This document shows, one piece after another, positions 1 through 64,000 of a stretch of DNA of 64,000 bases. Origin of the DNA: Lachnospiraceae bacterium (lineage in GTDB: Bacteria > Bacillota > Clostridia > Lachnospirales > Lachnospiraceae); assembly GCA_902362715.1 (NCBI GenBank), contig CABIXN010000007.1:82168-146167 (forward strand). The letters run 5' to 3'. Made by a program: the position numbers and the translations under genes. The notes below the pieces were generated by a model that did not search any database, had not been told where the DNA came from, and saw only the letters and a list, made by a program, of their open reading frames with translations. Numbering within the stretch: position 1 is the first letter of the stretch; every line of letters starts with the position of its first letter.

Positions 1-2126
1 AGCTCTCTTGCTGTCCGTATATCCTCAAGCCGGCTGCTGGTTGAGCCAATCAGCTCCTCCGCTTCTTTTACTTTTCCGGACAGCTGCTGAATTTCACCGC
101 TTCGTCCAAGCAGATTGCTATTGTTTTTAAATGCACCGCCGGTCATAGAGCCGCCTGGCTGCAGGGACTCCCCCTCCAGAGTAACTATCCGCAGAGAATA
201 ACGGTATTTTCCTGCAATAGCTGTGGCATGATCTATATGATCTACCACCAAAGTACGCCCCAGAAGATATCCGATAATCCCACGGTATTTTTCTTTAGTC
301 TCCACTAAAGTATCTGCAAGTCCAATGACTCCCGGCTCTTTTAAGGCGCCTGCCTGAGAAAATCCGTCCCTTTTTTTCACACTGGTCAGCGGCAGAAAGG
401 TGGCCCGTCCAAGCTTATTCCGCTTTAAATAAGAGATCAATGCTTTGGCCGTCTCTTCATCCTCTGTGACAATATTTTGAATACTTCCCCCAAGAGAGGT
501 CTCTATAGCAGTCTGATACTGCTTGTCCACTTTGATAATATCAGCAACAACACCATGAATACCGGGATTTTCAGCCCGTTTCTCCATAATTTTCCGAATA
601 CTGATGCCATATCCGTCATAACGCTCAGCAATATTTTTCAGAGATTCTAATCTGGAACGGTCTTTATGATACTGTTCTCTTGCCTGTTCCAGCGTTTTTA
701 CAGCTTCCTGAGATTTTATTTTCCATCCGTCCAGTTTACTCTCAATTTCAGATTCCCGGCTTTTCAGCCCGGCAATTTCTGCCTCAATTTCATCCTTTTT
801 GGCTTTGTGCCCGTCAAAAACAGACTGCAGTTCCTCCTCTGCGCTCTTCTGTGTCAAAAGCTTTTGATGAATCTGGGCTTGCCTGATAGCGGTCTGTTCT
901 GCAATTGTATCAAAATGCTGCTGCCTGGCCCGGAGGGATGCTTTCTCGTCCATAAGTTTTAAAATCTCATTTTTTCCGTTTTCAATGAGTTCCTCGCATC
1001 GGACAATTTCATTTTTGCATTCTGAAATCTGCTGATAGGCAGTTTCCTTTTTTTGCTGTATCTTTTGAATATCAGCCAAAAAACCGCATTTCTCCTGCTC
1101 ATAGGTCTCTTTTGCCTGAATCCTTGCCTCTTCATCTTCTTTCATGGATTTCAGACGTTCTTTCAAATTCTCTTCGTTATTTTCAATAGAATGAATCTGC
1201 TCTTTTAATACATTCAGCTGTCCCTCCAGCTTTTCTTTATCTGTCCCGGCCTGATTCATCTCCTGACGCATCTGCTCAATCCGGTCTTCCGTCTCACCGA
1301 TGGCATTCTCCATCTGTTCATACTGATTCCTGATCTTTTCAAATGCGTCTTTCGTCTGTTCCTGATGCTCTTTAGCTATCTGGTATTGCTCTTCTGCCTC
1401 TGAAAGCTCCCTGTTTACCTTTTCCGTCTCCAGAAGGAATGCATTGACATCATAGCTTTTTAATTCCTCTTTTTTCTTCAGATATTCTCTGGCTGTTTCA
1501 GACTGTTTCTCCAAGGGGGCCAGCTGCCTGCCAAGCTCTGATAAAATATCATTAACCCGGACCAGGTTCTGCTCTTCACTTTCTAGTTTCTTCTGGGCCG
1601 TCTGTTTTCTTCTTTTATATTTTACGATTCCTGCTGCCTCGTCAAACAGTTCCCGGCGCTCCTCCGGCTTTCCTCCAAGAATTTTATCAATCTGCCCCTG
1701 CCCGATAATAGAATATCCTTCTTTGCCGATACCGGTATCATAAAACAGCTCGTTGACATCTTTCAGCCTGCAGGCAGTTCCGTTAATCAGATATTCACTT
1801 TCTCCGGAGCGATACACCCGCCTGGCAACCGTTACCTCTTCATAATCCAGGGCCAGCTGATGATCCGAATTATCCAGTGTAATGGCTGCATAGGCATAAC
1901 TCTGGGGCTTTCTGTTCTCTGTTCCCGCAAAAATCACATCCTGCATACTGGAGCTTCGAAGCTGCTTTACCTTCTGCTCTCCAAGCACCCAGCGCACGGC
2001 ATCTGCAACATTGCTCTTACCGCTGCCGTTTGGCCCTACAATTCCGGTAATTCCATTGTGGAAATCAAATACAATTTTGTTTGCAAAAGATTTAAAGCCG
2101 TGTACCTCAATACTCTTTAGATACAT
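1..2126 (-). CDS. smc: Chromosome segregation ATPase SMC (C-terminal part outside window)
   Basis: This is the subunit of the bacterial condensin that organises and segregates the chromosome. About 708 codons are present and the frame is still open at base 1, so the C-terminal coiled coil and head lie outside. The N-terminus reads MYLKSIEVHGFKSFA. A Walker A (GPNGSGKSN, about residues 31-39) and a Q-loop (GQGQIDKIL, about 142-150) follow. A long Gln/Glu/Lys-rich coiled coil leads to the hinge (about 500-660, ending near a GGSMTGG motif). Its ATG at 2126 lies inside the last codons of rnc (10-nt overlap), so the two are probably translationally coupled, as is usual for rnc-smc. Confidence 0.97.
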   Translation of the reverse strand, partial: MYLKSIEVHGFKSFANKIVFDFHNGITGIVGPNGSGKSNVADAVRWVLGEQKVKQLRSSSMQDVIFAGTENRKPQSYAYAAITLDNSDHQLALDYEEVTVARRVYRSGESEYLINGTACRLKDVNELFYDTGIGKEGYSIIGQGQIDKILGGKPEERRELFDEAAGIVKYKRRKQTAQKKLESEEQNLVRVNDILSELGRQLAPLEKQSETAREYLKKKEELKSYDVNAFLLETEKVNRELSEAEEQYQIAKEHQEQTKDAFEKIRNQYEQMENAIGETEDRIEQMRQEMNQAGTDKEKLEGQLNVLKEQIHSIENNEENLKERLKSMKEDEEARIQAKETYEQEKCGFLADIQKIQQKKETAYQQISECKNEIVRCEELIENGKNEILKLMDEKASLRARQQHFDTIAEQTAIRQAQIHQKLLTQKSAEEELQSVFDGHKAKKDEIEAEIAGLKSRESEIESKLDGWKIKSQEAVKTLEQAREQYHKDRSRLESLKNIAERYDGYGISIRKIMEKRAENPGIHGVVADIIKVDKQYQTAIETSLGGSIQNIVTEDEETAKALISYLKRNKLGRATFLPLTSVKKRDGFSQAGALKEPGVIGLADTLVETKEKYRGIIGYLLGRTLVVDHIDHATAIAGKYRYSLRIVTLEGESLQPGGSMTGGAFKNNSNLLGRSGEIQQLSGKVKEAEELIGSTSSRLEDIRTARE

Positions 2127-2821
2127 GCGTTCCCTCCGTCCTTTTTCTTAAGAAGCAGAATCGCCTGATACGCTGCTTCCTGTTCAGCAGCTTTTTTTGT
2201 ATGCCCTTCTCCTCTGCCCAAAAGACGCGCTCCAATCCTTGCCTCCACAATAAAGTGCTTATTATGATCGGGACCATCTTCCGCTACCAGAGGATAATTT
2301 AGTTCTCCGTTATTTTCCGCCTGTACCATTTCCTGCAGGATAGTCTTGCTATCATAAAAGAGCTGCATATGTTCAATATCATTCAGTACAAATTTATGCA
2401 CAAACTCTTTTGCATTAGCAAAACCACCATCTAAATAAATTGCTCCAATTACTGCTTCAAAGGCGTCTGACAAGATGGATTTTCGTTTTCTTCCGCCGGT
2501 CTGATGCTCCCCTTTACCAAGATAAAGGTACTCTCCAAGATTCAGCTTTCTGGTGCAGAAAGCCAGGGTCTGCTCACAGACAATACTGGCCCGCAGCTTT
2601 GTCAGTTCCCCCTCCGGCCAGTCCTGATGCAGCTGATACAAATACTCGCTGGTGATAATCTCAAGAACCGCATCCCCTAAAAATTCCAGCCTTTCATTAT
2701 CTGAATGTTTTTTCATATGTTTCTCATTGGCATAAGAACTGTGAATCAGCGCCTGACGGAGAAGTCCCTCCTGTGCGAAGCGGTATCCGATCTTTGATTG
2801 AAACTCTTTTAATGAACCCAT
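2117..2821 (-). CDS. rnc: Ribonuclease III
   Basis: This endonuclease cuts double-stranded RNA in rRNA processing and mRNA turnover. At 234 aa it is the usual family length. The signature NERLEFLGDAVLE is at residues 42-54. The second acidic cluster (SDAFEAVIGAIYLD) places D119 and E122 in the catalytic site. A C-terminal dsRNA-binding domain covers about 158-228 (LVAEDGPDHNKHF, then a KKAAEQEAA helix). It lies between acpP and smc, and its stop overlaps the smc start. Confidence 0.98.
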   Translation of the reverse strand: MGSLKEFQSKIGYRFAQEGLLRQALIHSSYANEKHMKKHSDNERLEFLGDAVLEIITSEYLYQLHQDWPEGELTKLRASIVCEQTLAFCTRKLNLGEYLYLGKGEHQTGGRKRKSILSDAFEAVIGAIYLDGGFANAKEFVHKFVLNDIEHMQLFYDSKTILQEMVQAENNGELNYPLVAEDGPDHNKHFIVEARIGARLLGRGEGHTKKAAEQEAAYQAILLLKKKDGGNACI

Positions 2822-2997
2822 AATTTCTCCTTTTTTATAAACCCGGACTGTCTGACTGCTTTATGATCAGCGCTTTTTCATCCGGTGCAGTCATTTTTAC
2901 TGCCGCATTACAATGAAGGGGCTGCCCCAAAGCAGAAATCTCTACTGCTCCGTTACAGCCCGGTCATAAATCGTCTTTGATTATTCCCCATGGAATC

Positions 2998-3231
2998 CTA
3001 CAGTGCCTCTTTTATCTTTTCAAATGCATCAGATACTGTAACTATTTGATCTGCCTGCTCTGGCGGAATTTCAATCCCAAACTCGTCTTCCACACCCATA
3101 AGGATCTGGAAAAGCTCCAGGGAATCTGCTCCAAGATCATCCACGAAAGAAGACTCTTCTGTAATCTCCTCAGTACTGATATTCAGTACCTGGGCAATAA
3201 TCTCCTGCAATTTTTCAAATTCCACAGCCAT
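2998..3231 (-). CDS. acpP: Acyl carrier protein
   Basis: This is the carrier of acyl chains in fatty acid synthesis. It is 77 aa, with the phosphopantetheine attachment motif DDLGADSLEL (Ser37) and the typical EDEFGIEIPPEQA helix-III region. The gene lies directly downstream of plsX (49-nt gap), as in many Firmicutes, so it is probably cotranscribed with plsX. A 176-nt gap to rnc holds only a short GGGGCTGCCCC palindrome near 2917; no terminator with a clear U-tract was seen. Confidence 0.97.
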   Translation of the reverse strand: MAVEFEKLQEIIAQVLNISTEEITEESSFVDDLGADSLELFQILMGVEDEFGIEIPPEQADQIVTVSDAFEKIKEAL

Positions 3232-3280
3232 CTCTCCTTTCCTGATTATTTTAGAAAAGACTTCTATGATTCTAAACTGC

Positions 3281-4297
3281 CTATTCTTCTGTCTCTGTAC
3301 AGATATGCTCTTTTATTTTAGAGTTAATCTCCTGCTCACGGAATGTTACACACTGAATAATAGAATTTTTTATATCATTTGCTTTGGCACTTCCATGGGT
3401 TTTCACCACAAGTCCCTTAAGCCCCAGAAGCGGCGCTCCTCCATACTGAGATGCATCAAAAGCTTTCAGTGTCTGTTTTAAGGCCGGTTTAATTAAAAGG
3501 GCTCCGATCTTACTGCGCAGTGTGGACATCAGTCCTTCTTTCACTTTTGTAAGAAGTGTATCTGCCACTCCCTCATAAAGCTTTAGTACAATATTTCCAG
3601 CAAATGCTTCTGTGACAATAACATCAGCTCCCCCATGAGGAATCTCTCTTGCTTCAATACTGCCGATAAAATTAATATCTTCACACGCTTTTAATAACGG
3701 AAATGTTTCCTTCACCAGCTGATTTCCCTTTTCTTCCTCAGCGCCAATATTTAATATGGCAACCTTGGGATTTTTGATTCCCACTACATTTTCCATATAA
3801 ATAGAACCCATCTTGGCAAACTGCACCAGATGGCTGGCTCTAGCGTCCACATTTGCTCCGCAGTCAATCAGCAGGGCCACTCCTTTTTCTGTTGGAATCA
3901 GCGGAGCTAACGGAGGCCTCTCTACCCCTTTGATTCTTCCCACCAGCACTTGTCCGCCAACTAGTATAGCTCCTGAGCTGCCGGCTGATACAAAGGCATC
4001 TGCCTCGTTTTTCTTAACCATATTCATGCCCAGCACAATTGATGACTGTTTTTTCTTACGAATTGCATTAACCGGGGGTTCTGCAGTCTCAATAACCTCT
4101 TTGGCATCTACCACTTCAATCTGTTCCGGCTTATATGTATACTGTTCTAGTTCTTTTTTTACAAGCTCTTCCTGTCCCACCAGAAAAACTTTTATATCTT
4201 CCCGTGTTTTTATGGCTTCCACCGCACCTTTTACTACTTCTAATGGTGCATGATCTCCGCCCATAGCATCAACTGCCACCTTAATCATTTCAGACAT
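3281..4297 (-). CDS. plsX: Phosphate acyltransferase PlsX
   Basis: PlsX converts acyl-ACP to acyl-phosphate for phosphatidic acid synthesis at the membrane. The 338-aa product starts MSEMIKVAVDAMGGDHAP. The family motifs VDAMGGDHAP, GSSGAILVGGQ and TEAFAGNIVLKLYEG are present. The start has an AAGGAGG ribosome site. A promoter of its own (4333-4361) lies upstream, separated from rpmF by that gene's terminator and a repeat element, so plsX-acpP can be transcribed apart from rpmF. Confidence 0.97.
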   Translation of the reverse strand: MSEMIKVAVDAMGGDHAPLEVVKGAVEAIKTREDIKVFLVGQEELVKKELEQYTYKPEQIEVVDAKEVIETAEPPVNAIRKKKQSSIVLGMNMVKKNEADAFVSAGSSGAILVGGQVLVGRIKGVERPPLAPLIPTEKGVALLIDCGANVDARASHLVQFAKMGSIYMENVVGIKNPKVAILNIGAEEEKGNQLVKETFPLLKACEDINFIGSIEAREIPHGGADVIVTEAFAGNIVLKLYEGVADTLLTKVKEGLMSTLRSKIGALLIKPALKQTLKAFDASQYGGAPLLGLKGLVVKTHGSAKANDIKNSIIQCVTFREQEINSKIKEHICTETEE

Positions 4298-4332
4298 TTA
4301 CTTCCTCCTTTGGCCATTCCCGCCTAGTAAGA

Positions 4333-4361
4333 AATATACTATAACAAGACAACAAATTCAA
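4333..4361 (-). promoter_or_regulatory. Putative sigma-A promoter of plsX
   Basis: On the minus strand, -35 TTGAAT (4356-4361) and -10 TATATT (4333-4338) are separated by exactly 17 bp, about 36 bp upstream of the plsX ATG. It is predicted from sequence only. Confidence 0.6.
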
Positions 4362-4368
4362 CCAAAAA

Positions 4369-4523
4369 ATCCTGCCACAGCAGGATTCTCCGCCTGCGGC
4401 GGGTCGCTTTTGCCACATAACTCTGCTCCGCCGCAGTGCGATCCTCAGCGGAGCGTTTTTTGCTCTATAGGAATCAGTACTTTTCAGCTTTATCACAACA
4501 CAGTATTTTCTATAGAGCAAAAA
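4369..4523. repeat. Element A, copy 1 (full)
   Basis: This is an intergenic repeat. A GC-rich leader with CTCCGC...GCGGAG hairpins (about 4371-4456) is followed by a palindrome of about 60 bp. Its arms, TTTTGCTCTATAGGAA and TTTTCTATAGAGCAAAA, flank the core CTTTTCAGCTTTATCACAA. The copy abuts the rpmF terminator stem at 4524. Other copies are at about 6461, 29164, 30832 and 46686. A minus-strand frame through this copy (4290-4565) has no protein-like features and is not called. Confidence 0.9.
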
Positions 4524-4551
4524 AAATAAAGCGGAACCCTCCGCTTTATTT
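4524..4551 (-). terminator. Rho-independent terminator of rpmF
   Basis: The stem AAATAAAGCGGA / TCCGCTTTATTT has a 4-nt loop and lies 13 nt after the rpmF stop. The A/T-rich stem base and the adjacent A-tract (a U-tract on the minus strand) fit an intrinsic terminator. Confidence 0.8.
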
Positions 4552-4564
4552 CTTCGTTTCATCA

Positions 4565-4744
4565 TTAATCTACTGTGATAATCTCTTTTTTGTTATAAGA
4601 ACCACATTTCTTACATACTCTGTGAGGAACCATTAATTCTCCACATTTGCTGCATTTCACTAAAGTAGGAGCACTCATTTTCCAGTTTGCTCTTCTTCTA
4701 TCTCTTCTTCCTTTAGAAGATTTATTTTTTGGACAAATAGACAT
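4565..4744 (-). CDS. rpmF: 50S ribosomal protein L32
   Basis: This is a small zinc-ribbon protein of the large ribosomal subunit. The 59-aa product starts MSICPKNKSSKGRRDRRR and has the zinc pairs CSKC and CKKC near the C-terminus. The ATG at 4744 is chosen because GGAGG lies 7 nt upstream. An in-frame extension to 4798 would add 18 residues unlike L32. The usual YceD (DUF177) neighbour is not seen; DUF624 genes lie upstream instead. Confidence 0.97.
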   Translation of the reverse strand: MSICPKNKSSKGRRDRRRANWKMSAPTLVKCSKCGELMVPHRVCKKCGSYNKKEIITVD

Positions 4745-4829
4745 GTTTACACCTCCATTTACAAACAATCTATACTTGTTAAACTGCCAGTCTAACAATG
4801 TACGGCAATTTTCTAATCACACTTAAGCT

Positions 4830-4858
4830 ATTATACATACCAGCGGTATGTTTGTCAA
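4830..4858 (-). promoter_or_regulatory. Consensus promoter of rpmF with palindromic spacer
   Basis: On the minus strand, -35 TTGACA (4853-4858), a 17-bp spacer and -10 TATAAT (4830-4835) form a perfect consensus. The spacer is almost wholly the palindrome CATACC-3nt-GGTATG (4836-4850, extended by one pair). This is a plausible repressor operator, but I do not recognise the regulator. Confidence 0.8.
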
Positions 4859-4931
4859 TGTATTTCTTCATCATTTTTATAACCGGGTCATGGGGAATTT
4901 ACTTTTTCATGCAGCCCATTTTTACAACATC

Positions 4932-5636
4932 TCAGTGGGAATCTTCATCTTTAAACACCGGAGTTAACTCATCTTCCTGTTGTGGTTCTTCCAGAGGTTC
5001 CAGTCCCCAGACCATCCGGTAATCATCTTCATTCATATAATGAGAAAAAACTTTTTCCATTATTTTTAAAATGCAGAATACTGCCAGTCCCGGCGTGATA
5101 ACAACTACAAATTTCAGCCAGACCGTAAGATAAATAAATACGCCCATGATGATTCCCATAACAATGGTGCTGAGCAGATGGCGCACTACCAGATAAAGAC
5201 AGTTCCTCAGAATAACCCTGGCCGGATCATTGAACCGGATATTATAAGCAAACACATACATCCCCCAGAGGAACACGTATACAAACATCAGGTAAAACAT
5301 TATATAGTACATGCCAAGTCCCGATGTCCCGTTAGAATCCCAGTCCAGCTGAAACAGGTACCGTCCAATGCCAAAGAAGATCAATCCCAGTACAGCAACC
5401 ACAATCCAGCATTTAGTGCCTTTTTTAAAGTTATCTTTAAAGCTGTCCCGAAAAACCTTCCATGTCTCCTGATCCTTACGATACAAAACCCTGTGGACGG
5501 TCCGATATGCCGCACTGCAGGATGCACCGATGGTAAAAACCGGAATGGAACATACAATCCAGAAAATACTGATCAGAAACATATTTTTAATGTAAAACCC
5601 CAAGCCAGCGGCTGTTGTCTGTCCTGTTTTCTCCAT
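4932..5636 (-). CDS. YesL-like (DUF624) membrane protein
   Basis: This membrane protein of unknown function has the YesL/DUF624 signature FWIVCSIPVFTIGAS near its N-terminus and about five hydrophobic segments. The C-terminus is acidic. The start at 5636 (MEKTGQ) is preferred because GGGAG lies 5 nt upstream; an upstream GTG at 5669 falls inside an element B fragment and has no good ribosome site. YesL proteins are often next to carbohydrate transporter genes. Here a tandem pair sits between ackA and rpmF, so the role is unclear. The two copies are diverged paralogues. Confidence 0.85.
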   Translation of the reverse strand: MEKTGQTTAAGLGFYIKNMFLISIFWIVCSIPVFTIGASCSAAYRTVHRVLYRKDQETWKVFRDSFKDNFKKGTKCWIVVAVLGLIFFGIGRYLFQLDWDSNGTSGLGMYYIMFYLMFVYVFLWGMYVFAYNIRFNDPARVILRNCLYLVVRHLLSTIVMGIIMGVFIYLTVWLKFVVVITPGLAVFCILKIMEKVFSHYMNEDDYRMVWGLEPLEEPQQEDELTPVFKDEDSH

Positions 5637-5660
5637 AATTTCTCCCGTCTTTCTATATTT

Positions 5661-5705
5661 GTTACTCACCGCCTGCAGAGGCGGAAGTCATCCCCTATCT
5701 GATAT
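5661..5705. repeat. Element B, copy 1 (3' arm only)
   Basis: These 45 bp match the last part of full element B copies (GTTACTCACCGCCTG ... ATCTGATAT), with a CCGCC...GGCGG hairpin. The fragment overlaps the end of the upstream gene and supplies its last codons and TAG stop. Confidence 0.8.
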
Positions 5706-6423
5706 AATCATCTCCGCCTGAGCCGTGGAGAATTTCATCTGCCCGGTCTTCTAACTGCTGATCGTAAATTTCCTTTTCATCTCTGTAACGTTCTTTGCGC
5801 TTTTCCCAGTCTTTCGGATCTGTATACTCTTTTAATACCTTCTCCAGCAGTACAGAATGCAGGAAGGATATTAATACAGGCAGAGCCACAACAGAAATGG
5901 GAACCGCATATAAAATCAGGCCGCATACAATAAACAGGCCGAAAATTGCCAGGGAGCGCACCGGATGGGTAATCATCATTATATAAGATGTCTTAAAGGA
6001 AGTTCGTTTATCATCCCCGTCGAAGAAAGATATATACGGAAAAATATAGGAACACCATACCAGCACCAGCAGAAATACTACTGCAAGCAGTCCCAGCACA
6101 ACCATAGCCATTGTTTTATTTCTCAAGGAATGATTCATGAGATAAAAATTCACCATAATCAGTACGATTGCCGCCAAAAATGGAATCCATACAGCCACAG
6201 ATTTCTTAAACTGTTTTCGAAACTCTTTGAAAAACTCTTTTGCAGGATATCCCAGATCATGTCTTAACACCCAGTCGGCGGTATGATACAGCGCCCTTGA
6301 GGATGCTCCTATGGTAAATACCGGAACACACAGAACCAGCCAGAGCAGACTGATTAAAACGGTACCTGTAATTTTTTGAACAACAGAAATAAATTTTCCA
6401 TTATATTCATATTTCAGTTTCAA
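5695..6423 (-). CDS. YesL-like (DUF624) membrane protein, TTG start
   Basis: This is a second DUF624 family membrane protein, with the signature LLWLVLCVPVFTIGASSRALYHT near the N-terminus and about five hydrophobic segments. TTG at 6423 is the likely start: GGAGG lies 8 nt upstream and no in-frame ATG is near. An upstream TTG at 6438 overlaps the ribosome site. The C-terminal DYIR and stop codon come from the element B fragment at 5661-5705, so the native 3' end may have been altered. Its function is unknown; it is probably cotranscribed with the next YesL-like gene. Confidence 0.85.
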   Translation of the reverse strand: MKLKYEYNGKFISVVQKITGTVLISLLWLVLCVPVFTIGASSRALYHTADWVLRHDLGYPAKEFFKEFRKQFKKSVAVWIPFLAAIVLIMVNFYLMNHSLRNKTMAMVVLGLLAVVFLLVLVWCSYIFPYISFFDGDDKRTSFKTSYIMMITHPVRSLAIFGLFIVCGLILYAVPISVVALPVLISFLHSVLLEKVLKEYTDPKDWEKRKERYRDEKEIYDQQLEDRADEILHGSGGDDYIR

Positions 6424-6460
6424 AATGTTTTCCTCCAAGCTTCTCTGTAATTTTTAAAAA

Positions 6461-6576
6461 ATCGCTTTTGCGACATGATTCCACTCCGCCGCAGTGCGAT
6501 CATCAGCGGAGCGTTTTTTTCTCTATAGGAATCGGTACTTTTCAGCTTTATCACAACACGGTATTTCCTATAGAGC
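6461..6576. repeat. Element A, copy 2
   Basis: The copy has the same CTCCGCCGCAGTGCGAT leader and the CTCTATAGGAA ... TTTCCTATAGAG palindrome as copy 1, in the same orientation. Its right edge touches the ackA terminator stem (6577). Confidence 0.9.
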
Positions 6577-6608
6577 AAAAGGAGTGTTGAACCTTCAACA
6601 CTCCTTTT
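6577..6608 (-). terminator. Terminator of ackA
   Basis: The perfect 15-bp stem AAAAGGAGTGTTGAA / TTCAACACTCCTTTT has a 2-nt spacer and lies 15 nt downstream of the ackA stop on the minus strand. Confidence 0.75.
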
Positions 6609-6623
6609 GCTCCATATTTATCC

Positions 6624-7811
6624 TTAAATCAAAGCAACTGTTTCTCTTGCAATTGCAAGTTCTTCATTTGTAGGAATGACACAAACTTTCACTTTAGAAT
6701 CTGCTGTGGAAATCACATTGTCGTCGCCGCGTTTTCCGTTTGCCTCAGCATCCAGCTTAATTCCAAGATATCCAAGATATGATAATACTTTTTCACGAAC
6801 AATAGGCGCATTCTCGCCAATGCCGGCTGTAAAGGCAATTGCATCTACGCCATTCATAGCGGCCACATAAGAACCGATATATTTTGCTACCCGGTAGCTG
6901 AATACATCAAGAGCAATTTCGGCCAGTTTATTTCCTGCTTCCATGCCATCCTCAAGATCGCGGAAATCACTGGATAATTTTGAAATACCCTGAACGCCGG
7001 ATTTTTTGTTTAATACTTCCATAACACCTGCAATATCCAGGTTTTCTTTCTTCGCAATAAATTCCATAATTGCAGGATCTATATCTCCGGAACGGGTTCC
7101 CATTACAAGGCCTTCTAAAGGAGTTAATCCCATAGATGTATCTACACATTTACCGTTTAATACAGCACTGATAGATGCTCCGTTTCCAAGATGGGCAACA
7201 ATAATTTTAGAATCATTCAGATCCATGCCCAGAAACTCTGCCGTATGTTTTGATACAAAGCTGTGGCTTGTCCCGTGGAAACCATATCTTCTTACTTTAT
7301 AATTTTCATAATATTCATAAGGAAGGCCGTACAGATAAGCTTTTGCAGGCATTGTCTGATGGAAAGCGGTATCAAATACGCCAACCATTGGTACGCCCGG
7401 CATCAGCTCCTTGCAGGCATTAATCCCGATCAGGTTTGCAGGATTATGTAATGGTGCAAGATCATTGCATTCTTCTACTGCTTTCAGCATATCATCTGTA
7501 ATAACAGCAGAGGAAGCGAATTTCTCGCCGCCGTGTACCACTCTGTGTCCCACTGCATTTACTTCATCAAGGCTTTTAATGGCACCTGTTTTTTCATTTA
7601 CCAGAGCATCCAGCACCATCTGGATGGCCTCTTTATGTGTAGGCATTGCAGCCTCTGTGATCTCTTTGTCAAGACCTGTTTTCTGATAGGTAAGTCTCCC
7701 GTCAATACCGATTCTCTCACAAAGTCCTTTTGCAAGCACTTCTTCTGTATCAGAATTAATTAACTGATACTTCAGGGAAGAGCTTCCGCAATTGATTACT
7801 AAAACATTCAT
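6624..7811 (-). CDS. ackA: Acetate kinase
   Basis: Acetate kinase makes ATP and acetate from acetyl phosphate and ADP in fermentation. The 395-aa product has all family landmarks: VLVINCGSSSLKYQL, HRVVHGGEKF, FDTAFHQTMP, HLGNGASI, LEGLVMGTRSGDIDP and FTAGIGENAP. The usual pta partner is not next to it. It is transcribed alone from a promoter at 7866-7893 and is divergent from a LysR gene that might regulate it (inference from position only). Confidence 0.98.
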   Translation of the reverse strand: MNVLVINCGSSSLKYQLINSDTEEVLAKGLCERIGIDGRLTYQKTGLDKEITEAAMPTHKEAIQMVLDALVNEKTGAIKSLDEVNAVGHRVVHGGEKFASSAVITDDMLKAVEECNDLAPLHNPANLIGINACKELMPGVPMVGVFDTAFHQTMPAKAYLYGLPYEYYENYKVRRYGFHGTSHSFVSKHTAEFLGMDLNDSKIIVAHLGNGASISAVLNGKCVDTSMGLTPLEGLVMGTRSGDIDPAIMEFIAKKENLDIAGVMEVLNKKSGVQGISKLSSDFRDLEDGMEAGNKLAEIALDVFSYRVAKYIGSYVAAMNGVDAIAFTAGIGENAPIVREKVLSYLGYLGIKLDAEANGKRGDDNVISTADSKVKVCVIPTNEELAIARETVALI

Positions 7812-7865
7812 TATTATTTACTCCCTTCGCTTTTCTTTGGATTCTCCAAAAAACATATCAGTTTC

Positions 7866-7893
7866 ATTATAGTACAATCTTTGAAATTGGCAA
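7866..7893 (-). promoter_or_regulatory. Putative ackA promoter
   Basis: On the minus strand, -35 TTGCCA (7888-7893), a 16-bp spacer and -10 TATAAT (7866-7871) lie about 55 bp upstream of the ackA start. The rest of the AT-rich 7812-8054 gap holds nothing else I can name. Confidence 0.55.
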
Positions 7894-8054
7894 GTAATTT
7901 CCCCGGACAATATAAAAAAAATACAAAAAAATTTCGATCTTTGTAAATATTAAAAACTTTTGCTTAAAACTGTAATGTTTTTTCTATTATTATATGAGAT
8001 TTTTTTGTATCATAAAAGTACATTTTTCTGTTAAATAGCGTCTGGAGGATTACT

Positions 8055-8939
8055 ATGTCTTTAAATTATGATTATTATCATATCTTTTATCATGTTGCTG
8101 AAAATAAAAGTCTGACTGCAGCAGCAAATCAGCTGTTTCTTTCCCAATCTACAGTCAGCCGTTCTATACAGAATCTGGAGCACGAACTAGGATGCACGCT
8201 TTTACTGCGTTCAAAGCAGGGCATTTCACTGACAGAAGAAGGAAGTTTCCTATACGATTATGTCAAAAAAGCCTTTGCTTATATTTCTTATGCAGAAAAC
8301 CACCTGCATAATATACAGAAGTTAAACAGCGGCTTCCTGCGCATTGGTGCCACAGAACTGACACTACAGTATTTTCTGCTCTCCCATCTTGAGACCTTTG
8401 AAGCAAAGTATCCCGGTATCCATATGGAGCTTTCCTTCCAAATTCCAAAGGAAGCCTTTCAGCTTTTAAATTCGGGACTTCTTGATATTGCGATTCTGAC
8501 AACCCCATTTTCAGAGAATGATTCCATACAAAAATATCCTCTGATGAATTTTAGTGATATTTTAATTGCCAGTCCCCAATACGAACATCTAAAACATAAG
8601 GTTCTGGATTTTTCTCAGCTGCAAAACGAACCTTTTATTGTCATGGAACATGGTACCAGCGCACGTCTTTACATTGACGAGGTCTGTTCCTCACTGGATA
8701 TCACCTATTTTCCCAAATATGAGGTTGGTTCCATGCCCCTTATTGTTTCTATGGTGGAACGAAACCTTGGTATCGGCTTTGTCCCGGAAATCTTCGTACA
8801 TGAGAAATTGAAAAAAGGGAAACTGATACAACTGCAATTAAAAACACCTCTGCCAAGCCGCCAGATCTGCGCTTTTACCAGTAAGGCATTTCCGGTTCAC
8901 TCAGTCAGAGATGTTTTTTTAAAACAACTCTGCAAATAG
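8055..8939 (+). CDS. LysR family transcriptional regulator
   Basis: The 294-aa product has an N-terminal winged helix (NKSLTAAANQLFLSQSTVSRSIQNLE, about 19-44) and a C-terminal periplasmic-binding-protein-like effector domain. GGAGG lies 6 nt before the ATG. It is divergent from ackA and convergent with the sufE-like gene, whose stop is only 2 bp away with no visible terminator between. The effector and targets are unknown; ackA, across the shared upstream region, is the positional candidate. Confidence 0.92.
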   Translation: MSLNYDYYHIFYHVAENKSLTAAANQLFLSQSTVSRSIQNLEHELGCTLLLRSKQGISLTEEGSFLYDYVKKAFAYISYAENHLHNIQKLNSGFLRIGATELTLQYFLLSHLETFEAKYPGIHMELSFQIPKEAFQLLNSGLLDIAILTTPFSENDSIQKYPLMNFSDILIASPQYEHLKHKVLDFSQLQNEPFIVMEHGTSARLYIDEVCSSLDITYFPKYEVGSMPLIVSMVERNLGIGFVPEIFVHEKLKKGKLIQLQLKTPLPSRQICAFTSKAFPVHSVRDVFLKQLCK

Positions 8940-8941
8940 TA

Positions 8942-9385
8942 CTATTCACAACTATCTGCAAATTTTTTTATTTTCCTTATAATCAGCTGCATTCCTTTAT
9001 AGCGGTCTGTAGAAATCTGCCGGGCAATGTCCGTTTTATCCATAAAAGTAATATCAGCCCGGCGGACTTCTTCTGGCGTTCGATGATGAAACAGTGCAGT
9101 GATTACACCAACAATCCCCTTCACAATAAGACTTTCACTGTCCGCCCGGACTGATATTTTTCCGTTTTCATACCCCAGCACCAGCCATAATTTTGCCTGG
9201 CAGCTATGTATTCTATTTTCCTCAGTCCGCTCTGTTTCGTATAGTTTTTCCATATCAGAGGTTAACTCTAACAGCGCCTGATACTGAATCAGCCAGTCTT
9301 CCAGTTCATTAAACTCCTGTATAAACTCCTGTTCTTCTTCTGCGATTGTCCTGACTTTTTTCTCCTCTGCCATTGCTGTACTCAT
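8942..9385 (-). CDS. SufE family sulfur-acceptor protein
   Basis: SufE proteins take persulfide sulfur from a cysteine desulfurase for Fe-S cluster assembly. The corrected 147-aa product has the SufE core with the acceptor cysteine in HSCQAKLWLVLGY (Cys62) and the helix VKGIVGVITALFHHRTPEEV. The start at 9385 is set by GGGAGG upstream; the open frame to 9439 lacks a ribosome site. One base separates it from the preceding small gene, so it is the last gene of a tight operon. No SufS is nearby, so its desulfurase partner must be encoded elsewhere. Confidence 0.82.
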   Translation of the reverse strand: MSTAMAEEKKVRTIAEEEQEFIQEFNELEDWLIQYQALLELTSDMEKLYETERTEENRIHSCQAKLWLVLGYENGKISVRADSESLIVKGIVGVITALFHHRTPEEVRRADITFMDKTDIARQISTDRYKGMQLIIRKIKKFADSCE

Positions 9386-9386
9386 A

Positions 9387-9797
9387 TTACTGCCTCCCTG
9401 CCTCAAACACTGCTCTGGCAATATCCTGTGTCGTTTCAAAATATGCTGTCTTTTCTACAGGAAAAGTGATGCCAAACCCTTTCTGAATCGCCATATACAA
9501 AAGTATTTTCTTATTCATGGAAGAAGTAACTCCGTCGCAGGAAGCCGCACTGTCAGCTTTAAAAGCATCCTGTTTTTCCAGCTGGACAGCCTTTGCCACA
9601 CTCAGTTCAGAAAGTTCTGAAATATCATAAATTCCCTGTGCAGTCTCATGCAGAAGATATTTATACAGTATAAACTGATATAAATCCTCATGGAGCAGTT
9701 CCGGGGTATGGTAGACTGTCCGCTGCATCTTTTCCAGAAGTGCAGCGGCAGCCTGACGGCTTTGTAATAATGTTTTATTTACTTTCAGGATACTCAT
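9387..9797 (-). CDS. Small protein with acyl-carrier-like C-terminus, unknown function
   Basis: The 136-aa product is not recognised with certainty. The N-terminal half is helical and mixed. Residues about 93-133 (SMNKKILLYMAIQKGFGITF, then ETTQDIARAVFEAG) resemble helices II-III of acyl carrier proteins (compare the FGIEIP region of acpP in this window). The modification-site DSL motif is not conserved and Cys87 lies near where it would be. It overlaps the upstream isomerase-like gene by 4 nt (ATGA) and is 1 nt from sufE, so the three are almost certainly cotranslated. ACP/desulfurase/SufE cooperation is conceivable but speculative. Confidence 0.6.
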   Translation of the reverse strand: MSILKVNKTLLQSRQAAAALLEKMQRTVYHTPELLHEDLYQFILYKYLLHETAQGIYDISELSELSVAKAVQLEKQDAFKADSAASCDGVTSSMNKKILLYMAIQKGFGITFPVEKTAYFETTQDIARAVFEAGRQ

Positions 9798-11329
9798 GCG
9801 GTAACGACTTCCAGACCATATGCCTTGCCAAGCATAATCAGTTCTTTTGTATAATCACCGTACACAAGCGGACAATGATTTCCAAAATTAATTTGTTTAT
9901 AGAAGAAATCTTCCTGGTCTTCTACTGTAAAAAATACTCCCTGATCACAATTCATTCTATCATAACCAGCCCCTCCACAAATCGTTGCTTTTGCCACAAA
10001 TAATTGATTACCATCCGGCGAAATTTTTGCCAGTGTAATTTCCTGTCCATTATCCTGGCCAAAATCATAACGGAACGTTGCACCGAATCCGCCGTGTGCA
10101 AATGGTGCAATACCATAAGATCCTGTCTTAGCTGAAAGACCTTTTAACTTTCTGTTTGGCGTAGAATGGAAGGACAAATAAAGATTTGCCCGATCTGCAT
10201 CTTTGATATTTTGAATATCATCTTCTCCTATATTCTGCAAAGTAACCATTTTGCCGTCTTCATCATAATATACACAATTGGTATTTCCCATATATGGTGC
10301 TTTTCCGGACAGGTTTGTCAGCATTACCATAGTTACCAGCGAATTGATATCAAATTCACATGCAGAAGGAATACCCTGTTCATTATTTAATGAGTGTGTC
10401 AGACAAAATGTAATCTGTTCTTCATTCATTCTTCTTGTAGAACAGATATCCGGACATGGAATAGTAAACGCATTACAATCATTAAATTCCATGAGTTTCT
10501 GAACGGTTACATATGCTACTACAGATTTTTTCAGTTTCTCCCTTTCCATTTTATTAAACTGAGCGCCTGCAATTAATTCATCTGTTATCTTTTCTACCAG
10601 CACCATATCTTCTTCATTAATATTAAGAGCTTTTCTTCCCGGAAGCGTTGGATTTGTGGTAGGATCCACCATATGTGTCTGATCAATTAACTCATGGGCA
10701 TTTATATTTCGGAACCGAATTCCGAACTTATCTGCAATTTCATTGATATTTACAAATGTATCCGGCGTACTGAAAGATGTTGTAGAATTGAATCTGGACG
10801 CAAGCAGTACTCTTGTCTCTGCCAAAGCTTTTTTAGCACGCATTACCCGCAGATGGGTCCGCAGATCGTCCCATGTACGATAAGAGTATGATTCAAGCCC
10901 TCTGGCCCGAACAGCGGCTGTATTCAATGCCGGACCACAGCATTGCTGAGGTGCAACTCCCATAGGTTTCTTATAACGCTGTGCAAACTCCAGATATAGA
11001 TCTCCTCTTCCGATTCCGGTAGAAAAAATAAAAAAATCTACCTGTTCAATATCCTCTGCCATCTTTAAAAACATATCTTCCTTCGTTACAAACCAGTCAT
11101 CTCTTTCCACATAAATAGGATCAAGAATCTCAATCCCATCCATTGTAATATTTTTCGAAATATTATTTTTGAACTTTTTATAAAGTTCCTGAGCCATCAT
11201 AACCTCATATGACTTTTCCAGCTGCTCTCCTTTTCCAAATCTGCATGGCCCTTCATATGAATATTCATGAATAATTGCCAGAAATACTGGCCGAACCCGC
11301 AACACTACATCTACACTTTTCTTAATCAT
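9794..11329 (-). CDS. L-fucose-isomerase-like protein (COG2407-type)
   Basis: The 511-aa product has the fucose/arabinose isomerase fold. The metal-binding Glu lies in SACEFDINSL (E325) and the C-terminal catalytic-type His in NFGNHCPLVYGDYTKEL (H485). The second metal ligand, an Asp in true isomerases, appears to be Asn in MGNTN (about 349-351). That alignment is by eye. No fucose kinase, aldolase or transporter is near; instead it leads an operon with an ACP-like protein and SufE. It may not be a sugar isomerase. A promoter at 11366-11395 drives it. Confidence 0.75.
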   Translation of the reverse strand: MIKKSVDVVLRVRPVFLAIIHEYSYEGPCRFGKGEQLEKSYEVMMAQELYKKFKNNISKNITMDGIEILDPIYVERDDWFVTKEDMFLKMAEDIEQVDFFIFSTGIGRGDLYLEFAQRYKKPMGVAPQQCCGPALNTAAVRARGLESYSYRTWDDLRTHLRVMRAKKALAETRVLLASRFNSTTSFSTPDTFVNINEIADKFGIRFRNINAHELIDQTHMVDPTTNPTLPGRKALNINEEDMVLVEKITDELIAGAQFNKMEREKLKKSVVAYVTVQKLMEFNDCNAFTIPCPDICSTRRMNEEQITFCLTHSLNNEQGIPSACEFDINSLVTMVMLTNLSGKAPYMGNTNCVYYDEDGKMVTLQNIGEDDIQNIKDADRANLYLSFHSTPNRKLKGLSAKTGSYGIAPFAHGGFGATFRYDFGQDNGQEITLAKISPDGNQLFVAKATICGGAGYDRMNCDQGVFFTVEDQEDFFYKQINFGNHCPLVYGDYTKELIMLGKAYGLEVVTA

Positions 11330-11365
11330 TGGTAAATACCTCCTGCTTTATGTTTTATGGATTTT

Positions 11366-11395
11366 ATTATATCTGATACTCACTTCTTCTACCAA
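11366..11395 (-). promoter_or_regulatory. Putative promoter of the isomerase-like/sufE operon
   Basis: On the minus strand, -35 TTGGTA (11390-11395), an 18-bp spacer and -10 TATAAT (11366-11371) lie 37 bp before the start codon and just downstream of a hairpin that may end the preceding gene. Confidence 0.5.
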
Positions 11396-11408
11396 ATGCA
11401 TAAATGAA

Positions 11409-11436
11409 GGGATCCATGCAATTAAGCATAGATCCC
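11409..11436 (-). terminator. Hairpin after the MetE-like gene
   Basis: The stem GGGATCCATGC / GCATAGATCCC (one mismatch, 6-nt loop) lies 24 nt downstream of the YxjG-like stop. It has no long U-tract, so termination may be partial and some readthrough into the isomerase-like operon is possible. Confidence 0.5.
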
Positions 11437-11459
11437 GCAGACCAGCAATATTTGCAGCA

Positions 11460-12584
11460 TTAACTCCAGACTTTCTCTGCAATACTTTTGACCAGTTCTA
11501 CCTTTCTCCACTGTTCCTCTTCTGTGAGAAGATTCCCTTCTTCGGTAGATGAAAAACCGCACTGAGGACTGATACACAGCTGTTTTAACGGAACATATTG
11601 CTGTGCTTTGCAGATTTTTTCCACAATTTCCTGTTCACATTCCAGCTTCGGATCTTTGGATGTAACAAGTCCAAGAACCACCTTCTGATTTCTTATAAAG
11701 CGGAGAGGTGCAAAATCTCCTGCCCGGTCAGAATCATATTCCAGGAAAAAACCATCCACATGACAGCCCCCAAATAAAATTTCAGCTACCGGCTCATAAC
11801 CGCCGCTGGAAAACCAGGTAGATCTGAAATTTCCTCTGCAGACATGCATTGTAATCACCATATCATCCGGTTTTACTTCCAGAATGCGATTCAGCATATC
11901 TACATATTTTTGCGCAGTCACATCCAGATCCAAACCGCGTTCTGCATATGCCTCGCGTTTGCTCAAATCACAAAACTCTCCCCATGAAGTATCATCAAAC
12001 TGCAGATAACGACATCCCGCCGCATAAAATGCCTGAACAGCATCCTGATAGGCCGCTGCAATATCCGCAAACAGGACGTCTTCCTCCCGGTATCTCTCAA
12101 GAGGCTTGTAATTCTCTTCTCTGACACAACACATTAAATGGAGCATTGACGGAGACGGTATTGTTTGTTTTACAACAGTATTCCCGGCCACAGACTTCAT
12201 GAATTTAAAATCTTCTAAAAACGGATGCCGGCCAAACCCAATTTTCCCTGTTATTTTAACAGTAGCAGGTTTTGGCTGTTCTCCTTGAAACTCTACAGAC
12301 CAGTGTTCTGCGCCAATTTCTGCAACACCTTCTAATGCTGCAAAAAAATCCAGATGCCAGTAGCGCCTTCTGAACTCACCATCCGTCACAGCCGGCAGAC
12401 CTGCTTCTTTTTCCTTCATGACCAGTTCTCTGACTGCTTCATTTTCAACCGCTGTCAAATCCTTTTTCTTTATTTCTCCTTTTGAAAACTTCTCTCTTGC
12501 TTTCTTCAGCTTATCCGGTCTCAAAAAACTTCCCACCACTTCAAAAGGATATGGTGCTTTTTCCATATTCATATAATTGCTCAT
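11460..12584 (-). CDS. Cobalamin-independent methionine synthase-like protein (YxjG/YxjH type)
   Basis: This is a MetE C-terminal-domain homologue of 374 aa, expected to methylate homocysteine or a related thiol with zinc. Likely zinc ligands are H247 and C249 (MHVCRGNF), E282 (FFLEYD) and C342 (SPQCGFSS). VTDGEFRR and FDDTSWGEF are family motifs. The ATG at 12584 has AGGAGG 7 nt upstream; the longer frame from 12602 overlaps that site. The methyl donor cannot be inferred. A LysR gene lies upstream on the same strand, and a sulfur-handling operon lies downstream. Confidence 0.88.
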   Translation of the reverse strand: MSNYMNMEKAPYPFEVVGSFLRPDKLKKAREKFSKGEIKKKDLTAVENEAVRELVMKEKEAGLPAVTDGEFRRRYWHLDFFAALEGVAEIGAEHWSVEFQGEQPKPATVKITGKIGFGRHPFLEDFKFMKSVAGNTVVKQTIPSPSMLHLMCCVREENYKPLERYREEDVLFADIAAAYQDAVQAFYAAGCRYLQFDDTSWGEFCDLSKREAYAERGLDLDVTAQKYVDMLNRILEVKPDDMVITMHVCRGNFRSTWFSSGGYEPVAEILFGGCHVDGFFLEYDSDRAGDFAPLRFIRNQKVVLGLVTSKDPKLECEQEIVEKICKAQQYVPLKQLCISPQCGFSSTEEGNLLTEEEQWRKVELVKSIAEKVWS

Positions 12585-12663
12585 TGCGAATCCTCCTTGC
12601 ATTTCTCAGGTTACTTTAACATAAGAGGATTACTATGCGTTAATACAAATAATCAATCGCCAT

Positions 12664-13569
12664 CTATAGAAAAAAACTATATTTATTCAAATGTTCAAGA
12701 TAACGTTTCGCAGTTTCACTCAAGGGCATTTCAGCAGCATGAATATAGCCGATTTCCATTTTCTCTTCACGGGCCAGCGGAACAGATACAATTTCCGTTC
12801 CATTCAAATCGCTGCTTAAAATCCCGGAACAAATAGTATAACCATTCAAACCAATCAGCAAATTAAACAGCGTAGCACGGTCTGTTACAACAATACTTTT
12901 AGGACTTTCTTCTGTACTGTACGGCTCTTCCGCAAAATAAAAAGAGTTATTGATTCCCTGCTCATATGTCAGTCTGGGATAATCCTGCAAATCAGCCATC
13001 GCCACTTTCTCCTTCCCGGCCAGGGGATTTTTTCTGCTGACAAATACATGAGGTCTTGCCAAAAACAGCGGAACAAATGAAAGCTCTGCCTTCTCAAACA
13101 TCCGCATCATAACATCATGATTAAAATCATTCAGAAACAAAATTCCAAGTTCACTCCTTTTCGTACGCACATCCTCAATTATATCAAATGTCTTTGACTC
13201 TCTCAGGGAAAATTCATACTTGTTTTTTCCGTATTCTTTTATCAGTTCCACAAATGCATTTACAACAAATGCATAATGCTGGGCCGATATAGCAAAAACT
13301 CTGCGCACAGGAGTTCCTTTTTTGTATTTCTGCTCCAGAAGCTGAGCCTGTTCTACTACCTGGCGGGCATAAGCCAGAAACCTTGTTCCTTCTTCTGACA
13401 GATAAACCCCTCTGTTATTACGGCAAAATATTGTAATCCCCATTTCTTTTTCCAGATCCGTTACAGCCTTAGAAAGACTTGGCTGAGTAATAAATAACTT
13501 TTGTGCTGCGCCGCTGATGGAACCGGACTGCACAATCTGGATCACGTATTTTAACTGCTGTAATGTCAT
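12664..13569 (-). CDS. LysR family transcriptional regulator
   Basis: The 301-aa product has an N-terminal HTH (GSISGAAQKLFITQPSLSKAVTDLEKEMG, about 15-43) followed by an effector-binding domain. It lies 79 bp upstream of the MetE-like gene in the same orientation, so it may be cotranscribed with and regulate that gene. By analogy with LysR regulators of methionine and cysteine genes it could sense a sulfur metabolite; this is inference. Confidence 0.92.
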   Translation of the reverse strand: MTLQQLKYVIQIVQSGSISGAAQKLFITQPSLSKAVTDLEKEMGITIFCRNNRGVYLSEEGTRFLAYARQVVEQAQLLEQKYKKGTPVRRVFAISAQHYAFVVNAFVELIKEYGKNKYEFSLRESKTFDIIEDVRTKRSELGILFLNDFNHDVMMRMFEKAELSFVPLFLARPHVFVSRKNPLAGKEKVAMADLQDYPRLTYEQGINNSFYFAEEPYSTEESPKSIVVTDRATLFNLLIGLNGYTICSGILSSDLNGTEIVSVPLAREEKMEIGYIHAAEMPLSETAKRYLEHLNKYSFFL

Positions 13570-13718
13570 AACCGCTCCTTTTTATCTTTTTTATTTCTGC
13601 TTATTTATAAAACGATAGTACACAAACCTTTCAAATTCTGCAATTACAAATTTTCTTGTACTGCCGCGGCCTCCGTGTTATGATTTCTGAAATATAAGAA
13701 TTCAATCAGGAGACTTTT

Positions 13719-14966
13719 ATGAATATTACAGGAATTATTGCTGAATACAATCCATTCCATAACGGACATGCATATCACATAGAAGAAACCAGAAAACAAA
13801 CTCAGGCAGACTATATTATCGCCATCATCAGCGGTAATTTTGTGCAGAGAGGCGCACCCGCCGCTGCAGACAAATATCTTAGAACACGGCTGGCTCTCCT
13901 TGGAGGCGCAGATCTTGTTCTGGAACTGCCTGTTTTCGGAGCTGTTTCAAGCGCTGAAACATTTGCAAAAAGCGGCATTCATATTCTGGACAGGCTAAAC
14001 TGTGTTACACATATCAGTTTTGGCGCAGAGTCCCCGGATACAGACCGGCTCTTTTCTCTGGCCGCATTATTTGCAGGGGAGCCGGCTCCCTACCGCGAAC
14101 TTCTCTCCTCTTATTTAAAAGAAGGACTTTCCTTCCCGGCGGCCCGGCAGGCTGCGGCAGTGAAATATCTGCATCTTGATGCAGACCCCTCTGCTTTAAA
14201 TCTGCCCAACAACATTCTCGGCATCGAATATTTAAAAGCTCTCATGCAGTCTGACTCTGATTTAATTCCATGTATCATCCCCCGTCAGGGCAGCAGCTAC
14301 CACGATACGGATATCCACAGAGGGTTTTCCTCCGCCACCGCCCTGCGGAAAGCTATTTTCGCCTCCAAGGAGCTCTCCGTCACAGCCGATTCACTGTGTA
14401 ATCTTAAAAACCAGATGCCGGATGCCTGCTATCAAGCAGTAAAAGACTGGGCCGCTCATAATTTCTTTCTGCAGGAAGATGATTTTTCCAGCCTCCTTCA
14501 TTATAAGCTGCTTCTAAATAACGGACGATACGCAGAATTTGGCGAAGGTTCTTTACAGCTTTTTGGCAGAATCAAACACACACTGGAACAATTTAGAAGT
14601 TTTTCTCAATTCTGCAGTATCCTGAAAACCAAAGACCGCACTTACACTTCCATTGCCAGATATTTGATTCACCTGCTTCTTGGCATAACGGGGGAGAGTC
14701 TCTGTCTTTTTCAGAAATATGACTGCGCGCCTTATGTAAGGATACTGGGATTTAAAAAATCTGCAGCGCCCCTTTTAACTTTGCTAAAGCAAAGCAGCAT
14801 TCCGGTAATCAGCAGATTATCTTCTGATTATCAGGATTTATCTGATGAAAGAAAACAGCTTCTTGAGCTTGAGATCCGCAGCGCTCACATTTACAACAGC
14901 ATTCAGACCGGTAAAACGGGATACCCTGTAAAAAATGAATTTCGCCGGTCCCTTATCATACTTTAA
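13719..14966 (+). CDS. tmcAL: tRNA(Met) cytidine acetate ligase (TmcAL/YlbM)
   Basis: TmcAL forms N4-acetylcytidine at the wobble position of elongator tRNA-Met from acetate and ATP. The 415-aa product starts MNITGIIAEYNPFHNGHAYH. The HNGH motif (14-17) and ISGNFVQRGAPA are the nucleotidyltransferase-fold signatures, and LPNNILGIEYLKAL is also typical. It is divergent from a LysR gene, has a ribosome site (AGGAG), and ends in a strong terminator. Confidence 0.93.
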   Translation: MNITGIIAEYNPFHNGHAYHIEETRKQTQADYIIAIISGNFVQRGAPAAADKYLRTRLALLGGADLVLELPVFGAVSSAETFAKSGIHILDRLNCVTHISFGAESPDTDRLFSLAALFAGEPAPYRELLSSYLKEGLSFPAARQAAAVKYLHLDADPSALNLPNNILGIEYLKALMQSDSDLIPCIIPRQGSSYHDTDIHRGFSSATALRKAIFASKELSVTADSLCNLKNQMPDACYQAVKDWAAHNFFLQEDDFSSLLHYKLLLNNGRYAEFGEGSLQLFGRIKHTLEQFRSFSQFCSILKTKDRTYTSIARYLIHLLLGITGESLCLFQKYDCAPYVRILGFKKSAAPLLTLLKQSSIPVISRLSSDYQDLSDERKQLLELEIRSAHIYNSIQTGKTGYPVKNEFRRSLIIL

Positions 14967-14992
14967 ACGCCAGATCTGCAGATAATTTTTTT

Positions 14993-15029
14993 GCTGCCCC
15001 AAAATATATTTGCGGGGCAGCATTTTTTC
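14993..15029 (+). terminator. Terminator of tmcAL
   Basis: The perfect 8-bp stem GCTGCCCC / GGGGCAGC has a 13-nt AT-rich loop and is followed by ATTTTTTCG. It lies 27 nt after the tmcAL stop. Confidence 0.9.
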
Positions 15030-15182
15030 GTACACTCTTCATTTTGAGCCGTGTTTTGACGGTATACCTGTCATTTTATTAGCAAAAATGAATTATTTTG
15101 TTTTAAATCCTGCATTTTTATTTGTCTTTTTCTTAACAAAGTCTATTTCTGCGTTATTTTTTGCATAATATAGAATTTTCAC

Positions 15183-15211
15183 TTGCAGTATTTTGAACTT
15201 TCCAATATAAT
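15183..15211 (+). promoter_or_regulatory. Putative pyc promoter
   Basis: The -35 TTGCAG (15183-15188), a 17-bp spacer and -10 TATAAT (15206-15211) predict a 5' leader of about 100 nt before pyc. Confidence 0.65.
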
Positions 15212-15214
15212 TGT

Positions 15215-15292
15215 GTCATGCGGTCATTTGTCCGCGTGACGCAAAATAAATCTGAGGGGATTTATTTTCCCAGATGCCTGATACCAGGCATC
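15215..15292 (+). promoter_or_regulatory. Structured 5' leader of pyc
   Basis: The leader holds two hairpins. One is GTCATGCGG / CCGCGTGAC with an 8-nt loop (15215-15240, one T.G pair). The other is GATGCCTG / CAGGCATC with a 4-nt loop (about 15273-15292). Neither is followed by a U-tract and no known riboswitch class was recognised. They may affect RNA stability or translation of pyc. Confidence 0.45.
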
Positions 15293-15318
15293 CGAAAATG
15301 AGTGAGGAGTCTAATTGA

Positions 15319-18300
15319 ATGAAAAACACAACAATCAAACCATTCAAAAAGGTTCTGGTGGCGAACCGGGGCGAAATCGCCATCCGAGTATTCCGGGCTT
15401 TAAATGAGCTTGGGATTACAACCGTCGGTATTTTTTCCAAGGAAGACCGCTATGCGCTTTTCCGTACAAAAGCAGATGAGGCTTATCCGTTAAATCCGGA
15501 AAAAGGTCCCATTGATGCTTATCTTGATATCGACACCATTATTAAAATTGCATTGTCCGCAAATGTGGACGCAATTCATCCGGGGTATGGCTTTTTATCA
15601 GAAAATCCTGATTTTGTAGACGCCTGCGAAAAAAACGGCATTGTTTTCATTGGTCCTTCCAGCGATATTATGAACGCTATGGGAGATAAAATTTCTTCCA
15701 AGCAGATGGCCATTGATGCAGAAGTACCGATTATTCCAGGTGTGGACCATGCCATTAAAGAATATGACGAAGCTGCAAAAATCGCAGCGCAGGTTGGTTT
15801 TCCAATTATGCTGAAAGCCTCAAACGGCGGCGGCGGACGCGGTATGCGTATCGTCAACTGCATGGAAGACCTTGGCAGAGAATTTGAAGAAGCAAAAAAT
15901 GAATCCAAAAAAGCATTTGGCGATGACAAGATTTTTATTGAAAAATATCTTCGCAGTCCAAAACATATTGAGGTTCAGATCCTTGGGGACAACTACGGCA
16001 ATGTAGTACACCTCTTTGACCGCGACTGTTCCGTACAGCGCCGTCACCAGAAAGTTGTTGAGTACGCTCCTGCTTTTTCTGTTCCGGAACAGACAAGACA
16101 GATCATCTTTGACAGCGCCATCCGTCTTGCAAAAAAAGTAGGCTACCGAAATGCCGGCACGCTGGAATTTCTTGTAGATGCTGACAATCATCCGTATTTT
16201 ATCGAGATGAATCCACGTATTCAGGTGGAGCATACCGTCAGCGAAATGGTTACGGGAATTGATCTGGTGCAGTCTCAGATTCTGATCGCAGAAGGCTATC
16301 CGCTGGATTCAAAAGAAATCAGTATATCTTCTCAGGATTCCATCCACTGCAATGGATATTCTATCCAGACCCGTGTTACAACCGAGGATCCCAGTAATAA
16401 CTTCCTTCCTGATACGGGAGAGATTACCGTATACCGTTCCGGTTCCGGAAATGGTATCCGTCTGGACGGCGGAAACGCTTACACAGGCGCAGTGATTTCC
16501 CCATACTATGACAGTCTTCTTGTAAAGGCCATCTCACATGACCGTACCTTTGAAGGCGCCGTACGCAAGTCCATCCGGGCAATGCGGGAAATGAGAATCC
16601 GCGGTGTCAAAACGAATATTCCGTTTCTGATCAATGTCTTGAATCACTCTAAATTCGTAAATGGACAGTGCTACACTACTTTTATCGAAGAAACTCCGGA
16701 ATTATTCCAGTTAGAGCGGGGACAGGACCGGGCAACCAAGATTATTGAATTCCTGGGTGATAAAATTGTAAATTCCACCACAGGGCCAAAAGGTTTTTAT
16801 GAAAACCGGGTGCTTCCAAAATATGACAGAACTGCTCCTGTATACGGCGCCAGAGATGAATTTTTAAAACTGGGCGCTGAAGGATTTATGCAGAAAATAA
16901 AAAATGATAAAAAACTGTATGTCACAGATACTACTATGCGTGATGCACAGCAGTCTCTGATGGCAACCCGCATGAGAACCAAAGACCTCTGCGGCGCCGC
17001 TTACGCTACCAACGCATTTATGCAGAATGCATTTTCTGTGGAAGCCTGGGGCGGGGCAACCTATGATACTGCATACCGTTTTCTGAAAGAATCACCCTGG
17101 AAACGTCTGACGCTGTTAAGAGAAAGAATGCCAAACACACTGATTCAGATGCTGCTGCGGGCATCCAACGCAGTTGGATACAGCAACTATCCGGATAATG
17201 TGGTAAAAGAATTTATCCGCATTTCTGCAGAACACGGCATTGATGTATTCCGTGTATTCGATAGTTTAAACTGGGTGGAGAACATGAAGATGCCTATTGA
17301 GGAATCTTTAAAGACCGGTAAAATTGTAGAGGGTACGATCTGCTACACCGGAGATATTACAAGCCCGTCTGAAACCAAATATACACTGGATTACTATGTG
17401 AAAAAAGCTCTGGAACTGGAGGCTTTAGGATGCCACGCAATTGCCATCAAGGATATGGCGGGCCTGTTAAAACCTCTGGCTGCAAAAAAACTTGTAACAG
17501 CCTTAAAAGATGAATTAAACGTTCCTCTGCATTTACATACACACGATTCCACAGGAAACGGCGTAAGCTCTGTATTAATGGCCGCTGAAGCAGGTGTTGA
17601 TATTGTGGACCTTGCAATTGAATCCATGTCCTCTCTCACCAGCCAGCCATCCATGAACGCTGTTACAGAAGCCCTTCGCGGCACCCAGCGCGATACCGGA
17701 CTGGATTTTGAACAGCTGGATGAATTAAGCCGCTACTATGGCAGAATCCGTAAAGTTTACGCTGCTTTTGAAAGTGATATGAAAGCTCCAAATGCGGAAA
17801 TCTACAAATATGAAATTCCCGGCGGACAGTATTCAAACCTTTTAGCTCAGGTTACCAGCATGGGATCTGCCGATGACTTTGAATCAATTAAGTCTCTGTA
17901 TAAAGATGCCAACGATCTCCTTGGAAATATTGTTAAAGTTACCCCAACTTCCAAGGCGGTAGGCGATCTGGCAATCTTCATGTTTAAAAATAATCTGACT
18001 AAGGAAAATATTCTCACAGCCGGCGCAGGACTTTCCTATCCGGACTCTGTAGTTGATTACTTTAAAGGCATGATGGGACAGCCGGACGGCGGTTTCCCTG
18101 CAGCCCTTCAGAAAATTGTCCTGAAAGATATTGAACCATTAACAGAGCGCCCAGGCAGACTTCTTCCTCCGGAAGATCTAGAAGCAATTAAAAAGCACCT
18201 GATCGAAAAGTACCATTATGAAGATAAGAGTGAAGAAGTCATGCAGCAAAAAGCCATCAGCTATGCATTATATCCGAAAGTATATGAAGATTACTGCGAC

Positions 18301-18789
18301 CATTTTGAAATGTATAATGATGTCACCCGTCTGGAAAGTCATGTATATTTCTATGGACTGCGCAAAGGAGAAGAAACTTATCTGACACTGGGCGAAGGAA
18401 AAGAAGTCCTGATTAAATATCTTGAAGCAAGCGATCCGGATGTACACGGAATCCGCACTTTAAGCTTCCAGGTAAACGGTTCCATCCGTACGGTCCGGGT
18501 TCAGGATAAGAATCTTGAAATCAAAGCTGACCAGAAGCTGAAAGCGGATAAATCCAATCCATGCCACCTTGGCTCTTCCATTCCTGGAACAGTTGGAAAA
18601 GTCCTTGTAAAAGAAGGCGACAAAGTTACAGAGAATATGCCTTTGATGACAGTGGAAGCTATGAAGATGGAAACAACCGTTGTATCAAAAGTAAACGGCA
18701 GCGTAGATAAGATTTATGTTTCTGCCGGTGACAGCGTAAATCAGGATGATTTACTTGTATCCTTTATCATTGAGGAAGAGGCGGAATAA
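15319..18789 (+). CDS. pyc: Pyruvate carboxylase
   Basis: This enzyme carboxylates pyruvate to oxaloacetate with ATP and bicarbonate (anaplerosis). The 1156-aa protein is a full-length single chain. It has a biotin carboxylase domain (about 8-460; ATP loop KASNGGGGRGMRIV, EMNPRIQVEHTVSE), a carboxyltransferase domain (about 535-800; TTMRDAQQSLMATR, IAIKDMAGLLKP, HLHTHDSTGNG), a PYC/OADA linker, and a C-terminal biotinyl domain with Lys1116 in EAMKMET. It is monocistronic with its own promoter and leader and is followed by a bidirectional terminator. Confidence 0.98.
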   Translation: MKNTTIKPFKKVLVANRGEIAIRVFRALNELGITTVGIFSKEDRYALFRTKADEAYPLNPEKGPIDAYLDIDTIIKIALSANVDAIHPGYGFLSENPDFVDACEKNGIVFIGPSSDIMNAMGDKISSKQMAIDAEVPIIPGVDHAIKEYDEAAKIAAQVGFPIMLKASNGGGGRGMRIVNCMEDLGREFEEAKNESKKAFGDDKIFIEKYLRSPKHIEVQILGDNYGNVVHLFDRDCSVQRRHQKVVEYAPAFSVPEQTRQIIFDSAIRLAKKVGYRNAGTLEFLVDADNHPYFIEMNPRIQVEHTVSEMVTGIDLVQSQILIAEGYPLDSKEISISSQDSIHCNGYSIQTRVTTEDPSNNFLPDTGEITVYRSGSGNGIRLDGGNAYTGAVISPYYDSLLVKAISHDRTFEGAVRKSIRAMREMRIRGVKTNIPFLINVLNHSKFVNGQCYTTFIEETPELFQLERGQDRATKIIEFLGDKIVNSTTGPKGFYENRVLPKYDRTAPVYGARDEFLKLGAEGFMQKIKNDKKLYVTDTTMRDAQQSLMATRMRTKDLCGAAYATNAFMQNAFSVEAWGGATYDTAYRFLKESPWKRLTLLRERMPNTLIQMLLRASNAVGYSNYPDNVVKEFIRISAEHGIDVFRVFDSLNWVENMKMPIEESLKTGKIVEGTICYTGDITSPSETKYTLDYYVKKALELEALGCHAIAIKDMAGLLKPLAAKKLVTALKDELNVPLHLHTHDSTGNGVSSVLMAAEAGVDIVDLAIESMSSLTSQPSMNAVTEALRGTQRDTGLDFEQLDELSRYYGRIRKVYAAFESDMKAPNAEIYKYEIPGGQYSNLLAQVTSMGSADDFESIKSLYKDANDLLGNIVKVTPTSKAVGDLAIFMFKNNLTKENILTAGAGLSYPDSVVDYFKGMMGQPDGGFPAALQKIVLKDIEPLTERPGRLLPPEDLEAIKKHLIEKYHYEDKSEEVMQQKAISYALYPKVYEDYCDHFEMYNDVTRLESHVYFYGLRKGEETYLTLGEGKEVLIKYLEASDPDVHGIRTLSFQVNGSIRTVRVQDKNLEIKADQKLKADKSNPCHLGSSIPGTVGKVLVKEGDKVTENMPLMTVEAMKMETTVVSKVNGSVDKIYVSAGDSVNQDDLLVSFIIEEEAE

Positions 18790-18827
18790 ACCTACATTAC
18801 CGGAGATGTTTATAAACAATACTTTTT

Positions 18828-18857
18828 GATTCTGCGGGAAATATTTCCTGCAGAATC
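18828..18857. repeat. 30-bp palindrome after pyc
   Basis: GATTCTGCGGGAAAT is followed directly by its near-perfect reverse complement (one mismatch). There is no U-tract. It lies 38 bp after the pyc stop and 65 bp before the terminator. It may be an mRNA 3'-end stabilising hairpin. Confidence 0.5.
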
Positions 18858-18921
18858 TGATACCAAAAACAATACAAACAAATCGTTAATCAAACAATTT
18901 CTTACATACCAAAAAAGCAAA

Positions 18922-18963
18922 AAGAAATTCCCTGTCAGCCACCCGGCCGGCAGGGAATTTCTT
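18922..18963. terminator. Bidirectional terminator between pyc and the ABC permease gene
   Basis: The perfect 13-bp stem AAGAAATTCCCTG / CAGGGAATTTCTT is flanked by A- and T-rich runs on both sides and lies between convergent genes. Confidence 0.9.
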
Positions 18964-18975
18964 TTCCTGTTATAC

Positions 18976-21672
18976 CTAAATATTTTCTGCCTTCAGCGCA
19001 TCTATCAGATTTTCCTTCTGAAGTCTTTTCACCGCAAACCTTGCTGTTAAAAACACAATCACAAATACAGATATAACCGCAATGAGTACGGATTTCCCTG
19101 GTATTACAAAATATGCGTCTACAGCCTGCAGCACCAGCACATACATACAAAGCGTCCCAAGAAATGCAATGGGGATTCCAAAGATCAGCGACCGGACACC
19201 GTATAAAATGCATTCATAGCGCAGCATATTCCGGATTCCTTTTTTGGTGATTCCTATACTGGCAAGCATTGCAAAATCCCGTTTTCTGAGAGCAATATTT
19301 GTGGACAGCGTATGAAAGACATTTGCCACGGCAATCAGCGAAATCATAATAATAAATCCATAAGAAAATACATTAATAATGATCAGAAGATTCTGATTCG
19401 TCTCATCATCCGCCACCCGGTCATAAATATTCAGATCTCCGGAAGGCAGGCCGGCGTTTGAGAGCACTTTTTTCATTTCTGCTGTCAGTGTCTCATGATT
19501 ATCGGTCTTAAAATAACAGGTAACACTGCCTCCTAACTCCCGGGGAGCTGCTGAATAAGGATAAATCATCAGCACCGTGCCTCTGTCTGTGGGAACCCCA
19601 AGAGGCGCTTCGCTGACAAGATCTCCAATCTGCACCTTCTCATACTCAGCCGGAATCTTCACCTCATTTAAAAGATTTCCCTGCTGATCATACTCTTCCT
19701 GTTCCCCTTCCCGCACATAATAATACATATACTGCCAGGTACCGTCCTCTCCAATCTCCATTCCGCCTCCCACATTATTGTATCCCTTCTTTTCCGGGAC
19801 CGCCTTTACCTTTAAAACAGAGGTGACATCCTGTTTAAAATATTCAAACTGATAGGTGATTCTGCTGTCATTTTCCCACAGTGTCTGCTTTCCGGTATTA
19901 TATACAACAGCAGGGGGATTGTCAGAGTTTAGATATTTTTTCGTTTCCAGTCCCTGCTCCTTTAAAAACGCCTCATATGCGGTATCCTCAAGATAAAACT
20001 TATATGCGGTAAATGCAAGACCTGAATCTTTAACATCATCCGTAAAACCTCCTGCTGCCTGCTGAAACTTAACCTGGCTTTCTGCCAGATCATCTGGCAG
20101 AATCACGATATCACAAATATCACTGCTGCTGTAAGCCATCTCCTTTGTTTCAGAAAGATTTGAAAGCACATTAAGCGTTTCCTGCTGATATTCCGGCATT
20201 TGATACCAGAGATCATAATTGGATGTTACCACACTTACACTTACTACCGACCTTAAATACATGGTAAAACTGCTGACAGATAAAAACAGAATAATACTCA
20301 AAGCCAGAGAAGCAATGGTCGTCCGGTATTTTTTTCTGCTTCTGATAAAATATTTTCTTCCAAGCATCCCTTCTAGTCCAAATACCTTTAAAAACAGCCG
20401 GGAGGTTTTCACACTTTTATTCTGATTCGTGATATCATTCTGCTGGCGGATGGCCTCAATGGCTGTTACTCTGGCTGCTCTTCTGGCAGGAATCCACACC
20501 GAAATAAATACTGTGCACAGGGTGATTCCTGCAGCAAGCAGTATTGAAATCAATGAAACGTGAAGTGTCACATCATAAGGAGACTCCAGCAGACTGTGAA
20601 ATTTATCTCCGATAAAATGAAAGGTGATTCCCATACCTGCCAGCCCCAGACAGATGCCCAGAGGGATTCCGGCAAGTGAAACAAATCCCGCCTCCCAGAA
20701 AACACTTTGTTTAATCTGCCTCTTTGTTGCGCCAATAGAAGACAGCAGGCCAAACTGTTTGGTCCGTTCGCTGACGGAAATAGAAAAAGCGCTGTAAATA
20801 AGGGAAATGGATCCTGTCAAAACTAAAATACCAAATATCACCGCAAAACCATATATAATAACAGACCAGTTAGAAAACTTGATTACCCCGGCAAACATCA
20901 AAAGATTCCAGTTTTGTTCCACAGAATAATCTGCCAGCTGATGCCGCTCAATATAGGCATCCATAAGTTTGCCCGGATTTTTAATATTCAGATACAAATC
21001 ATATCCATCTGTTTTAGAAACCAGCTGTTGGGAATAGGTTAATGCCGTATAGCCCGGTGCTGTATACCCTTCAAATTCCGGCCGTTCATAAATTCCAACT
21101 ACCTGATATGTTTTATTTCCGGTCTTTTCTAAGTTTTCTTTGCCGTCTCCATACCAGGCATCATCCTGAGTTAATTTTTCACCCAGGACAGATTTCCGGT
21201 CTCCCAGCTTTAGGGAAAGGGTATCTCCATTTTTATATACAACATTCCCATTATAGTTTAAATGCTCCGGAATCAGAATTTCTCCATCATTTTCCGGCAT
21301 CCGTCCGGACACCAGATGCACCGGCATAATATCAAAAAACGTCTGGTCTGCCGCCGCAACATACAAATACGGTTTATATTCATTCTCACTGTCAATAAAA
21401 GCATATCCAACATAACGGGCCGCTGCTGCATATACCGTTTCATCATCCTGCTTACATTCCTCTAGTACATCACTCCCCGCATTGGGCACATGCAGATAAT
21501 AATTGCCATCCCTGTATATATAGGTCTTTTCCATATAAGAAAACAGGCTTGTACAAAAGGATACCAGAGCCGTAAACAAAGCCGCCGACAGCAAAACTCC
21601 CACAATCGTTACTCCGGTCCGCATACGGTTTTCTTTCATGGTTTTAAAGGTTACTTTCTGAAAAACATTCAT
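18976..21672 (-). CDS. ABC transporter permease with two FtsX domains
   Basis: The 898-aa membrane protein has an N-terminal TM, a large extracytoplasmic domain (about 45-265), a first FtsX-type TM block (about 270-400; SERTKQFGLLSSIGATKRQI), a second TM and large outer domain (about 450-770), and a C-terminal FtsX block (about 780-890; RKRDFAMLASIGITKKGIR). It overlaps the ATPase gene by 4 nt. With the adjacent two-component genes this forms a sensor/exporter module like those that detect and resist cell-envelope-active peptides. The substrate is not known. Confidence 0.9.
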   Translation of the reverse strand: MNVFQKVTFKTMKENRMRTGVTIVGVLLSAALFTALVSFCTSLFSYMEKTYIYRDGNYYLHVPNAGSDVLEECKQDDETVYAAAARYVGYAFIDSENEYKPYLYVAAADQTFFDIMPVHLVSGRMPENDGEILIPEHLNYNGNVVYKNGDTLSLKLGDRKSVLGEKLTQDDAWYGDGKENLEKTGNKTYQVVGIYERPEFEGYTAPGYTALTYSQQLVSKTDGYDLYLNIKNPGKLMDAYIERHQLADYSVEQNWNLLMFAGVIKFSNWSVIIYGFAVIFGILVLTGSISLIYSAFSISVSERTKQFGLLSSIGATKRQIKQSVFWEAGFVSLAGIPLGICLGLAGMGITFHFIGDKFHSLLESPYDVTLHVSLISILLAAGITLCTVFISVWIPARRAARVTAIEAIRQQNDITNQNKSVKTSRLFLKVFGLEGMLGRKYFIRSRKKYRTTIASLALSIILFLSVSSFTMYLRSVVSVSVVTSNYDLWYQMPEYQQETLNVLSNLSETKEMAYSSSDICDIVILPDDLAESQVKFQQAAGGFTDDVKDSGLAFTAYKFYLEDTAYEAFLKEQGLETKKYLNSDNPPAVVYNTGKQTLWENDSRITYQFEYFKQDVTSVLKVKAVPEKKGYNNVGGGMEIGEDGTWQYMYYYVREGEQEEYDQQGNLLNEVKIPAEYEKVQIGDLVSEAPLGVPTDRGTVLMIYPYSAAPRELGGSVTCYFKTDNHETLTAEMKKVLSNAGLPSGDLNIYDRVADDETNQNLLIIINVFSYGFIIMISLIAVANVFHTLSTNIALRKRDFAMLASIGITKKGIRNMLRYECILYGVRSLIFGIPIAFLGTLCMYVLVLQAVDAYFVIPGKSVLIAVISVFVIVFLTARFAVKRLQKENLIDALKAENI

Positions 21673-22352
21673 CTGCCCATCACCTCATCCCGGGTAATTT
21701 TCCCATCTTCAATTGCAATCATGCGGTCTGCCTGAAGGGCAATATTTTCATCGTGGGTGATCATGATAAGCGTCTGCTGATATTTTACATTTGACAGCTT
21801 CAGCAGTTCTACAATTTCCTGGCTATTGCGGGAATCCAGATTTCCGGTAGGCTCATCTGCCAGAACAACCGCCGGGGCATTCATCAGCGCTCTCCCGATA
21901 GATACTCTCTGCTGCTGACCTCCGGAAAGCTGGTTTGGAAGATGATTCTCTCTGCCTTTCAGTCCCAGAATATCTGTTAGCTCCCCAAGGCGCTCCTGAT
22001 TAATATCTCTTCCGTCCATCAGCACCGGCAGCGTCATATTTTCCATTACATTTAAAACCGGAATCAGATTATAAAACTGATAAATCAGCCCCACTTCCCT
22101 GCGCCTGAAAACCGCCAGCTGCTCATCTGTCCCCCCATAAATATCCTGACCATTCATAAAAACTTTTCCGGATGTGGGCTTATCTACACCTCCCAGAATA
22201 TGAAGCAGCGTAGACTTTCCGGAGCCCGACGGGCCTATAATAGAGATAAATTCTCCTTTGTTTACAGAAAAAGAAATACCGTCCAGCGCCTTTACTGTAT
22301 TGGTTCCCTCTCCATAATATTTCTTAAGATTTTCAACTCTGAGAATTTCCAT
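21669..22352 (-). CDS. ABC transporter ATP-binding protein (MacB/BceA type)
   Basis: The 227-aa cytoplasmic ATPase partners the FtsX-type permease. Walker A GPSGSGKST is at 40-48, the signature LSGGQQQR at 142-149 and Walker B VVLADEPTG at 162-170, followed by NLDS; the switch His is in MITHDENIA. It overlaps the permease start by 4 nt (ATGA). A perfect inverted repeat about 70 bp upstream is a likely response-regulator site. Confidence 0.96.
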   Translation of the reverse strand: MEILRVENLKKYYGEGTNTVKALDGISFSVNKGEFISIIGPSGSGKSTLLHILGGVDKPTSGKVFMNGQDIYGGTDEQLAVFRRREVGLIYQFYNLIPVLNVMENMTLPVLMDGRDINQERLGELTDILGLKGRENHLPNQLSGGQQQRVSIGRALMNAPAVVLADEPTGNLDSRNSQEIVELLKLSNVKYQQTLIMITHDENIALQADRMIAIEDGKITRDEVMGR

Positions 22353-22422
22353 GAAAACTCTTCTCCTTTTTCTTTTCTGCTCTCAGCATAACAGGCTCAA
22401 ATGACGTCCCGATGACTTTTAA

Positions 22423-22438
22423 GTGACAGAATTGTCAC
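22423..22438 (-). promoter_or_regulatory. Inverted repeat upstream of the ABC genes (likely response-regulator operator)
   Basis: GTGACA-4nt-TGTCAC is a perfect inverted repeat in the 172-bp gap between the kinase and ATPase genes. Half-site-like ATGAC motifs follow at 22401 and 22412. The position upstream of the transporter of a linked two-component system fits autogenous induction of the pump by the response regulator. Confidence 0.6.
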
Positions 22439-22524
22439 ATATCATATCCATCAAAAAACAGCGCCCCATCCCTGCCCCGGGCCTTACACTCCACAGTTCT
22501 TATTATGAAATCTTCTGGAACTTT

Positions 22525-23526
22525 TTATATCACACTCTTATAAAATTTAATGGTAAACAAAGCCCCTTTGTCTTTTTGATTTTCCGCTTTAATAATTCCG
22601 TCCTGACGTACAATAATCATCCTGGCCAGCGCCAGACCAATCCCAATACTCTGGCTGCCAGCATTTTTTCCCTTATAGAACCGTTCAAACAGATGCGGCA
22701 GATCCTCTGTATCAAATCCTTCTCCGGTATCCGAAATCAATATCTCTGAATACAGTGCATTCTCTCTGGCAGTTACACTGATTTTACCTCCTGCAGGCAC
22801 ATGCTCCGTACAGTTTTTCAGAATATTTCCCACAGCTTCTGCAGTCCACATAAAATCTCCGCAGAAATTGCCTGACAAATTCAGCAAAAGCTCCTGTTCT
22901 CTTAATTCCATGGAAATCAAAAGGGGTTCGGCTGCTTTTTCTATTAATCGTTTTAGAGAAATTTCCTGCTTTTCAAGCTCCACGGTTCCGGCATCTAACC
23001 TTGCTGCTTTTAATAAAGCTGAAATCTGCCACTCAATCCGCTCAAGAAGCTGACTCATCTCCATAAGCTTTACCCGCCGGTCTTCTTTTGTAAGCTCCTG
23101 ACTGCGCATAGAAACTGTCAACAGGTTCAGCGCAGTCAGAGGCGTCCGAATCTGGTGGGATATATCGGCAATGGAATCTGCCAGCAGAATTTTATCTTTT
23201 TTCAGCTGCTCTGCCTGCTCCCGCAGCCTGACAGTAAGCTTTACTACTTCGTTTCTTAAAAGACTTAATTCCCCCTCCTGATAGTCTGAAAAACATATCT
23301 GTTCCTCTCCGTGGAGCACAGCGTCCACACGGGAGACAAACGCTTCCATATGCCGATAACGCTTTTTCATTTCCATAAGATATAATACGATAAACACGGC
23401 ACCCAGAATGCAGATTAAAAAGCCCGATTCTCTGCAAAGCAAAAACCCCAGGACAGCAGCACCTGATGATAAAACACAATATAAAATCAGATGATTTCTC
23501 ACCTGCGCATTCCTTAGCAATTTCAT
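22525..23526 (-). CDS. Sensor histidine kinase, intramembrane-sensing type
   Basis: The 333-aa protein has only two adjacent TM helices (about 12-30 and 34-52) and almost no extracytoplasmic loop. The HisKA domain has His124 (SIADISHQIRTPLTAL), and the HATPase domain has VGNILKNCTEH and DTGEGFD motifs. This architecture matches kinases that sense through a partner ABC transporter. It is 3 nt downstream of the response regulator gene and upstream of that transporter. Confidence 0.94.
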   Translation of the reverse strand: MKLLRNAQVRNHLILYCVLSSGAAVLGFLLCRESGFLICILGAVFIVLYLMEMKKRYRHMEAFVSRVDAVLHGEEQICFSDYQEGELSLLRNEVVKLTVRLREQAEQLKKDKILLADSIADISHQIRTPLTALNLLTVSMRSQELTKEDRRVKLMEMSQLLERIEWQISALLKAARLDAGTVELEKQEISLKRLIEKAAEPLLISMELREQELLLNLSGNFCGDFMWTAEAVGNILKNCTEHVPAGGKISVTARENALYSEILISDTGEGFDTEDLPHLFERFYKGKNAGSQSIGIGLALARMIIVRQDGIIKAENQKDKGALFTIKFYKSVI

Positions 23527-23529
23527 GTC

Positions 23530-24201
23530 CTATTCTCCTATTCTATATCCCAGCCCGCGTACAGTTTTTATCATTTCAGGATTCTGAGGATCATCTTCCA
23601 CCTTTTCCCTGAGCCTTTTAATATAAACCGTCAATGTATTATCATTTACAAACTCCCCGGATACATCCCAGATCTCCTCTAAGATTCTGCTTCTGCTCAA
23701 AATCATCCCCTGATTTCCGGCAAACAACAGCAGCAGACGGTACTCTAACGCAGACAGGCTGATTTCTCTGCCATTTTTTAACACACTTCCCTTTTCCGGA
23801 TCAATCCGAAGAGCCCCCATACAGATCACGCTTCTTTTTTTTCCAGTACGCCTAAGCACGCTGCGGATTCTAGATACCAGTTCTCTTGGCCGAAACGGCT
23901 TTGAAATATAATCGTCCGCCCCCAAATCCAGCCCCGTTACTACACTATATTCATCATCAGATGCGGTGAGAAAAATCACTGGCAGATCCATCTCTTTTTT
24001 TATTGCAGAGCAGACAGAAAAACCATTGCCGTCCTGCAGGGATACATCCAGAAGGGCCAGATCATATTCTCTTTCTTTTAATCTGTCAAGAGCTTCTTTC
24101 TGGCCGCAGGCTGTAAAAAGTTCAAATCCCTCTTCCTTTAAAAACTCTGTGAGAGATTTTATAATCCATTTATCATCTTCTACCAGCAGTATTCGCGTCA
24201 T
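23530..24201 (-). CDS. OmpR-family response regulator
   Basis: The 223-aa product has a receiver domain (acidic pocket EDD, phospho-acceptor D52 in LALLDVSLQDG, K in YISKPF) and a winged-helix output domain ending VRGLGYRIGE. The start at 24201 (MTRILLVEDD) is set by GGGGAG 4 nt upstream; the open frame extends to 24225. It is first in an operon with the kinase and probably activates the ABC genes. Confidence 0.95.
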   Translation of the reverse strand: MTRILLVEDDKWIIKSLTEFLKEEGFELFTACGQKEALDRLKEREYDLALLDVSLQDGNGFSVCSAIKKEMDLPVIFLTASDDEYSVVTGLDLGADDYISKPFRPRELVSRIRSVLRRTGKKRSVICMGALRIDPEKGSVLKNGREISLSALEYRLLLLFAGNQGMILSRSRILEEIWDVSGEFVNDNTLTVYIKRLREKVEDDPQNPEMIKTVRGLGYRIGE

Positions 24202-24247
24202 AATTCTCCCCTTTTCATCATCCATTTTTATTCAGTATAACGAAAAT

Positions 24248-24273
24248 GGCTGCAGAATTCAAATTCTGCAGCC
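24248..24273 (-). terminator. Terminator of the purO-AICARFT operon
   Basis: The perfect 12-bp stem GGCTGCAGAATT / AATTCTGCAGCC with a 2-nt loop is followed by ATTTTCG on the minus strand. It lies 24 nt after the stop of the AICAR formyltransferase gene. Confidence 0.75.
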
Positions 24274-24296
24274 ACACACTGTTTCTCTGATTGTTT

Positions 24297-25472
24297 TTAA
24301 TGATGGAACAGACGGATGCCTGTAAAGCACATTGCCATTCCATATTTATTGCAGGTATCAATTACATGATCATCGCGAATTGACCCGCCCGGTTCCGCAA
24401 CATATTTAACGCCGCTTTTATATGCCCGCTCTATATTATCTCCAAAGGGGAAAAATGCATCAGATCCCAGAGCAACATCTGTATTTTTCGCCAGCCACGC
24501 CTTTTTCTCTTCCGGTGTAAATACCGGCGGTTTCACCTTAAAGATTGTCTCCCAGACGCCGTCGGCCAGCACATCCATATACTCCTCACCCATATACACA
24601 TCAATGGCATTGTCTCTGTCTGCCCGTTTAATGCCGGCCACAAACTGAAGGCCCATAACCTGGGGAGACTGGCGCAAAAACCAGTTATCTGCTTTCTGTC
24701 CTGCAAGACGGGTACAGTGAATCCTGGACTGCTGTCCTGCTCCGATTCCAATAGCCTGTCCGCCTTTCGCATAGCATACAGAATTAGACTGTGTATACTT
24801 CAGAGTAATCAAAGCAATCAATAAATCAATCTGGGCAAGTTCCGGAATCTCTTTATTTTCCGTTACAATATTTTTTAGCATATCTTTGTCTATTTTCAGT
24901 TCATTCCGGCCCTGCTCAAAGGTAATTCCAAATACCTCTTTATGCTCCACCGGATTTGGAACATATTCCGGATCTATTTCAATGACATTATATTTTCCGC
25001 CTTTTTTTCCTTTCAGAATCTCTAACGCTTCTGGTTCATATCCGGGCGCAATGACTCCGTCTGATACCTCACGCTTAATAATCTTTGCAGTAGATACATC
25101 GCACACATCTGATAAAGAAATAAAATCTCCAAAGGAAGACATACGGTCCGCACCTCTGGCTCTTGCATAGGCGCAGGCAAGGGGAGATAATTCTCCTAAA
25201 TCATCCACCCAGTATATTTTACTTTCTGTATCAGTCAAAGGAAGTCCTACTGCTGCCCCTGCCGGGGAAACATGTTTAAAGGATGTGGCTGCGGGAAGGC
25301 CTGTTGCCATTTTTAATTCCCGCACCAGCTGCCAGCCATTAAAAGCGTCCAGAAAATTAATATATCCTGGTTTACCGCACAGCACTTTTATTGGAAGCTC
25401 TCCTTCTTCTATATAAATTCTGGATGGTTTCTGGTTTGGATTACATCCGTATTTCAATTCTAATTCATTCAT
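24297..25472 (-). CDS. AICAR formyltransferase (stand-alone PurH C-terminal domain)
   Basis: This enzyme catalyses the penultimate step of purine synthesis, AICAR to FAICAR with 10-formyl-THF. The 391-aa protein matches only the transformylase half of PurH. It has LKYGCNPNQKP at the N-terminus, the catalytic Lys-His pair in TSFKHVSPAGAA (K66, H67), QSNSVCYAKGGQAIGIGAGQQSR and SDAFFPFGDNIE. The missing IMP cyclohydrolase activity is supplied by the PurO-type gene 12 nt upstream. Confidence 0.95.
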   Translation of the reverse strand: MNELELKYGCNPNQKPSRIYIEEGELPIKVLCGKPGYINFLDAFNGWQLVRELKMATGLPAATSFKHVSPAGAAVGLPLTDTESKIYWVDDLGELSPLACAYARARGADRMSSFGDFISLSDVCDVSTAKIIKREVSDGVIAPGYEPEALEILKGKKGGKYNVIEIDPEYVPNPVEHKEVFGITFEQGRNELKIDKDMLKNIVTENKEIPELAQIDLLIALITLKYTQSNSVCYAKGGQAIGIGAGQQSRIHCTRLAGQKADNWFLRQSPQVMGLQFVAGIKRADRDNAIDVYMGEEYMDVLADGVWETIFKVKPPVFTPEEKKAWLAKNTDVALGSDAFFPFGDNIERAYKSGVKYVAEPGGSIRDDHVIDTCNKYGMAMCFTGIRLFHH

Positions 25473-25484
25473 CTGTATGCCCCC

Positions 25485-26198
25485 TTATTGATTCTTATTT
25501 ACGATTCGTGTCTCATAAGAGCCATCTTCGATATTAATGTACCGCACAAATAAAGAAACCTTATTCTCTTCATTTAAACTGTTCCAGAGCAGGTCAGTAT
25601 AAGCATCAATATCATTCAGAACATCCACAAGCTCTGGTTCTCCCTCAAAGCTTGGAAGCGGACTGCCGTCTCCCATGTATGTGTGAATAAAATGGGCCTC
25701 CCCGGCTGCCGGATTTTCATATGCAAATGTATAACGGTTACAAGAGGCCGGATCCCCGTGGTTACTCTTTAAAATAGACATGGCATAGCTGTATTTTCCA
25801 TCCTCCACATGCATAATACCAGAAATCCGCGGAGTGTAATTTGGTGCGTCCGGTTCAAAAGTTCTCCCCCGCAGTGACTGTTCAAAGGTCATTTGTTTGT
25901 CCATCAGTTCATAGATCGTATCTGTCTGATCTCCGTTAGTTACAATTGTTTTATTTCCAAGTACACGAACAGGAGCATAAATAATAAGACTGGGATCTTC
26001 AAGCTTTGAAGGATCAAATGCCTCCGTACGGATTCCGTCTTTTTCCTCCACAAATATACGATTTCTGCTGTTTGCGCTTCTTCCCATAATAAAGTAAGCT
26101 GTCACAGCCTTTGTTCCATCTTCTGTTTTTCCAATGATAATTCCACGTCCCGGATAATCGTTTTCTTTCAAACGTTTCTCAATTGATAACTTTTCCAT
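25485..26198 (-). CDS. IMP cyclohydrolase, PurO type
   Basis: It closes the ring of FAICAR to IMP. The 237-aa product has the archaeal-type PurO fold, unrelated to the PurH N-terminal domain: NDYPGRGIIIGKTEDG, YFIMGRSANSRNR, SLRGRTFEPDAPNYTPRISG and SNHGDPASCNRYTFAYENP. ATG at 26198 has AAGGAGG 9 nt upstream; the frame to 26240 has no ribosome site. It forms a two-gene operon with the AICAR formyltransferase. Confidence 0.92.
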   Translation of the reverse strand: MEKLSIEKRLKENDYPGRGIIIGKTEDGTKAVTAYFIMGRSANSRNRIFVEEKDGIRTEAFDPSKLEDPSLIIYAPVRVLGNKTIVTNGDQTDTIYELMDKQMTFEQSLRGRTFEPDAPNYTPRISGIMHVEDGKYSYAMSILKSNHGDPASCNRYTFAYENPAAGEAHFIHTYMGDGSPLPSFEGEPELVDVLNDIDAYTDLLWNSLNEENKVSLFVRYINIEDGSYETRIVNKNQ

Positions 26199-26400
26199 AC
26201 GGAAAATCCTCCTTATTAAGTATGACCAGTTCTTCTGCAAAAAGATCCCACATTCAGGACCCTCCGCCTGCAGCCAGGGGCCGCCATAACATCATCCCTC
26301 TTTAAAGCTATGAGGCACTGCCTGTCAGGACAGATAACTTTCTATTAAAGTTTAACATGAGGCCGGCCTTTTTACAACGAAGGTCCGTTTTTGATGGTAT
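26199..26400 (-). promoter_or_regulatory. Promoter and long 5' leader of the purO operon
   Basis: A candidate promoter on the minus strand has -35 TTGTAA (26372-26377), a 17-bp spacer and -10 TAAACT (26349-26354). The leader of about 140 nt contains a CTGTCCTGACAG hairpin (near 26322) and GC-rich inverted segments near 26250-26285. I compared it by eye with ZTP, THF, guanine and T-box consensus features and could not match it. It may be a regulatory leader of unknown class. Confidence 0.4.
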
Positions 26401-26781
26401 TAAATTATTTACTGGAATTTATAAGTACAATTAATATGTTTCAGTTGTAAAATAATTTATACTTTTAAATCTGTTGTCTGAAACAAATTTTGGCCAATTC
26501 TTATTTTTGGTTCCAAAGATCTTCTTATCATAACATGTTTTTTATCACACCGCTGTGTTTCCCGCCTGCTTGGGACGCCTGTTCCATATGCAGATCTGAT
26601 ATCTTATGTTACAGTAATAAAACCATGATCCCGCAAAGAAAGGATCATACATATTCCATGCCGTGCCCATTCCTTTTGAACGCATAAATATTTTTAAATT
26701 GCCGGGAGCGGATTTCGCTGTTGGCGCGTCATATATATTGAAGTCTTTCACAGCAAAAGATAAAGTTAGGCAGGAAATACA
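26401..26781. other. AT-rich gap without recognised genes
   Basis: Between the purO leader and the sigma factor gene no frame has protein-like composition with a ribosome site. The minus-strand frame at 26545-26751 looks non-coding. The only clear signal is the ribosome site (AGGAAA) of the sigma gene at about 26770. Confidence 0.5.
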
Positions 26782-27258
26782 ATGGATAAAATTACAAATG
26801 ATGAGTTTGCAGATTACGCTTCAGCATATCAGACCGGCTTATACCACCTGGCATATGCAATCTTAAACAATGAAGCCGATGCACAGGATGCGGTCAGTGA
26901 AGCACTTACCAAAGCTTTTGAGCACAGAAATGATTTAAGAGACAGAACAAAATTCCGCCCTTGGATTATGAAAATTGTAATGTCTGTAGCAAAAACGATG
27001 TTAAGGAAAAGAAAGCGTTCCATTTTGACTGAAGATATTGATCTCCTTCAGTCTGGATCTGTCACAGAAACCAAATACAGCGATCTGCTGGATATGGTTA
27101 TGACTCTGGAACCCAAGTTCAGAATCGTTGTGATTCTATACTATTACGAATCATTTTCTACTGTGGAAATCAGCGAAATCATGAAAATTCCGGAAGGAAC
27201 CGTACGCTCCCGGCTGACACGGGCCAGGGAAAAGTTAAGGCATATGATTGAGTTATAG
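26782..27258 (+). CDS. RNA polymerase sigma factor, ECF-like sigma-70 family
   Basis: The 158-aa product has region 2 (LYHLAYAILNNEADAQDAVSEALTKAF, about 20-47) and region 4 (YESFSTVEISEIMKIPEGTVRSRLTRAREKL, about 122-153). No anti-sigma gene is adjacent: the gene is monocistronic and convergent with a membrane protein gene. That downstream protein has three TM helices and could in principle act in signalling, but it lies on the opposite strand. Confidence 0.9.
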   Translation: MDKITNDEFADYASAYQTGLYHLAYAILNNEADAQDAVSEALTKAFEHRNDLRDRTKFRPWIMKIVMSVAKTMLRKRKRSILTEDIDLLQSGSVTETKYSDLLDMVMTLEPKFRIVVILYYYESFSTVEISEIMKIPEGTVRSRLTRAREKLRHMIEL

Positions 27259-27272
27259 TTTTGATGCCAGCC

Positions 27273-27317
27273 AAAAAACAGATGCAAAACCAAAAACGGT
27301 TCCTGCATCTGTTTTTT
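27273..27317. terminator. Bidirectional terminator after the sigma factor gene
   Basis: The perfect 14-bp stem AAAAAACAGATGCA / TGCATCTGTTTTTT lies between convergent genes. The same stem sequence recurs at 61241-61290. Confidence 0.93.
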
Positions 27318-27365
27318 ATACCATAATACGAAACAGTTACCTGTCTGTATCTATATCTTTAGCTT

Positions 27366-29141
27366 TTATTTCGATGGGGTATAGGATACCATTTCTTTTC
27401 CGCTGTAAGATACCGTAATTTTATCACCCTTTTCTAAAAAGAGCAGATTCTCGTTTTCCGATACTTTCTGGCGGAAAATTTCCTTCTCGCCGGTGATAAT
27501 ATAAATATAGGTATTTCCATCAATATCAATCAGTTTTATATCAGCAATGGTAATCGTTTTACTTCCCTCTGCCTCTACAGGCTGCTTTGACGGCTCCTCT
27601 TTCTTGTCTTCTTCCTGTACTGCCTCTCCGGTGCCAATCAGATTCCTGTATTTTTGAATACATTCTTCCTGGGTAGAAGCGGTAGTTACCAGATTATACT
27701 GCTCCACATTTACTGCTGCATACAGCTTCACCAGTCCGCTGGCATCCTTTAAAACCATAATATAAGTAGGTTCTCCATCTACATTGATCAGAGACGGGAA
27801 GCTTGCCTGGTATCCTTTTTCCTGTACCTCACCTTCTGCGGCGGACATAGCCGATTTCTCATCAGCCCCGGCAATTTCATAGTAGTGAGTTTCACCTGTA
27901 CGCTCATTCGCCATGATAAAACCAATATTAGAACTGTCTCCATTCACCGATGTAATGCCTGTGTAAATCCAGATATCTCCATCCTTTGCAACATATCCAT
28001 AATCGGAAAGGGGAACTGCATCGTTTTGATCAGTCTCTTCATCTGTGGTATACATGGTGACACGCTTACAGCCTTTTTTTCCTATGACACTGTTAATGAA
28101 ACCATTCTGCAATTTTCCATACCAGTTATACTGTTCACAAAGCAGATCGCCGTCATAAACCACATCCACCCAGTTTGGTACATCTGCAGCATCATAATAC
28201 TGCGATGAGCCATCCACCGGATCCACAATAATAGCGCCCTTTACAGTTTTTCCTCCAAATAAAAATACAGTCTTTTTGTAAACAGTTGCAATATAATACG
28301 GATTTCCCTCTTCATCAATCTCAAAATGCAGATTTCCAAAAACCGCTGTAGGATAATGCATTCTGATATGTCTGGCCAGATCCTGTCCCAGATAAGCGGA
28401 AGGTACATATTTCATGCCTTCTGCAGCTTCTTTGTAATCTGCAGACATAGAAACCGGATCTACCGTTACATATCCCGGAATGCCGTCAGATCTGTTATTA
28501 ATCCATTTAAAAAATCCTGCATATTCCAGAGGTGCAACCTTCAACGGAGCCTTATTGGCATCAATCTGGGTATAGTCAGAAGCCACATTATACTGACTGA
28601 CCACATTTGAGAGAGAACCGATTTCACGGTCTCCAAGCATCTGTGCGGAATAAGTATCCATCAGGGCAATGGAATCCGTATTTAAAGTTTCTGCAAGGTC
28701 TTCCTCAAATACCGAATCTTCTACCTTCAAAATAGAGGAATACTTTCCCGCATGGAACATAGGAGAGCCAAGTATGGCAATTACAGCTGCTGCCAGAATA
28801 ATCACTCCCGGAATTACAAATTGCTTTGTATTCTTATAATTCTGATATTCTCTCTCACTCTGCTGAATATCCCGGCTTGTAATGCTCAGAGAAAAATAGG
28901 CAATTGCTTTTACGGCCAGGAATAAAATTGTTCCGCCGATAACCGCCGCCCAGAATCCTGCTGACTGCACATTAATAGCAAACAATGTAAAGTAAAAAGT
29001 AAGCGCAAGTACAACAGCTGTGACAACAGCAGCTATCAGTATTGATTTCAGCTTAATTTTACCGGCTGCAGAATTTTTTTGCTTCTTCTGCCCCGGAGGC
29101 ACCTCACAGTTTTTAAATTTTTTTTCTTTTTTCCGTTTCAT
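27366..29141 (-). CDS. Membrane protein of unknown function with large outer domain, behind a Mn riboswitch
   Basis: The 591-aa product has a Lys-rich N-terminus, three TM helices (about 31-52, 61-86 and 105-128), and about 460 residues with Tyr-rich, repeat-like beta segments (GYVTVDPVSMSADYKE, GAIIVDPVDGSSQYYD, GFIMANERTGETHYYE). These look like PepSY-like or propeller-like repeats outside the membrane. I do not recognise the family. AAGGAGG precedes the ATG. Upstream on the same strand is a yybP-ykoY riboswitch with a terminator (29254-29375), so expression may rise with Mn2+; element A lies between the two. Confidence 0.7.
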   Translation of the reverse strand: MKRKKEKKFKNCEVPPGQKKQKNSAAGKIKLKSILIAAVVTAVVLALTFYFTLFAINVQSAGFWAAVIGGTILFLAVKAIAYFSLSITSRDIQQSEREYQNYKNTKQFVIPGVIILAAAVIAILGSPMFHAGKYSSILKVEDSVFEEDLAETLNTDSIALMDTYSAQMLGDREIGSLSNVVSQYNVASDYTQIDANKAPLKVAPLEYAGFFKWINNRSDGIPGYVTVDPVSMSADYKEAAEGMKYVPSAYLGQDLARHIRMHYPTAVFGNLHFEIDEEGNPYYIATVYKKTVFLFGGKTVKGAIIVDPVDGSSQYYDAADVPNWVDVVYDGDLLCEQYNWYGKLQNGFINSVIGKKGCKRVTMYTTDEETDQNDAVPLSDYGYVAKDGDIWIYTGITSVNGDSSNIGFIMANERTGETHYYEIAGADEKSAMSAAEGEVQEKGYQASFPSLINVDGEPTYIMVLKDASGLVKLYAAVNVEQYNLVTTASTQEECIQKYRNLIGTGEAVQEEDKKEEPSKQPVEAEGSKTITIADIKLIDIDGNTYIYIITGEKEIFRQKVSENENLLFLEKGDKITVSYSGKEMVSYTPSK

Positions 29142-29163
29142 ATATCCTCCTTAGCAAGGGATA

Positions 29164-29253
29164 TCAGCCGCAGTGCGATCTACAGCGGAGTGTTTTTTGC
29201 TCTATAGGAATCGGCACCTTTCAGCTTTATCACAACACAGTATCCCTATAGAG
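29164..29253. repeat. Element A, copy 3
   Basis: The copy has GCCGCAGTGCGATCTAC, then the GCTCTATAGGAATCGG ... TATCCCTATAGAG palindrome, in the same orientation as the other copies. It sits between the riboswitch terminator and the start of the 591-aa membrane protein gene. Confidence 0.88.
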
Positions 29254-29375
29254 TAAAAAAAGACTTCTGCCACACACAACGTATGACAAAAGTCTTGCTG
29301 TTTAATTCTAACCGAGTGCATCTGCACTGTACTGACGATTTCGAAGCGCATTCGCGTCGCTACTCCCTTTTGCTT
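29254..29375 (-). ncRNA. yybP-ykoY (Mn2+) riboswitch with terminator
   Basis: Reading the minus strand, a P1 arm CAAAAG leads to GGAGTAG, then CGACG/CGTC helices, GTCAGTACAG, a TGCAGATGCA hairpin, the L3-type stretch CTCGGTTAGA, CAGCAAGA and the P1 3' arm CTTTTG. This matches the yybP-ykoY layout by eye. AAGACTT next to P1 then pairs with AAGTCTT (29260-29266) before a run of seven T's. The mutually exclusive aptamer/terminator arrangement fits transcriptional activation by Mn2+. A strong promoter is directly upstream. Confidence 0.8.
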
Positions 29376-29381
29376 GCAACT

Positions 29382-29410
29382 ATAATATAATTTTCCTTCT
29401 GCTTTGTCAA
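29382..29410 (-). promoter_or_regulatory. Promoter of the Mn riboswitch transcript
   Basis: On the minus strand, -35 TTGACA (29405-29410), a 17-bp spacer and -10 TATTAT (29382-29387) place the start of transcription at about 29375, at the aptamer 5' end. Confidence 0.75.
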
Positions 29411-29449
29411 CACCTTTTTTATTTCTGGATACAGCCCTGAAAGAAAGCC

Positions 29450-30817
29450 TCAAATCAGCTTAATACGCTGCCATTTCCCGCTTCTGAAACGAACCCGGAA
29501 GAAAATAAGCCTGAATACCCAGTCCAGTACCATTGCAAGCCACACTCCTATAACTCCAAGTCCGGCAAATCTCCCAAGAATAACGCTGAACAGTATTCTG
29601 CAGACCCACATGGAAACCATGGAAACCGTCATCGTAAATTTCACGTCATTAGAGGCCCGAAGGGCATTGGGCATTACAAAGGACGGCGCCCACAAAAACA
29701 TAGCAAATCCACCGTGGATTACAAGGAGTATCACTGCCATCTGCAATGTCTCCGGGGAAAGTACATATGCTTTTAAAATTAAAGGCAGAAGCAGAAGAAT
29801 CCCTCCGTTATAAAGGAACATTACTGCCATTGCAAGGCGGTTGAGTTTTTTCGTATAATATTCTGCCTGTTTGTAATCTCCTGCTCCTACACACTGGCCA
29901 ATTACCGTAATCATTCCAATACCAACAGCAAATCCCGGAATCACTTCGATACCGGCTATATTATTGGCAACTGCATTTGCTGCAATCTGTACAGTACCAA
30001 AGCCGGATACAATCGCCACCACAAGAATCCTTCCAAACTGAAACATACCGTTTTCCAGACCATTTGGAACGCCGATATATAATATTTTCCGAATCAGAGT
30101 TCCGTCAAATACAGGACCTGTAATTTTCTCCAGATGCACAATCTGTTTTTTATTTAGCAGCAGAAGTGTAATTACCACAGCTGAAATCATACGCCCGGCC
30201 AAAGAACCAAGAGCGGCTCCTGCCACCCCCATATCAAGGCCAAATATAAATATGCTGTTAAAAATGATATTTACAATGTTCATTAAGGCCGCCATCCATA
30301 AGGTCACACTAGTTTTTTTCATGGATCTGAACAATGCCGCTCCCGCACTGTAAATACCTAAAAACGGATAAGAAACTGCAGAAATCATCAGATATGTCAT
30401 GGCGCTTGTCATTACAGTATCGTCAACATTTCCAAAAAGACCTCCCAGCACAGGACCTTTGATCAGAAACATCAAGCCCATAATTCCCACAGAAATCAAC
30501 GTTACGACAATCATAAGCTGATTCGCTGTCTGACAGGATTTTTTATGTTCCCGGTGCCCGATATACTGCGCCGCAATTACAGCTCCTCCTGTAGCCAAGG
30601 CCTCCAGAATCTGTATAATCAGCTGATTGATCATATCCACCAGGGAAACTCCCGAAACTGCTGCCTCCCCAACCCTTGAAACCATGGCCGTATCTACCAC
30701 ACCCACCAGCATCATTAAAAGCTGCTCAAATACCAGCGGTATCATCAGTTTCACCAGATCCTGCCTGGAAAACAGCATCTTTGATTCCTCTGCCGGCAGT
30801 TCTAATTTCCATTTCAT
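29450..30817 (-). CDS. MATE family efflux transporter
   Basis: This is a Na+- or H+-coupled multidrug/metabolite exporter. The product is about 455 aa with 12 predicted TM helices and two MatE repeats (first repeat LMIPLVFEQLLMMLVGVVDTAMVSRVGEAAVSGVSLV). The ATG at 30817 is preferred over an in-frame GTG at 30826, which overlaps the AGGAAG ribosome site. The upstream region is a partial element A copy. No terminator follows before the riboswitch promoter, so some readthrough is possible. Confidence 0.94.
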   Translation of the reverse strand: MKWKLELPAEESKMLFSRQDLVKLMIPLVFEQLLMMLVGVVDTAMVSRVGEAAVSGVSLVDMINQLIIQILEALATGGAVIAAQYIGHREHKKSCQTANQLMIVVTLISVGIMGLMFLIKGPVLGGLFGNVDDTVMTSAMTYLMISAVSYPFLGIYSAGAALFRSMKKTSVTLWMAALMNIVNIIFNSIFIFGLDMGVAGAALGSLAGRMISAVVITLLLLNKKQIVHLEKITGPVFDGTLIRKILYIGVPNGLENGMFQFGRILVVAIVSGFGTVQIAANAVANNIAGIEVIPGFAVGIGMITVIGQCVGAGDYKQAEYYTKKLNRLAMAVMFLYNGGILLLLPLILKAYVLSPETLQMAVILLVIHGGFAMFLWAPSFVMPNALRASNDVKFTMTVSMVSMWVCRILFSVILGRFAGLGVIGVWLAMVLDWVFRLIFFRVRFRSGKWQRIKLI

Positions 30818-30831
30818 ACTCAACACTTCCT

Positions 30832-30875
30832 ACTTTTCAGTTTTATCACAACACGGTATTTCCTATGGAGCAAAA
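30832..30875. repeat. Element A, copy 4 (half)
   Basis: Only the right half is present: TACTTTTCAGTTTTATCACA, then ACACGGTATTTCCTATGGAG. It abuts the UPF0210 terminator and lies directly upstream of the MATE start. Confidence 0.8.
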
Positions 30876-30876
30876 G

Positions 30877-30904
30877 CAGGGAGAAATGTCTCCATTTCCC
30901 CCTG
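30877..30904 (-). terminator. Terminator of the ACT/UPF0210 operon
   Basis: The stem CAGGGAGAAATG / CATTTCCCCCTG (one mismatch, 4-nt loop) is followed by CTTTTGC on the minus strand. A smaller ATTTCACC/GGTGAAAT hairpin with a 3-nt loop lies at 30919-30937, just after the gene. Confidence 0.65.
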
Positions 30905-30940
30905 ATACTCCCTCATTTATTTCACCTTCGGTGAAATTGC

Positions 30941-32305
30941 TTAGTTTTTGAAGCTGTGGACCGGGGCAGGGATTCGTCCTCCTCTGTTTATGAATGCTTC
31001 ACAGGAGTACGGATTGACCGGCATAATGGGTGCATAACCCAGTAAACCTCCAAATTCTGCCTGGTCCCCCACGTCTTTTCCGATTACCGGAATTAAACGA
31101 ACAGCTGTTGTTTTCTGATTGATCATTCCGATAGCCATCTCATCTGCAATAATACCGGACAGTGTGCTGGCTGAGGTGTCTCCCGGCACCGCAATCATAT
31201 CAAGTCCCACTGAGCATACGCAGGTCATAGCCTCCAGCTTTTCCAGTGTCAGTGCATTGGCCAGCACTGCATCTATCATTCCCTGATCTTCACTTACCGG
31301 AATAAAAGCTCCGCTTAAGCCGCCTACATAGGATGACGCCATAATACCGCCCTTTTTCACCTGGTCATTTAACAGCGCCAAAGCGGCGGTAGTTCCCGGA
31401 GCTCCTGCATATTCCAGACCGATTTCTTCTAAAATTTCAGCTACACTGTCTCCAACCGCCGGTGTAGGAGCCAGGGACAGATCAATAATTCCAAAAGGAA
31501 TCCCCATGCGTTTAGACGCTTCCTGGGCAACCAGCTGGCCCACTCTTGTAATTTTAAAGGCGGTCTTTTTAATGGTTTCACAAAGTACTTCAAAGTTGGC
31601 TCCCCGCACCTGCTCCAGCGCTTTTTTTACAACTCCCGGTCCGCTGACGCCCACATTAATAATAGCATCCGCTTCCGTTACGCCATGAAAGGCTCCTGCC
31701 ATAAACGGGTTATCATCCGGGGCATTGCAGAATACCACAAGCTTTGCACACCCAAGAGAATCGTTTTCCTTTGTGTACTCCGCCGTCATATGTATGATCT
31801 CGCCCATAAGTTTTACGGCGTCCATATTAATACCGGTTTTTGTTGAACCAAGATTGATAGAGCTGCAGATTCTTTCCGTACATGCCAGCGCTTCCGGAAT
31901 GGAACGGATCAGCAGCTCATCACTTTTTGTCATTCCCTTTGACACAAGTGCGGAATAACCTCCGATAAAATTAACTCCAACCTCTTTTGCCGCTCTGTCC
32001 AGTGTTTTTGCCAGCGTCACATAATCATCCGACGTATGGCAGGCTGCACTTCCAACCAGTGCAATAGGAGTAATGGAAATTCTCTTATTTACAATGGGAA
32101 TACTATAATCCCGCTCAATCTCCCGTCCTGTCTTTACCAGATCTTTTGCCAGCGTTGTAATTTTTTCATAAATATTTTTATTTAACTTATCGAGATCAGA
32201 ATCAATACAGTCCAGCAGACTGATACCCAGTGTAATTGTACGCACATCCAGGTTTTCCTGCTGAATCATTTTATTGGTCTCGTTTACCTCAAACATATTA
32301 ATCAT
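30941..32305 (-). CDS. UPF0210/DUF711 family protein
   Basis: The 454-aa conserved protein has no established biochemical role that I know of. Its Gly-rich motifs ([48 protein letters not shown]) and length match the family. It is always found, as here, just downstream of a small ACT-domain protein (27-nt gap), which suggests that amino-acid-type ligand binding regulates it. The ATG at 32305 has GGGGAA upstream. Confidence 0.93.
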
Positions 32306-32332
32306 GCGTGTATTCCCCTTTATCTTTTTTCT

Positions 32333-32617
32333 TTACAGTCTGTGCATCTTATCAAAAATTTCTTCTCTCTGGCATTTAATGGAAACGCCAATCTCTTCAC
32401 CCAGTTTTTCCAGCTGAGCTGCACATTCCGCAAAAGGTTCTGCCGCATCTTTCATATCCACAATCATCATCATATTGAAAAATCCCTGTACAATCGTCTG
32501 AGAAATATCAAGTACATTAATATGATTTTCTGAAAGATAAGTACATACTTTCGCAATAATGCCTACGGTATCTTTTCCTACTACTGTAATTACTGTTCTG
32601 TTTGCTGTATTATCCAT
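32333..32617 (-). CDS. ACT domain protein (UPF0237)
   Basis: The 94-aa product is a single ACT fold: RTVITVVGKDTVGIIAKVCTYLSENHINVLDISQTI. ACT domains bind amino acids and control partner enzymes; this one pairs with UPF0210 downstream in an evidently conserved two-gene operon. Confidence 0.94.
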   Translation of the reverse strand: MDNTANRTVITVVGKDTVGIIAKVCTYLSENHINVLDISQTIVQGFFNMMMIVDMKDAAEPFAECAAQLEKLGEEIGVSIKCQREEIFDKMHRL

Positions 32618-32687
32618 CTCTTCCCTCCGCGGGTTCTCCCGCTGTTCCTCTCTTTGTTATATATTTCATTTATTTGAAACATCTCTT

Positions 32688-33485
32688 TTAGACGCAGACC
32701 AGTTCCGATACCTGGTCTCTTTTTGCTACCTGAATGGGAAAATCACTTCCTTTATAAGGACTGTCGCCCATCGTAATCTCCAGCCGCACAGCTTCGTAAG
32801 CCAGCTGTGGATAGTTGTTTTCTTTACTCAAATGGCCCAGAACTACTTTCTGGAATTTGTCATGGAGCAGTCTGCCAAGAAGCTGGCCGGACAACTCATT
32901 GGATAAATGTCCTCTGTCTCCAAGGATTCTTTTTTTCAGATAGTAGGGATAGCCTCCCACTTCCAGCATATGTACATCATGATTTGCTTCTAACAATAAT
33001 ACATCTAATCCCTGCAGCTTGTCCACAAGATAATCATCATATTTTCCCAGGTCGGTAAGCACTGCCATAGATTTTCCCTGGTTTTTCATCATATATGCTA
33101 CAGGCTCTGCAGCATCATGAGAAGTCCTTAAAGGGCATACCGTCAGATCTCCAATCTTAAAATCCTGTTCCGGCACTACCGGATGAAACAGGCTTTCATC
33201 CACTTTCCCAATGGCCTGCCGCTCTGTAATCCACTGAATAGTTCCTGCTGTGGCATAAATGGGAATCCCGTATTTTCTGGCCAGCACTCCAAGACTTTTT
33301 ATGTGGTCCACATGCTCATGAGTCACCAGTATTCCCTGTATTTCTTCCGTCTTCAGTCCAATTTCATTTAAACCGGCTTCAATCCGTTTACCACTGATCC
33401 CGGCATCCACCAGTATATGACTTTGATCTGTGCCAGCGTAAATACAGTTTCCGCTGCTTCCGCTGGCTATACTGCATAACTCCAT
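32688..33485 (-). CDS. MBL-fold metallohydrolase, YycJ/WalJ-like
   Basis: The 265-aa metallo-beta-lactamase-fold enzyme has the metal motif THEHVDH (H56, H58, D60, H61), a second site in LRTSHDAAEPVAYM, an Asp in LTDLGKYDDYL and LLEANHD. It resembles B. subtilis YycJ, linked to cell-wall and DNA-replication coordination. It is not in a walRK operon here; it lies 2 bp downstream of coaE, so it is likely the last gene of polA-coaE-yycJ. Confidence 0.9.
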   Translation of the reverse strand: MELCSIASGSSGNCIYAGTDQSHILVDAGISGKRIEAGLNEIGLKTEEIQGILVTHEHVDHIKSLGVLARKYGIPIYATAGTIQWITERQAIGKVDESLFHPVVPEQDFKIGDLTVCPLRTSHDAAEPVAYMMKNQGKSMAVLTDLGKYDDYLVDKLQGLDVLLLEANHDVHMLEVGGYPYYLKKRILGDRGHLSNELSGQLLGRLLHDKFQKVVLGHLSKENNYPQLAYEAVRLEITMGDSPYKGSDFPIQVAKRDQVSELVCV

Positions 33486-33487
33486 GT

Positions 33488-34126
33488 TTATTCCTCCGCA
33501 CCTGTCACAAATTTACCGACAGGATAAATTCCTTTTGCCTGCAAAAGCCTGTCTATCTGAGAATAAGCCTCTTTGGGCGTTTTGTTATTGTCAATCACTG
33601 CCAGACAGCTTTGTCTGTAGGCCTGTTCCGACAGCTGACTGGCAAATATATTTCGTATTTTTTCCTGGGTATATCCTCTAGATGCCATCAGGCGCTTTGT
33701 ACGGTTTTCTTCTGAAGTATAGATATACCATAATTCATCACAGATTTTATCATATTGTTCTTCAATGAGCAATGCCGCTTCCAATACAACAAAATCCAGT
33801 ATCTTTTCTTCCCGGGCTTTCTGAACAGTTTGCAGCACAAACGCCTTCACTTGGGGGTGTACAATGGCATTTAATGCCTCACGCTTTTCCTCACTGGAAA
33901 AAATAATTTTCGCCATAGCTGCCCGGTCAATACTTCCCTCCGGGCCAAAAATCTGCTCCTCCCGGAAGCATTCCCTGATTTTCTGATAACATTCTGTTCC
34001 CGGTTCCATCAGATCGTGGGCCACCTGGTCCGCCAGCAGAACTTCTCCATTATAATTTTTCCGAAGATAGGACAAAATCTCTGACTTTCCGGCCCCCACA
34101 CCTCCTGTAATTCCTATAAAAAGCAT
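33488..34126 (-). CDS. coaE: Dephospho-CoA kinase
   Basis: It performs the last step of coenzyme A synthesis, phosphorylating the ribose 3'-OH. The 212-aa product has a P-loop at the N-terminus (GITGGVGAGKSEIL, about 5-18), LLADQVAHDLMEPGT, the lid region and IVHPQVKAFV. It is 13 nt downstream of polA, a common Firmicute pairing. Confidence 0.97.
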   Translation of the reverse strand: MLFIGITGGVGAGKSEILSYLRKNYNGEVLLADQVAHDLMEPGTECYQKIRECFREEQIFGPEGSIDRAAMAKIIFSSEEKREALNAIVHPQVKAFVLQTVQKAREEKILDFVVLEAALLIEEQYDKICDELWYIYTSEENRTKRLMASRGYTQEKIRNIFASQLSEQAYRQSCLAVIDNNKTPKEAYSQIDRLLQAKGIYPVGKFVTGAEE

Positions 34127-34139
34127 CTTTTATTCCTCT

Positions 34140-36791
34140 CTAGTGGGCTTCATACCAGTTGCTTCCTTCCTTGGTATCCGTCTCCAGACGTACTTCTAAA
34201 TGCGCGGCATTCTGCATTTCTTCATTCAAAATCTGCTTCACCTGTTCCACTTCATTGTCTGCTGTCTCAATCAGCAGTTCATCATGCACCTGAAGAATCA
34301 GCTTTGATTTCAGCTGTTCTTTTTTCAGTCTTGCCCTCACACGGTTCATGGCAATTTTAATAATATCCGCCGCCGTTCCCTGAATAGGCGAATTCATGGC
34401 AATACGTTCTCCAAAGGAACGCTGCATAAAATTGCTTGAAAACAGTTCCGGCACCGGCCTTCTCCGTCCGAACATTGTAACAGCATAGCCGGTATCTTTC
34501 GCATCCTTTACAAGTCTGTCCAAAAATTCTTTAATACCAGGATACGTTTCAAAATAACTTTTGATATACATTTCCGCTTCTTTTCTTGTAATGCTTAAAT
34601 CCTGGCTCAGTCCAAAGGAACTGATTCCATAGACAATCCCAAAGTTTACGGCCTTGGCATTTCTTCTCTGCAGATCGGTAACCTCCTCAAAGGGCGTATG
34701 GAACACCTGGGAAGCCGTTACCCGATGAATATCTTCTGCATGTCTATATGCCTCAATCAGATTTTTATCCCCAGACATATGGGCCAGCACACGCAGCTCA
34801 ATCTGAGAATAATCCGCATCCAGAAAAACAAATCCGTCTTTTGGCAGAAATACCTTTCGGATTAGACGCCCAAGCTCCATTCGAATGGGAATATTCTGAA
34901 GGTTCGGTTCCGTACTGCTTAAACGTCCGGTTGCTGTAATGGTCTGATTAAAGGTGCCGTGAATCCGCCCGTCTGTTAAAATATATGCGGCAAGTCCGTC
35001 TGCATATGTGGATTTCAGCTTCGTCAGCTGACGGTACTCCAGAATATCAGAAACAATTGGGTAATCCAAAGCCAGCTTATCTAAAACATCCGCCGCTGTG
35101 GAATAACCTGTTTTTGTTTTTTTGCCATTTGGCATATTCAGTTTATCAAACAAAATTCCCCCCAGCTGCTTTGGAGAATTAATATTAAAACGTTCCCCGG
35201 CCTGGTCATAGATTTTTTGTTCCAGTTCCTGAATTTTCACCGACAGCTCTTCTCCATAAATTTTAAGAGCCTCTGCATCCACACAGATTCCTTCCATCTC
35301 CATATCCGCCAGTGTAAATGCCAGGGGCATTTCCACCGACCGGTACAGCTTTAACATCTGTGTTTCCTCTAACTGCTTCTCAAGAGCCGTATGGCAGGCC
35401 AGGGAAATATAAGCGGTATAGCAGGCAAGACGGTTTAACTCCTCTTCCTTTTCCTCATTGGCTTTTGCAAAACTCAGCTTTCCAATTAAATCCATCCGTG
35501 ACGGGATCATCAGATTCAGATAATCCTTTGCCAGATCATCATAAGAATATTCATTCTTTAAAGGATTCAATAAATAGGCAGCAATGGTCGTATCAAAACA
35601 GCTCTGCTCCTCCGGGATACTGATCTGTTTGAGCAGAGCTTTCAAATCAGGTGTTACAAGCAATGCTGCACAAGATGCCAGCATCTGGATTTTTTCAAGC
35701 AGATAGCTTTCTGTTAAAAATCCTTCTGTTTTTATAAAGACCGTTTTTTCTTCAGAAAGGCTCACTGATATTCCATAGATCTGCCCCTTTTCTGCAATCA
35801 GGGCAATTCCCGTCGCTGCCTTTGACCGGCCCAGCTCCTGACTGGCTTCCGCAAAAAAGGTCTCCGCCTCATCCAGCATGGTAATGGTTTTAAAATGCTG
35901 TTCCGCCTGATTTTTCGGAGTATCCAGTTCAAATCTGGACAGCATATTTTTAAACTCCAGGCGTTTGAAATATACATAAGCTTCTTCTGTATAAAAATCT
36001 TTTAAAAGCGCATCTTCGATCTGATATTCAATCCCGGCATGTACATCAATGGCAGCCAGAGTTTTGCTCATACAGGCCATATCATAGTGCTCCCGCAGAG
36101 CATTCTGTGCCCGGGGAGGCTTGATCTCCTCCAGATGCTCATAGGCGTTCTCAATACTGTGAAATGCTGTAATCAGATTGGTCGCTGTCTTTTCTCCAAT
36201 TCCCGGAACCCCCGGGATATTATCCGCCGTGTCTCCCATAAGAGCTTTCACATCAATAAACTCCCCTGGAGTGACCTGATACTTATCCACTACATCACGG
36301 GCGTAATAATCCTCAATTTCCGTTCCGGTCCGTTTGGTCTTGGGTATCCGGATTTTTGTATGTTCTGTGGCAAGCTGCAAAAGATCCCGGTCGCCGGACA
36401 CGATACTGACTTCTAGCCCGGCCTCCTCACACTGCCTTGCAATGGTTCCCAGAATATCATCCGCTTCATACCCTTCTTTTTCCATAATCACAATTCCCAT
36501 TGCCTGAAGCACTTCTTTCATAACGGGAACCTGCTGGCGCAGTTCCTCTGCCATAGGCTTTCTTGTTCCCTTATAGTCTTCAAACATTTTATGGCGGAAA
36601 GTAGGCGCATGAACGTCAAAAGCTACCGTTAAGTAATCCGGCTTTTCTTCATCCAGTATTTTAAATAATATATTTAAAAATCCATACACTGCATTGGTAT
36701 GCAGGCCCTCAGAGTTGGTGAGATCGGGAATCCCGAAAAAAGCTCTGTTTAAAATACTGTGTCCGTCAATCAATACGATTTTTTTATTCAT
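34140..36791 (-). CDS. polA: DNA polymerase I
   Basis: This enzyme does repair and Okazaki-fragment processing. With the ATG at 36791 (GGAGG 5 nt upstream; the open frame extends to 36884 but has no ribosome site) it is 883 aa. It has an N-terminal 5'-3' exonuclease (IDGHSILNRAFFG, EADDILGTIA, TADNIPGVPGIGEKTA), a middle 3'-5' exonuclease-like domain, and a family A polymerase domain (DYSQIELRVLAHMSGD, RRNAKAVNFGIVYGIS, LQVHDELLIE). The middle domain lacks the catalytic Asp-x-Glu (GIALIAEKG replaces VALDTET-like), so proofreading is probably absent, as in Bacillus and Taq. Confidence 0.97.
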   Translation of the reverse strand: MNKKIVLIDGHSILNRAFFGIPDLTNSEGLHTNAVYGFLNILFKILDEEKPDYLTVAFDVHAPTFRHKMFEDYKGTRKPMAEELRQQVPVMKEVLQAMGIVIMEKEGYEADDILGTIARQCEEAGLEVSIVSGDRDLLQLATEHTKIRIPKTKRTGTEIEDYYARDVVDKYQVTPGEFIDVKALMGDTADNIPGVPGIGEKTATNLITAFHSIENAYEHLEEIKPPRAQNALREHYDMACMSKTLAAIDVHAGIEYQIEDALLKDFYTEEAYVYFKRLEFKNMLSRFELDTPKNQAEQHFKTITMLDEAETFFAEASQELGRSKAATGIALIAEKGQIYGISVSLSEEKTVFIKTEGFLTESYLLEKIQMLASCAALLVTPDLKALLKQISIPEEQSCFDTTIAAYLLNPLKNEYSYDDLAKDYLNLMIPSRMDLIGKLSFAKANEEKEEELNRLACYTAYISLACHTALEKQLEETQMLKLYRSVEMPLAFTLADMEMEGICVDAEALKIYGEELSVKIQELEQKIYDQAGERFNINSPKQLGGILFDKLNMPNGKKTKTGYSTAADVLDKLALDYPIVSDILEYRQLTKLKSTYADGLAAYILTDGRIHGTFNQTITATGRLSSTEPNLQNIPIRMELGRLIRKVFLPKDGFVFLDADYSQIELRVLAHMSGDKNLIEAYRHAEDIHRVTASQVFHTPFEEVTDLQRRNAKAVNFGIVYGISSFGLSQDLSITRKEAEMYIKSYFETYPGIKEFLDRLVKDAKDTGYAVTMFGRRRPVPELFSSNFMQRSFGERIAMNSPIQGTAADIIKIAMNRVRARLKKEQLKSKLILQVHDELLIETADNEVEQVKQILNEEMQNAAHLEVRLETDTKEGSNWYEAH

Positions 36792-36890
36792 AAAGTCCTC
36801 CATACCAGCGCATCCGCTGCTGATTGCTGCAAAATAGCAAATACTGTATGCGGACATGTACCGTGTACACGTTTCTTCACACAACAGAAA

Positions 36891-36930
36891 GGATGCTGCA
36901 CTTTGTTTCTCTTATCATTCTGCAACATCC
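36891..36930 (-). terminator. Hairpin downstream of the 33-aa gene
   Basis: The 10-bp stem GGATGTTGCA / TGCAGCATCC (one G.U pair) has a 20-nt loop and is followed by a T-rich stretch on the minus strand. It lies upstream of polA. Confidence 0.5.
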
Positions 36931-36980
36931 CTACTGAATTATACTACATTTTTTATCTGGTGTCACCAGTTGAAAATACA

Positions 36981-37082
36981 CTACTCCGACAGATAATCCC
37001 GATAATCAGCCTCATCTGAAAAAAGCATATATCTTCCGTCTACAAGTCCCATGTAACCTGCTTCTGTAACATAACCTTTCAT
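36981..37082 (-). CDS. Small conserved-looking protein, 33 aa
   Basis: The ATG at 37082 has AAGGAG 10 nt upstream. The 33 codons start MKGYVTEAGYMGLVDG and end ADYRDYLSE. The pattern Gly-Tyr-Met-Gly / Asp-Gly-Arg-Tyr-Met-Leu-Phe / acidic Tyr-rich tail resembles short hypothetical proteins that I recall beside other Lachnospiraceae genes; this memory is not checked. A hairpin follows it. Its function is unknown and it is too short for routine gene callers. Confidence 0.65.
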   Translation of the reverse strand: MKGYVTEAGYMGLVDGRYMLFSDEADYRDYLSE

Positions 37083-37235
37083 TGAATAATCACTCCTTTT
37101 GCTGATACGTTTTGTTTCTGTACGTATTTTCGCAAAATCAGAGTACCATAAACAGGACTTTCAGAATATTTTTATGTAATTATGCCGATATCAGAACATC
37201 CATCCACCTGCATGACCTCACTCAGAAAACAATAA

Positions 37236-37290
37236 GGGGGGGGATATTGCAGAACAGCTGATTAATCAGCTATCCTGCAATATCCCCCCC
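37236..37290 (-). terminator. Large hairpin with G8/C7 base
   Basis: Arms GGGGGGGATATTGCAG and CTGCAATATCCCCCCC enclose a second inverted repeat (CAGCTGATTAATCAGCTG-like). It lies 8 nt after the stop of the 63-aa gene and probably terminates the trigger-factor-like operon, although no U-tract follows. Confidence 0.65.
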
Positions 37291-37298
37291 AAAAGGCC

Positions 37299-37490
37299 CT
37301 ACATCTGATGCCTTACAATTTTATATTCATCATCAGACTGATAATAAGGACATGCCCGAAATGTACCTGTTAAAAAACGGTACATTTCATCCTCGTCCAG
37401 ATTTACATCACAGTAATAACAGTCGTCGTCTTCATCGTATATGTAATTGGAACAAAATTCACACATAGATGCGTTTTTACTCCCTGCCAT
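37299..37490 (-). CDS. Small Cys-rich protein (DUF6472-like)
   Basis: The 63-aa acidic product has the Cys pattern CEFCSNYIYDEDDDCYYC followed by ACPYYQSDDEYKIVRHQM. The four or five cysteines suggest a metal or zinc-ribbon site. It looks like a small family common in Lachnospiraceae (DUF6472 from memory, unverified). It lies 19 nt downstream of the trigger-factor-like gene and is probably cotranscribed with it. Confidence 0.75.
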   Translation of the reverse strand: MAGSKNASMCEFCSNYIYDEDDDCYYCDVNLDEDEMYRFLTGTFRACPYYQSDDEYKIVRHQM

Positions 37491-37509
37491 AACTCACACC
37501 TGAGAATTT

Positions 37510-38475
37510 TTATTCCTGAATTGCAGATGCCAGAAGGAAATCCATTGCTTTTCCTGCAGCAATATCCTGTTTCACCAATTCCAGTCCCTGCTCTCCTAGA
37601 AGTTCTTTCAGTTTTTCCTGATCCATCTGGTAGCTTACTGCCATGCCCCGCAGCTCTCTTTCCAGTTCCGCTTCCATTACTTCTAAGCCTTCCCGCTTTG
37701 CAACTTCTGCTAAAAGGCTCTGGCCTTTGATCATATGCTCTGCCTGAGCAATTGCGCTGTCCTCAAACTGCTGCATGGTCATTCCGTTATATTCCAGATA
37801 AGCTTCCAGGGTCTGGCCGCTGTTGGTCAGCTGATTGATAAATCCCTGTTTTAAATTCTCTGCTGCTGTCTCAATATCTTTCTTTGGAACGGTAATTGTT
37901 GTAGTTTCCATAATCTTATTGACAATGGCATTCTCAACTTCCACAGACAGTTCCTGTTCTTTATGTTTTACAATTTCACTTTTGATATAGTCTTTAAACT
38001 CTGCCAGCGTTTTACACGGAGAAACAGCTGCTGCCATCTCATCTCCTATTTCCGGCATCTTGGCTGTGCGCACTTCCTTGACATCTACCTGAAAAACTGC
38101 TGCTTTTCCTGCAAATTCTGCCGCATGATAATTGGCCGGAAAAGAAACCTTTACTTCCACATGATCACCCTTTTTGCTTCCCAGCAGCTGCTCCTCAAAT
38201 CCGGGAATAAAGGAACCGGAGCCAAGAATAAGTGGATAATCCTTTCCGTCTCCACCCGGAAACGCTTCGCCGTCAATGTAACCTGTAAAATCAATCACAG
38301 TTTCATCTCCGGTTTCAGCCTCACCGTCTTTTGCAGCTTTTTTCGCCGCCATTTTCTGGGCGCGTTTTAATTCTGCCTCAATTTCTTCCTCTGTTACAGT
38401 TACTTCCTGTTTAGGGATTTTAATTCCTTTATATTCACCTAATACAATTGTTATCTTTTCCGCTGTTTCGCTCAT
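37510..38475 (-). CDS. Trigger-factor-like FKBP-type prolyl isomerase lacking the ribosome-binding domain
   Basis: The 321-aa product resembles trigger factor from its PPIase domain onward. It has a short N-terminal beta segment, the helix TEEEIEAELKRAQKMAAKK, the FKBP domain (DETVIDFTGYIDGEAFPGG to FQVDVKEVRTAKMP, about 58-140), and then the helical chaperone arm domain (about 150-321). The N-terminal ribosome-docking domain of about 110 aa, with its GFRxGK motif, is absent. It probably acts off the ribosome as a chaperone/isomerase; a full tig should exist elsewhere. Confidence 0.88.
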   Translation of the reverse strand: MSETAEKITIVLGEYKGIKIPKQEVTVTEEEIEAELKRAQKMAAKKAAKDGEAETGDETVIDFTGYIDGEAFPGGDGKDYPLILGSGSFIPGFEEQLLGSKKGDHVEVKVSFPANYHAAEFAGKAAVFQVDVKEVRTAKMPEIGDEMAAAVSPCKTLAEFKDYIKSEIVKHKEQELSVEVENAIVNKIMETTTITVPKKDIETAAENLKQGFINQLTNSGQTLEAYLEYNGMTMQQFEDSAIAQAEHMIKGQSLLAEVAKREGLEVMEAELERELRGMAVSYQMDQEKLKELLGEQGLELVKQDIAAGKAMDFLLASAIQE

Positions 38476-38682
38476 ATTAATCCTCCAAAATTTTTCATTT
38501 ACATAGAACTTGTTTCAGTATACGTTATCCCACAAAAGATTGCCAGCTATTTTTATATTTTGTTCATGAATTTTTCAGGAAATGGTAATAGCAATCGAAA
38601 ACATGTCATAGTATAATAAATGCGCTGAAAACAGTTAAAATACAGTAAGAAAAAATACTCCGAAAGGAAACAGAACGTACAA

Positions 38683-39417
38683 ATGAAACACACACAGACA
38701 GATGATCTGCAGCAGGAAGATAAACAGATGGAATTGATAAACTCTCTATCCATGGAAGATGTCCTGAAAATAGAACATCCCGAACTTCTTTTAAATAAGG
38801 TTGAGCCCTTCAGCCGTCTGATGATGCAGTATAAATGCGCAATTATGGAAATTGAAACAAAGCTTCAGGTTCTGAATGAAGAGTTCTCCATGAATTACAA
38901 CCGCAATCCCATTGAAGATATCCGGACAAGAATAAAAAAACCTCTGAGTATCGTGGATAAAATGAAACGAAAAGGTTTTCCCTTCTCTGTGGAAAGCATC
39001 GAACAAAATCTGTTTGATGTTGCAGGAATCAAAGTTATCTGTTCTTTTCCGGAAGATATCTACACTGTCCGGGATCTGCTGATCAAACAGGATGATATTA
39101 CACTTGTGGAAGAAAAAGATTACATAAAAAATCCGAAACCCAACGGATACCGCAGTCTGCACCTTCTGGTAGAAATCCCTATCTTTCTTGCAAAGGAAAA
39201 AAAAGCTATGAAAGCTGAGATTCAGCTCAGATCTATAGCTATGGAATGCTGGGCCAGTCTGGAACATAAAATGAAGTATAAAAAAGATATCAAAAATGCT
39301 GATGAGATTTCACAAAAACTGATTCGCTGTGCAGAAATCAGTTTTGAACTGGATAAGCAAATGCAGGAGCTTCGAAGTGAAATTGATGAAGACAATCCGG
39401 AAACACAGTATCTTTAA
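38683..39417 (+). CDS. relQ: Small alarmone synthetase, RelQ type
   Basis: It makes (p)ppGpp from ATP and GDP/GTP. The 244-aa product is a single synthetase domain without hydrolase: RIKKPLSIVDKMKRKG, DVAGIKVICSF, KNPKPNGYRSLHLLVEIP, AEIQLRSIAMECWASLEHKMKYK. Helical N- and C-terminal extensions are typical of RelQ. It is divergent from the trigger-factor-like gene and followed by two tandem hairpins. Confidence 0.93.
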   Translation: MKHTQTDDLQQEDKQMELINSLSMEDVLKIEHPELLLNKVEPFSRLMMQYKCAIMEIETKLQVLNEEFSMNYNRNPIEDIRTRIKKPLSIVDKMKRKGFPFSVESIEQNLFDVAGIKVICSFPEDIYTVRDLLIKQDDITLVEEKDYIKNPKPNGYRSLHLLVEIPIFLAKEKKAMKAEIQLRSIAMECWASLEHKMKYKKDIKNADEISQKLIRCAEISFELDKQMQELRSEIDEDNPETQYL

Positions 39418-39493
39418 TATCTCTTCAAATAACATGTAACGGAGAGGAAAATGGTTGTCGTTAACCAGCTTTTTCTCTTTTTATAGGAATAGA

Positions 39494-39566
39494 AATAGGG
39501 AAGGCATCGACTCGGTAAGTGGCTGCCTTCCCTATTCATGACTGTCTATTAACCGGCAAGACAGTC
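39494..39566 (+). terminator. Two tandem hairpins after relQ
   Basis: The first stem is AATAGGGAAGGCA / TGCCTTCCCTATT (39494-39536, perfect 13 bp) and the second is GACTGTCT / AGACAGTC (39540-39566). They lie 76 nt after relQ and probably end its transcript. Confidence 0.7.
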
Positions 39567-39606
39567 CATTTATTACCAGTATATTACTGCTCTTTTTTCT
39601 CTTTAT

Positions 39607-39811
39607 TTATTCCAAGAAATACTCAACTGATACATTGAAATATTTAGAAAGTGCTTTTAAATTTATTACACTGGGAACACTCCTTCCAGCTTTCCACTTT
39701 GACAAGGTAGTTTGAAAAATTCCAATATCTTTTGAAACTCTGTATGAAGTGTTTGAGCAGCTTTTACAAAAATTTGGTGTTACTCCATATAAAGTCGTAA
39801 AGGAAGTTTAA
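39607..39811. pseudogene. Broken XRE-type HTH gene, halves in opposite orientations
   Basis: On the minus strand (39741 to 39607) there is an open C-terminal half: VSKDIGIFQTTLSKWKAGRS, then a helix ending VSVEYFLE and TAA. On the plus strand (39743 to 39811) the matching N-terminal half reads YEVFEQLLQKFGVTPYKV, then VKEV and TAA. Joined, they would give a complete small Cro/CI-type repressor. Neither half has a start codon with a ribosome site. The simplest reading is a short in-place inversion of the 5' half. Confidence 0.65.
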
Positions 39812-39883
39812 TACCACCAATCCTTTTGTAATTGCCAAATGTTTACATATAGAAGTGTATTTCCAACTTGCCTCATCTGAATT

Positions 39884-39990
39884 CAAGTCCCGCTCTCGCG
39901 AGACTTGGTGCGCGATTCGGGTCCGCTTTGCTGACAATATTCTATTCCCAAGCGCTGCACCTCCTCGCGGAGCGTATATCAGATGGGGGT
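39884..39990. repeat. Element B, copy 2 (first half plus 5' arm)
   Basis: It matches CAAGTC(T/C)CGCTCTCGCGAG through GGAGCGTATATCAGATGGGG. The second half of the element is missing. It joins the truncated Mod gene at 39990. A minus-strand frame through it (39764-39994) is not a gene. Confidence 0.88.
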
Positions 39991-40232
39991 TCAATATAAA
40001 TAAAGTCTTTTTCTTCGGACAGAACGCGTTGCAGGCATTTCATCTATTTCCTCTCTGTGTTCCGCAAAAACAAGACCGTATTTTTTACCGTTCACATCTT
40101 TTTGAGGTCAGAAAGGCAGGACCGCAAATTGCCGGTGTTCTCATCTTGCGGAGCAGCAGCAATAAAACTGTGAATTTCTTTGATTTTCGCAAGCAAATCC
40201 TCACGTTTTTGTTTTGATATGTTTGTACTCAT
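39991..40232 (-). pseudogene. Remnant of a type III restriction-modification methyltransferase (Mod) gene
   Basis: The start ATG at 40232 overlaps the upstream stop (ATGA). The frame reads MSTNISKQKREDLLAKIKEI through a PQDENTGNL motif to LSDLKKM and stops at 40092 (46 aa). In the next frame, from 40098, the reading continues as DVNGKKYGLVFAEHREEIDE before ending at 39991. Together this matches, from memory, the N-terminus of Mod-type DNA methyltransferases. So the gene has a one-base deletion in an A-run and is truncated by element B; all catalytic motifs are lost. Confidence 0.72.
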
Positions 40233-40534
40233 TGCTTGTCCTCCATTTGCTTTTTGAGAAGTTTCGCCTGCAAAATATCCCTCTGCATAGCTAACTCGGC
40301 AACAATTTGATCATTGGTCGATTGGTTAAACGGCACAGAAGATATCGCGAGTTTTGCAGAAGTAACACCCGCTACAGCTTTATCATTAATTCTCAACTCT
40401 TGAATCTTTTTAATCGCATTATTACGGTCAAGATATCCTGCTCCTTGATAACTTTGTATGATGTTTTCTCTTTCCGCTATGTCTTTTATCAGCGATTCTT
40501 TCTCACATATATCTTTTATAGGATTACTCATCAA
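40229..40534 (-). CDS. Unknown 101-aa protein in the AbiE/Mod operon
   Basis: The product is hydrophilic and helical, starts MMSNPIKDICEKESLIKDIA, and has a Gln/Lys-rich C-terminus (LAMQRDILQAKLLKKQMEDKQ) likely to form a coiled coil. It overlaps the broken Mod start by 4 nt and lies 9 nt after the AbiEii toxin gene, so it belongs to the same transcription unit. I do not recognise the family. It could be an accessory of the toxin or of the lost restriction-modification system. Confidence 0.7.
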   Translation of the reverse strand: MMSNPIKDICEKESLIKDIAERENIIQSYQGAGYLDRNNAIKKIQELRINDKAVAGVTSAKLAISSVPFNQSTNDQIVAELAMQRDILQAKLLKKQMEDKQ

Positions 40535-40543
40535 AAATTCTCC

Positions 40544-41440
40544 TTATTTCCATTCGCAATATAAAACAGTCCATTGTTTTGTGAAATTTTTGCTTTCTAT
40601 CGCAGCCACAAAAGGCTGGATAAGAAATATTTTTATAGTTTTTAATACAGCACTAAAGTCATCAGTTTTTGTATCAATTTTTCGACAAAAAGCTTTCCAT
40701 TTCTTTTGCATAGCAGAATCATCTGCAAAACGCATAACTTGCTCAAACTGTTCAATCGTAAATGCGTGTCCACGATTTTCAAATGTCTTTTTAAGTGCTT
40801 CGGTCAAGACTTTACCGTCAAAGTCAAACTTATTGGCAAGGTAATAAATATCATAATAATCTTTCATTCGGCTTGAAAATTCCATCAAGCTGAGGATTGT
40901 ATCGAGCTTTTCGGCAATAGTTGTTTCAAGAGAATATGTATTTACTGTCGGAGCAGTAAAATCATCAAGCTGTGTTGGAATTTTTCGTTTCTCTTGCTTC
41001 GGTACGATAACATCGCCGACACCAAAATCAATACTGAACGGCGTTTTGGTATTTTTGATACATGCTACAAGTGAAGCACCGATACCTGCATACTTCTTTT
41101 GTATAGCAATCGGCGCAATGTCTTTAACTTCAAAAGTAATAAAATCATTTTCTGTTGGAACAGCAATGATTTCCTCTAACACAATTTTTAACTGTTCAGG
41201 AGTATTGGGAACTTTTCGAAGAAGAAAATCTACATCCACCGTTACTCGGCTGTCAAAATCAGTAACCGAATATATAAACAATCCGCCCTTTAGTACAAGG
41301 TTTTCTGCAAACTTTGATTTTTCTAAGCGACGCAGAAACTCCTCTTGGCAAAAAAGCTGCAAGCAGAGCTGATAACTTCTACCACTTTCTTTTGCCTTAT
41401 TTTTTAGTCTTGCAAGTACGGACGCAGCTATATCAGCCAT
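40544..41440 (-). CDS. AbiEii/AbiGii-type nucleotidyltransferase toxin
   Basis: This is the toxin of a type IV-classified toxin-antitoxin pair used in phage abortive infection. The 298-aa product has the nucleotidyltransferase motifs LVLKGGLFIYSV (K51-G53) and VTVDVDFLLRK (D69, D71), then ETTIAEKLDTILSLMEFSSRMKDYYDIYYL. It overlaps the antitoxin gene by 8 nt. Both genes look intact. Confidence 0.92.
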   Translation of the reverse strand: MADIAASVLARLKNKAKESGRSYQLCLQLFCQEEFLRRLEKSKFAENLVLKGGLFIYSVTDFDSRVTVDVDFLLRKVPNTPEQLKIVLEEIIAVPTENDFITFEVKDIAPIAIQKKYAGIGASLVACIKNTKTPFSIDFGVGDVIVPKQEKRKIPTQLDDFTAPTVNTYSLETTIAEKLDTILSLMEFSSRMKDYYDIYYLANKFDFDGKVLTEALKKTFENRGHAFTIEQFEQVMRFADDSAMQKKWKAFCRKIDTKTDDFSAVLKTIKIFLIQPFVAAIESKNFTKQWTVLYCEWK

Positions 41441-42038
41441 TAAGAAGCACCTCCATTACATTCATAAGTTTGCTGTAAACACGCATTTCCTTTGCGTATT
41501 TTGAAAGATTACTTAAATTCTTTTTATCATCTGCGACATAGGCGTTAAGAGCTTTATTAAACAGCTCATTGTCGAGCTTGGTACGATATTTAAAGCAATC
41601 GCAAATAGTACGCTCACGGTCATAAACAGTAAGTTTTACTCCATTAAAATTGCTTTCTGTTTTTCCAATTTCAAATTGAGAATTTTGAATATAATATATT
41701 TTCATAGGCAAAGTATCAAATTTCAGTCTTGTTCTTGAAAATGTCCTTGGAACAGCGATAGACCATTGTCTTGGTGCAAAATCACTGTATCTATAGTAAA
41801 AAAGTGCAGACTCAACGCAAATAATACCTTCAGGAAGAAGCGAGGCAAGTATTTGTTCCTCTTTTATATCTTTTTTCTCGGCAAGCTGATAATATCCATG
41901 CCGTATACGCTCGATATATCCGTCATTGCACAAATTGGCAACATCAAAATTCGAAAGTCCTGCGGAAACAAATTCGGAAGTTTTAGCAATGCCACCTGCA
42001 TTACTTATTATCTTTTCAGCAGTTCTCTTTTTATCCAT
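41433..42038 (-). CDS. AbiEi-type antitoxin / transcriptional autoregulator
   Basis: The 201-aa product has an N-terminal winged-helix domain (AGGIAKTSEFVSAGLSNFDVANLCNDGYIERIRHGYYQL) and the AbiEi C-terminal domain (ICVESALFYYRYSDFAPRQWSIAVPR, then VKLTVYDRERTICDCFKYR). It is expected to repress its own operon and neutralise the downstream AbiEii toxin. It is first in the operon, within an island bracketed by two element B copies. Confidence 0.9.
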   Translation of the reverse strand: MDKKRTAEKIISNAGGIAKTSEFVSAGLSNFDVANLCNDGYIERIRHGYYQLAEKKDIKEEQILASLLPEGIICVESALFYYRYSDFAPRQWSIAVPRTFSRTRLKFDTLPMKIYYIQNSQFEIGKTESNFNGVKLTVYDRERTICDCFKYRTKLDNELFNKALNAYVADDKKNLSNLSKYAKEMRVYSKLMNVMEVLLNG

Positions 42039-42337
42039 TCATACACCAACTTTCAAATTACAATTATCTAAAACTGTGTTCTGAAAATATTCTAATACAA
42101 AAGGGAATGAATATCAACAACTTTTAACACACAGTTTCTTGAAAAAGCAGATCAAAAATATTATTAAAACAGTCAGACAGAATTACCACCCTATACGCAA
42201 GATTAAGTCGTGATGATGACAAAAACGGCATAGCAGCTTGCTATACCGTTTCAACACAACAATATTTAATTTGAGATACAAAACACTTGGGACGCCTTCC
42301 TTACGGAGGGTTCCCTAACACAAAAGCTTCTTTTTTT
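42039..42337. other. Gap upstream of abiE with one hairpin
   Basis: This is an AT-rich region that presumably holds the abiE promoter. The hairpin AAACGGCATAGCA / TGCTATACCGTTT (42223-42252, one mismatch) looks like a terminator. No gene was seen. Confidence 0.5.
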
Positions 42338-42516
42338 CAAGTCTCGCTCTTGCGAGACTTGGTGCACGATTCAGGTCAGCTTTGCTGACAACATTCTATT
42401 CTCAAGCGCTGTACCTCCTGGCGGAGCGTAGATCAGATGGAGGATTAACATCCGACACTGATACCAATTCGTTACTCACCGCCTGCTAAGGCAAAAGTCA
42501 TCCCACATCTGATATG
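42338..42516. repeat. Element B, copy 3 (full)
   Basis: This is a full-length copy: TCTCGCTCTTGCGAGA hairpin, GTCAGCTTTGCTGAC hairpin, GGCGGAGCG, then long inverted arms ATCAGATGGAGGAT ... ATCCCACATCTGAT. It overlaps the 3' end of the next LysR gene by 19 bp and encodes its last residues and stop. Confidence 0.9.
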
Positions 42517-43391
42517 TTTTCTTTCTTGTACTTTTCAATCACATGCCGGTACAGTGTCTTCACCGCAGGCGCCATAAAATCCGGATTCAATACGGATATT
42601 CCAATAATCCGGCAGGCCGGCGGCTCTAAAGGATAGACATCTACAGAATAAGGAATATCCCGCATCACAAGCTCGGGCATAATACAGATTCCAAATCCTT
42701 CCGCTACAATGGCGATTGTAGATAAATCATCCACCACATGATAGGCTGACTGAACATTGAGATTATTTTCACGCAGAAATTTCTGAATATCCGCATCGGT
42801 ACTCTCCATCTGAGATACAAAAATACACTCCCTCATCTCTTCGATGGTCATCTTTTCTGAAGCTTTGGCTTTCGAAAATGTTTTGGGAACTACACAAAGC
42901 AGAGGATCCTTGCACAGAGGTTCAATGGGAAGATCTCCTGCGCTTGAAACAGATAAGAATCCCATATCCACAATACCGTTTTTAATCCAGTATGCCACAT
43001 CCGCATAAGTCCCCTGATATATTTCCAGTTTAATTCCCGGATATTCTTCTGCAAAAGAATGGATAATATCCGTCATCCAGTTTGTACACACGCTGGAAAA
43101 GCAGCCCACCTTTACAATTCCCTGCTGCAGGCCGTTCAGCTGTGAAACCGCCTGTTTCAGACTCTCCTCGCTGTTTAGCACTGCATTAATATATGGCAGC
43201 AGTTTCTCTCCGTAATTGGTCAGTGAAATTCCCGACTTACTTCTTGCAAACAGAGAAAAGCCAAGCTCCTGTTCCATGGCTGAAATTGCATGACTCACTG
43301 CCGAAGGAGTCAGATTCAGTATTTCTGATGCTTTCCGAAAGCTTCCCTGTTCCACCACTGTCTGGAATACCTGATAAGCTAGCAATGTCAT
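42498..43391 (-). CDS. LysR family transcriptional regulator
   Basis: The 297-aa product has an N-terminal HTH (GSFRKASEILNLTPSAVSHAISAMEQELG) and a LysR effector domain. The start at 43391 (MTLLAYQVF) has GGAG 7 nt upstream; the frame to 43427 lacks a site. It lies downstream of porGDAB on the same strand and may regulate it. The last residues (SDVG) and TGA stop come from the arm of element B, so the original C-terminus was probably different. Confidence 0.92.
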   Translation of the reverse strand: MTLLAYQVFQTVVEQGSFRKASEILNLTPSAVSHAISAMEQELGFSLFARSKSGISLTNYGEKLLPYINAVLNSEESLKQAVSQLNGLQQGIVKVGCFSSVCTNWMTDIIHSFAEEYPGIKLEIYQGTYADVAYWIKNGIVDMGFLSVSSAGDLPIEPLCKDPLLCVVPKTFSKAKASEKMTIEEMRECIFVSQMESTDADIQKFLRENNLNVQSAYHVVDDLSTIAIVAEGFGICIMPELVMRDIPYSVDVYPLEPPACRIIGISVLNPDFMAPAVKTLYRHVIEKYKKENISDVG

Positions 43392-43485
43392 GATAGTTCT
43401 CCTTAAATCCGAGCCAGTCCCGTCCAAAAACCATTCTATGATCTCTCAATGACCGAGATCTGTTCTCCCGGCAGATTCAACATTA

Positions 43486-44427
43486 TTATCTGGCACACTT
43501 ATACAGCAGATCTTCCCATCGCCGGTCAACTTCCTGCTGGAACTGGGCCAGCAAATCTTCATTTTCTTTTTTAAACAAATGCTTAAATCTTCCCTGCTCC
43601 CTTAAGAAATCTTCAATGGGAAGCTTTTTCTTTGGTTCATAATTTAAAATCCATTTCCCGTGATCCACTTCAAACAGCGGCCAGTAGCAGGTTTCCACTG
43701 CCAGCTTACAGATCTTCATAATTTCCGGAGTATTATATCTCCATCCTCTTGGACATGGTGTCAGCACATTTAAAAATGCCGCCCCTTCTGTGTAAATTGC
43801 CTTTTCCGATTTTTTGTGAATGTCAGAGAAATTGCCCAGAGTCGTTGTCTGAGCCACATATGGAACATCATGATCAGCAATGATACTGGCAAGATCTTTT
43901 CTGTTCTGCATTTTGCCATTGGAATGGGAGCCAACCGGAGTGGTTGTAGTATCTGCATACATAGGGGTTGCAGAAGACCGCTGAATACCCGTGTTCATAT
44001 AGGCTCCGTTATCATAGCATACATAAACCATATCATGATTCCGCTCCATGGCTCCTGATAAGGACTGAAAACCGATGTCGTAAGTACCACCATCTCCGCC
44101 GAAAGCAATGAATTTGCAGGTCTCATCTTTCGGAAGCTTTCCTCTTTTTTTCAGCGCCCGGTATGCTGCCTCCACACCGCTTAATGTGGAACCTGCATTT
44201 TCAAAGGCATTATGTATATAACTGTCTTCCCAGGATGTATATGGATACATAAAGGAAGACACCTCCAGACATCCTGTGGCATTTCCGATTACCGCATGGT
44301 CTCCCTCATGAAGGGCCCGAAGAACCGCCCGAACCGCAATGGTGGCGCCGCATCCGGCGCACATTCTGTGTCCCGGAGCCAGACGTTCCGGTTTACTCAT
44401 TACTTCTTTAAAATTATATCCGCTCAT
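43486..44427 (-). CDS. porB: 2-oxoacid:ferredoxin oxidoreductase, beta subunit (TPP-binding)
   Basis: This is the catalytic thiamine-diphosphate subunit of the four-subunit enzyme that oxidatively decarboxylates pyruvate (or a related 2-oxoacid) to acyl-CoA and reduces ferredoxin. The 313-aa product has MCAGCGATIAVRA (cluster Cys), IGNATGCLEVSS, and the TPP motif FGGDGGTYDIGFQSLSGAMERN. The second ATG (44427) is better spaced from GGAGG than the first. It is 13 nt downstream of porA. Substrate specificity is inferred; 2-oxoisovalerate cannot be excluded. Confidence 0.92.
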   Translation of the reverse strand: MSGYNFKEVMSKPERLAPGHRMCAGCGATIAVRAVLRALHEGDHAVIGNATGCLEVSSFMYPYTSWEDSYIHNAFENAGSTLSGVEAAYRALKKRGKLPKDETCKFIAFGGDGGTYDIGFQSLSGAMERNHDMVYVCYDNGAYMNTGIQRSSATPMYADTTTTPVGSHSNGKMQNRKDLASIIADHDVPYVAQTTTLGNFSDIHKKSEKAIYTEGAAFLNVLTPCPRGWRYNTPEIMKICKLAVETCYWPLFEVDHGKWILNYEPKKKLPIEDFLREQGRFKHLFKKENEDLLAQFQQEVDRRWEDLLYKCAR

Positions 44428-44440
44428 CATCTGCCTCCTT

Positions 44441-45619
44441 CTACCGCAGTCCTATATACTTAAACTGTTCTGCCGGCGCACCGTTCTCTACAATGTTCTG
44501 CAGTTCCAAAAATACACCCTTTGCATCTTCCACCGTAAAATCACGGCCTCCAAGACCGTACATATAATTCACAGCTTCTGTCATTACCCGGTTCTGATAT
44601 AGCGCTGCTGTCACTTCACTGCCAAGAACGCCGCCATTGGTATTATAGCTTTCGCACCGGTCCAGAATCGCCACCGCCTTACAGCCCTTCAGAGCTTCTG
44701 CAATCTCTTTGGCCGGAAACGGACGGAATACTCTTAATTTTAAAATACCTGCTTTTACACCGCTTTCTCTAAGCTCATCCACTGCATCTTTGGCAGTCCC
44801 GGCAGCAGAGCCAATCAGCAGCATTACATACTGGGCATCCTCCATTTTATATTCTTCAAAAAATCCATACTCTCTTCCGGATATACCTGCAAATTCCCTG
44901 GCAACATCCAAAATTACCTGTTTTGCATTTTCAAGGGCAATCAGCTGATTCTTTTTCCCTTCCATAACATAATTGGAAACAGCATAAGGGCCCACGGAAA
45001 CCGGTTTCCCTGGATTTAGCAAAAACTCCTCCGGCTCATACTCACCAACAAAAGTTTTTACAACATCATCTTCTAAAAGCTCAATATTTTCCACTGCATG
45101 GCTGGTAATAAATCCGTCCTGGCAGATCATAATGGGAAGGCGTACATCTTTATGCTCCGCTATACGGTAAGCCTGAATAAAATTGTCATATGCTTCCTGA
45201 TTGTTTTCCGCATAGATCTGAATCCAGCCGGTATCTCTTGCCCCCATGCCGTCAGAATGATCGCAGTTAATATTAATCGGGCCGGACAGCGTTCTAAGCA
45301 CCAGCGCTAAAGCTACCGGCAGACGGTTTGATGCCGCAAGCAGCAGCTCTTCCCACATAAATGCCAGCCCCGCTGAAGATGTGGCAGTAAGCGTTCTAGC
45401 TCCCGCCGCAGAGGCGCCAATTGCCGCACTCATGGATGAGTGCTCACTCTCCACCGGTATAAATTCCGTATCTATCTCACCGTTGGCGATATAGGAAGAA
45501 ACCATCTGGGGAATTTCCGTGGACGGAGTGATGGGAAACGCCGGCATAACATCCGGATTAATCTGTCTGATTGCATAGGAAACAGCCTCGTTTCCTGACA
45601 TACGTTCTTTCACTGCCAT
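44441..45619 (-). CDS. porA: 2-oxoacid:ferredoxin oxidoreductase, alpha subunit
   Basis: The 392-aa subunit has a pyrimidine-binding fold: GNEAVSYAIRQINPDVMPAFPITPSTEI, EHSSMSAAIGASAAGARTLTATSSAG, then domain II (VGPYAVSNY, YVMLLIGSAAGTAKDAVDEL). The ATG at 45619 shares its A with the porD stop (TAATG) and has GAGGGAGGG upstream; the open frame to 45682 overlaps porD and is not used. Confidence 0.93.
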   Translation of the reverse strand: MAVKERMSGNEAVSYAIRQINPDVMPAFPITPSTEIPQMVSSYIANGEIDTEFIPVESEHSSMSAAIGASAAGARTLTATSSAGLAFMWEELLLAASNRLPVALALVLRTLSGPININCDHSDGMGARDTGWIQIYAENNQEAYDNFIQAYRIAEHKDVRLPIMICQDGFITSHAVENIELLEDDVVKTFVGEYEPEEFLLNPGKPVSVGPYAVSNYVMEGKKNQLIALENAKQVILDVAREFAGISGREYGFFEEYKMEDAQYVMLLIGSAAGTAKDAVDELRESGVKAGILKLRVFRPFPAKEIAEALKGCKAVAILDRCESYNTNGGVLGSEVTAALYQNRVMTEAVNYMYGLGGRDFTVEDAKGVFLELQNIVENGAPAEQFKYIGLR

Positions 45620-45924
45620 TACTCGATTCCCTCCCTCATTGTAATTGCCCCAAAGGGACATACTTCTGCACAGATCCCGCATCCTTTACAGTGATCTAGA
45701 TCAAATGCTTCCCGCTTAGCATCCTTTACCGGAATACTGCTGTCCGGACAAACCGGCGCACACAGCAGGCACTGTTTACATTTATCTTCATGATAAACAG
45801 GAGTATAATTTCTCCACTCACCGGTTTTAAATAATCTGGACGTTCCAGCAGCACAGACGCGCATACCTTCCGTCATTTCCGTATGAGATGAATGTTCATT
45901 AATTTTCGTAATATCTGTTCTCAT
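45619..45924 (-). CDS. porD: 2-oxoacid:ferredoxin oxidoreductase, delta subunit (2x[4Fe-4S])
   Basis: The 101-aa ferredoxin-like subunit relays electrons. Two cluster motifs are visible: CKQCLLCAPVCP and CKGCGICAEVCP. ATG at 45924 has GGGAGG 5 nt upstream; the frame to 45966 overlaps porG. Tight coupling to porA (TAATG) and 10 nt to porG mark one operon. Confidence 0.94.
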   Translation of the reverse strand: MRTDITKINEHSSHTEMTEGMRVCAAGTSRLFKTGEWRNYTPVYHEDKCKQCLLCAPVCPDSSIPVKDAKREAFDLDHCKGCGICAEVCPFGAITMREGIE

Positions 45925-45934
45925 ATGTACCTCC

Positions 45935-46510
45935 CTAACAGCCCACAGCATCAAATGCCATCTCAAGAGCTTTCATGTTTCCGGCAATTACTTCCGGTTT
46001 TTTAGCAAATTTATGCTCATAAGAAGCTTTCATTTCATTTAAAAATTTATCTTTTTCCATGACCTGGCTGGTTGCCACTACAGCTGCCAGCATAGGGGAG
46101 TTTGGAAAATATTTTCCCAGGGCTTCTTCTGAAATCACTCTCGCATCAACGGTCACTACTCTTCCGGAGTACCCATTTAAGGAAGGTCTTATTTCCTCCG
46201 CCGATCTGGAAGTATTAACAATAATCGCTCCCTGTTCTTTTAATCCGGCAGTCACGTCCACAGAATGAAGCAGCGTTTCATCTACAACTACTACATAATC
46301 CGGATCATAAATATTAGAATGCACCCGGATCTTGCCATCACTAATCCGGTTATAGGCTGTAATAGGAGCGCCCATACGCTCCGGACCATATTCCGGAAAT
46401 CCCTGTACATACTTTCCAGTTTTAAAAGCAACGTCAGCCAGCAGCAGCGCTGCTGTTTTGGCACCCTGGCCGCCCCGGCCGTGCCACCTGATTTCAATTC
46501 CTTTTTCCAT
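45935..46510 (-). CDS. porG: 2-oxoacid:ferredoxin oxidoreductase, gamma subunit
   Basis: The 191-aa subunit starts MEKGIEIRWHGRGGQGAKTA, the typical gamma-subunit Gly-rich start, followed by GFPEYGPERMGAPITAYNR. The start at 46510 has GAGGA upstream; the longer frame to 46579 runs into an element B fragment. It is the first gene of porGDAB. Confidence 0.93.
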   Translation of the reverse strand: MEKGIEIRWHGRGGQGAKTAALLLADVAFKTGKYVQGFPEYGPERMGAPITAYNRISDGKIRVHSNIYDPDYVVVVDETLLHSVDVTAGLKEQGAIIVNTSRSAEEIRPSLNGYSGRVVTVDARVISEEALGKYFPNSPMLAAVVATSQVMEKDKFLNEMKASYEHKFAKKPEVIAGNMKALEMAFDAVGC

Positions 46511-46543
46511 TTCTGATTCCTCATTTTCTATATTATATCCTTG

Positions 46544-46566
46544 CAAGTCTCGCTCTCGCCAGACGG
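46544..46566. repeat. Element B, copy 4 (head fragment)
   Basis: CAAGTCTCGCTCTCGCCAGA matches the first 20 bp of the element; nothing else of it remains. It lies just upstream of porG. Confidence 0.65.
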
Positions 46567-46685
46567 ATAAGATTCGCACCAGATTATTATAGACAGTTGT
46601 TTTATCAATGTAAATAGTTAAAATGAATTTTATTCAATACAAACCTGAAACTTTTTCACTTATTATACAGGATAACGTATAAAAA

Positions 46686-46839
46686 GAATCCTGTCACGGC
46701 AGGATTCTTCGCCTGCGGCGGGTTGTGTAAACAACATGATTCCACTCCGCCGCAGTGCGATCCACAGCCGAGCGTTTTTTGCTCTATAGGAATCGGCACT
46801 TTTCTGCCTTATCACAACACGGTATTTCCTATAGAGTAA
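46686..46839. repeat. Element A, copy 5 (full)
   Basis: It carries the full leader (GAATCCTGTCACGGCAGGAT hairpin, CGCCTGCGGCG, CTCCGCCGCAGTGCGAT) and the GCTCTATAGGAATCGG ... ATTTCCTATAGAG palindrome, in the same orientation as the others. It abuts the phoR terminator. The minus-strand frame at 46663-46890 is a repeat artefact. Confidence 0.9.
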
Positions 46840-46847
46840 AATAAGAA

Positions 46848-46891
46848 GATGTCTCTTTCTATGAGCCTTAAAATCCATAGAAAGAGACATC
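46848..46891 (-). terminator. Terminator of the pst-pho operon
   Basis: The perfect 16-bp stem GATGTCTCTTTCTATG / CATAGAAAGAGACATC has a 12-nt loop and is followed by TTCTTATTTTAC on the minus strand. It lies 7 nt after phoR. Confidence 0.92.
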
Positions 46892-46898
46892 CTCCCAA

Positions 46899-48548
46899 TT
46901 AAAATATGATAGATATTTTTGTTCCTTTTCCAACTTCACTTTCCAGTGTAATCTCTGCATTATGATATGCGGCTCCGTGTTTTACAATGGAAAGTCCAAG
47001 TCCGGTTCCTCCGATATCTTTGGAATGACTTTTATCTACACGATAAAACCGTTCAAAAATCCGCTCCTGCTCCTCACGGGGAATCCCGATACCGGTATCT
47101 TCTACTGTAAGAACCGTACGTTTTTCCTTCTTTTTCAATGAAACAGTTACTTTTCCCTTTTCCACATTGTATTTTACAGCATTGTCGCAAAGGTTATATA
47201 CAATTTCATTCAATATAGAAGGAATACCAAGGATCACGCAGTCTTCTGTTTTCACCAGAAAAGAAATATTTTTCTTTGCTGCCGGAACTTCTAGAGTCTC
47301 CACAACGGACTCCACAACTTCCGCCATATTCACCATCTCTTTCTGCTCTGTCATATCCGGCTCTTCCAGCTTGGATAATTTAATAATATCTCCTACCAGA
47401 GCAATCAGACGCTGGGCTTCTTTATAAATAATATTTGCAAAATGGGGAACATCTTCCTGCTTTACAAGGCCGTTTCCCATAATTTCAGCAGTTCCTGAAA
47501 TAGATGTCAGCGGAGTTTTCAGCTCATGAGATACATTGGTGGTAAACTCTCTCCTTAATGCATCCCGCTGCTCCTTTTCCGTTACATCCATAATAACTAC
47601 AATGGCGCCGGAAAGCACTTCATCCTGAAAGACAGGATTTGCAAACAGCTGATAATAATGCTCTCCAAATTTCATGGACTGTTCATTGTGTTTTCCTTCC
47701 AGGGCAAGGGTAATTGCTTTCTGAAAGTTCTCACTGCGGTTTAAGTGCAGTACATTTTCATGCTCCACCTCTCCTTGAACATCCAAAAGAACCAGAGCGC
47801 TTGTATTATATGATAATAATTTCTGTTTTGTATCTACAACCAGAAATCCCTCTGTCATATTTTCGGTAATTGCAGCAAACTCTACCTGCTGTCTGGTAAG
47901 CTCCTGCATCTGTTTTTTAATCTGTCTGTTCTGATGTTCAATTTTCCGCAAAAACGGAGCCAGTTCTTCATAAGCCTCCGCCTTCTCAGGATGCTCCAGA
48001 TCAATATCATTAAAAGGTTTCACAATTCTTTTAGAAAGCCGGTATGCAAAAATCGCCGCAACAATCAACGCAATTGCAACAATTGCCAGAATCGGCTGAA
48101 TCATGCCAAGCACAATATGAAGCATCGTATCATAATCAGAGGATACACGAAGAATCGTCTGATCATCCAGCCTGATGGCATAATTGATTGTTTTCTCATC
48201 CAGGGTCTTTGAATATCTTGTGCTGAACCCGTCGCCTTTTTCCAGGGCATTTTCTACTTCTTCACGGTCCCCATGGTTTTCCATAGAAGCCGCATCTGCT
48301 TTGTTATCATATAAAACTGCTCCGTCAGTTCCAATCCAGGTAATCCTGCAGTTTTTCATGGGCAGATCATTCAGATAGTCAAGGCCGTTTAGTTCAACGC
48401 CTTTTCCGATAAATACCGCCTCATTTTTCAGTTCCGTGACATACTGTTTATCAAAATAATTGTATAAAACCCCCATGATCAGGCTCACACAAATAGCCAG
48501 CATACACAGAATTAAAATTACCATGGAACGAAATGTTTTTTTAATCAT
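46899..48548 (-). CDS. phoR: Phosphate regulon sensor histidine kinase
   Basis: The 549-aa membrane kinase has TM1 (about 9-30), an outer sensor domain, TM2 (about 150-172), a PAS domain (ITENMTEGFLVVDTKQKLL), HisKA (FTTNVSHELKTPLTSISG), and HATPase motifs (VYNLCDNAVKYN, EDTGIGIP, GGTGLGLSIVKH). ATG at 48548 overlaps the phoP stop by 4 nt; the open frame to 48608 is inside phoP. It is last in the phosphate operon. Confidence 0.94.
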   Translation of the reverse strand: MIKKTFRSMVILILCMLAICVSLIMGVLYNYFDKQYVTELKNEAVFIGKGVELNGLDYLNDLPMKNCRITWIGTDGAVLYDNKADAASMENHGDREEVENALEKGDGFSTRYSKTLDEKTINYAIRLDDQTILRVSSDYDTMLHIVLGMIQPILAIVAIALIVAAIFAYRLSKRIVKPFNDIDLEHPEKAEAYEELAPFLRKIEHQNRQIKKQMQELTRQQVEFAAITENMTEGFLVVDTKQKLLSYNTSALVLLDVQGEVEHENVLHLNRSENFQKAITLALEGKHNEQSMKFGEHYYQLFANPVFQDEVLSGAIVVIMDVTEKEQRDALRREFTTNVSHELKTPLTSISGTAEIMGNGLVKQEDVPHFANIIYKEAQRLIALVGDIIKLSKLEEPDMTEQKEMVNMAEVVESVVETLEVPAAKKNISFLVKTEDCVILGIPSILNEIVYNLCDNAVKYNVEKGKVTVSLKKKEKRTVLTVEDTGIGIPREEQERIFERFYRVDKSHSKDIGGTGLGLSIVKHGAAYHNAEITLESEVGKGTKISIIF

Positions 48549-49222
48549 TTTTCCTCTCCACTCAGACGATAACCTACTCCTCGAACAGTTTTTACCAGTT
48601 TTCCACACTCTCTAAGCTTCTGCCTGAGGGTCCGCACATGCACATCCACAGTACGGCTCTCCCCATCAAAGGCATATCCCCAGATTTTATCCTGAATCTG
48701 CTCTCTTGTAAACACCATTTCAGGATGGGAAATCATTAAATTTAACAGCTCAAATTCTTTTAAAGTCAACTCCACTATCTGCCCGCTGACACGGACCTGA
48801 TGCTTATCAGGATAAACTGCAAGCTCACCAATCTGGTAACAGGTCTCTGTTGTCTCCTCTCTGGTCCTTCTAAGCAGAGCCTTAATTCTAGAAATCAGTT
48901 CCATCATTCCAAAGGGCTTAGAAACATAATCATCCGCTCCGGAATCAAGTCCTCTCACTTTGTCATATTCACTGCTTTTTGCAGTTAGAAGAATGACAGG
49001 AAGTTTGTGGGTATCTGCTCTGTCCCGCAGGCGTTTTAATATCTCCACACCATCCTCCTCCGGAAGCATAATATCCAGCAAAAGCAGTGACGGACGCTCC
49101 TTTTCAAGCTGCTGCCAGAAATCTGACGGACGTTCAAAGCCCATAGCTTCCATTCCAGAATTTTTAAGACTGTATACAACCAGTTCACGGATACTATTAT
49201 CATCCTCTAAAATATAAATCAT
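48545..49222 (-). CDS. phoP: Phosphate regulon response regulator
   Basis: The 225-aa OmpR-family regulator has a receiver domain with D50 (LLLLDIMLPEEDG) and K in YVSKPFGMMEL, and a winged-helix domain ending VRGVGYRLSGEEK. It overlaps phoU by 4 nt. It presumably binds the direct repeats upstream of pstS. Confidence 0.95.
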   Translation of the reverse strand: MIYILEDDNSIRELVVYSLKNSGMEAMGFERPSDFWQQLEKERPSLLLLDIMLPEEDGVEILKRLRDRADTHKLPVILLTAKSSEYDKVRGLDSGADDYVSKPFGMMELISRIKALLRRTREETTETCYQIGELAVYPDKHQVRVSGQIVELTLKEFELLNLMISHPEMVFTREQIQDKIWGYAFDGESRTVDVHVRTLRQKLRECGKLVKTVRGVGYRLSGEEK

Positions 49223-49869
49223 TCGTTATCTCCTGCCCGTTCTCCTGTGATGGAATATTCCACCCACTCAGCAATGTTTACAGCATGATCTCCGATTCGT
49301 TCATAATACTTCGCAACCATTAGAAGATCCATGCAGGAACCGCTCTCCTCCGGATGCGCATGAAGCAGATTGATAATCTGATCTTTAATCTGCTGGAACT
49401 TCCCGTCTACAAAATCATCTGCCTCCATAACTTTCCGGGCCAGATCAATATCACGGCGGACAAAAGAATCTACACTGTCAGTTACCATTCTTATGGTCGC
49501 TTCTGCCATATCCTTCATTGGAAGCTCATCAAAGATCTCTTTATTTTTCAGATGTTTTGTAATATCTACAATATCAAATGCCTGATCTCCGATACGTTCC
49601 ATATCAGATATCATCCTTAAGGCTGCAGATATCAGCCTCAGATCTCCTGCCACCGGCTGCTGGCGCAGTAACATCTTCATGCAGAGAGCCTCAATATCAC
49701 GTTCTTTCTGGTCAACATCCTGTTCTAAGTGGGCCACTTCCTTAATTAAAGCTTCATTGTTTACAAGCAGCGTCTTTACGGTAGCGGAAATGGCCCTCTC
49801 GCAGAGGGCTCCCATCTGAATCAGTTCCACATGTAAAGTCTCAAGCTGCTCTTCGTATGTTTTTCTCAT
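49219..49869 (-). CDS. phoU: Phosphate-specific transport regulator PhoU
   Basis: The 216-aa all-helical protein is a tandem of two PhoU repeats: YEEQLETLHVELIQMGALCERAI, then ISDMERIGDQAFDIVDI and AKYYERIGDHAVNIAEW, the metal-binding ExxGDxxxxI motifs. It links Pst transporter state to PhoR. It lies 2 nt from pstB and overlaps phoP. Confidence 0.96.
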   Translation of the reverse strand: MRKTYEEQLETLHVELIQMGALCERAISATVKTLLVNNEALIKEVAHLEQDVDQKERDIEALCMKMLLRQQPVAGDLRLISAALRMISDMERIGDQAFDIVDITKHLKNKEIFDELPMKDMAEATIRMVTDSVDSFVRRDIDLARKVMEADDFVDGKFQQIKDQIINLLHAHPEESGSCMDLLMVAKYYERIGDHAVNIAEWVEYSITGERAGDNE

Positions 49870-49871
49870 TA

Positions 49872-50621
49872 TTAACCGAACCTCCCTGTAATATAGTCTT
49901 CTGTTCTCTTATCCTGTGGTTTTGAAAAAATATCTTCTGTATTCCCAAATTCCACCATTTCTCCCAGAAGGAAGAAGGCCGTTTTATCCGAAATTCTGGC
50001 CGCCTGCTGCATATTATGAGTTACCATGATGATAGTATAATCTTTTTTCAGTTCCATCGCAAGGTCCTCAATTTTCGATGTGGATATAGGATCCAGTGCA
50101 GATGTAGGCTCATCCATCAGAAGTACTTCCGGCTGAACTGCCAGTGCCCGGGCGATGCACAGACGCTGCTGCTGGCCGCCTGACATTCCAAGAGCGCTTT
50201 TTTTCAGTCTGTCTTTTACTTCATCCCAGATGGCCGCATCTCTTAAAGATTGTTCTACAATGTCATCCAGTTTCACTTTAGACCGGATACCATGGGTTCT
50301 TGGCCCGTATGCCACATTATCATAAATACTCATGGGAAAAGGATTTGGTTTCTGAAATACCATCCCCACTCTTTTTCTTAAACGGTTTACGTCCATTCCC
50401 TGATAAATATTCTCTCCATCTAAAGTGATCTCTCCTGTAATCCTGCAGCCTTCCACCAGATCATTCATTCTATTTAAGCTTTTTAGCAGTGTGGATTTTC
50501 CACATCCGGAAGGTCCAATAAAAGCGGAAATCTCATTTTCCGGCATTTCCAGATTAATATTTTTCAGAGCCTGAAAACTGCCATAATATAAATCCAGGTT
50601 TTTTACATCTATTTTTCCCAT
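49872..50621 (-). CDS. pstB: Phosphate ABC transporter ATP-binding protein
   Basis: The 249-aa ATPase has Walker [20 protein letters not shown], the signature [16 protein letters not shown], Walker [14 protein letters not shown] and a D-loop typical of PstB. The stop of pstA and start of pstB are adjacent (0 nt). Confidence 0.98.
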
Positions 50622-51488
50622 CTATTTCTCTCCTGTTTTCCTTGCAAATAGTTTTGCTACCAATCCTGAACATGCATTGATAATAATTACCATAACCAGC
50701 AGAATTACCGCTGTTGCATAAGCCTGATTCATATACAGTCCTTCATTCAGCAAAGCATACATATGGATTGCCAGTGTACGTCCGGAATTCATAACGCTGG
50801 CCGGTATCGCTGCAATGGTTCCTGCTGTAAAGATCAGCGCCGCCGTCTCTCCTACGATTCGTCCGATACTTAAAATAACTCCGGAAAGGATTCCCGGAAT
50901 CGCAGAAGGGAGCACCACCTGAAATACGGTTCTTAATCTTCCTGCTCCAAGGCCAAAGCTTCCATCCCGGTATGCATCCGGTACGGCTTTTAACGCCTCT
51001 TCTGTTGTTCTCATAATTGTGGGAAGTACCATAATAGCCAGCGTCAAGGCTCCTGCCATAAAGGAATATCCCCAGCGGAGAGAAACAACAAACATCAAAT
51101 ATCCAAACAGACCGTAAACAATGGAAGGGATCCCCGCCAGTGTTTCCGCAGTCATACGCACAAGGGTTACCAGTTTATTTCCCCTTTTTGCATATTCCAC
51201 CAGATAAATAGCAGAAAAAATACCAATGGGGGCCGCAATCACCAGTGTCAGCAGTACCATCAGTATGGTATTGATAATTGCAGGCATCATTGAGACGTTC
51301 TCAGAATTATATTCCCAGGCAAACAAATCCAGGGATAAATTGGGGATTCCTTTCACCAGAATGTAAATAATGATAGCTCCCAGAATAAATGCCGTAATAA
51401 CTGCCGCCGCAATTACCAGAATCCGGAGTATGAGTGAAATGGGACTTCTTTTATAGGACTGCAGCTGAGATTTCAAATTTTTCATCAT
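50622..51488 (-). CDS. pstA: Phosphate ABC transporter permease PstA
   Basis: The 288-aa protein has six predicted TM helices and the permease motifs AGIPSIVYGLFGYLMFV and EEALKAVPDAYRDGSFGLGAGRL (EAA loop). It overlaps pstC by 4 nt. Confidence 0.96.
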   Translation of the reverse strand: MMKNLKSQLQSYKRSPISLILRILVIAAAVITAFILGAIIIYILVKGIPNLSLDLFAWEYNSENVSMMPAIINTILMVLLTLVIAAPIGIFSAIYLVEYAKRGNKLVTLVRMTAETLAGIPSIVYGLFGYLMFVVSLRWGYSFMAGALTLAIMVLPTIMRTTEEALKAVPDAYRDGSFGLGAGRLRTVFQVVLPSAIPGILSGVILSIGRIVGETAALIFTAGTIAAIPASVMNSGRTLAIHMYALLNEGLYMNQAYATAVILLVMVIIINACSGLVAKLFARKTGEK

Positions 51489-52342
51489 GAGTTCTTATCC
51501 CCCCTCTTTTTTAACAATGAGAAAAGAATATTAATGATAAGAATAAACACAAATAAAACCACGCCGGTGGCGATTAAAGCCTGGCGGTGCATATCTGTAG
51601 CATATCCCATTTCCAGTACGATATTAGCGGTCAAAGTACGCACTCCGGAGAAAATTCCATTTGGCACAATAGGCTGGTTTCCTGCAACCATGATAACCGC
51701 CATAGTTTCGCCGATGGCACGTCCGATTCCCAGTATGACACCTGCCATAATTCCGGACTTTGCAGCCGGCAGAACCGCACAGAAAATACTTCTTTCTTTT
51801 GTATCTCCCAAAGCCAGCGCCCCCTCAAAATAATATTCGGGAACCGCACGGATAGATGTTTCAGATACACTAATAATAGTAGGAAGAATCATAATTCCAA
51901 GGAGCACAGATGCTGTAAGGACGCCTTTGCCGCTGCCTCCGTGAATATCCTGTACAATGGGTACCAGCACCACCAGTCCAAAGAAACCATATACAATGGA
52001 CGGAATTCCGGCCATAAGATTAACCGCCGGCTTAAATATTTTATATAAACTCTTGGGACAGAATTTTGCCAGATAAACCGCACACAAAATACCGATGGGG
52101 ACCCCGACAATAATCGCTCCGGCTGTTACATAAATACTGCCGATAATCATGGGAAAAATTCCAAAAATCTCATTGAGAGGCTTCCAGTTCATCCCTCCCA
52201 GGAACTTAAAAATACCGATCTTTCCAATGGCCGGTATGCCGTTTGTGAAAAGAAAGATGCAGATTAACGCAACTGCAAAAATGGATATGCAGGCTGCCAC
52301 CAGAAACACAATGTGCATTCCTGTCTCTTTTGCTTTTTTCAT
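51485..52342 (-). CDS. pstC: Phosphate ABC transporter permease PstC
   Basis: The 285-aa protein has six TM helices and the motifs MAGIPSIVYGFFGLVVLVP and SETSIRAVPEYYFEGALALG (EAA loop). AGGAGG precedes the ATG. The 85-nt gap to pstS contains a hairpin that probably lowers transport-gene expression relative to pstS. Confidence 0.96.
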   Translation of the reverse strand: MKKAKETGMHIVFLVAACISIFAVALICIFLFTNGIPAIGKIGIFKFLGGMNWKPLNEIFGIFPMIIGSIYVTAGAIIVGVPIGILCAVYLAKFCPKSLYKIFKPAVNLMAGIPSIVYGFFGLVVLVPIVQDIHGGSGKGVLTASVLLGIMILPTIISVSETSIRAVPEYYFEGALALGDTKERSIFCAVLPAAKSGIMAGVILGIGRAIGETMAVIMVAGNQPIVPNGIFSGVRTLTANIVLEMGYATDMHRQALIATGVVLFVFILIINILFSLLKKRGDKNS

Positions 52343-52380
52343 TTTGTGTTGTAACCTCCTATATGTCTACACGGGAGAAT

Positions 52381-52405
52381 CGGTCTGACAGCAGCTGCCA
52401 GACCG
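52381..52405 (-). terminator. Intra-operon hairpin between pstS and pstC
   Basis: The stem CGGTCTG / CAGACCG has an inner CAGCAGCTG segment and no U-tract. It is typical of a partial terminator or processing site after a highly expressed binding-protein gene. Confidence 0.6.
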
Positions 52406-52427
52406 TTAAATCACTTATTTGTTTTTC

Positions 52428-53342
52428 TTATTCTGCCAGAGAAGACCAATCTGTTGTTTCACCGGTAAAGATTGATTTAATCTGATCGGAAGTAAGTCCT
52501 GCTGTTGTATTATTATTATTAACAACAACTGCGATACCATCCATTGCAATAACAGTTGCTTTTGCGCCGGCAGCTGTCTCACTGTCTTTTAATTCACGGG
52601 ATGCCATTCCTAAGTCACATACACCTTCTGTTGCAGATGTAACACCTGTTGTGGAATCGGATTCCTGAACTTCGATATTTACGTTAGGATTTAACGCTTC
52701 ATATGCTTCTTTTAATTTTTCCATAACTGGTGTTACAGAAGAAGAACCTGCCACAGAAATATCTCCAGAAAGACCTGAAGCTTTGTAGCTTCCGTTAGAA
52801 CCCTGGCTTACATATCCGTTTTCTTCTACAACCTGCTGTCCTTCATCACTCATGATATAGTTTAAGAAATCCTGAGCTACCTCACTGATTCCATCTTTTG
52901 TTACTACATTAAAGGGACGTGCAATTTTATATGTACCGTCTTTGACTCCTTCCGCGCTTGGTGCAACACCGTCAACGTTCAGTGCTTTTACAGATTCATT
53001 TAAAGAGCCCAAAGAAACATATCCAATAGCATTTTCATTTCCTGCAACAGTTGTCATCATAACTGCTGTACTATTTGTGATTTCAGCTGCTGCAGTTGTG
53101 TTATCAATTTTATTTCCTTCTGCATCCTTTTCTTCAATTCCAAATAATTCAATAAAAGCTCCTCTTGTACCGCTTCCATCTTCACGGGATACTACCGTAA
53201 TTTCACCGCTTGGAGCTTTTGCTTCCTGACTGGCACTTGTATTATCTTTACCGGCATCATCTTTACTTCCGCATCCTGCCAGTACTGTCACTGCACTTAA
53301 TGCTGCTGCTAATCCTAATGTCAATACTTTTTTCTTTTTCAT
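52428..53342 (-). CDS. pstS: Phosphate-binding lipoprotein PstS
   Basis: The 304-aa lipoprotein captures phosphate outside the cell. Its signal peptide ends in the lipobox VLAGC. Phosphate-contact motifs are SREDGSGTRGAFIELFG and IAVAGSSSVTPVMEKL-like (DISVAGSSSVTPVMEKL). ATG at 53342 has GGAGGAAT upstream; the frame to 53414 is not used. The order of the two alpha/beta lobes (SGTRG motif before the SSSVTP motif) is noticeable: the SSSVTP segment is usually near the N-terminus, so the protein appears circularly permuted in domain order. Confidence 0.93.
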   Translation of the reverse strand: MKKKKVLTLGLAAALSAVTVLAGCGSKDDAGKDNTSASQEAKAPSGEITVVSREDGSGTRGAFIELFGIEEKDAEGNKIDNTTAAAEITNSTAVMMTTVAGNENAIGYVSLGSLNESVKALNVDGVAPSAEGVKDGTYKIARPFNVVTKDGISEVAQDFLNYIMSDEGQQVVEENGYVSQGSNGSYKASGLSGDISVAGSSSVTPVMEKLKEAYEALNPNVNIEVQESDSTTGVTSATEGVCDLGMASRELKDSETAAGAKATVIAMDGIAVVVNNNNTTAGLTSDQIKSIFTGETTDWSSLAE

Positions 53343-53419
53343 TCTTTTTATTCCTCCATTTGACTTTTCGTAAATGTTTTTTTCTTTTTTTGTACCGCTC
53401 ATTCCCGGGCACATTTAGA

Positions 53420-53551
53420 AGTATAAGCACGAAAAGTTAAATGTAAAATCGCGCAGTGGTTAAATTTATGTTAAATCTTTTTTTTACAAAACAATTGTGA
53501 TTTTACATTTCAGGAGAAATTTAACATTTCTTTTTTAACTTTACATTTAAT
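53420..53551 (-). promoter_or_regulatory. pstS promoter region with PhoP-box-like repeats
   Basis: A -10 TATACT is on the minus strand at 53420-53425. Upstream are several TTAAAT/TTAACA hexamers: TTAAAT-5nt-TTAAAT (53460-53476, 11-bp period), TTAACA (53521), and TTAACT-5nt-TTTAAT (53535-53551). This resembles Firmicute PhoP boxes and fits phosphate-starvation control. Confidence 0.6.
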
Positions 53552-53682
53552 TGTTTCAGTCCTGCCAAAGCTTCTGTTATACTTAAGATATAGAAAAAAT
53601 TGTCATCTCAACGCAACAAAATCCTTTTTATTTTACACTTATTAATCAGAGGCACTTCAAAATTATCGGGGAGGGGTGGAGC

Positions 53683-54153
53683 ATGAAAAGAAATGCGGAC
53701 CGGTTCGCAGAAAAATACAAAGAAATTTATCAAGATCTGTTTCGTTTTGCTCTGTACCTGCTGAAAAACCAGCAGGATGCGGAAGACGCAGTAAGCGAAA
53801 CGGTTCTGGATGCCTGGAAGTCCATACATACATTAAGGAAAGAATCCGCTTTTAAAGCTTGGATGTTTCGCATTCTTACAGCAAAATGCAAACAGCGTCT
53901 GAAATCTTACCTTATCAAAACACAGCTGCTGCCGGAAACACTTGCTGCACCGGAACAATGCACCGCTGAGGATATGGATGTTCGAAAGGCTTTCTTTCAA
54001 TTGGATGAAGAGGAACGGCTGATATTATCCCTGAGCCTGTTTGGAGGATATAAAAGTTATGAAATCGCAAAGCTCCTTAAGCGGAATGAAAATACGATTC
54101 GCTCCCGGCAGAGCCGGGCATTAAAAAAACTAGAACAAATGCTTACCGATTAA
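53683..54153 (+). CDS. ECF-like RNA polymerase sigma factor
   Basis: The 156-aa product has region 2 (LFRFALYLLKNQQDAEDAVSETVLDAWKS) and region 4 (LSLFGGYKSYEIAKLLKRNENTIRSRQSRALKKLE). A GGGGAGGGG ribosome site lies about 7 nt upstream. It is followed after 71 nt by a membrane-anchored propeller protein with a short cytoplasmic N-terminus, the arrangement expected for a sigma/anti-sigma pair. Confidence 0.9.
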   Translation: MKRNADRFAEKYKEIYQDLFRFALYLLKNQQDAEDAVSETVLDAWKSIHTLRKESAFKAWMFRILTAKCKQRLKSYLIKTQLLPETLAAPEQCTAEDMDVRKAFFQLDEEERLILSLSLFGGYKSYEIAKLLKRNENTIRSRQSRALKKLEQMLTD

Positions 54154-54224
54154 AAGGTGAATTACCCAGCAGAATCTGGGAGAAAGGAAAAATCCAATTA
54201 CTTTCTAATACGATTGGACTATAT

Positions 54225-56201
54225 GTGATGATTATGGATGAGAAAAAATGGATGAACAAGGTAAAACAGTCCGCCAAAAATCTGGAAATCCCGGATTCAC
54301 TGGAGCCTGAAACTATAAAGAAAAAGCTAAAAGAGGCTCCTTCTCCCAAATGGTATCACAAATATGAACGTTTTTCTGCCGTTACAGCAGCTACTGCACT
54401 GATAGCCTTTTTTGTACTTGGGGGAGTTCTCCATATTCCGGGGCTGGATAACAAACAGGACAATCAAAAAAGCACCGAAGCAACTTCCACTGCATCAGCA
54501 GCTGATTCTTCCCGTGAATCCTCATTTCCAGGTGCAGATTCCTATCAGACTATCTATCAGACATTAAAGAAAATGAATACAGCAGGACCCTTAGATAAAA
54601 TCAACGGTGCTTTAGGCGGCGGAGCCCTGGACAGTGCTTCTAAAGAAGCTGCAGATGAATCTTTGTCCTCCGGCAGTGCAGAATCCGCCTCAGAAGATTA
54701 CTCTTCCACAAATCTTCAAGAACTTGGCGTCGACGAGGGGGATACTGTAAAATGCGACGGGCAGTATCTTTATATTCTAAAGTCTGACGGCACCATACAG
54801 ATTGCAGACACCCGGCAGGATACCATAAAAATTGCCGGAACCATACATCCGGAAAATCTTCAGGAAATCCCCCGGGAAATGTATGTGGAAGGCGCTGTTC
54901 TAACATTGATAGCCACCGGCAGCCACACTGCCATGGAAAATCAGAAGGAAGATCTTTATGAACTTGTAACCGATAACTATACAACCCTTTATACATATGA
55001 TATCTCTGACCGCACCAATCCGAAATTAAAAGGATCTGTTTCCCAGCAGGGCAGTTATTCTGCTTCCAGAAAAAAACACAGTATTATTTATCTGTTTACC
55101 CAATACAGTCCAAAGCTGACTTCCGCCGCAAAAACAGAGGATTATGTTCCTGCTGTGAACGGAACACAGCTGAAAGAATCCGATATCTGTCTGCCGGAAT
55201 ATGCCGCGGTTCCAAATTACCTGGTGATTTCTTCTGTTGACAGTAATTCCCCCTCTGAGCCCCTTGACTCAAAGGGAATTATTTCAGCCGCAGAAAATTT
55301 TTATGTAAGCACAGACAATATCTATATCTCCACTACAAATCCAAATGCAGACGGCAGCCTGACACAAATCATGAAGTTTCATTACGACAAAGGCAGGATT
55401 TCTGCTGTTTATGCCAACGGCTTAAGAGGATATCTAAATGACAGTTTTTCCATGAATGAATACGACGGATACCTGAGAATTGTCCTGACTGACAACTCAC
55501 AGACACAGGAAACCAACGCCCTTTATATTCTAGACGAGAAACTTAATATCAGCGGAACCATACAGGATATCGCCCGGGGTGAAACGATACAGTCGGCAAG
55601 ATTTATGGGAGATACCGGATATTTTGTAACCTACAAAAATACAGACCCCTTGTTTTCTGTTGACTTAAGCAATCCTTCCAGTCCCAAAATTCTGGGAGCA
55701 TTAAAGGTAACTGGGTTTTCTTCCTACCTGCATTTTTACGGAGAAGACCGTCTCCTTGGCGTTGGTTACGAAACAGACCCCAAAACCGGGGCCTCCTATG
55801 GAATCAAGCTCTCCATGTTTGATATTTCTGATCCTGCTAATGTAGAAGAGGTACAGAAATATGTTATCAAAGATGCCAATGACTGTTCTCTGTTAAATAA
55901 TTATAAGGCTGTCATGATTGACCCTCAAAAAAATGTCATCGGTTTTTCCTGTGATAACAAATATCTGATTTTTACCTATCATGATAAAAAAGGTTTTCAG
56001 AATGTATTTGCAGAAACACTGTCTGAGACCACCGAAGCTTATTATTCCTCCTTATATACAACTACTATCTCTGATTATATCCTTCCCATATATCCAAAGG
56101 GATGCTTTATCAAAGATACCTTCTATCTGATCTGGGACAATGAGCTTAGAAGCTATGACATGTCAGAAGGCTATAAGGCAAAAGAGAAGCTTTCTTTATA
56201 A
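54225..56201 (+). CDS. Membrane-anchored beta-propeller protein, probable anti-sigma partner
   Basis: The 658-aa product has a cytoplasmic N-terminus of about 50 residues (QSAKNLEIPDSLEPETIKKKL, similar to short anti-sigma segments), one TM helix (about 51-70), a low-complexity Ser/Glu/Ala linker, and a large outer domain of COG4880 type with the hallmark TNLQELGVDEGDTVKCDGQY and repeated YLYIL, YDISDRTNPKL, FDISDPANVEE blades. It probably senses an extracytoplasmic cue for the adjacent sigma factor (inference from order and topology). The ribosome site is weak and the start may be 54234. Confidence 0.82.
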   Translation: MMIMDEKKWMNKVKQSAKNLEIPDSLEPETIKKKLKEAPSPKWYHKYERFSAVTAATALIAFFVLGGVLHIPGLDNKQDNQKSTEATSTASAADSSRESSFPGADSYQTIYQTLKKMNTAGPLDKINGALGGGALDSASKEAADESLSSGSAESASEDYSSTNLQELGVDEGDTVKCDGQYLYILKSDGTIQIADTRQDTIKIAGTIHPENLQEIPREMYVEGAVLTLIATGSHTAMENQKEDLYELVTDNYTTLYTYDISDRTNPKLKGSVSQQGSYSASRKKHSIIYLFTQYSPKLTSAAKTEDYVPAVNGTQLKESDICLPEYAAVPNYLVISSVDSNSPSEPLDSKGIISAAENFYVSTDNIYISTTNPNADGSLTQIMKFHYDKGRISAVYANGLRGYLNDSFSMNEYDGYLRIVLTDNSQTQETNALYILDEKLNISGTIQDIARGETIQSARFMGDTGYFVTYKNTDPLFSVDLSNPSSPKILGALKVTGFSSYLHFYGEDRLLGVGYETDPKTGASYGIKLSMFDISDPANVEEVQKYVIKDANDCSLLNNYKAVMIDPQKNVIGFSCDNKYLIFTYHDKKGFQNVFAETLSETTEAYYSSLYTTTISDYILPIYPKGCFIKDTFYLIWDNELRSYDMSEGYKAKEKLSL

Positions 56202-56238
56202 ATCCTGGATCTAAAGATAAGTTTTTGCCACAGCATAA

Positions 56239-56279
56239 TACAGAGGACAAATCCTGCTATCCTGGATTTGTCCTCTGTA
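56239..56279. terminator. Inverted repeat between convergent genes
   Basis: The perfect 16-bp stem TACAGAGGACAAATCC / GGATTTGTCCTCTGTA has a 9-nt loop. U-tracts are weak on both strands, but the position between convergent genes supports termination. Confidence 0.7.
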
Positions 56280-56293
56280 CTTACAAAAACTGC

Positions 56294-57514
56294 TTATCTT
56301 TTATGTATTAATGTTCTTCCTGCAAAAACTGCAGCAGCCAGCGTTCCTGCGCAGATAATTAAAATCACAACCGGCATATTTGTATCTCCGGTTTTTGGAA
56401 CAGCCGTAAGTGTACTGTTTTTTATCTCCATTGTTTTAGGCTGCTCCTTTTTAACGGCTGATTCAGAAGAAGAAACAACACTGTTTTCCTTTACTTTCTT
56501 ATAATAATATGTGATCCCCAAGGTCTTCCCATCCTCTTGCAGTTCGAGAATCCCGCCTTCATCCTCATACAGCTCATAGCCTTTGATATTAATGGGATCC
56601 ATCAGCGCTTCCACAGCCTCAAGATCCAGATCTTCCATAACTTTCAGCACATCCAATACCGCGGTTTTATCATCCGCTATTTTCTGATCTGTATCAATAT
56701 CTTTAAAACTGATTCTAATGGGAATCTCCACCACAACCTGCTGGGCATCCATCCTTTCAAAAATATCATATATTTTTTCCAGCAAAGGACGGGTAAGAGT
56801 ATCCAGCTCCTCCTGGTCCTCTTTCCCCCAATTAGAAGTTTCAAGGAAGTGGTCAAGAGCATTCATTTCCGGCTCTAATTCTGCAATGGCTTGTTGAAAC
56901 TCTTCCGGCAGCCAGTTTTCAACAGCATTTAAAAACGTCCAGAGAATAACTGCCTCCAATGCCTCATCTGTATTAAGCCCTTCTTCTTCTGTAACAGTTA
57001 CCTTACAGGAAGCGGATGCGCCATCTGCCGCTGTCGCCGTAATAATTACTGTCCCCGGCTCATATGGACATACAAATCCATCTTCGTCCACATCCGCAAT
57101 CTCTTCGTCCGAACTGGTCCATGTAACCTTCTGATCCATAGTTTCCGGCCAAACTTCTGCATAAAGCTGCAAGCCTTCGGAATACACCGATATAGTTTCT
57201 TCATATGAATCCAGTATCACCTGTGTTTTCTGTGTTTTCTCCGATATTTTATTTCCCTCTGATGATTCATTTCCCTCTGACAGTCCGTCAGCTGTAATCT
57301 GTTCGTTTTCCGCTGGTCTGCTCACATCAGCCTGTTCATCTGCTGCTGTCTGCTTGTCCGCTGCTGTCTGCTGACCTGCTGCAAACTGCTGATCTGTTTC
57401 TGATTTTTCCGCATTCCGTAATCTTTCCGGTTCTGACTCCTGCGCCAGCACAGAAGCAGACATACTAAACACCAGTGTTCCAGCCAAAAACAACGCCAAC
57501 AATCTTTTCTTCAT
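56294..57514 (-). CDS. Sortase-anchored surface protein with an Ig-like (Big2) domain
   Basis: The 406-aa product has a signal peptide (MKKRLLALFLAGTLVF, cleavage near ALA at about 24), a Gln/Ala/Asp-rich linker with short tandem repeats (QTAADKQ, TAADEQ), a bacterial Ig-like domain (LYAEVWPETMDQKVTWTSSD to VTVTEEEG), a helical domain of unknown function, and a C-terminal sorting signal: PKTGD, a hydrophobic stretch and RTLIHKR. ATG at 57514 has GGAGAG just upstream; the frame to 57589 is unlikely. Ligand or role unknown. Confidence 0.85.
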   Translation of the reverse strand: MKKRLLALFLAGTLVFSMSASVLAQESEPERLRNAEKSETDQQFAAGQQTAADKQTAADEQADVSRPAENEQITADGLSEGNESSEGNKISEKTQKTQVILDSYEETISVYSEGLQLYAEVWPETMDQKVTWTSSDEEIADVDEDGFVCPYEPGTVIITATAADGASASCKVTVTEEEGLNTDEALEAVILWTFLNAVENWLPEEFQQAIAELEPEMNALDHFLETSNWGKEDQEELDTLTRPLLEKIYDIFERMDAQQVVVEIPIRISFKDIDTDQKIADDKTAVLDVLKVMEDLDLEAVEALMDPINIKGYELYEDEGGILELQEDGKTLGITYYYKKVKENSVVSSSESAVKKEQPKTMEIKNSTLTAVPKTGDTNMPVVILIICAGTLAAAVFAGRTLIHKR

Positions 57515-57542
57515 CTCTCCATCTCCCTTATGTGAAAAAACA

Positions 57543-57590
57543 ATAGTTACTGATAGTATTATAGTAACAGTCTGGTTACTGTAATACAAC
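57543..57590 (-). promoter_or_regulatory. Overlapping inverted repeats at the surface-protein promoter
   Basis: A -10 TATAAT on the minus strand lies within GTTACT-11nt-AGTAAC and GTAAC-6nt-GTTAC inverted repeats. The sequence ATAGTTACT here also occurs in the spacer of the MerR-type promoter at 58204-58234, hinting at a shared regulator. The rest of the gap to 57745 holds nothing I can name. Confidence 0.45.
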
Positions 57591-57745
57591 TTCCGGGGAA
57601 TTTATTAAAAAAATCTTAATTATTTACCCATAAGAACCGCAGAATTTCAAAGAGCAAAATCCGCAATGATACTTAATCTTAGGCAGATTGCATTGTTTGC
57701 AGACGTCATCTTAAATTAAGGGAAAAATTCATGAATCCCGTCAGC

Positions 57746-58144
57746 TTATTCTTTTGGCTGTACTAAATTACTCACATATGGTCTTTTGCCGGAAAGAACT
57801 TCATTATAAAAGTTCTGTTTCCAATCAATATAAGCAACGCTGTCCTCTAGCTCCTTAATGGAAGCCCGCAATGCTTCCTGCTTCTCTGCCAGCATTTCTT
57901 TTCGTGGAATAATCGTGGATTCACCCTGCATACACAGCGCAAGGTATTTTTTCATTTCCTGAATACTCAATCCACATTTTTTAAGACAGGTAAGGTCTTT
58001 GATCCATTTAACATCTTTTTCATCAAAAATCCGGCGATTATTTCCATCTCGTTTAACATTAGGGACTAACCCTTCATTACAATAAAATTTCAAGGTCTGA
58101 TAAGTCATATCCAGCTCTCGGCAGACCTGCATCATTGTATACAC
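57746..58144 (-). CDS. MerR family transcriptional regulator (GTG start)
   Basis: The 132-aa product has an N-terminal MerR HTH (MMQVCRELDMTYQTLKFYCNEGLVPNVKRDGNNRR), a second wing (FDEKDVKWIKDLTCLKKCGLSIQEMKKYL) and a helical dimerisation segment. GTG at 58144 is the start, since AGGAGG lies 9 nt upstream; the frame to 58387 has no site and overlaps the divergent promoter. It is divergent from the flavodoxin operon, whose promoter has a 19-bp spacer, so it probably activates that operon. Confidence 0.88.
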   Translation of the reverse strand: MYTMMQVCRELDMTYQTLKFYCNEGLVPNVKRDGNNRRIFDEKDVKWIKDLTCLKKCGLSIQEMKKYLALCMQGESTIIPRKEMLAEKQEALRASIKELEDSVAYIDWKQNFYNEVLSGKRPYVSNLVQPKE

Positions 58145-58203
58145 TATAAAAATCCTCCTGTGTTGTTCATAAAAAAATTCACAAACTTTTTTTAAAAAAC
58201 CTA

Positions 58204-58234
58204 TTGACCGATAGTTACTACCGCAAATTATAAT
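58204..58234 (+). promoter_or_regulatory. MerR-type promoter (19-bp spacer) of the flavodoxin operon
   Basis: The -35 TTGACC (58204-58209), a 19-bp spacer and -10 TATAAT (58229-58234) are present. The spacer contains the dyad TAGT-T-ACTA (within GATAGTTACTACC). An overlong spacer with a central dyad is the hallmark of promoters activated by MerR proteins through DNA untwisting. Confidence 0.72.
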
Positions 58235-58314
58235 CGGTTGTATCAAACGGTTGAAGCAATCGTATTGTAGCGTAGAAACACTGAATTTGCAAGCAGTCAA
58301 GGAGGTAATTGCAA

Positions 58315-58932
58315 ATGAAAGTATTACTTGTAAATGGCAGTTCCAGAAAAAATGGATGCACGTATACAGCCTTAAATGAAGCAGCAAGGGCTTTAAATGA
58401 AGAAGACATTGAAACGGAAATCATCTATATCGGCAATGAGGCCCTGCCGGACTGTATTGCCTGCCACAAATGCCGAGAAATCGGCCGTTGTATTTTCCAT
58501 GATAATGTGAATGAATTTGTAGAAAAAGCAAAATCCGCAGACGGCTTTATTTTCGGTTCTCCGGTTTATTACGCACATCCCAGCGGGAGACTTTTAACAT
58601 TTATGGATAGAGCATTTTATTCTGGCAGTGCAGCGTTTCGTTTTAAACCTGCCGCCGCGGTACTCTCGGCAAGACGCGCTGGAACAACAGCTTCTATGGA
58701 TGTTATCAACAAATATTTTACAATCAGCTCCATGCCTGTAATCTCATCTACCTATTGGAATCAGGTTTATGGTGCACAGCCGGAACAGATTTCAAAGGAT
58801 AAGGAGGGGCTTATGACGATGTATAACATCGGTAAAAATATGGCATGGGTGCTGAATTGTCTAGAGCTTGGAAAAGAACACGGACTGACACATCCCGAAA
58901 ACGAAAAAGTCTTAACAAATTTTATTCAATAA
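58315..58932 (+). CDS. Flavodoxin-fold NAD(P)H-dependent oxidoreductase
   Basis: This is a 205-aa cytoplasmic FMN reductase-like protein. It has MKVLLVNGSSRKNGCTYTAL (FMN phosphate loop), a Cys cluster CIACHKCREIGRCIF (Cys47, 50, 53, 59) and FGSPVYYAHPSGRLLTFMDR. The ATG at 58315 has AAGGAGG 9 nt upstream. It is first in an operon under a MerR-type promoter, followed by two extracytoplasmic flavodoxins and a DUF4405 membrane protein. It may feed electrons to that system or act on quinones; this is inference. Confidence 0.9.
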   Translation: MKVLLVNGSSRKNGCTYTALNEAARALNEEDIETEIIYIGNEALPDCIACHKCREIGRCIFHDNVNEFVEKAKSADGFIFGSPVYYAHPSGRLLTFMDRAFYSGSAAFRFKPAAAVLSARRAGTTASMDVINKYFTISSMPVISSTYWNQVYGAQPEQISKDKEGLMTMYNIGKNMAWVLNCLELGKEHGLTHPENEKVLTNFIQ

Positions 58933-58948
58933 GTGATTGGAGGTTACA

Positions 58949-59002
58949 ATGAACAAATTCAGCCGCAATGAGATTTACGATATTCTCAATGAAGCATGTT
59001 AA
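58949..59002 (+). CDS. 17-codon ORF with a strong ribosome site
   Basis: GGAGG lies 5 nt before the ATG. The peptide reads MNKFSRNEIYDILNEAC and then TAA. It begins 16 nt after the flavodoxin-family gene. It looks like the true start of a deleted gene, or less likely a leader or small peptide. Its composition is plausible coding sequence (basic-acidic helix). Function unknown. Confidence 0.4.
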   Translation: MNKFSRNEIYDILNEAC

Positions 59003-59052
59003 TTTTTATCAAAATCAAAATAAGTTAAAATAATGAAGGTGAGGAAATCAAA

Positions 59053-59727
59053 ATGTTTAAAAAAATTCTTGGTCTGATGATGACCGCAATTATGTTCTTT
59101 GCTCTTGCCGCCTGTGGACAGGCACCCGCACAAAACAGTGACACCCAGGCTTCTTCTGATTCTGCTGTCATCAGTGAATCTTCTGAAACAGAGCCGTCTA
59201 AAACAGAAACGTCCACTCCCGCTGAGGGAGAACAAACAGAATCCGCAGACAGCAAAACGCTGGTGGTTTATTTCTCCTGGTCAGGTAACACCGAAGAAAT
59301 GGCTTCCTATATCGCAGAACAGACAAACGGTGATTTGTTAGAGATTGAACCGGAAACAGCTTATCCTGCCGACTACAATGAAACGGGCGATATTGCAAAG
59401 GTTGAGCGTGACGAAAATGCCCGGCCGGAAATTGCAAATCTCCCATCTTCTGTTGATGAGTATGATACAATTCTAGTGGGCTATCCCATCTGGTGGCATA
59501 CAGCTCCTATGATTATCGGTACTTTTTTAGAGAACTATGATTTGTCCGGAAAAGAAGTTTATCCATTTACCCAGTCAGCTTCCATGGACACCGAACAGTT
59601 CAATCAGTCTATTGAATTTGTCCGCGAGGTTTCTAAAGGAGCAGCGGTTCACGACGGATTGTTTGAAAGACCGTCTGATACCGGCACGATTGATACTTAT
59701 CTTTCTGAAAACGGTCTCATAAAATAA
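59053..59727 (+). CDS. Extracytoplasmic flavodoxin lipoprotein
   Basis: The 224-aa product has a lipoprotein signal ending in the lipobox ALAAC (Cys21), a Ser/Thr/Glu-rich tether (about 22-67) and a flavodoxin domain: LVVYFSWSGNTEEMASYI (phosphate-binding loop, about 70-87), VGYPIWWHTAPMIIGTFLENYDLSGK and a C-terminal helix. An FMN-carrying electron carrier tethered outside the membrane is expected. It pairs with a second such lipoprotein and a DUF4405 protein in one operon. Confidence 0.9.
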   Translation: MFKKILGLMMTAIMFFALAACGQAPAQNSDTQASSDSAVISESSETEPSKTETSTPAEGEQTESADSKTLVVYFSWSGNTEEMASYIAEQTNGDLLEIEPETAYPADYNETGDIAKVERDENARPEIANLPSSVDEYDTILVGYPIWWHTAPMIIGTFLENYDLSGKEVYPFTQSASMDTEQFNQSIEFVREVSKGAAVHDGLFERPSDTGTIDTYLSENGLIK

Positions 59728-59760
59728 AGCTCACAAAATAAAAATAAGGAGAATATCATT

Positions 59761-60498
59761 ATGAAAAAATTACTTTCACTTTTAACCGTATGCGCCCTGG
59801 GAATCACTATTATTTTTTCTCTGACCGCTTGTTCAGAAAAAACGCCGGTTTCATCTGAAAATGATGTTACGACGCCTTCCACAGATACCGGTAATTCCAC
59901 GAATGAAAACCAGTCCGCAGGCAATTCCAATCCTGCTGACGACACATCCGATTCAACAAATGAGACTGCCAATGCACTTGTTGTTTATTTTTCTATTCCC
60001 GACGACCGTGATAACAGTTATGTTGAAGTGGATGGTGCGCGCCTGGGTAATACCCAATATATGGCACAGGTTATTCAGGAAAACACAGGTGCGGATATTT
60101 TCCGCATTCAGCCTGTTACCCCGTATCCTACCGACCACGAAGAACTCTTAGAGGCGGCACAGGATGAAATCCGCACAAATGCCCGCCCTGAAATTAGCGG
60201 CACAATCGAGAACTTTGATTCCTACGATGTGGTCTTTGTGGGTTATCCCAACTGGAATGCAGATATGCCGTACATTATGTATTCCTTTTTTGAAAGCTAT
60301 GACTTTTCCGGCAAAACTATCGTTCCGTTTATGACACATGGCGGCAGTGGTTTTTCGGGAACACCGGAAACAATTGCGCAGCTGGAGCCTGAAGCGGCCA
60401 TGTTGGAAGGAAAAGCCATTTCAAGAAGCAGTATCGAGGATGCCCGACAAGAAATTATTGATTGGATTGACGAGATCGGTCTGCTGAAAAAGAACTGA
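59761..60498 (+). CDS. Second extracytoplasmic flavodoxin lipoprotein
   Basis: The 245-aa product has a signal peptide with lipobox SLTAC (Cys24), an Asn/Ser/Thr-rich tether (about 25-72) and a flavodoxin domain. The phosphate loop differs from its neighbour: VVYFSIPDDRDNSYVEVDGA is followed by LGNTQYMA, an insertion also seen in some flavodoxin_4-like proteins. VGYPNWNADMPYIMYSFFESYDFSGK follows. It is 33 nt after the first lipoprotein gene and 10 nt before the DUF4405 gene. Confidence 0.9.
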   Translation: MKKLLSLLTVCALGITIIFSLTACSEKTPVSSENDVTTPSTDTGNSTNENQSAGNSNPADDTSDSTNETANALVVYFSIPDDRDNSYVEVDGARLGNTQYMAQVIQENTGADIFRIQPVTPYPTDHEELLEAAQDEIRTNARPEISGTIENFDSYDVVFVGYPNWNADMPYIMYSFFESYDFSGKTIVPFMTHGGSGFSGTPETIAQLEPEAAMLEGKAISRSSIEDARQEIIDWIDEIGLLKKN

Positions 60499-60508
60499 GG
60501 CAGGCAGT

Positions 60509-61204
60509 ATGAAATGGACGTCAATTATTAAAATAAGTATTGATGTAGCAATGTATCTATTATTTCTGCTGCTTATGGGGCAATATCTCTTACGAGATGC
60601 GCCACACGAATGGCTGGGGGTTACTGCAGGAATTCTTTTCATTCTGCACAATATATTTAATTACAAATGGTACACGGCTATTTTCAAAGGCAGGTACAAT
60701 GCAATACGCATTGCGCAGACAGCCGTAAATCTGCTTCTTCTGCTTACTGTATTTGGATGTATGCTTAGTGGGATTTTTTCCTCACAGTATATCTTCTCTG
60801 TGGGAAACGGCGGCACAATAGAGCTTGGAAGATTTCTCCATCTTGTAACAACAGCATGGGCTTTTATCCTTATGTCGGTACATCTTGGACTGCACTGGAC
60901 AAACTTTATAGGAATCGCACAAAAAATTACCATAAATCCCAAAACACAAATCTTTTTTAGGTGGTTTTTCCGACTGATTGTAATCTTCCTTTGTATATAC
61001 GGTGTATATTTGTTCATAGACAGGCGCTTTTGGGAGGAACTATTTCATCTGATTGACTATCAGAAAGAATACGATGAATCCAAAACGTTTTTGATATATC
61101 TTATGGAATCTGTCATTATGTCATCGCTGTTCACTGCGGTAACTTATTATATAAAGAAATTTGCTTTATATAAAAAACAGTCCCATAGAAAGAAAACAGA
61201 TTAA
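60509..61204 (+). CDS. DUF4405-type integral membrane protein (candidate b-type cytochrome)
   Basis: The 231-aa product has about five or six TM helices. Its His residues sit at helix ends or within helices (FILHNIFNYKWYTAIFKG, FLHLVTTAWAFILMSVHLGLHW), a layout like cytochrome b561 or DUF4405 proteins that bind haem. It is the last gene of the flavodoxin lipoprotein operon (10-nt gap). A transmembrane electron path from cytoplasmic donors to the outer flavodoxins is a reasonable hypothesis; the haem ligands need experimental proof. Confidence 0.78.
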   Translation: MKWTSIIKISIDVAMYLLFLLLMGQYLLRDAPHEWLGVTAGILFILHNIFNYKWYTAIFKGRYNAIRIAQTAVNLLLLLTVFGCMLSGIFSSQYIFSVGNGGTIELGRFLHLVTTAWAFILMSVHLGLHWTNFIGIAQKITINPKTQIFFRWFFRLIVIFLCIYGVYLFIDRRFWEELFHLIDYQKEYDESKTFLIYLMESVIMSSLFTAVTYYIKKFALYKKQSHRKKTD

Positions 61205-61240
61205 ATTGCCCTTGATCATTTGTTAATTTCACGTATATAC

Positions 61241-61290
61241 AAAAAACAGATGCACCTTTTTCATAAAGAAAAATCTGCATCTGTTTTTTT
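61241..61290. terminator. Terminator of the flavodoxin/DUF4405 operon
   Basis: The stem AAAAAACAGATGCA / TGCATCTGTTTTTT (14 bp) has an AT-rich loop with a second small stem. Both arms are identical in sequence to the terminator at 27273-27317. Confidence 0.92.
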
Positions 61291-61303
61291 ATGATTCACT
61301 TTT

Positions 61304-61353
61304 CAAATCTCGCTCTCGCAAGACTGTGTGCGCGATTTGGGTCAGCTTTGCCA
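61304..61353. repeat. Element B, copy 5 (head fragment)
   Basis: About 50 bp match the first part of the element (CTCGCTCTCGCAAGACTGTG, CGCGATTTGGGTCAGCTTTG). It ends at the stop codon of the next gene. Confidence 0.8.
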
Positions 61354-61354
61354 C

Positions 61355-62281
61355 TTACTCTTTGATTAACTCCGGAAGAACAACTGCTCTTTCATATGCG
61401 GCATATTTTTTCCGTTTCTCAGCAATAATATCCTTGCCTTGGGCAGCCTTCATATGGCCTTTCCGGATATTATTATCATGGAGATCCTGTCCCCATTTAC
61501 TCCAGCGGTTTTTAGCCATCTCTTCCTCTGTAAATTCTACCATTAATTCATCATTTACAAGGCTCAGTTTCGCTTTTGTGAGACACTGCGGACAGTAGAC
61601 ACCGTCTTCTCTTATCTCCAGCATATTTCCATGACAGTCCGGACATACGCCTTTTGTGCCTACATAGGATGGTTTTTCACCCTTTTCTTTCATAAGCAGT
61701 GCATCTGCAATATTTTCTCCGAATTTATGCATCCGTGCAATCATCTCATCCTCTAACACAACAGCTGCCACAGACGGAACAAAATCAAAATGAACAGCAT
61801 CCACCAGTGCTTCATATGATCCGCAGAATTCCATAGCTGCCATTTTACAGAAATTCAGTGTAAAGTTGGTCCAGTCTGTTCCTCCAATAGAAAAAGCTGC
61901 CCCGATTTTATTATTTTTATGTACCATGTCACGATAATTTCCACTTGCATGGAGTTTATTTAAAAATGTAATCATAGGACCCGTTGGAAGCAGGTTGTAA
62001 GCAGGACTGGATACAATAATTGCATCTGCCTCACGCATCAGCTGCTCAATAAAATAGAAATGATCCGTACCGTTTTTGTGAACACATCTAAAATCCCAGT
62101 TTCCTTTCAGATGATTCACCATACAGGTCTCACATCCTACACATTTTCTGATCTCAGCTTCCTGAAGACGAACCAGCTGACATTCAGCTCCGCATTTCTC
62201 TTCAATTGCCATAAATGCTTCTTTCATCATAATTTCTGTATTACCGTTTTTTCTGCCGCTGCAGATACCTAAAACCTTCAT
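61355..62281 (-). CDS. Flavodoxin-family oxidoreductase with C-terminal zinc ribbon
   Basis: The 308-aa product has an N-terminal flavodoxin-like domain (MKVLGICSGRKNGNTEIMMK), the Cys cluster RKCVGCETCM (Cys47, 50, 53), SSPAYNLLPTGPMITFLNKLHA, and a C-terminal ribbon CPDCHGNMLEI ... YCPQC. ATG at 62281 has GGAGG 8 nt upstream; the frame to 62296 is not used. It is probably an FMN-dependent reductase of unknown substrate. A LysR gene lies 108 bp upstream in the same orientation. Confidence 0.88.
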   Translation of the reverse strand: MKVLGICSGRKNGNTEIMMKEAFMAIEEKCGAECQLVRLQEAEIRKCVGCETCMVNHLKGNWDFRCVHKNGTDHFYFIEQLMREADAIIVSSPAYNLLPTGPMITFLNKLHASGNYRDMVHKNNKIGAAFSIGGTDWTNFTLNFCKMAAMEFCGSYEALVDAVHFDFVPSVAAVVLEDEMIARMHKFGENIADALLMKEKGEKPSYVGTKGVCPDCHGNMLEIREDGVYCPQCLTKAKLSLVNDELMVEFTEEEMAKNRWSKWGQDLHDNNIRKGHMKAAQGKDIIAEKRKKYAAYERAVVLPELIKE

Positions 62282-62389
62282 ACCAGTTACCTCCATGTAA
62301 TCATTTTGTATTAATTATAATTGGAAATCAAAAGAGTGTAAAACAATTATTTTCTTTCTATTCACAATAAAAAGGTTGTGTTCTATATC

Positions 62390-63319
62390 CTATAATACAA
62401 CATCGAATTTATTTTTCTGATCTTTCATATGATTTCTCTGATACAACTGCGAAAGCTGAGCCGTCATATGTTCTCCAAATCCATTGACACCTACTATGCT
62501 GATCTGAGCCGGTTCATCCTCCGGCATATAGGCAATGGGATAAAATTTCAAACCACCATACTGGTTTCTGAAAAATTCCCGGAAACCGGTGGCAATTCCC
62601 TTCCCAGCCATAATTTCAATCTCCATACTTTCCCAGGATTTAAAATATTTTACCTTTGGCTCTATCCCAATACTGTGAAAATGACCAAGTATTTTTTTCT
62701 GTGCATCCGCAGAATGAGAATCTTCAAAAATAAAAATCGTTTCCTCTCCCACATCTGCCAGCGACAATTTCTCTCTTGCAGCCAGAGGATGATTTTGGGA
62801 CAGGATAATGGACAGCTGCACCGTTTTCAGCAGACACTGCTGATGACTGATCAGCTCTTTTGGAATCTCTGTAGAATAGGTTACAATTAAATCCGCTTTC
62901 TTTTCTTCGGCAAGCTGCTTTACATACGCCGGATTCCCTGAAACAACCTCAATCTGTATATCCGGATTTTTGCTCCCATACTGAGCCAGAAGGGGCAGCG
63001 TCAAATCTTTTACTGCATCATATTCTAAAATGGCAATCTTCACAAGACATTCCTTCTGCTCCCGCTCCTCCTGAATCAGACGTATCTCTTCATCCATCCG
63101 AAAAAGCAGTTCTTCCCAGAGTTTTCGCATCCTTACCCCTTCCCGGGTTAACATCAGCTGTTTTCTCTGTATACAGAACAAAGGAAAGTTAAGCTCTTGT
63201 TCCAAAGCCTTGATCTGTTTGCTGACTGCCTGCTGGGAAACAAATAATACATCTGCGGCTTTTGTAATACTCTGCTGTCTGGCCGCTTCTATAAAATAAC
63301 GCACCTGTAAAAATGTCAA
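62390..63319 (-). CDS. LysR family transcriptional regulator
   Basis: The 309-aa product has an N-terminal HTH (QQSITKAADVLFVSQQAVSKQIKALEQELN) and an effector domain. The gene lies upstream of the flavodoxin-like reductase and is a candidate regulator of it. The 108-bp gap between them is AT-rich. Confidence 0.93.
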   Translation of the reverse strand: MTFLQVRYFIEAARQQSITKAADVLFVSQQAVSKQIKALEQELNFPLFCIQRKQLMLTREGVRMRKLWEELLFRMDEEIRLIQEEREQKECLVKIAILEYDAVKDLTLPLLAQYGSKNPDIQIEVVSGNPAYVKQLAEEKKADLIVTYSTEIPKELISHQQCLLKTVQLSIILSQNHPLAAREKLSLADVGEETIFIFEDSHSADAQKKILGHFHSIGIEPKVKYFKSWESMEIEIMAGKGIATGFREFFRNQYGGLKFYPIAYMPEDEPAQISIVGVNGFGEHMTAQLSQLYQRNHMKDQKNKFDVVL

Positions 63320-63483
63320 TTATCCGTACCTCACAAACTGTTTTATGGAACCTGCTGATCTCTTACAATCCAGCAGGCTTCACCTCAAGACTGTTAATTT
63401 TTCTTTTATTATAAAGAAATTCCCGATTTTTTGCTAATAATTTGAAAAAAATTTAAGAAATGTATTAAGATATAGCCAAAAAC

Positions 63484-63514
63484 AGTTCCCCAGGCTCAAA
63501 ACAGCCTGGGAAGA
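63484..63514. repeat. Small inverted repeat next to element B
   Basis: GTTCCCCAGGCT / AGCCTGGGAAGAAC is an imperfect stem with a short loop, upstream of the LysR gene and directly before element B. It may be a terminator of the decayed gene on its right. Confidence 0.4.
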
Positions 63515-63524
63515 ACATCATATT

Positions 63525-63703
63525 CAAGTCTCGCTCTCGCAAGACTGTGTGCGCGATTCGGGTCAGCTTTGCTGACAATATTCTATTCCCAAGCGCTGCA
63601 CATCCTCGCGGAGCGTATATCAGGTGGGGATTGACTCCCGCCACTGATACCTGCTTGTTACTCACCGCCTATAGAGGCGGGAGTCATCTCACATCTGATA
63701 TAT
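63525..63703. repeat. Element B, copy 6 (full)
   Basis: This is the cleanest copy. Its head has TCTCGCTCTCGCAAGA and GTCAGCTTTGCTGAC hairpins, then GCGGAGCG. The second half is a long inverted repeat: arms TATATCAGGTGGGG ... GACTCCCGCC and GGCGGGAGTC ... ACATCTGATATA, about 27 bp with about 5 mismatches. The minus-strand frame at 63465-63665 is a repeat artefact. Confidence 0.9.
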
Positions 63704-63746
63704 TCTTTTGAACCGTTTCCTTCACATAGACAATTAAGAAATAAAA

Positions 63747-64000
63747 CTATATTTTTTCATCAGGTTTCATTTTCCTGATAAATTTTTGAATAGTCTCCGT
63801 CGTTTCCTCCAGTTCATCTGCAATCAACTAGGTACTCTTTCCTTTTTCCAATTTCTTTTGAATTAACTCTAATAGCTTCTCATCTTTCCCTGCCGCAAAA
63901 CCTTCTTCCCTTGCCTCATTCTGCTCCATGACTCTCTCTTCCCATGCCTGCATATATCTCACACTCACTTCCGCATTCTCTTTGAGACTGTCAATCCGTC
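63747..64000 (-). pseudogene. Decayed Rpn/PDDEXK-type recombination-promoting nuclease, C-terminal part
   Basis: The minus-strand frame entering at 64000 reads RIDSLKENAEVSVRYMQAWE, then ERVMEQNEAREEGFAAGKDE, LLELIQKKLEKGKS. It hits an in-frame TAG (63828-63830) and then continues LIADELEETTETIQKFIRKM to a stop at 63747. The Glu/Lys-rich tail with EGFAAGK and the final LIADELEET helix match, from memory, the C-termini of Rpn-family transposase-like nucleases. The 5' part lies outside the window. The premature stop suggests a pseudogene. Confidence 0.65.

Follow-up and report, generated by a model that had tools for sequence, protein, structure and literature searches.

Two flavodoxins that appear to be exported lie next to a DUF4405 membrane protein in the genome of a Lachnospiraceae bacterium, which raises the question of how electrons could reach flavoproteins outside the cell and how these would hold their flavin there. 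The window analysed here is the whole 64-kb stretch (64,000 nucleotides) containing this locus. A sequence-only reading had described one operon encoding an FMN reductase-like protein, two flavodoxins exported as lipoproteins on flexible tethers and a DUF4405 protein. The Pfam matches and open reading frame (ORF) positions agree with this description, and the genes all lie at the positions given by that reading, apart from corrections to the starts of the MerR and FMN_red genes and to a short ORF at 58949-59002. The locus thus comprises a divergent MerR gene, a promoter, an FMN_red gene, two Flavodoxin_4 lipoproteins, a DUF4405 protein and a terminator (Table 1).

Table 1. Features of the locus, with positions in the window.
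Feature	Position	Strand	Evidence
MerR-family regulator, NmlR/AdhR-like, clade's cysteine taken to be residue 53	57746..58144	-	Pfam MerR_1 (51.3 bits, over cut-off), structure matches, L001 relative
MerR-type promoter TTGACC-N19-TATAAT	58204..58234	+	pattern search; conserved in L001 and L005
Imperfect dyad CGATAGT-T-ACTACCG within promoter spacer	58209-58223	+	
Cytosolic FMN_red protein, start ATG 58315	58315..58932	+	PF03358 115.8 bits, over cut-off
17-codon scar ORF MNKFSRNEIYDILNEAC	58949..59002	+	ends match start and end of intact L001 gene 6183-7340
Flavodoxin 1, Flavodoxin_4 lipoprotein, lipobox Cys21, short first loop SWSGNT	59053..59727	+	PF12682 106.5 bits (cut-off 24)
Flavodoxin 2, Flavodoxin_4 lipoprotein, lipobox Cys24, insert DDRDNSYVEVDGARLGNT after strand 1	59761..60498	+	PF12682 98.4 bits (cut-off 24)
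DUF4405 six-helix membrane protein, H33/H47/H111/H125 invariant	60509..61204	+	Pfam, alignment, helices
Intrinsic terminator ending operon	61241..61289	+	hairpin -21.7 kcal/mol, z -7.1, then T run

Gene content of the operon

The sequence of the FMN_red protein contains Cys47-x2-Cys50-x2-Cys53-x5-Cys59 (C-x2-C-x2-C-x5-C), a four-cysteine motif which we take to be that of iron-sulfur flavoproteins (Isf), and the sole solved relative found was 7d38. This protein is the obvious inside donor, yet it is truncated in the corresponding locus of the nearest relative (L001). The alignment of the short ORF downstream with the intact L001 gene breaks at 58959/58963 in the window and at 6205/7301 in L001, and on this comparison the ORF is the remnant of an internally deleted iron-containing alcohol dehydrogenase gene. 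Rfam and tRNA scans of the 64-kb window gave no match.

Flavodoxin 2 also exceeds the cut-off of NF005389 (189.7 bits against 172), and neither window flavodoxin qualifies for the NCBIfam PplA model, for which flavodoxin 1 reached 13.1 bits where the cut-off demands 325. The proposed export of both proteins as lipoproteins is borne out by the lipoboxes FALAAC (flavodoxin 1) and SLTAC (flavodoxin 2), located by a simple regular expression and each followed by a Ser/Thr-rich tether. Of the 120 flavodoxin-2 proteins closest to that of the window, 119 likewise have a lipobox. In some relatives a single lipoprotein joins both flavodoxin types, and either type can come first (P0129; P0180 and P0227; L004 and L005). 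In addition, L001 encodes an SLH-anchored (S-layer) flavodoxin, and an SLH anchor occurs in 3 of 120 flavodoxin-1 relatives among the matches listed.

Putative haem ligands and flavin attachment

The DUF4405 match of the membrane protein (26.3 bits) lies slightly below the Pfam cut-off of 26.7, and PF14358 is often carried by relatives at ~59% identity and lower. The four histidines of the window protein do not vary across an alignment of 29 sequences (this protein and 28 relatives), and it has six long helices; we infer a two-haem b cytochrome, of which four invariant histidines are expected. The fold of the model was compared with two-haem b cytochromes, namely FdnI and cytochrome b6. Foldseek gave no match at E 0.001, and VIA-align returned mostly unrelated helical bundles or channels together with two cytochromes (1kqf_C and 7zxy_A), all of them at a level where a shared arrangement alone may account for the match. 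A PDB-sequence profile search with A1 gave no match at E up to 1. Of the 50 host genomes, only 3 gave a ferrochelatase match and 47 gave none, so the haem would have an external source or be made by another route; for the AhbD model, none of 50 genomes exceeded the 500-bit cut-off, and long matches of 324-374 bits were found in G001, G008, G026, and G029. The likely b-type cytochrome beside outward flavodoxins, as suggested by the sequence-only reading, draws support from the comparison and from Huang et al. (2024), who purified a DUF4405 protein with haem b whose gene sits with an ApbE-flavinylated Flavodoxin_4 (PMC11334425).

The same authors suggested that covalent flavinylation stops flavin loss outside the cell, and the extracytosolic flavodoxins they saw bear signs of flavinylation (PMC11334425). 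A regular expression applied to both window flavodoxins, covering the insert that separates strand 1 from helix 1, found the flavinylation motif in neither, nor was it found in any of the 118 inserts recovered among the closest 120 flavodoxin-2 proteins. Insert domains without the motif form one clade with support of 100/98, seven insert domains with SPS for SAS being set aside as ambiguous. Among lipobox-type domains in DUF4405 loci, 43 of 62 are without the motif, where motif counts are lower bounds because domain cutting missed some motif ORFs (e.g., in L048); the lipobox expression also catches SLH proteins (1 of these 62, and 3 of 91 in another set). The domains without the motif run against the generalisation of Huang et al. 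(PMC11334425). Furthermore, one ApbE query at E 1e-3 matched no ORF in the 64-kb window. By these searches, what is new is a clade that lacks the flavinylation motif, together with a window in which no apbE was found.

Regulation and distribution

The start of the MerR gene is most likely GTG 58144, as indicated by its ribosome-binding site and by a 132-aa relative encoded in L001, with which the window protein shares 95.5% identity. The solved structures nearest to the regulator are 5d90, 5d8c, and 5e01 (HI_0186), and in the alignment with HI_0186 its Cys53 falls on the cysteine of LQCLKNTGMS; by position, Cys53 is taken to be the Cys54/Cys52 of the NmlR/AdhR clade. With the NCBIfam NmlR equivalog the regulator scored 66.1 bits, under the cut-off of 175. 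Across the 64 kb, the promoter alone matches TTGAC-N20-TATAAT exactly; with one mismatch allowed, three matches were obtained against a shuffle mean of 1.8, a count that is not by itself beyond chance. In L001 and L005 the same 32-base pattern stands ahead of the corresponding genes, and its 19-bp spacer is within the 19-20 bp of NmlR/AdhR promoters (PMC9909328). The MerR-type promoter first read from the sequence is upheld, and the divergent MerR gene faces it. The accompanying suggestion of a quinone-like inducer fares less well, since kinship with NmlR/AdhR regulators points first to carbonyl and thiol-reactive compounds, which we consider the likelier signals. An iron alcohol dehydrogenase or aldo/keto reductase is present in the related operons of L001 and L005.

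The sequence-only reading had also tied its case to the recurrence of the gene set outside this strain, and the set does recur: a flavodoxin gene lies within 4 kb of DUF4405 in 50 of 56 loci, with 100 flavodoxin matches in 401 kb near DUF4405 versus 10 in 474 kb further out. On these figures, chance co-occurrence was rejected. The counts are phmmer matches above 40 bits, because a flavodoxin profile also catches cyclophilin-like domains (L002 10717-11949 and L004 7965-8561); for L049, which had no DUF4405 ORF match in the phmmer count, the position came from a separate search. The operon is probably mobile and seems to have moved between distant bacteria, because it is common to the window and a distant Clostridia genome (L001). 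A misbinned L001 contig was excluded by its sigma factor gene at 4264-5031, which shows 84-89% identity to four same-family genomes (G055, G057, G058, and G059); its best matches among the searched Lachnospiraceae genomes reach 45-53%.

Proposed electron route and its relation to known systems

Collectively, we lean towards an inducible, probably horizontally mobile DUF4405/flavodoxin branch of extracytosolic electron transfer that is independent of ApbE flavinylation. The DUF4405 protein would span the membrane with two b haems, held by the outer pair H33/H111 and the inner pair H47/H125, and with both chain ends inside and the conserved loop R172-D189 close to the outer haem. It would take electrons from the cytosol or the membrane pool and reduce the lipid-anchored flavodoxins outside, which would bind FMN without a covalent link and work as a pair, and the S-layer-anchored copy in one relative may pass electrons into the wall. 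The least certain step is the end use, which could be to reduce electrophiles outside the cell during carbonyl or thiol stress. Tentatively, as a possible rather than a probable generalisation, the locus could represent a non-covalent flavodoxin wire outside Gram-positive cells, running from a two-haem cytochrome to lipid-anchored flavodoxins with exchangeable FMN and no ApbE, extended through the wall by S-layer copies in some relatives, switched by carbonyl or thiol stress, and travelling between distant Clostridia.

The lipoproteins could instead be enzymes that reduce, for instance, quinones or nitro or azo compounds outside the cell and are fed by DUF4405 with no relay. The regulator suggests a detoxification role, and the Flavodoxin_4 fold is common to reductases, as seen in weak FMN_red and Flavodoxin_2 matches in the Pfam scan; however, the paired or fused flavodoxins and the S-layer-anchored copy look more chain-like, and we regard this alternative as rather unlikely. 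An ordinary flavinylated system, with ApbE encoded elsewhere in the host and FMN attached at an unrecognised site, would fit the frequency of distant apbE genes, as ApbE was matched in 44 of 50 genomes carrying DUF4405 loci and nearby in just 7 of 56 loci. Speaking against the preferred branch, ApbE is found in four of the six genomes of the motif-less branch (G002, G005, G026, and G029), and the association of motif with ApbE is not significant (p 0.17). Against the ordinary system stand the motif-less window flavodoxins and 118 inserts, and two genomes of the clade (G001 and G004) with neither an ApbE nor an FMN_bind match, which make it distinctly unlikely. Repair of the MsrPQ kind, in which electrons would pass from a cytosolic flavin enzyme to membrane haems and on to a repair protein outside, the flavodoxins serving as adaptors, is suggested by the likening of DUF4405 to MsrQ by Huang et al. 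(PMC11334425), by the reduction of MsrQ by Fre in E. coli (PMC11031084), and by L016 and L030, where an FMN_red gene and DUF4405 are 65 or 8 bases apart and the flavodoxin is absent. This appears very improbable, as no methionine sulfoxide reductase or disulfide protein was present among 20 neighbour proteins scanned (L001, L002, L004, L005, L006, and L008), and the FMN_red truncation in L001 also speaks against it.

With the preferred flavodoxin branch, gut Clostridia would possess an electron route to their surface that can be switched on. A clade of exported flavodoxins, anchored by lipid or in the S-layer, that lacks a flavinylation site allows a direct test of the flavin-loss idea: either their FMN remains bound outside non-covalently, or these flavodoxins use exchangeable flavin. 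The naturally fused two-domain proteins lend themselves to purification.

The transmembrane route to outer flavodoxins that was first proposed is partly supported, in that the comparison and the published system favour a b-type cytochrome beside outward-anchored flavodoxins, but a pathway of this kind is already known from Huang et al. (2024), and the variant is the new part (PMC11334425). Both systems combine a four-histidine DUF4405 with a Flavodoxin_4 partner in Firmicutes and a proposed extracytosolic electron transfer; the present locus differs in that its flavodoxins, two lipoproteins, lack the flavinylation motif, no apbE was found in the window, the operon includes FMN_red, and control is NmlR-like. 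MsrQ/Fre shares the outward passage of electrons by a membrane haem protein and has a cytosolic flavin reductase as donor, which is suggested here only by gene order; its acceptor is the molybdoenzyme MsrP, whereas the likely acceptors here are flavodoxins (PMC11031084). The flavin-based extracellular electron transfer of Listeria PplA/FmnB also places a flavoprotein outside a Gram-positive membrane, but PplA is flavinylated by FmnB and the other membrane parts are different (PMC9973259). Finally, the NmlR/AdhR carbonyl-stress regulators share with this locus the MerR type, the conserved cysteine, the long-spacer promoter, and, in the related operons, an alcohol dehydrogenase or aldo/keto reductase, whereas the regulator described here scores under the NmlR cut-off and governs a set of outside flavodoxins (PMC4776306, PMC9909328).

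Operon layout and gene neighbourhood

The locus is complete from the MerR gene through the terminator, and the MerR regulator, FMN reductase-like protein, two flavodoxin lipoproteins and DUF4405 protein described in the sequence-only reading were all located. Since only 33 and 10 bases follow the genes for flavodoxins 1 and 2, respectively, the operon genes likely form one transcript. Adjoining the operon and separate from it, the minus strand encodes another FMN_red protein, whose tail is Cys-rich, and a LysR-type regulator (61355-62296 and 62390-63319).

Features of the flavodoxin/DUF4405 locus in the window
Feature	Position	Strand	Remark
MerR gene	57746-58144	minus	divergent from the operon
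Promoter	58204-58234		19-bp spacer
FMN_red gene	58315-58932		
Flavodoxin 1 gene	59053-59727		Flavodoxin_4 lipoprotein
Flavodoxin 2 gene	59761-60498		Flavodoxin_4 lipoprotein
DUF4405 gene	60509-61204		
Terminator	61241-61289		

Searching the genome collection with a DUF4405 alignment identified 56 loci. The proposed co-occurrence was borne out in other genomes: an ORF scoring above 40 bits to either window flavodoxin, on the same strand and within 4 kb, accompanies DUF4405 in 50 of the 56, with at least two such ORFs in 28 and one within 200 bases upstream in 29; six loci (L003, L007, L016, L022, L030, and L051) have none in that range. Flavodoxin matches number 100 in 401 kb near DUF4405 versus 10 in 474 kb farther away. 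In two of these six loci, FMN_red adjoins DUF4405 (L016:2142-3513 and L030:473-1907) at distances of 65 and 8 bases, respectively, which hints at a direct donor.

The DUF4405 membrane protein

The window protein lies 0.4 bits below the Pfam cut-off, and PF14358 is often present in its relatives from about 59% identity downwards. In an alignment with 28 of the 120 relatives among the matches listed, four histidines are fully conserved (H33, H47, H111, and H125), and a fifth, H129, is almost so. The AlphaFold2 model (mean pLDDT 83, pTM 0.82) has six long helices, and the histidines of each pair are 14 residues apart in helices 31-50 and 101-128; a fold search with the model was uninformative either way. 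The distribution of positive residues (51-64, 129-143, and the C-terminus) leads us to infer that both chain ends are inside, with H33/H111 holding the outer haem and H47/H125 the inner one. It follows from this topology that the conserved stretch R172-D189 would point outward, where it could dock the flavodoxins. Ferrochelatase was matched in 3 of 50 host genomes of DUF4405 loci (G001-G050) and gave no match in the other 47, and UbiA exceeded its cut-off in nine, including G001, host of the nearest relative's locus, L001.

Anchoring, proposed pairing and flavinylation motif of the flavodoxins

Among the 120 nearest flavodoxin-2 proteins, a set headed by the window's own, 119 have a lipobox match. 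For flavodoxin 1, the lipobox expression fits 91 of the 120 nearest proteins; three of these are SLH proteins matched in error. The remaining 29 comprise 22 that start with a transmembrane-type helix and 7 that seem truncated or variant. The former (P0256, which has two Flavodoxin_4 stretches, P0287, and 20 alike) represent a third anchoring mode. In L001, lipoprotein flavodoxin 1 adjoins a copy fused to three S-layer-homology domains (8094-9221), a build found in three of the 120 flavodoxin-1 relatives among the matches listed. Another L001 lipoprotein (16233-17708) fuses Flavodoxin_4 to an aldo/keto reductase domain, normally NAD(P)H-using, which apparently sits outside the cell.

Among the flavodoxin-2 proteins, 26 of 120 exceed 330 aa. 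In the twelve sequences examined, P0129, P0132, and P0141 are flavodoxin-1/flavodoxin-2 fusions in operon order, and in P0180, P0215, P0227, and P0240 the insert-type domain precedes the short-loop one; lipoproteins of two domains occur in L004 and L005 as well. These architectures suggest that the two flavodoxins function as a pair. A lipoprotein-like ORF, L004:4996-6981, combines BspA-type leucine-rich repeats with a Flavodoxin_4 domain on either side.

Huang et al. (PMC11334425) describe an [S/T]GA[S/T]-like ApbE target, which in flavinylated Flavodoxin_4 proteins sits within an insert that separates strand 1 from helix 1. This motif is absent from both window flavodoxins; the insert itself is present in flavodoxin 2, where it reads DNSYVEVDG instead of the DATTSAS or similar sequence of others. 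The 120 nearest flavodoxin-2 proteins yielded 118 inserts, all without the motif, and the 120 nearest flavodoxin-1 proteins showed no motif in their first loop. The DUF4405 loci yielded 90 flavodoxin domains, of which 62 belong to ORFs that match the lipobox expression. The motif is present in 19 of these and missing from 43, a number that drops to 37 when six SPS variants are left out. An insert-type clade carries SPS for SAS at the flavinylation site (L007:844-1572, L010:8119-8844, L018:13378-14127, and four others). A tree built from 103 domains, which gives no order of motif-present versus motif-absent states, groups the 14 insert domains that lack the motif as one clade (support 100/98).

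ApbE lies within only 7 of the 56 loci. A search of 50 host genomes, representing 50 of the 56 loci and mostly draft or metagenome assemblies of uncertain completeness, matched it in 44. ApbE is present in all 14 genomes whose locus carries the motif, and all six ApbE-less genomes lack the motif, an association that is not significant (p 0.17). In the window's clade, ApbE is present in G002, G005, G026, and G029, and neither ApbE nor FMN_bind was matched in G001 and G004, among assemblies mostly draft and of uncertain completeness.

Regulation, probable transfer and relation to the published system

The closest solved structure to the MerR protein is HI_0186. The MerR protein retains the NmlR-clade cysteine described in PMC4776306. 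It scores below the NmlR equivalog cut-off and is therefore termed NmlR-like. Two loci, L001 and L005, have a MerR relative above 200 bits, and both share the promoter pattern; the other 76 loci scanned lack it. The related operons there include an iron alcohol dehydrogenase (L001) and an aldo/keto reductase (L005); the window has lost its alcohol dehydrogenase gene, of which the scar MNKFSRNEIYDILNEAC remains. The L001 FMN_red gene lacks its middle, while the outside and membrane genes are retained in both loci, so FMN_red would not be strictly needed, at least in L001, where additional FMN_red genes lie nearby (including 15652-16230).

Window and G001 operon proteins share 77% (DUF4405), 81% (both flavodoxins), and 95% (MerR) identity, and their aligned operon DNA 81-90%. 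In DNA polymerase I, the window shares 46% identity with G001 and up to 66% with G023, G037, and G047, genomes behind Lachnospiraceae-type loci. The L001 contig is assigned to its own genome's family by a sigma factor gene, and only one of 12 other genomes searched of that family has a DUF4405 match (33% identity). In G023's family, 74 of 397 genomes, from species other than the window's own, have a DUF4405 match at 1e-20; identity reaches 45% in the best full-length match. The operon has probably moved by horizontal transfer.

In open-licence PMC full text, nothing was found for flavodoxin, lipoprotein, Lachnospiraceae and cytochrome together, 'extracytosolic flavodoxin' led to Huang et al. 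alone, and DUF4405 brought up eight papers. The earlier observation is confirmed and its interpretation partly supported: comparison favours a cytochrome-like DUF4405 with co-occurring flavodoxins, a kind of system already described by Huang et al. In that study one DUF4405 protein was purified with haem b, and the authors report six helices and four histidines at the centre; by sequence and model, the window protein has this helix number and the four histidines. The discussion of Huang et al. holds that extracytosolic flavodoxins bear signs of flavinylation, and the motif counts obtained here do not fit this as a rule. Judged by its genes, the window locus is of the kind proposed in PMC11334425, but with flavodoxins devoid of the flavinylation motif, a variant that puts the published idea to a clear test.
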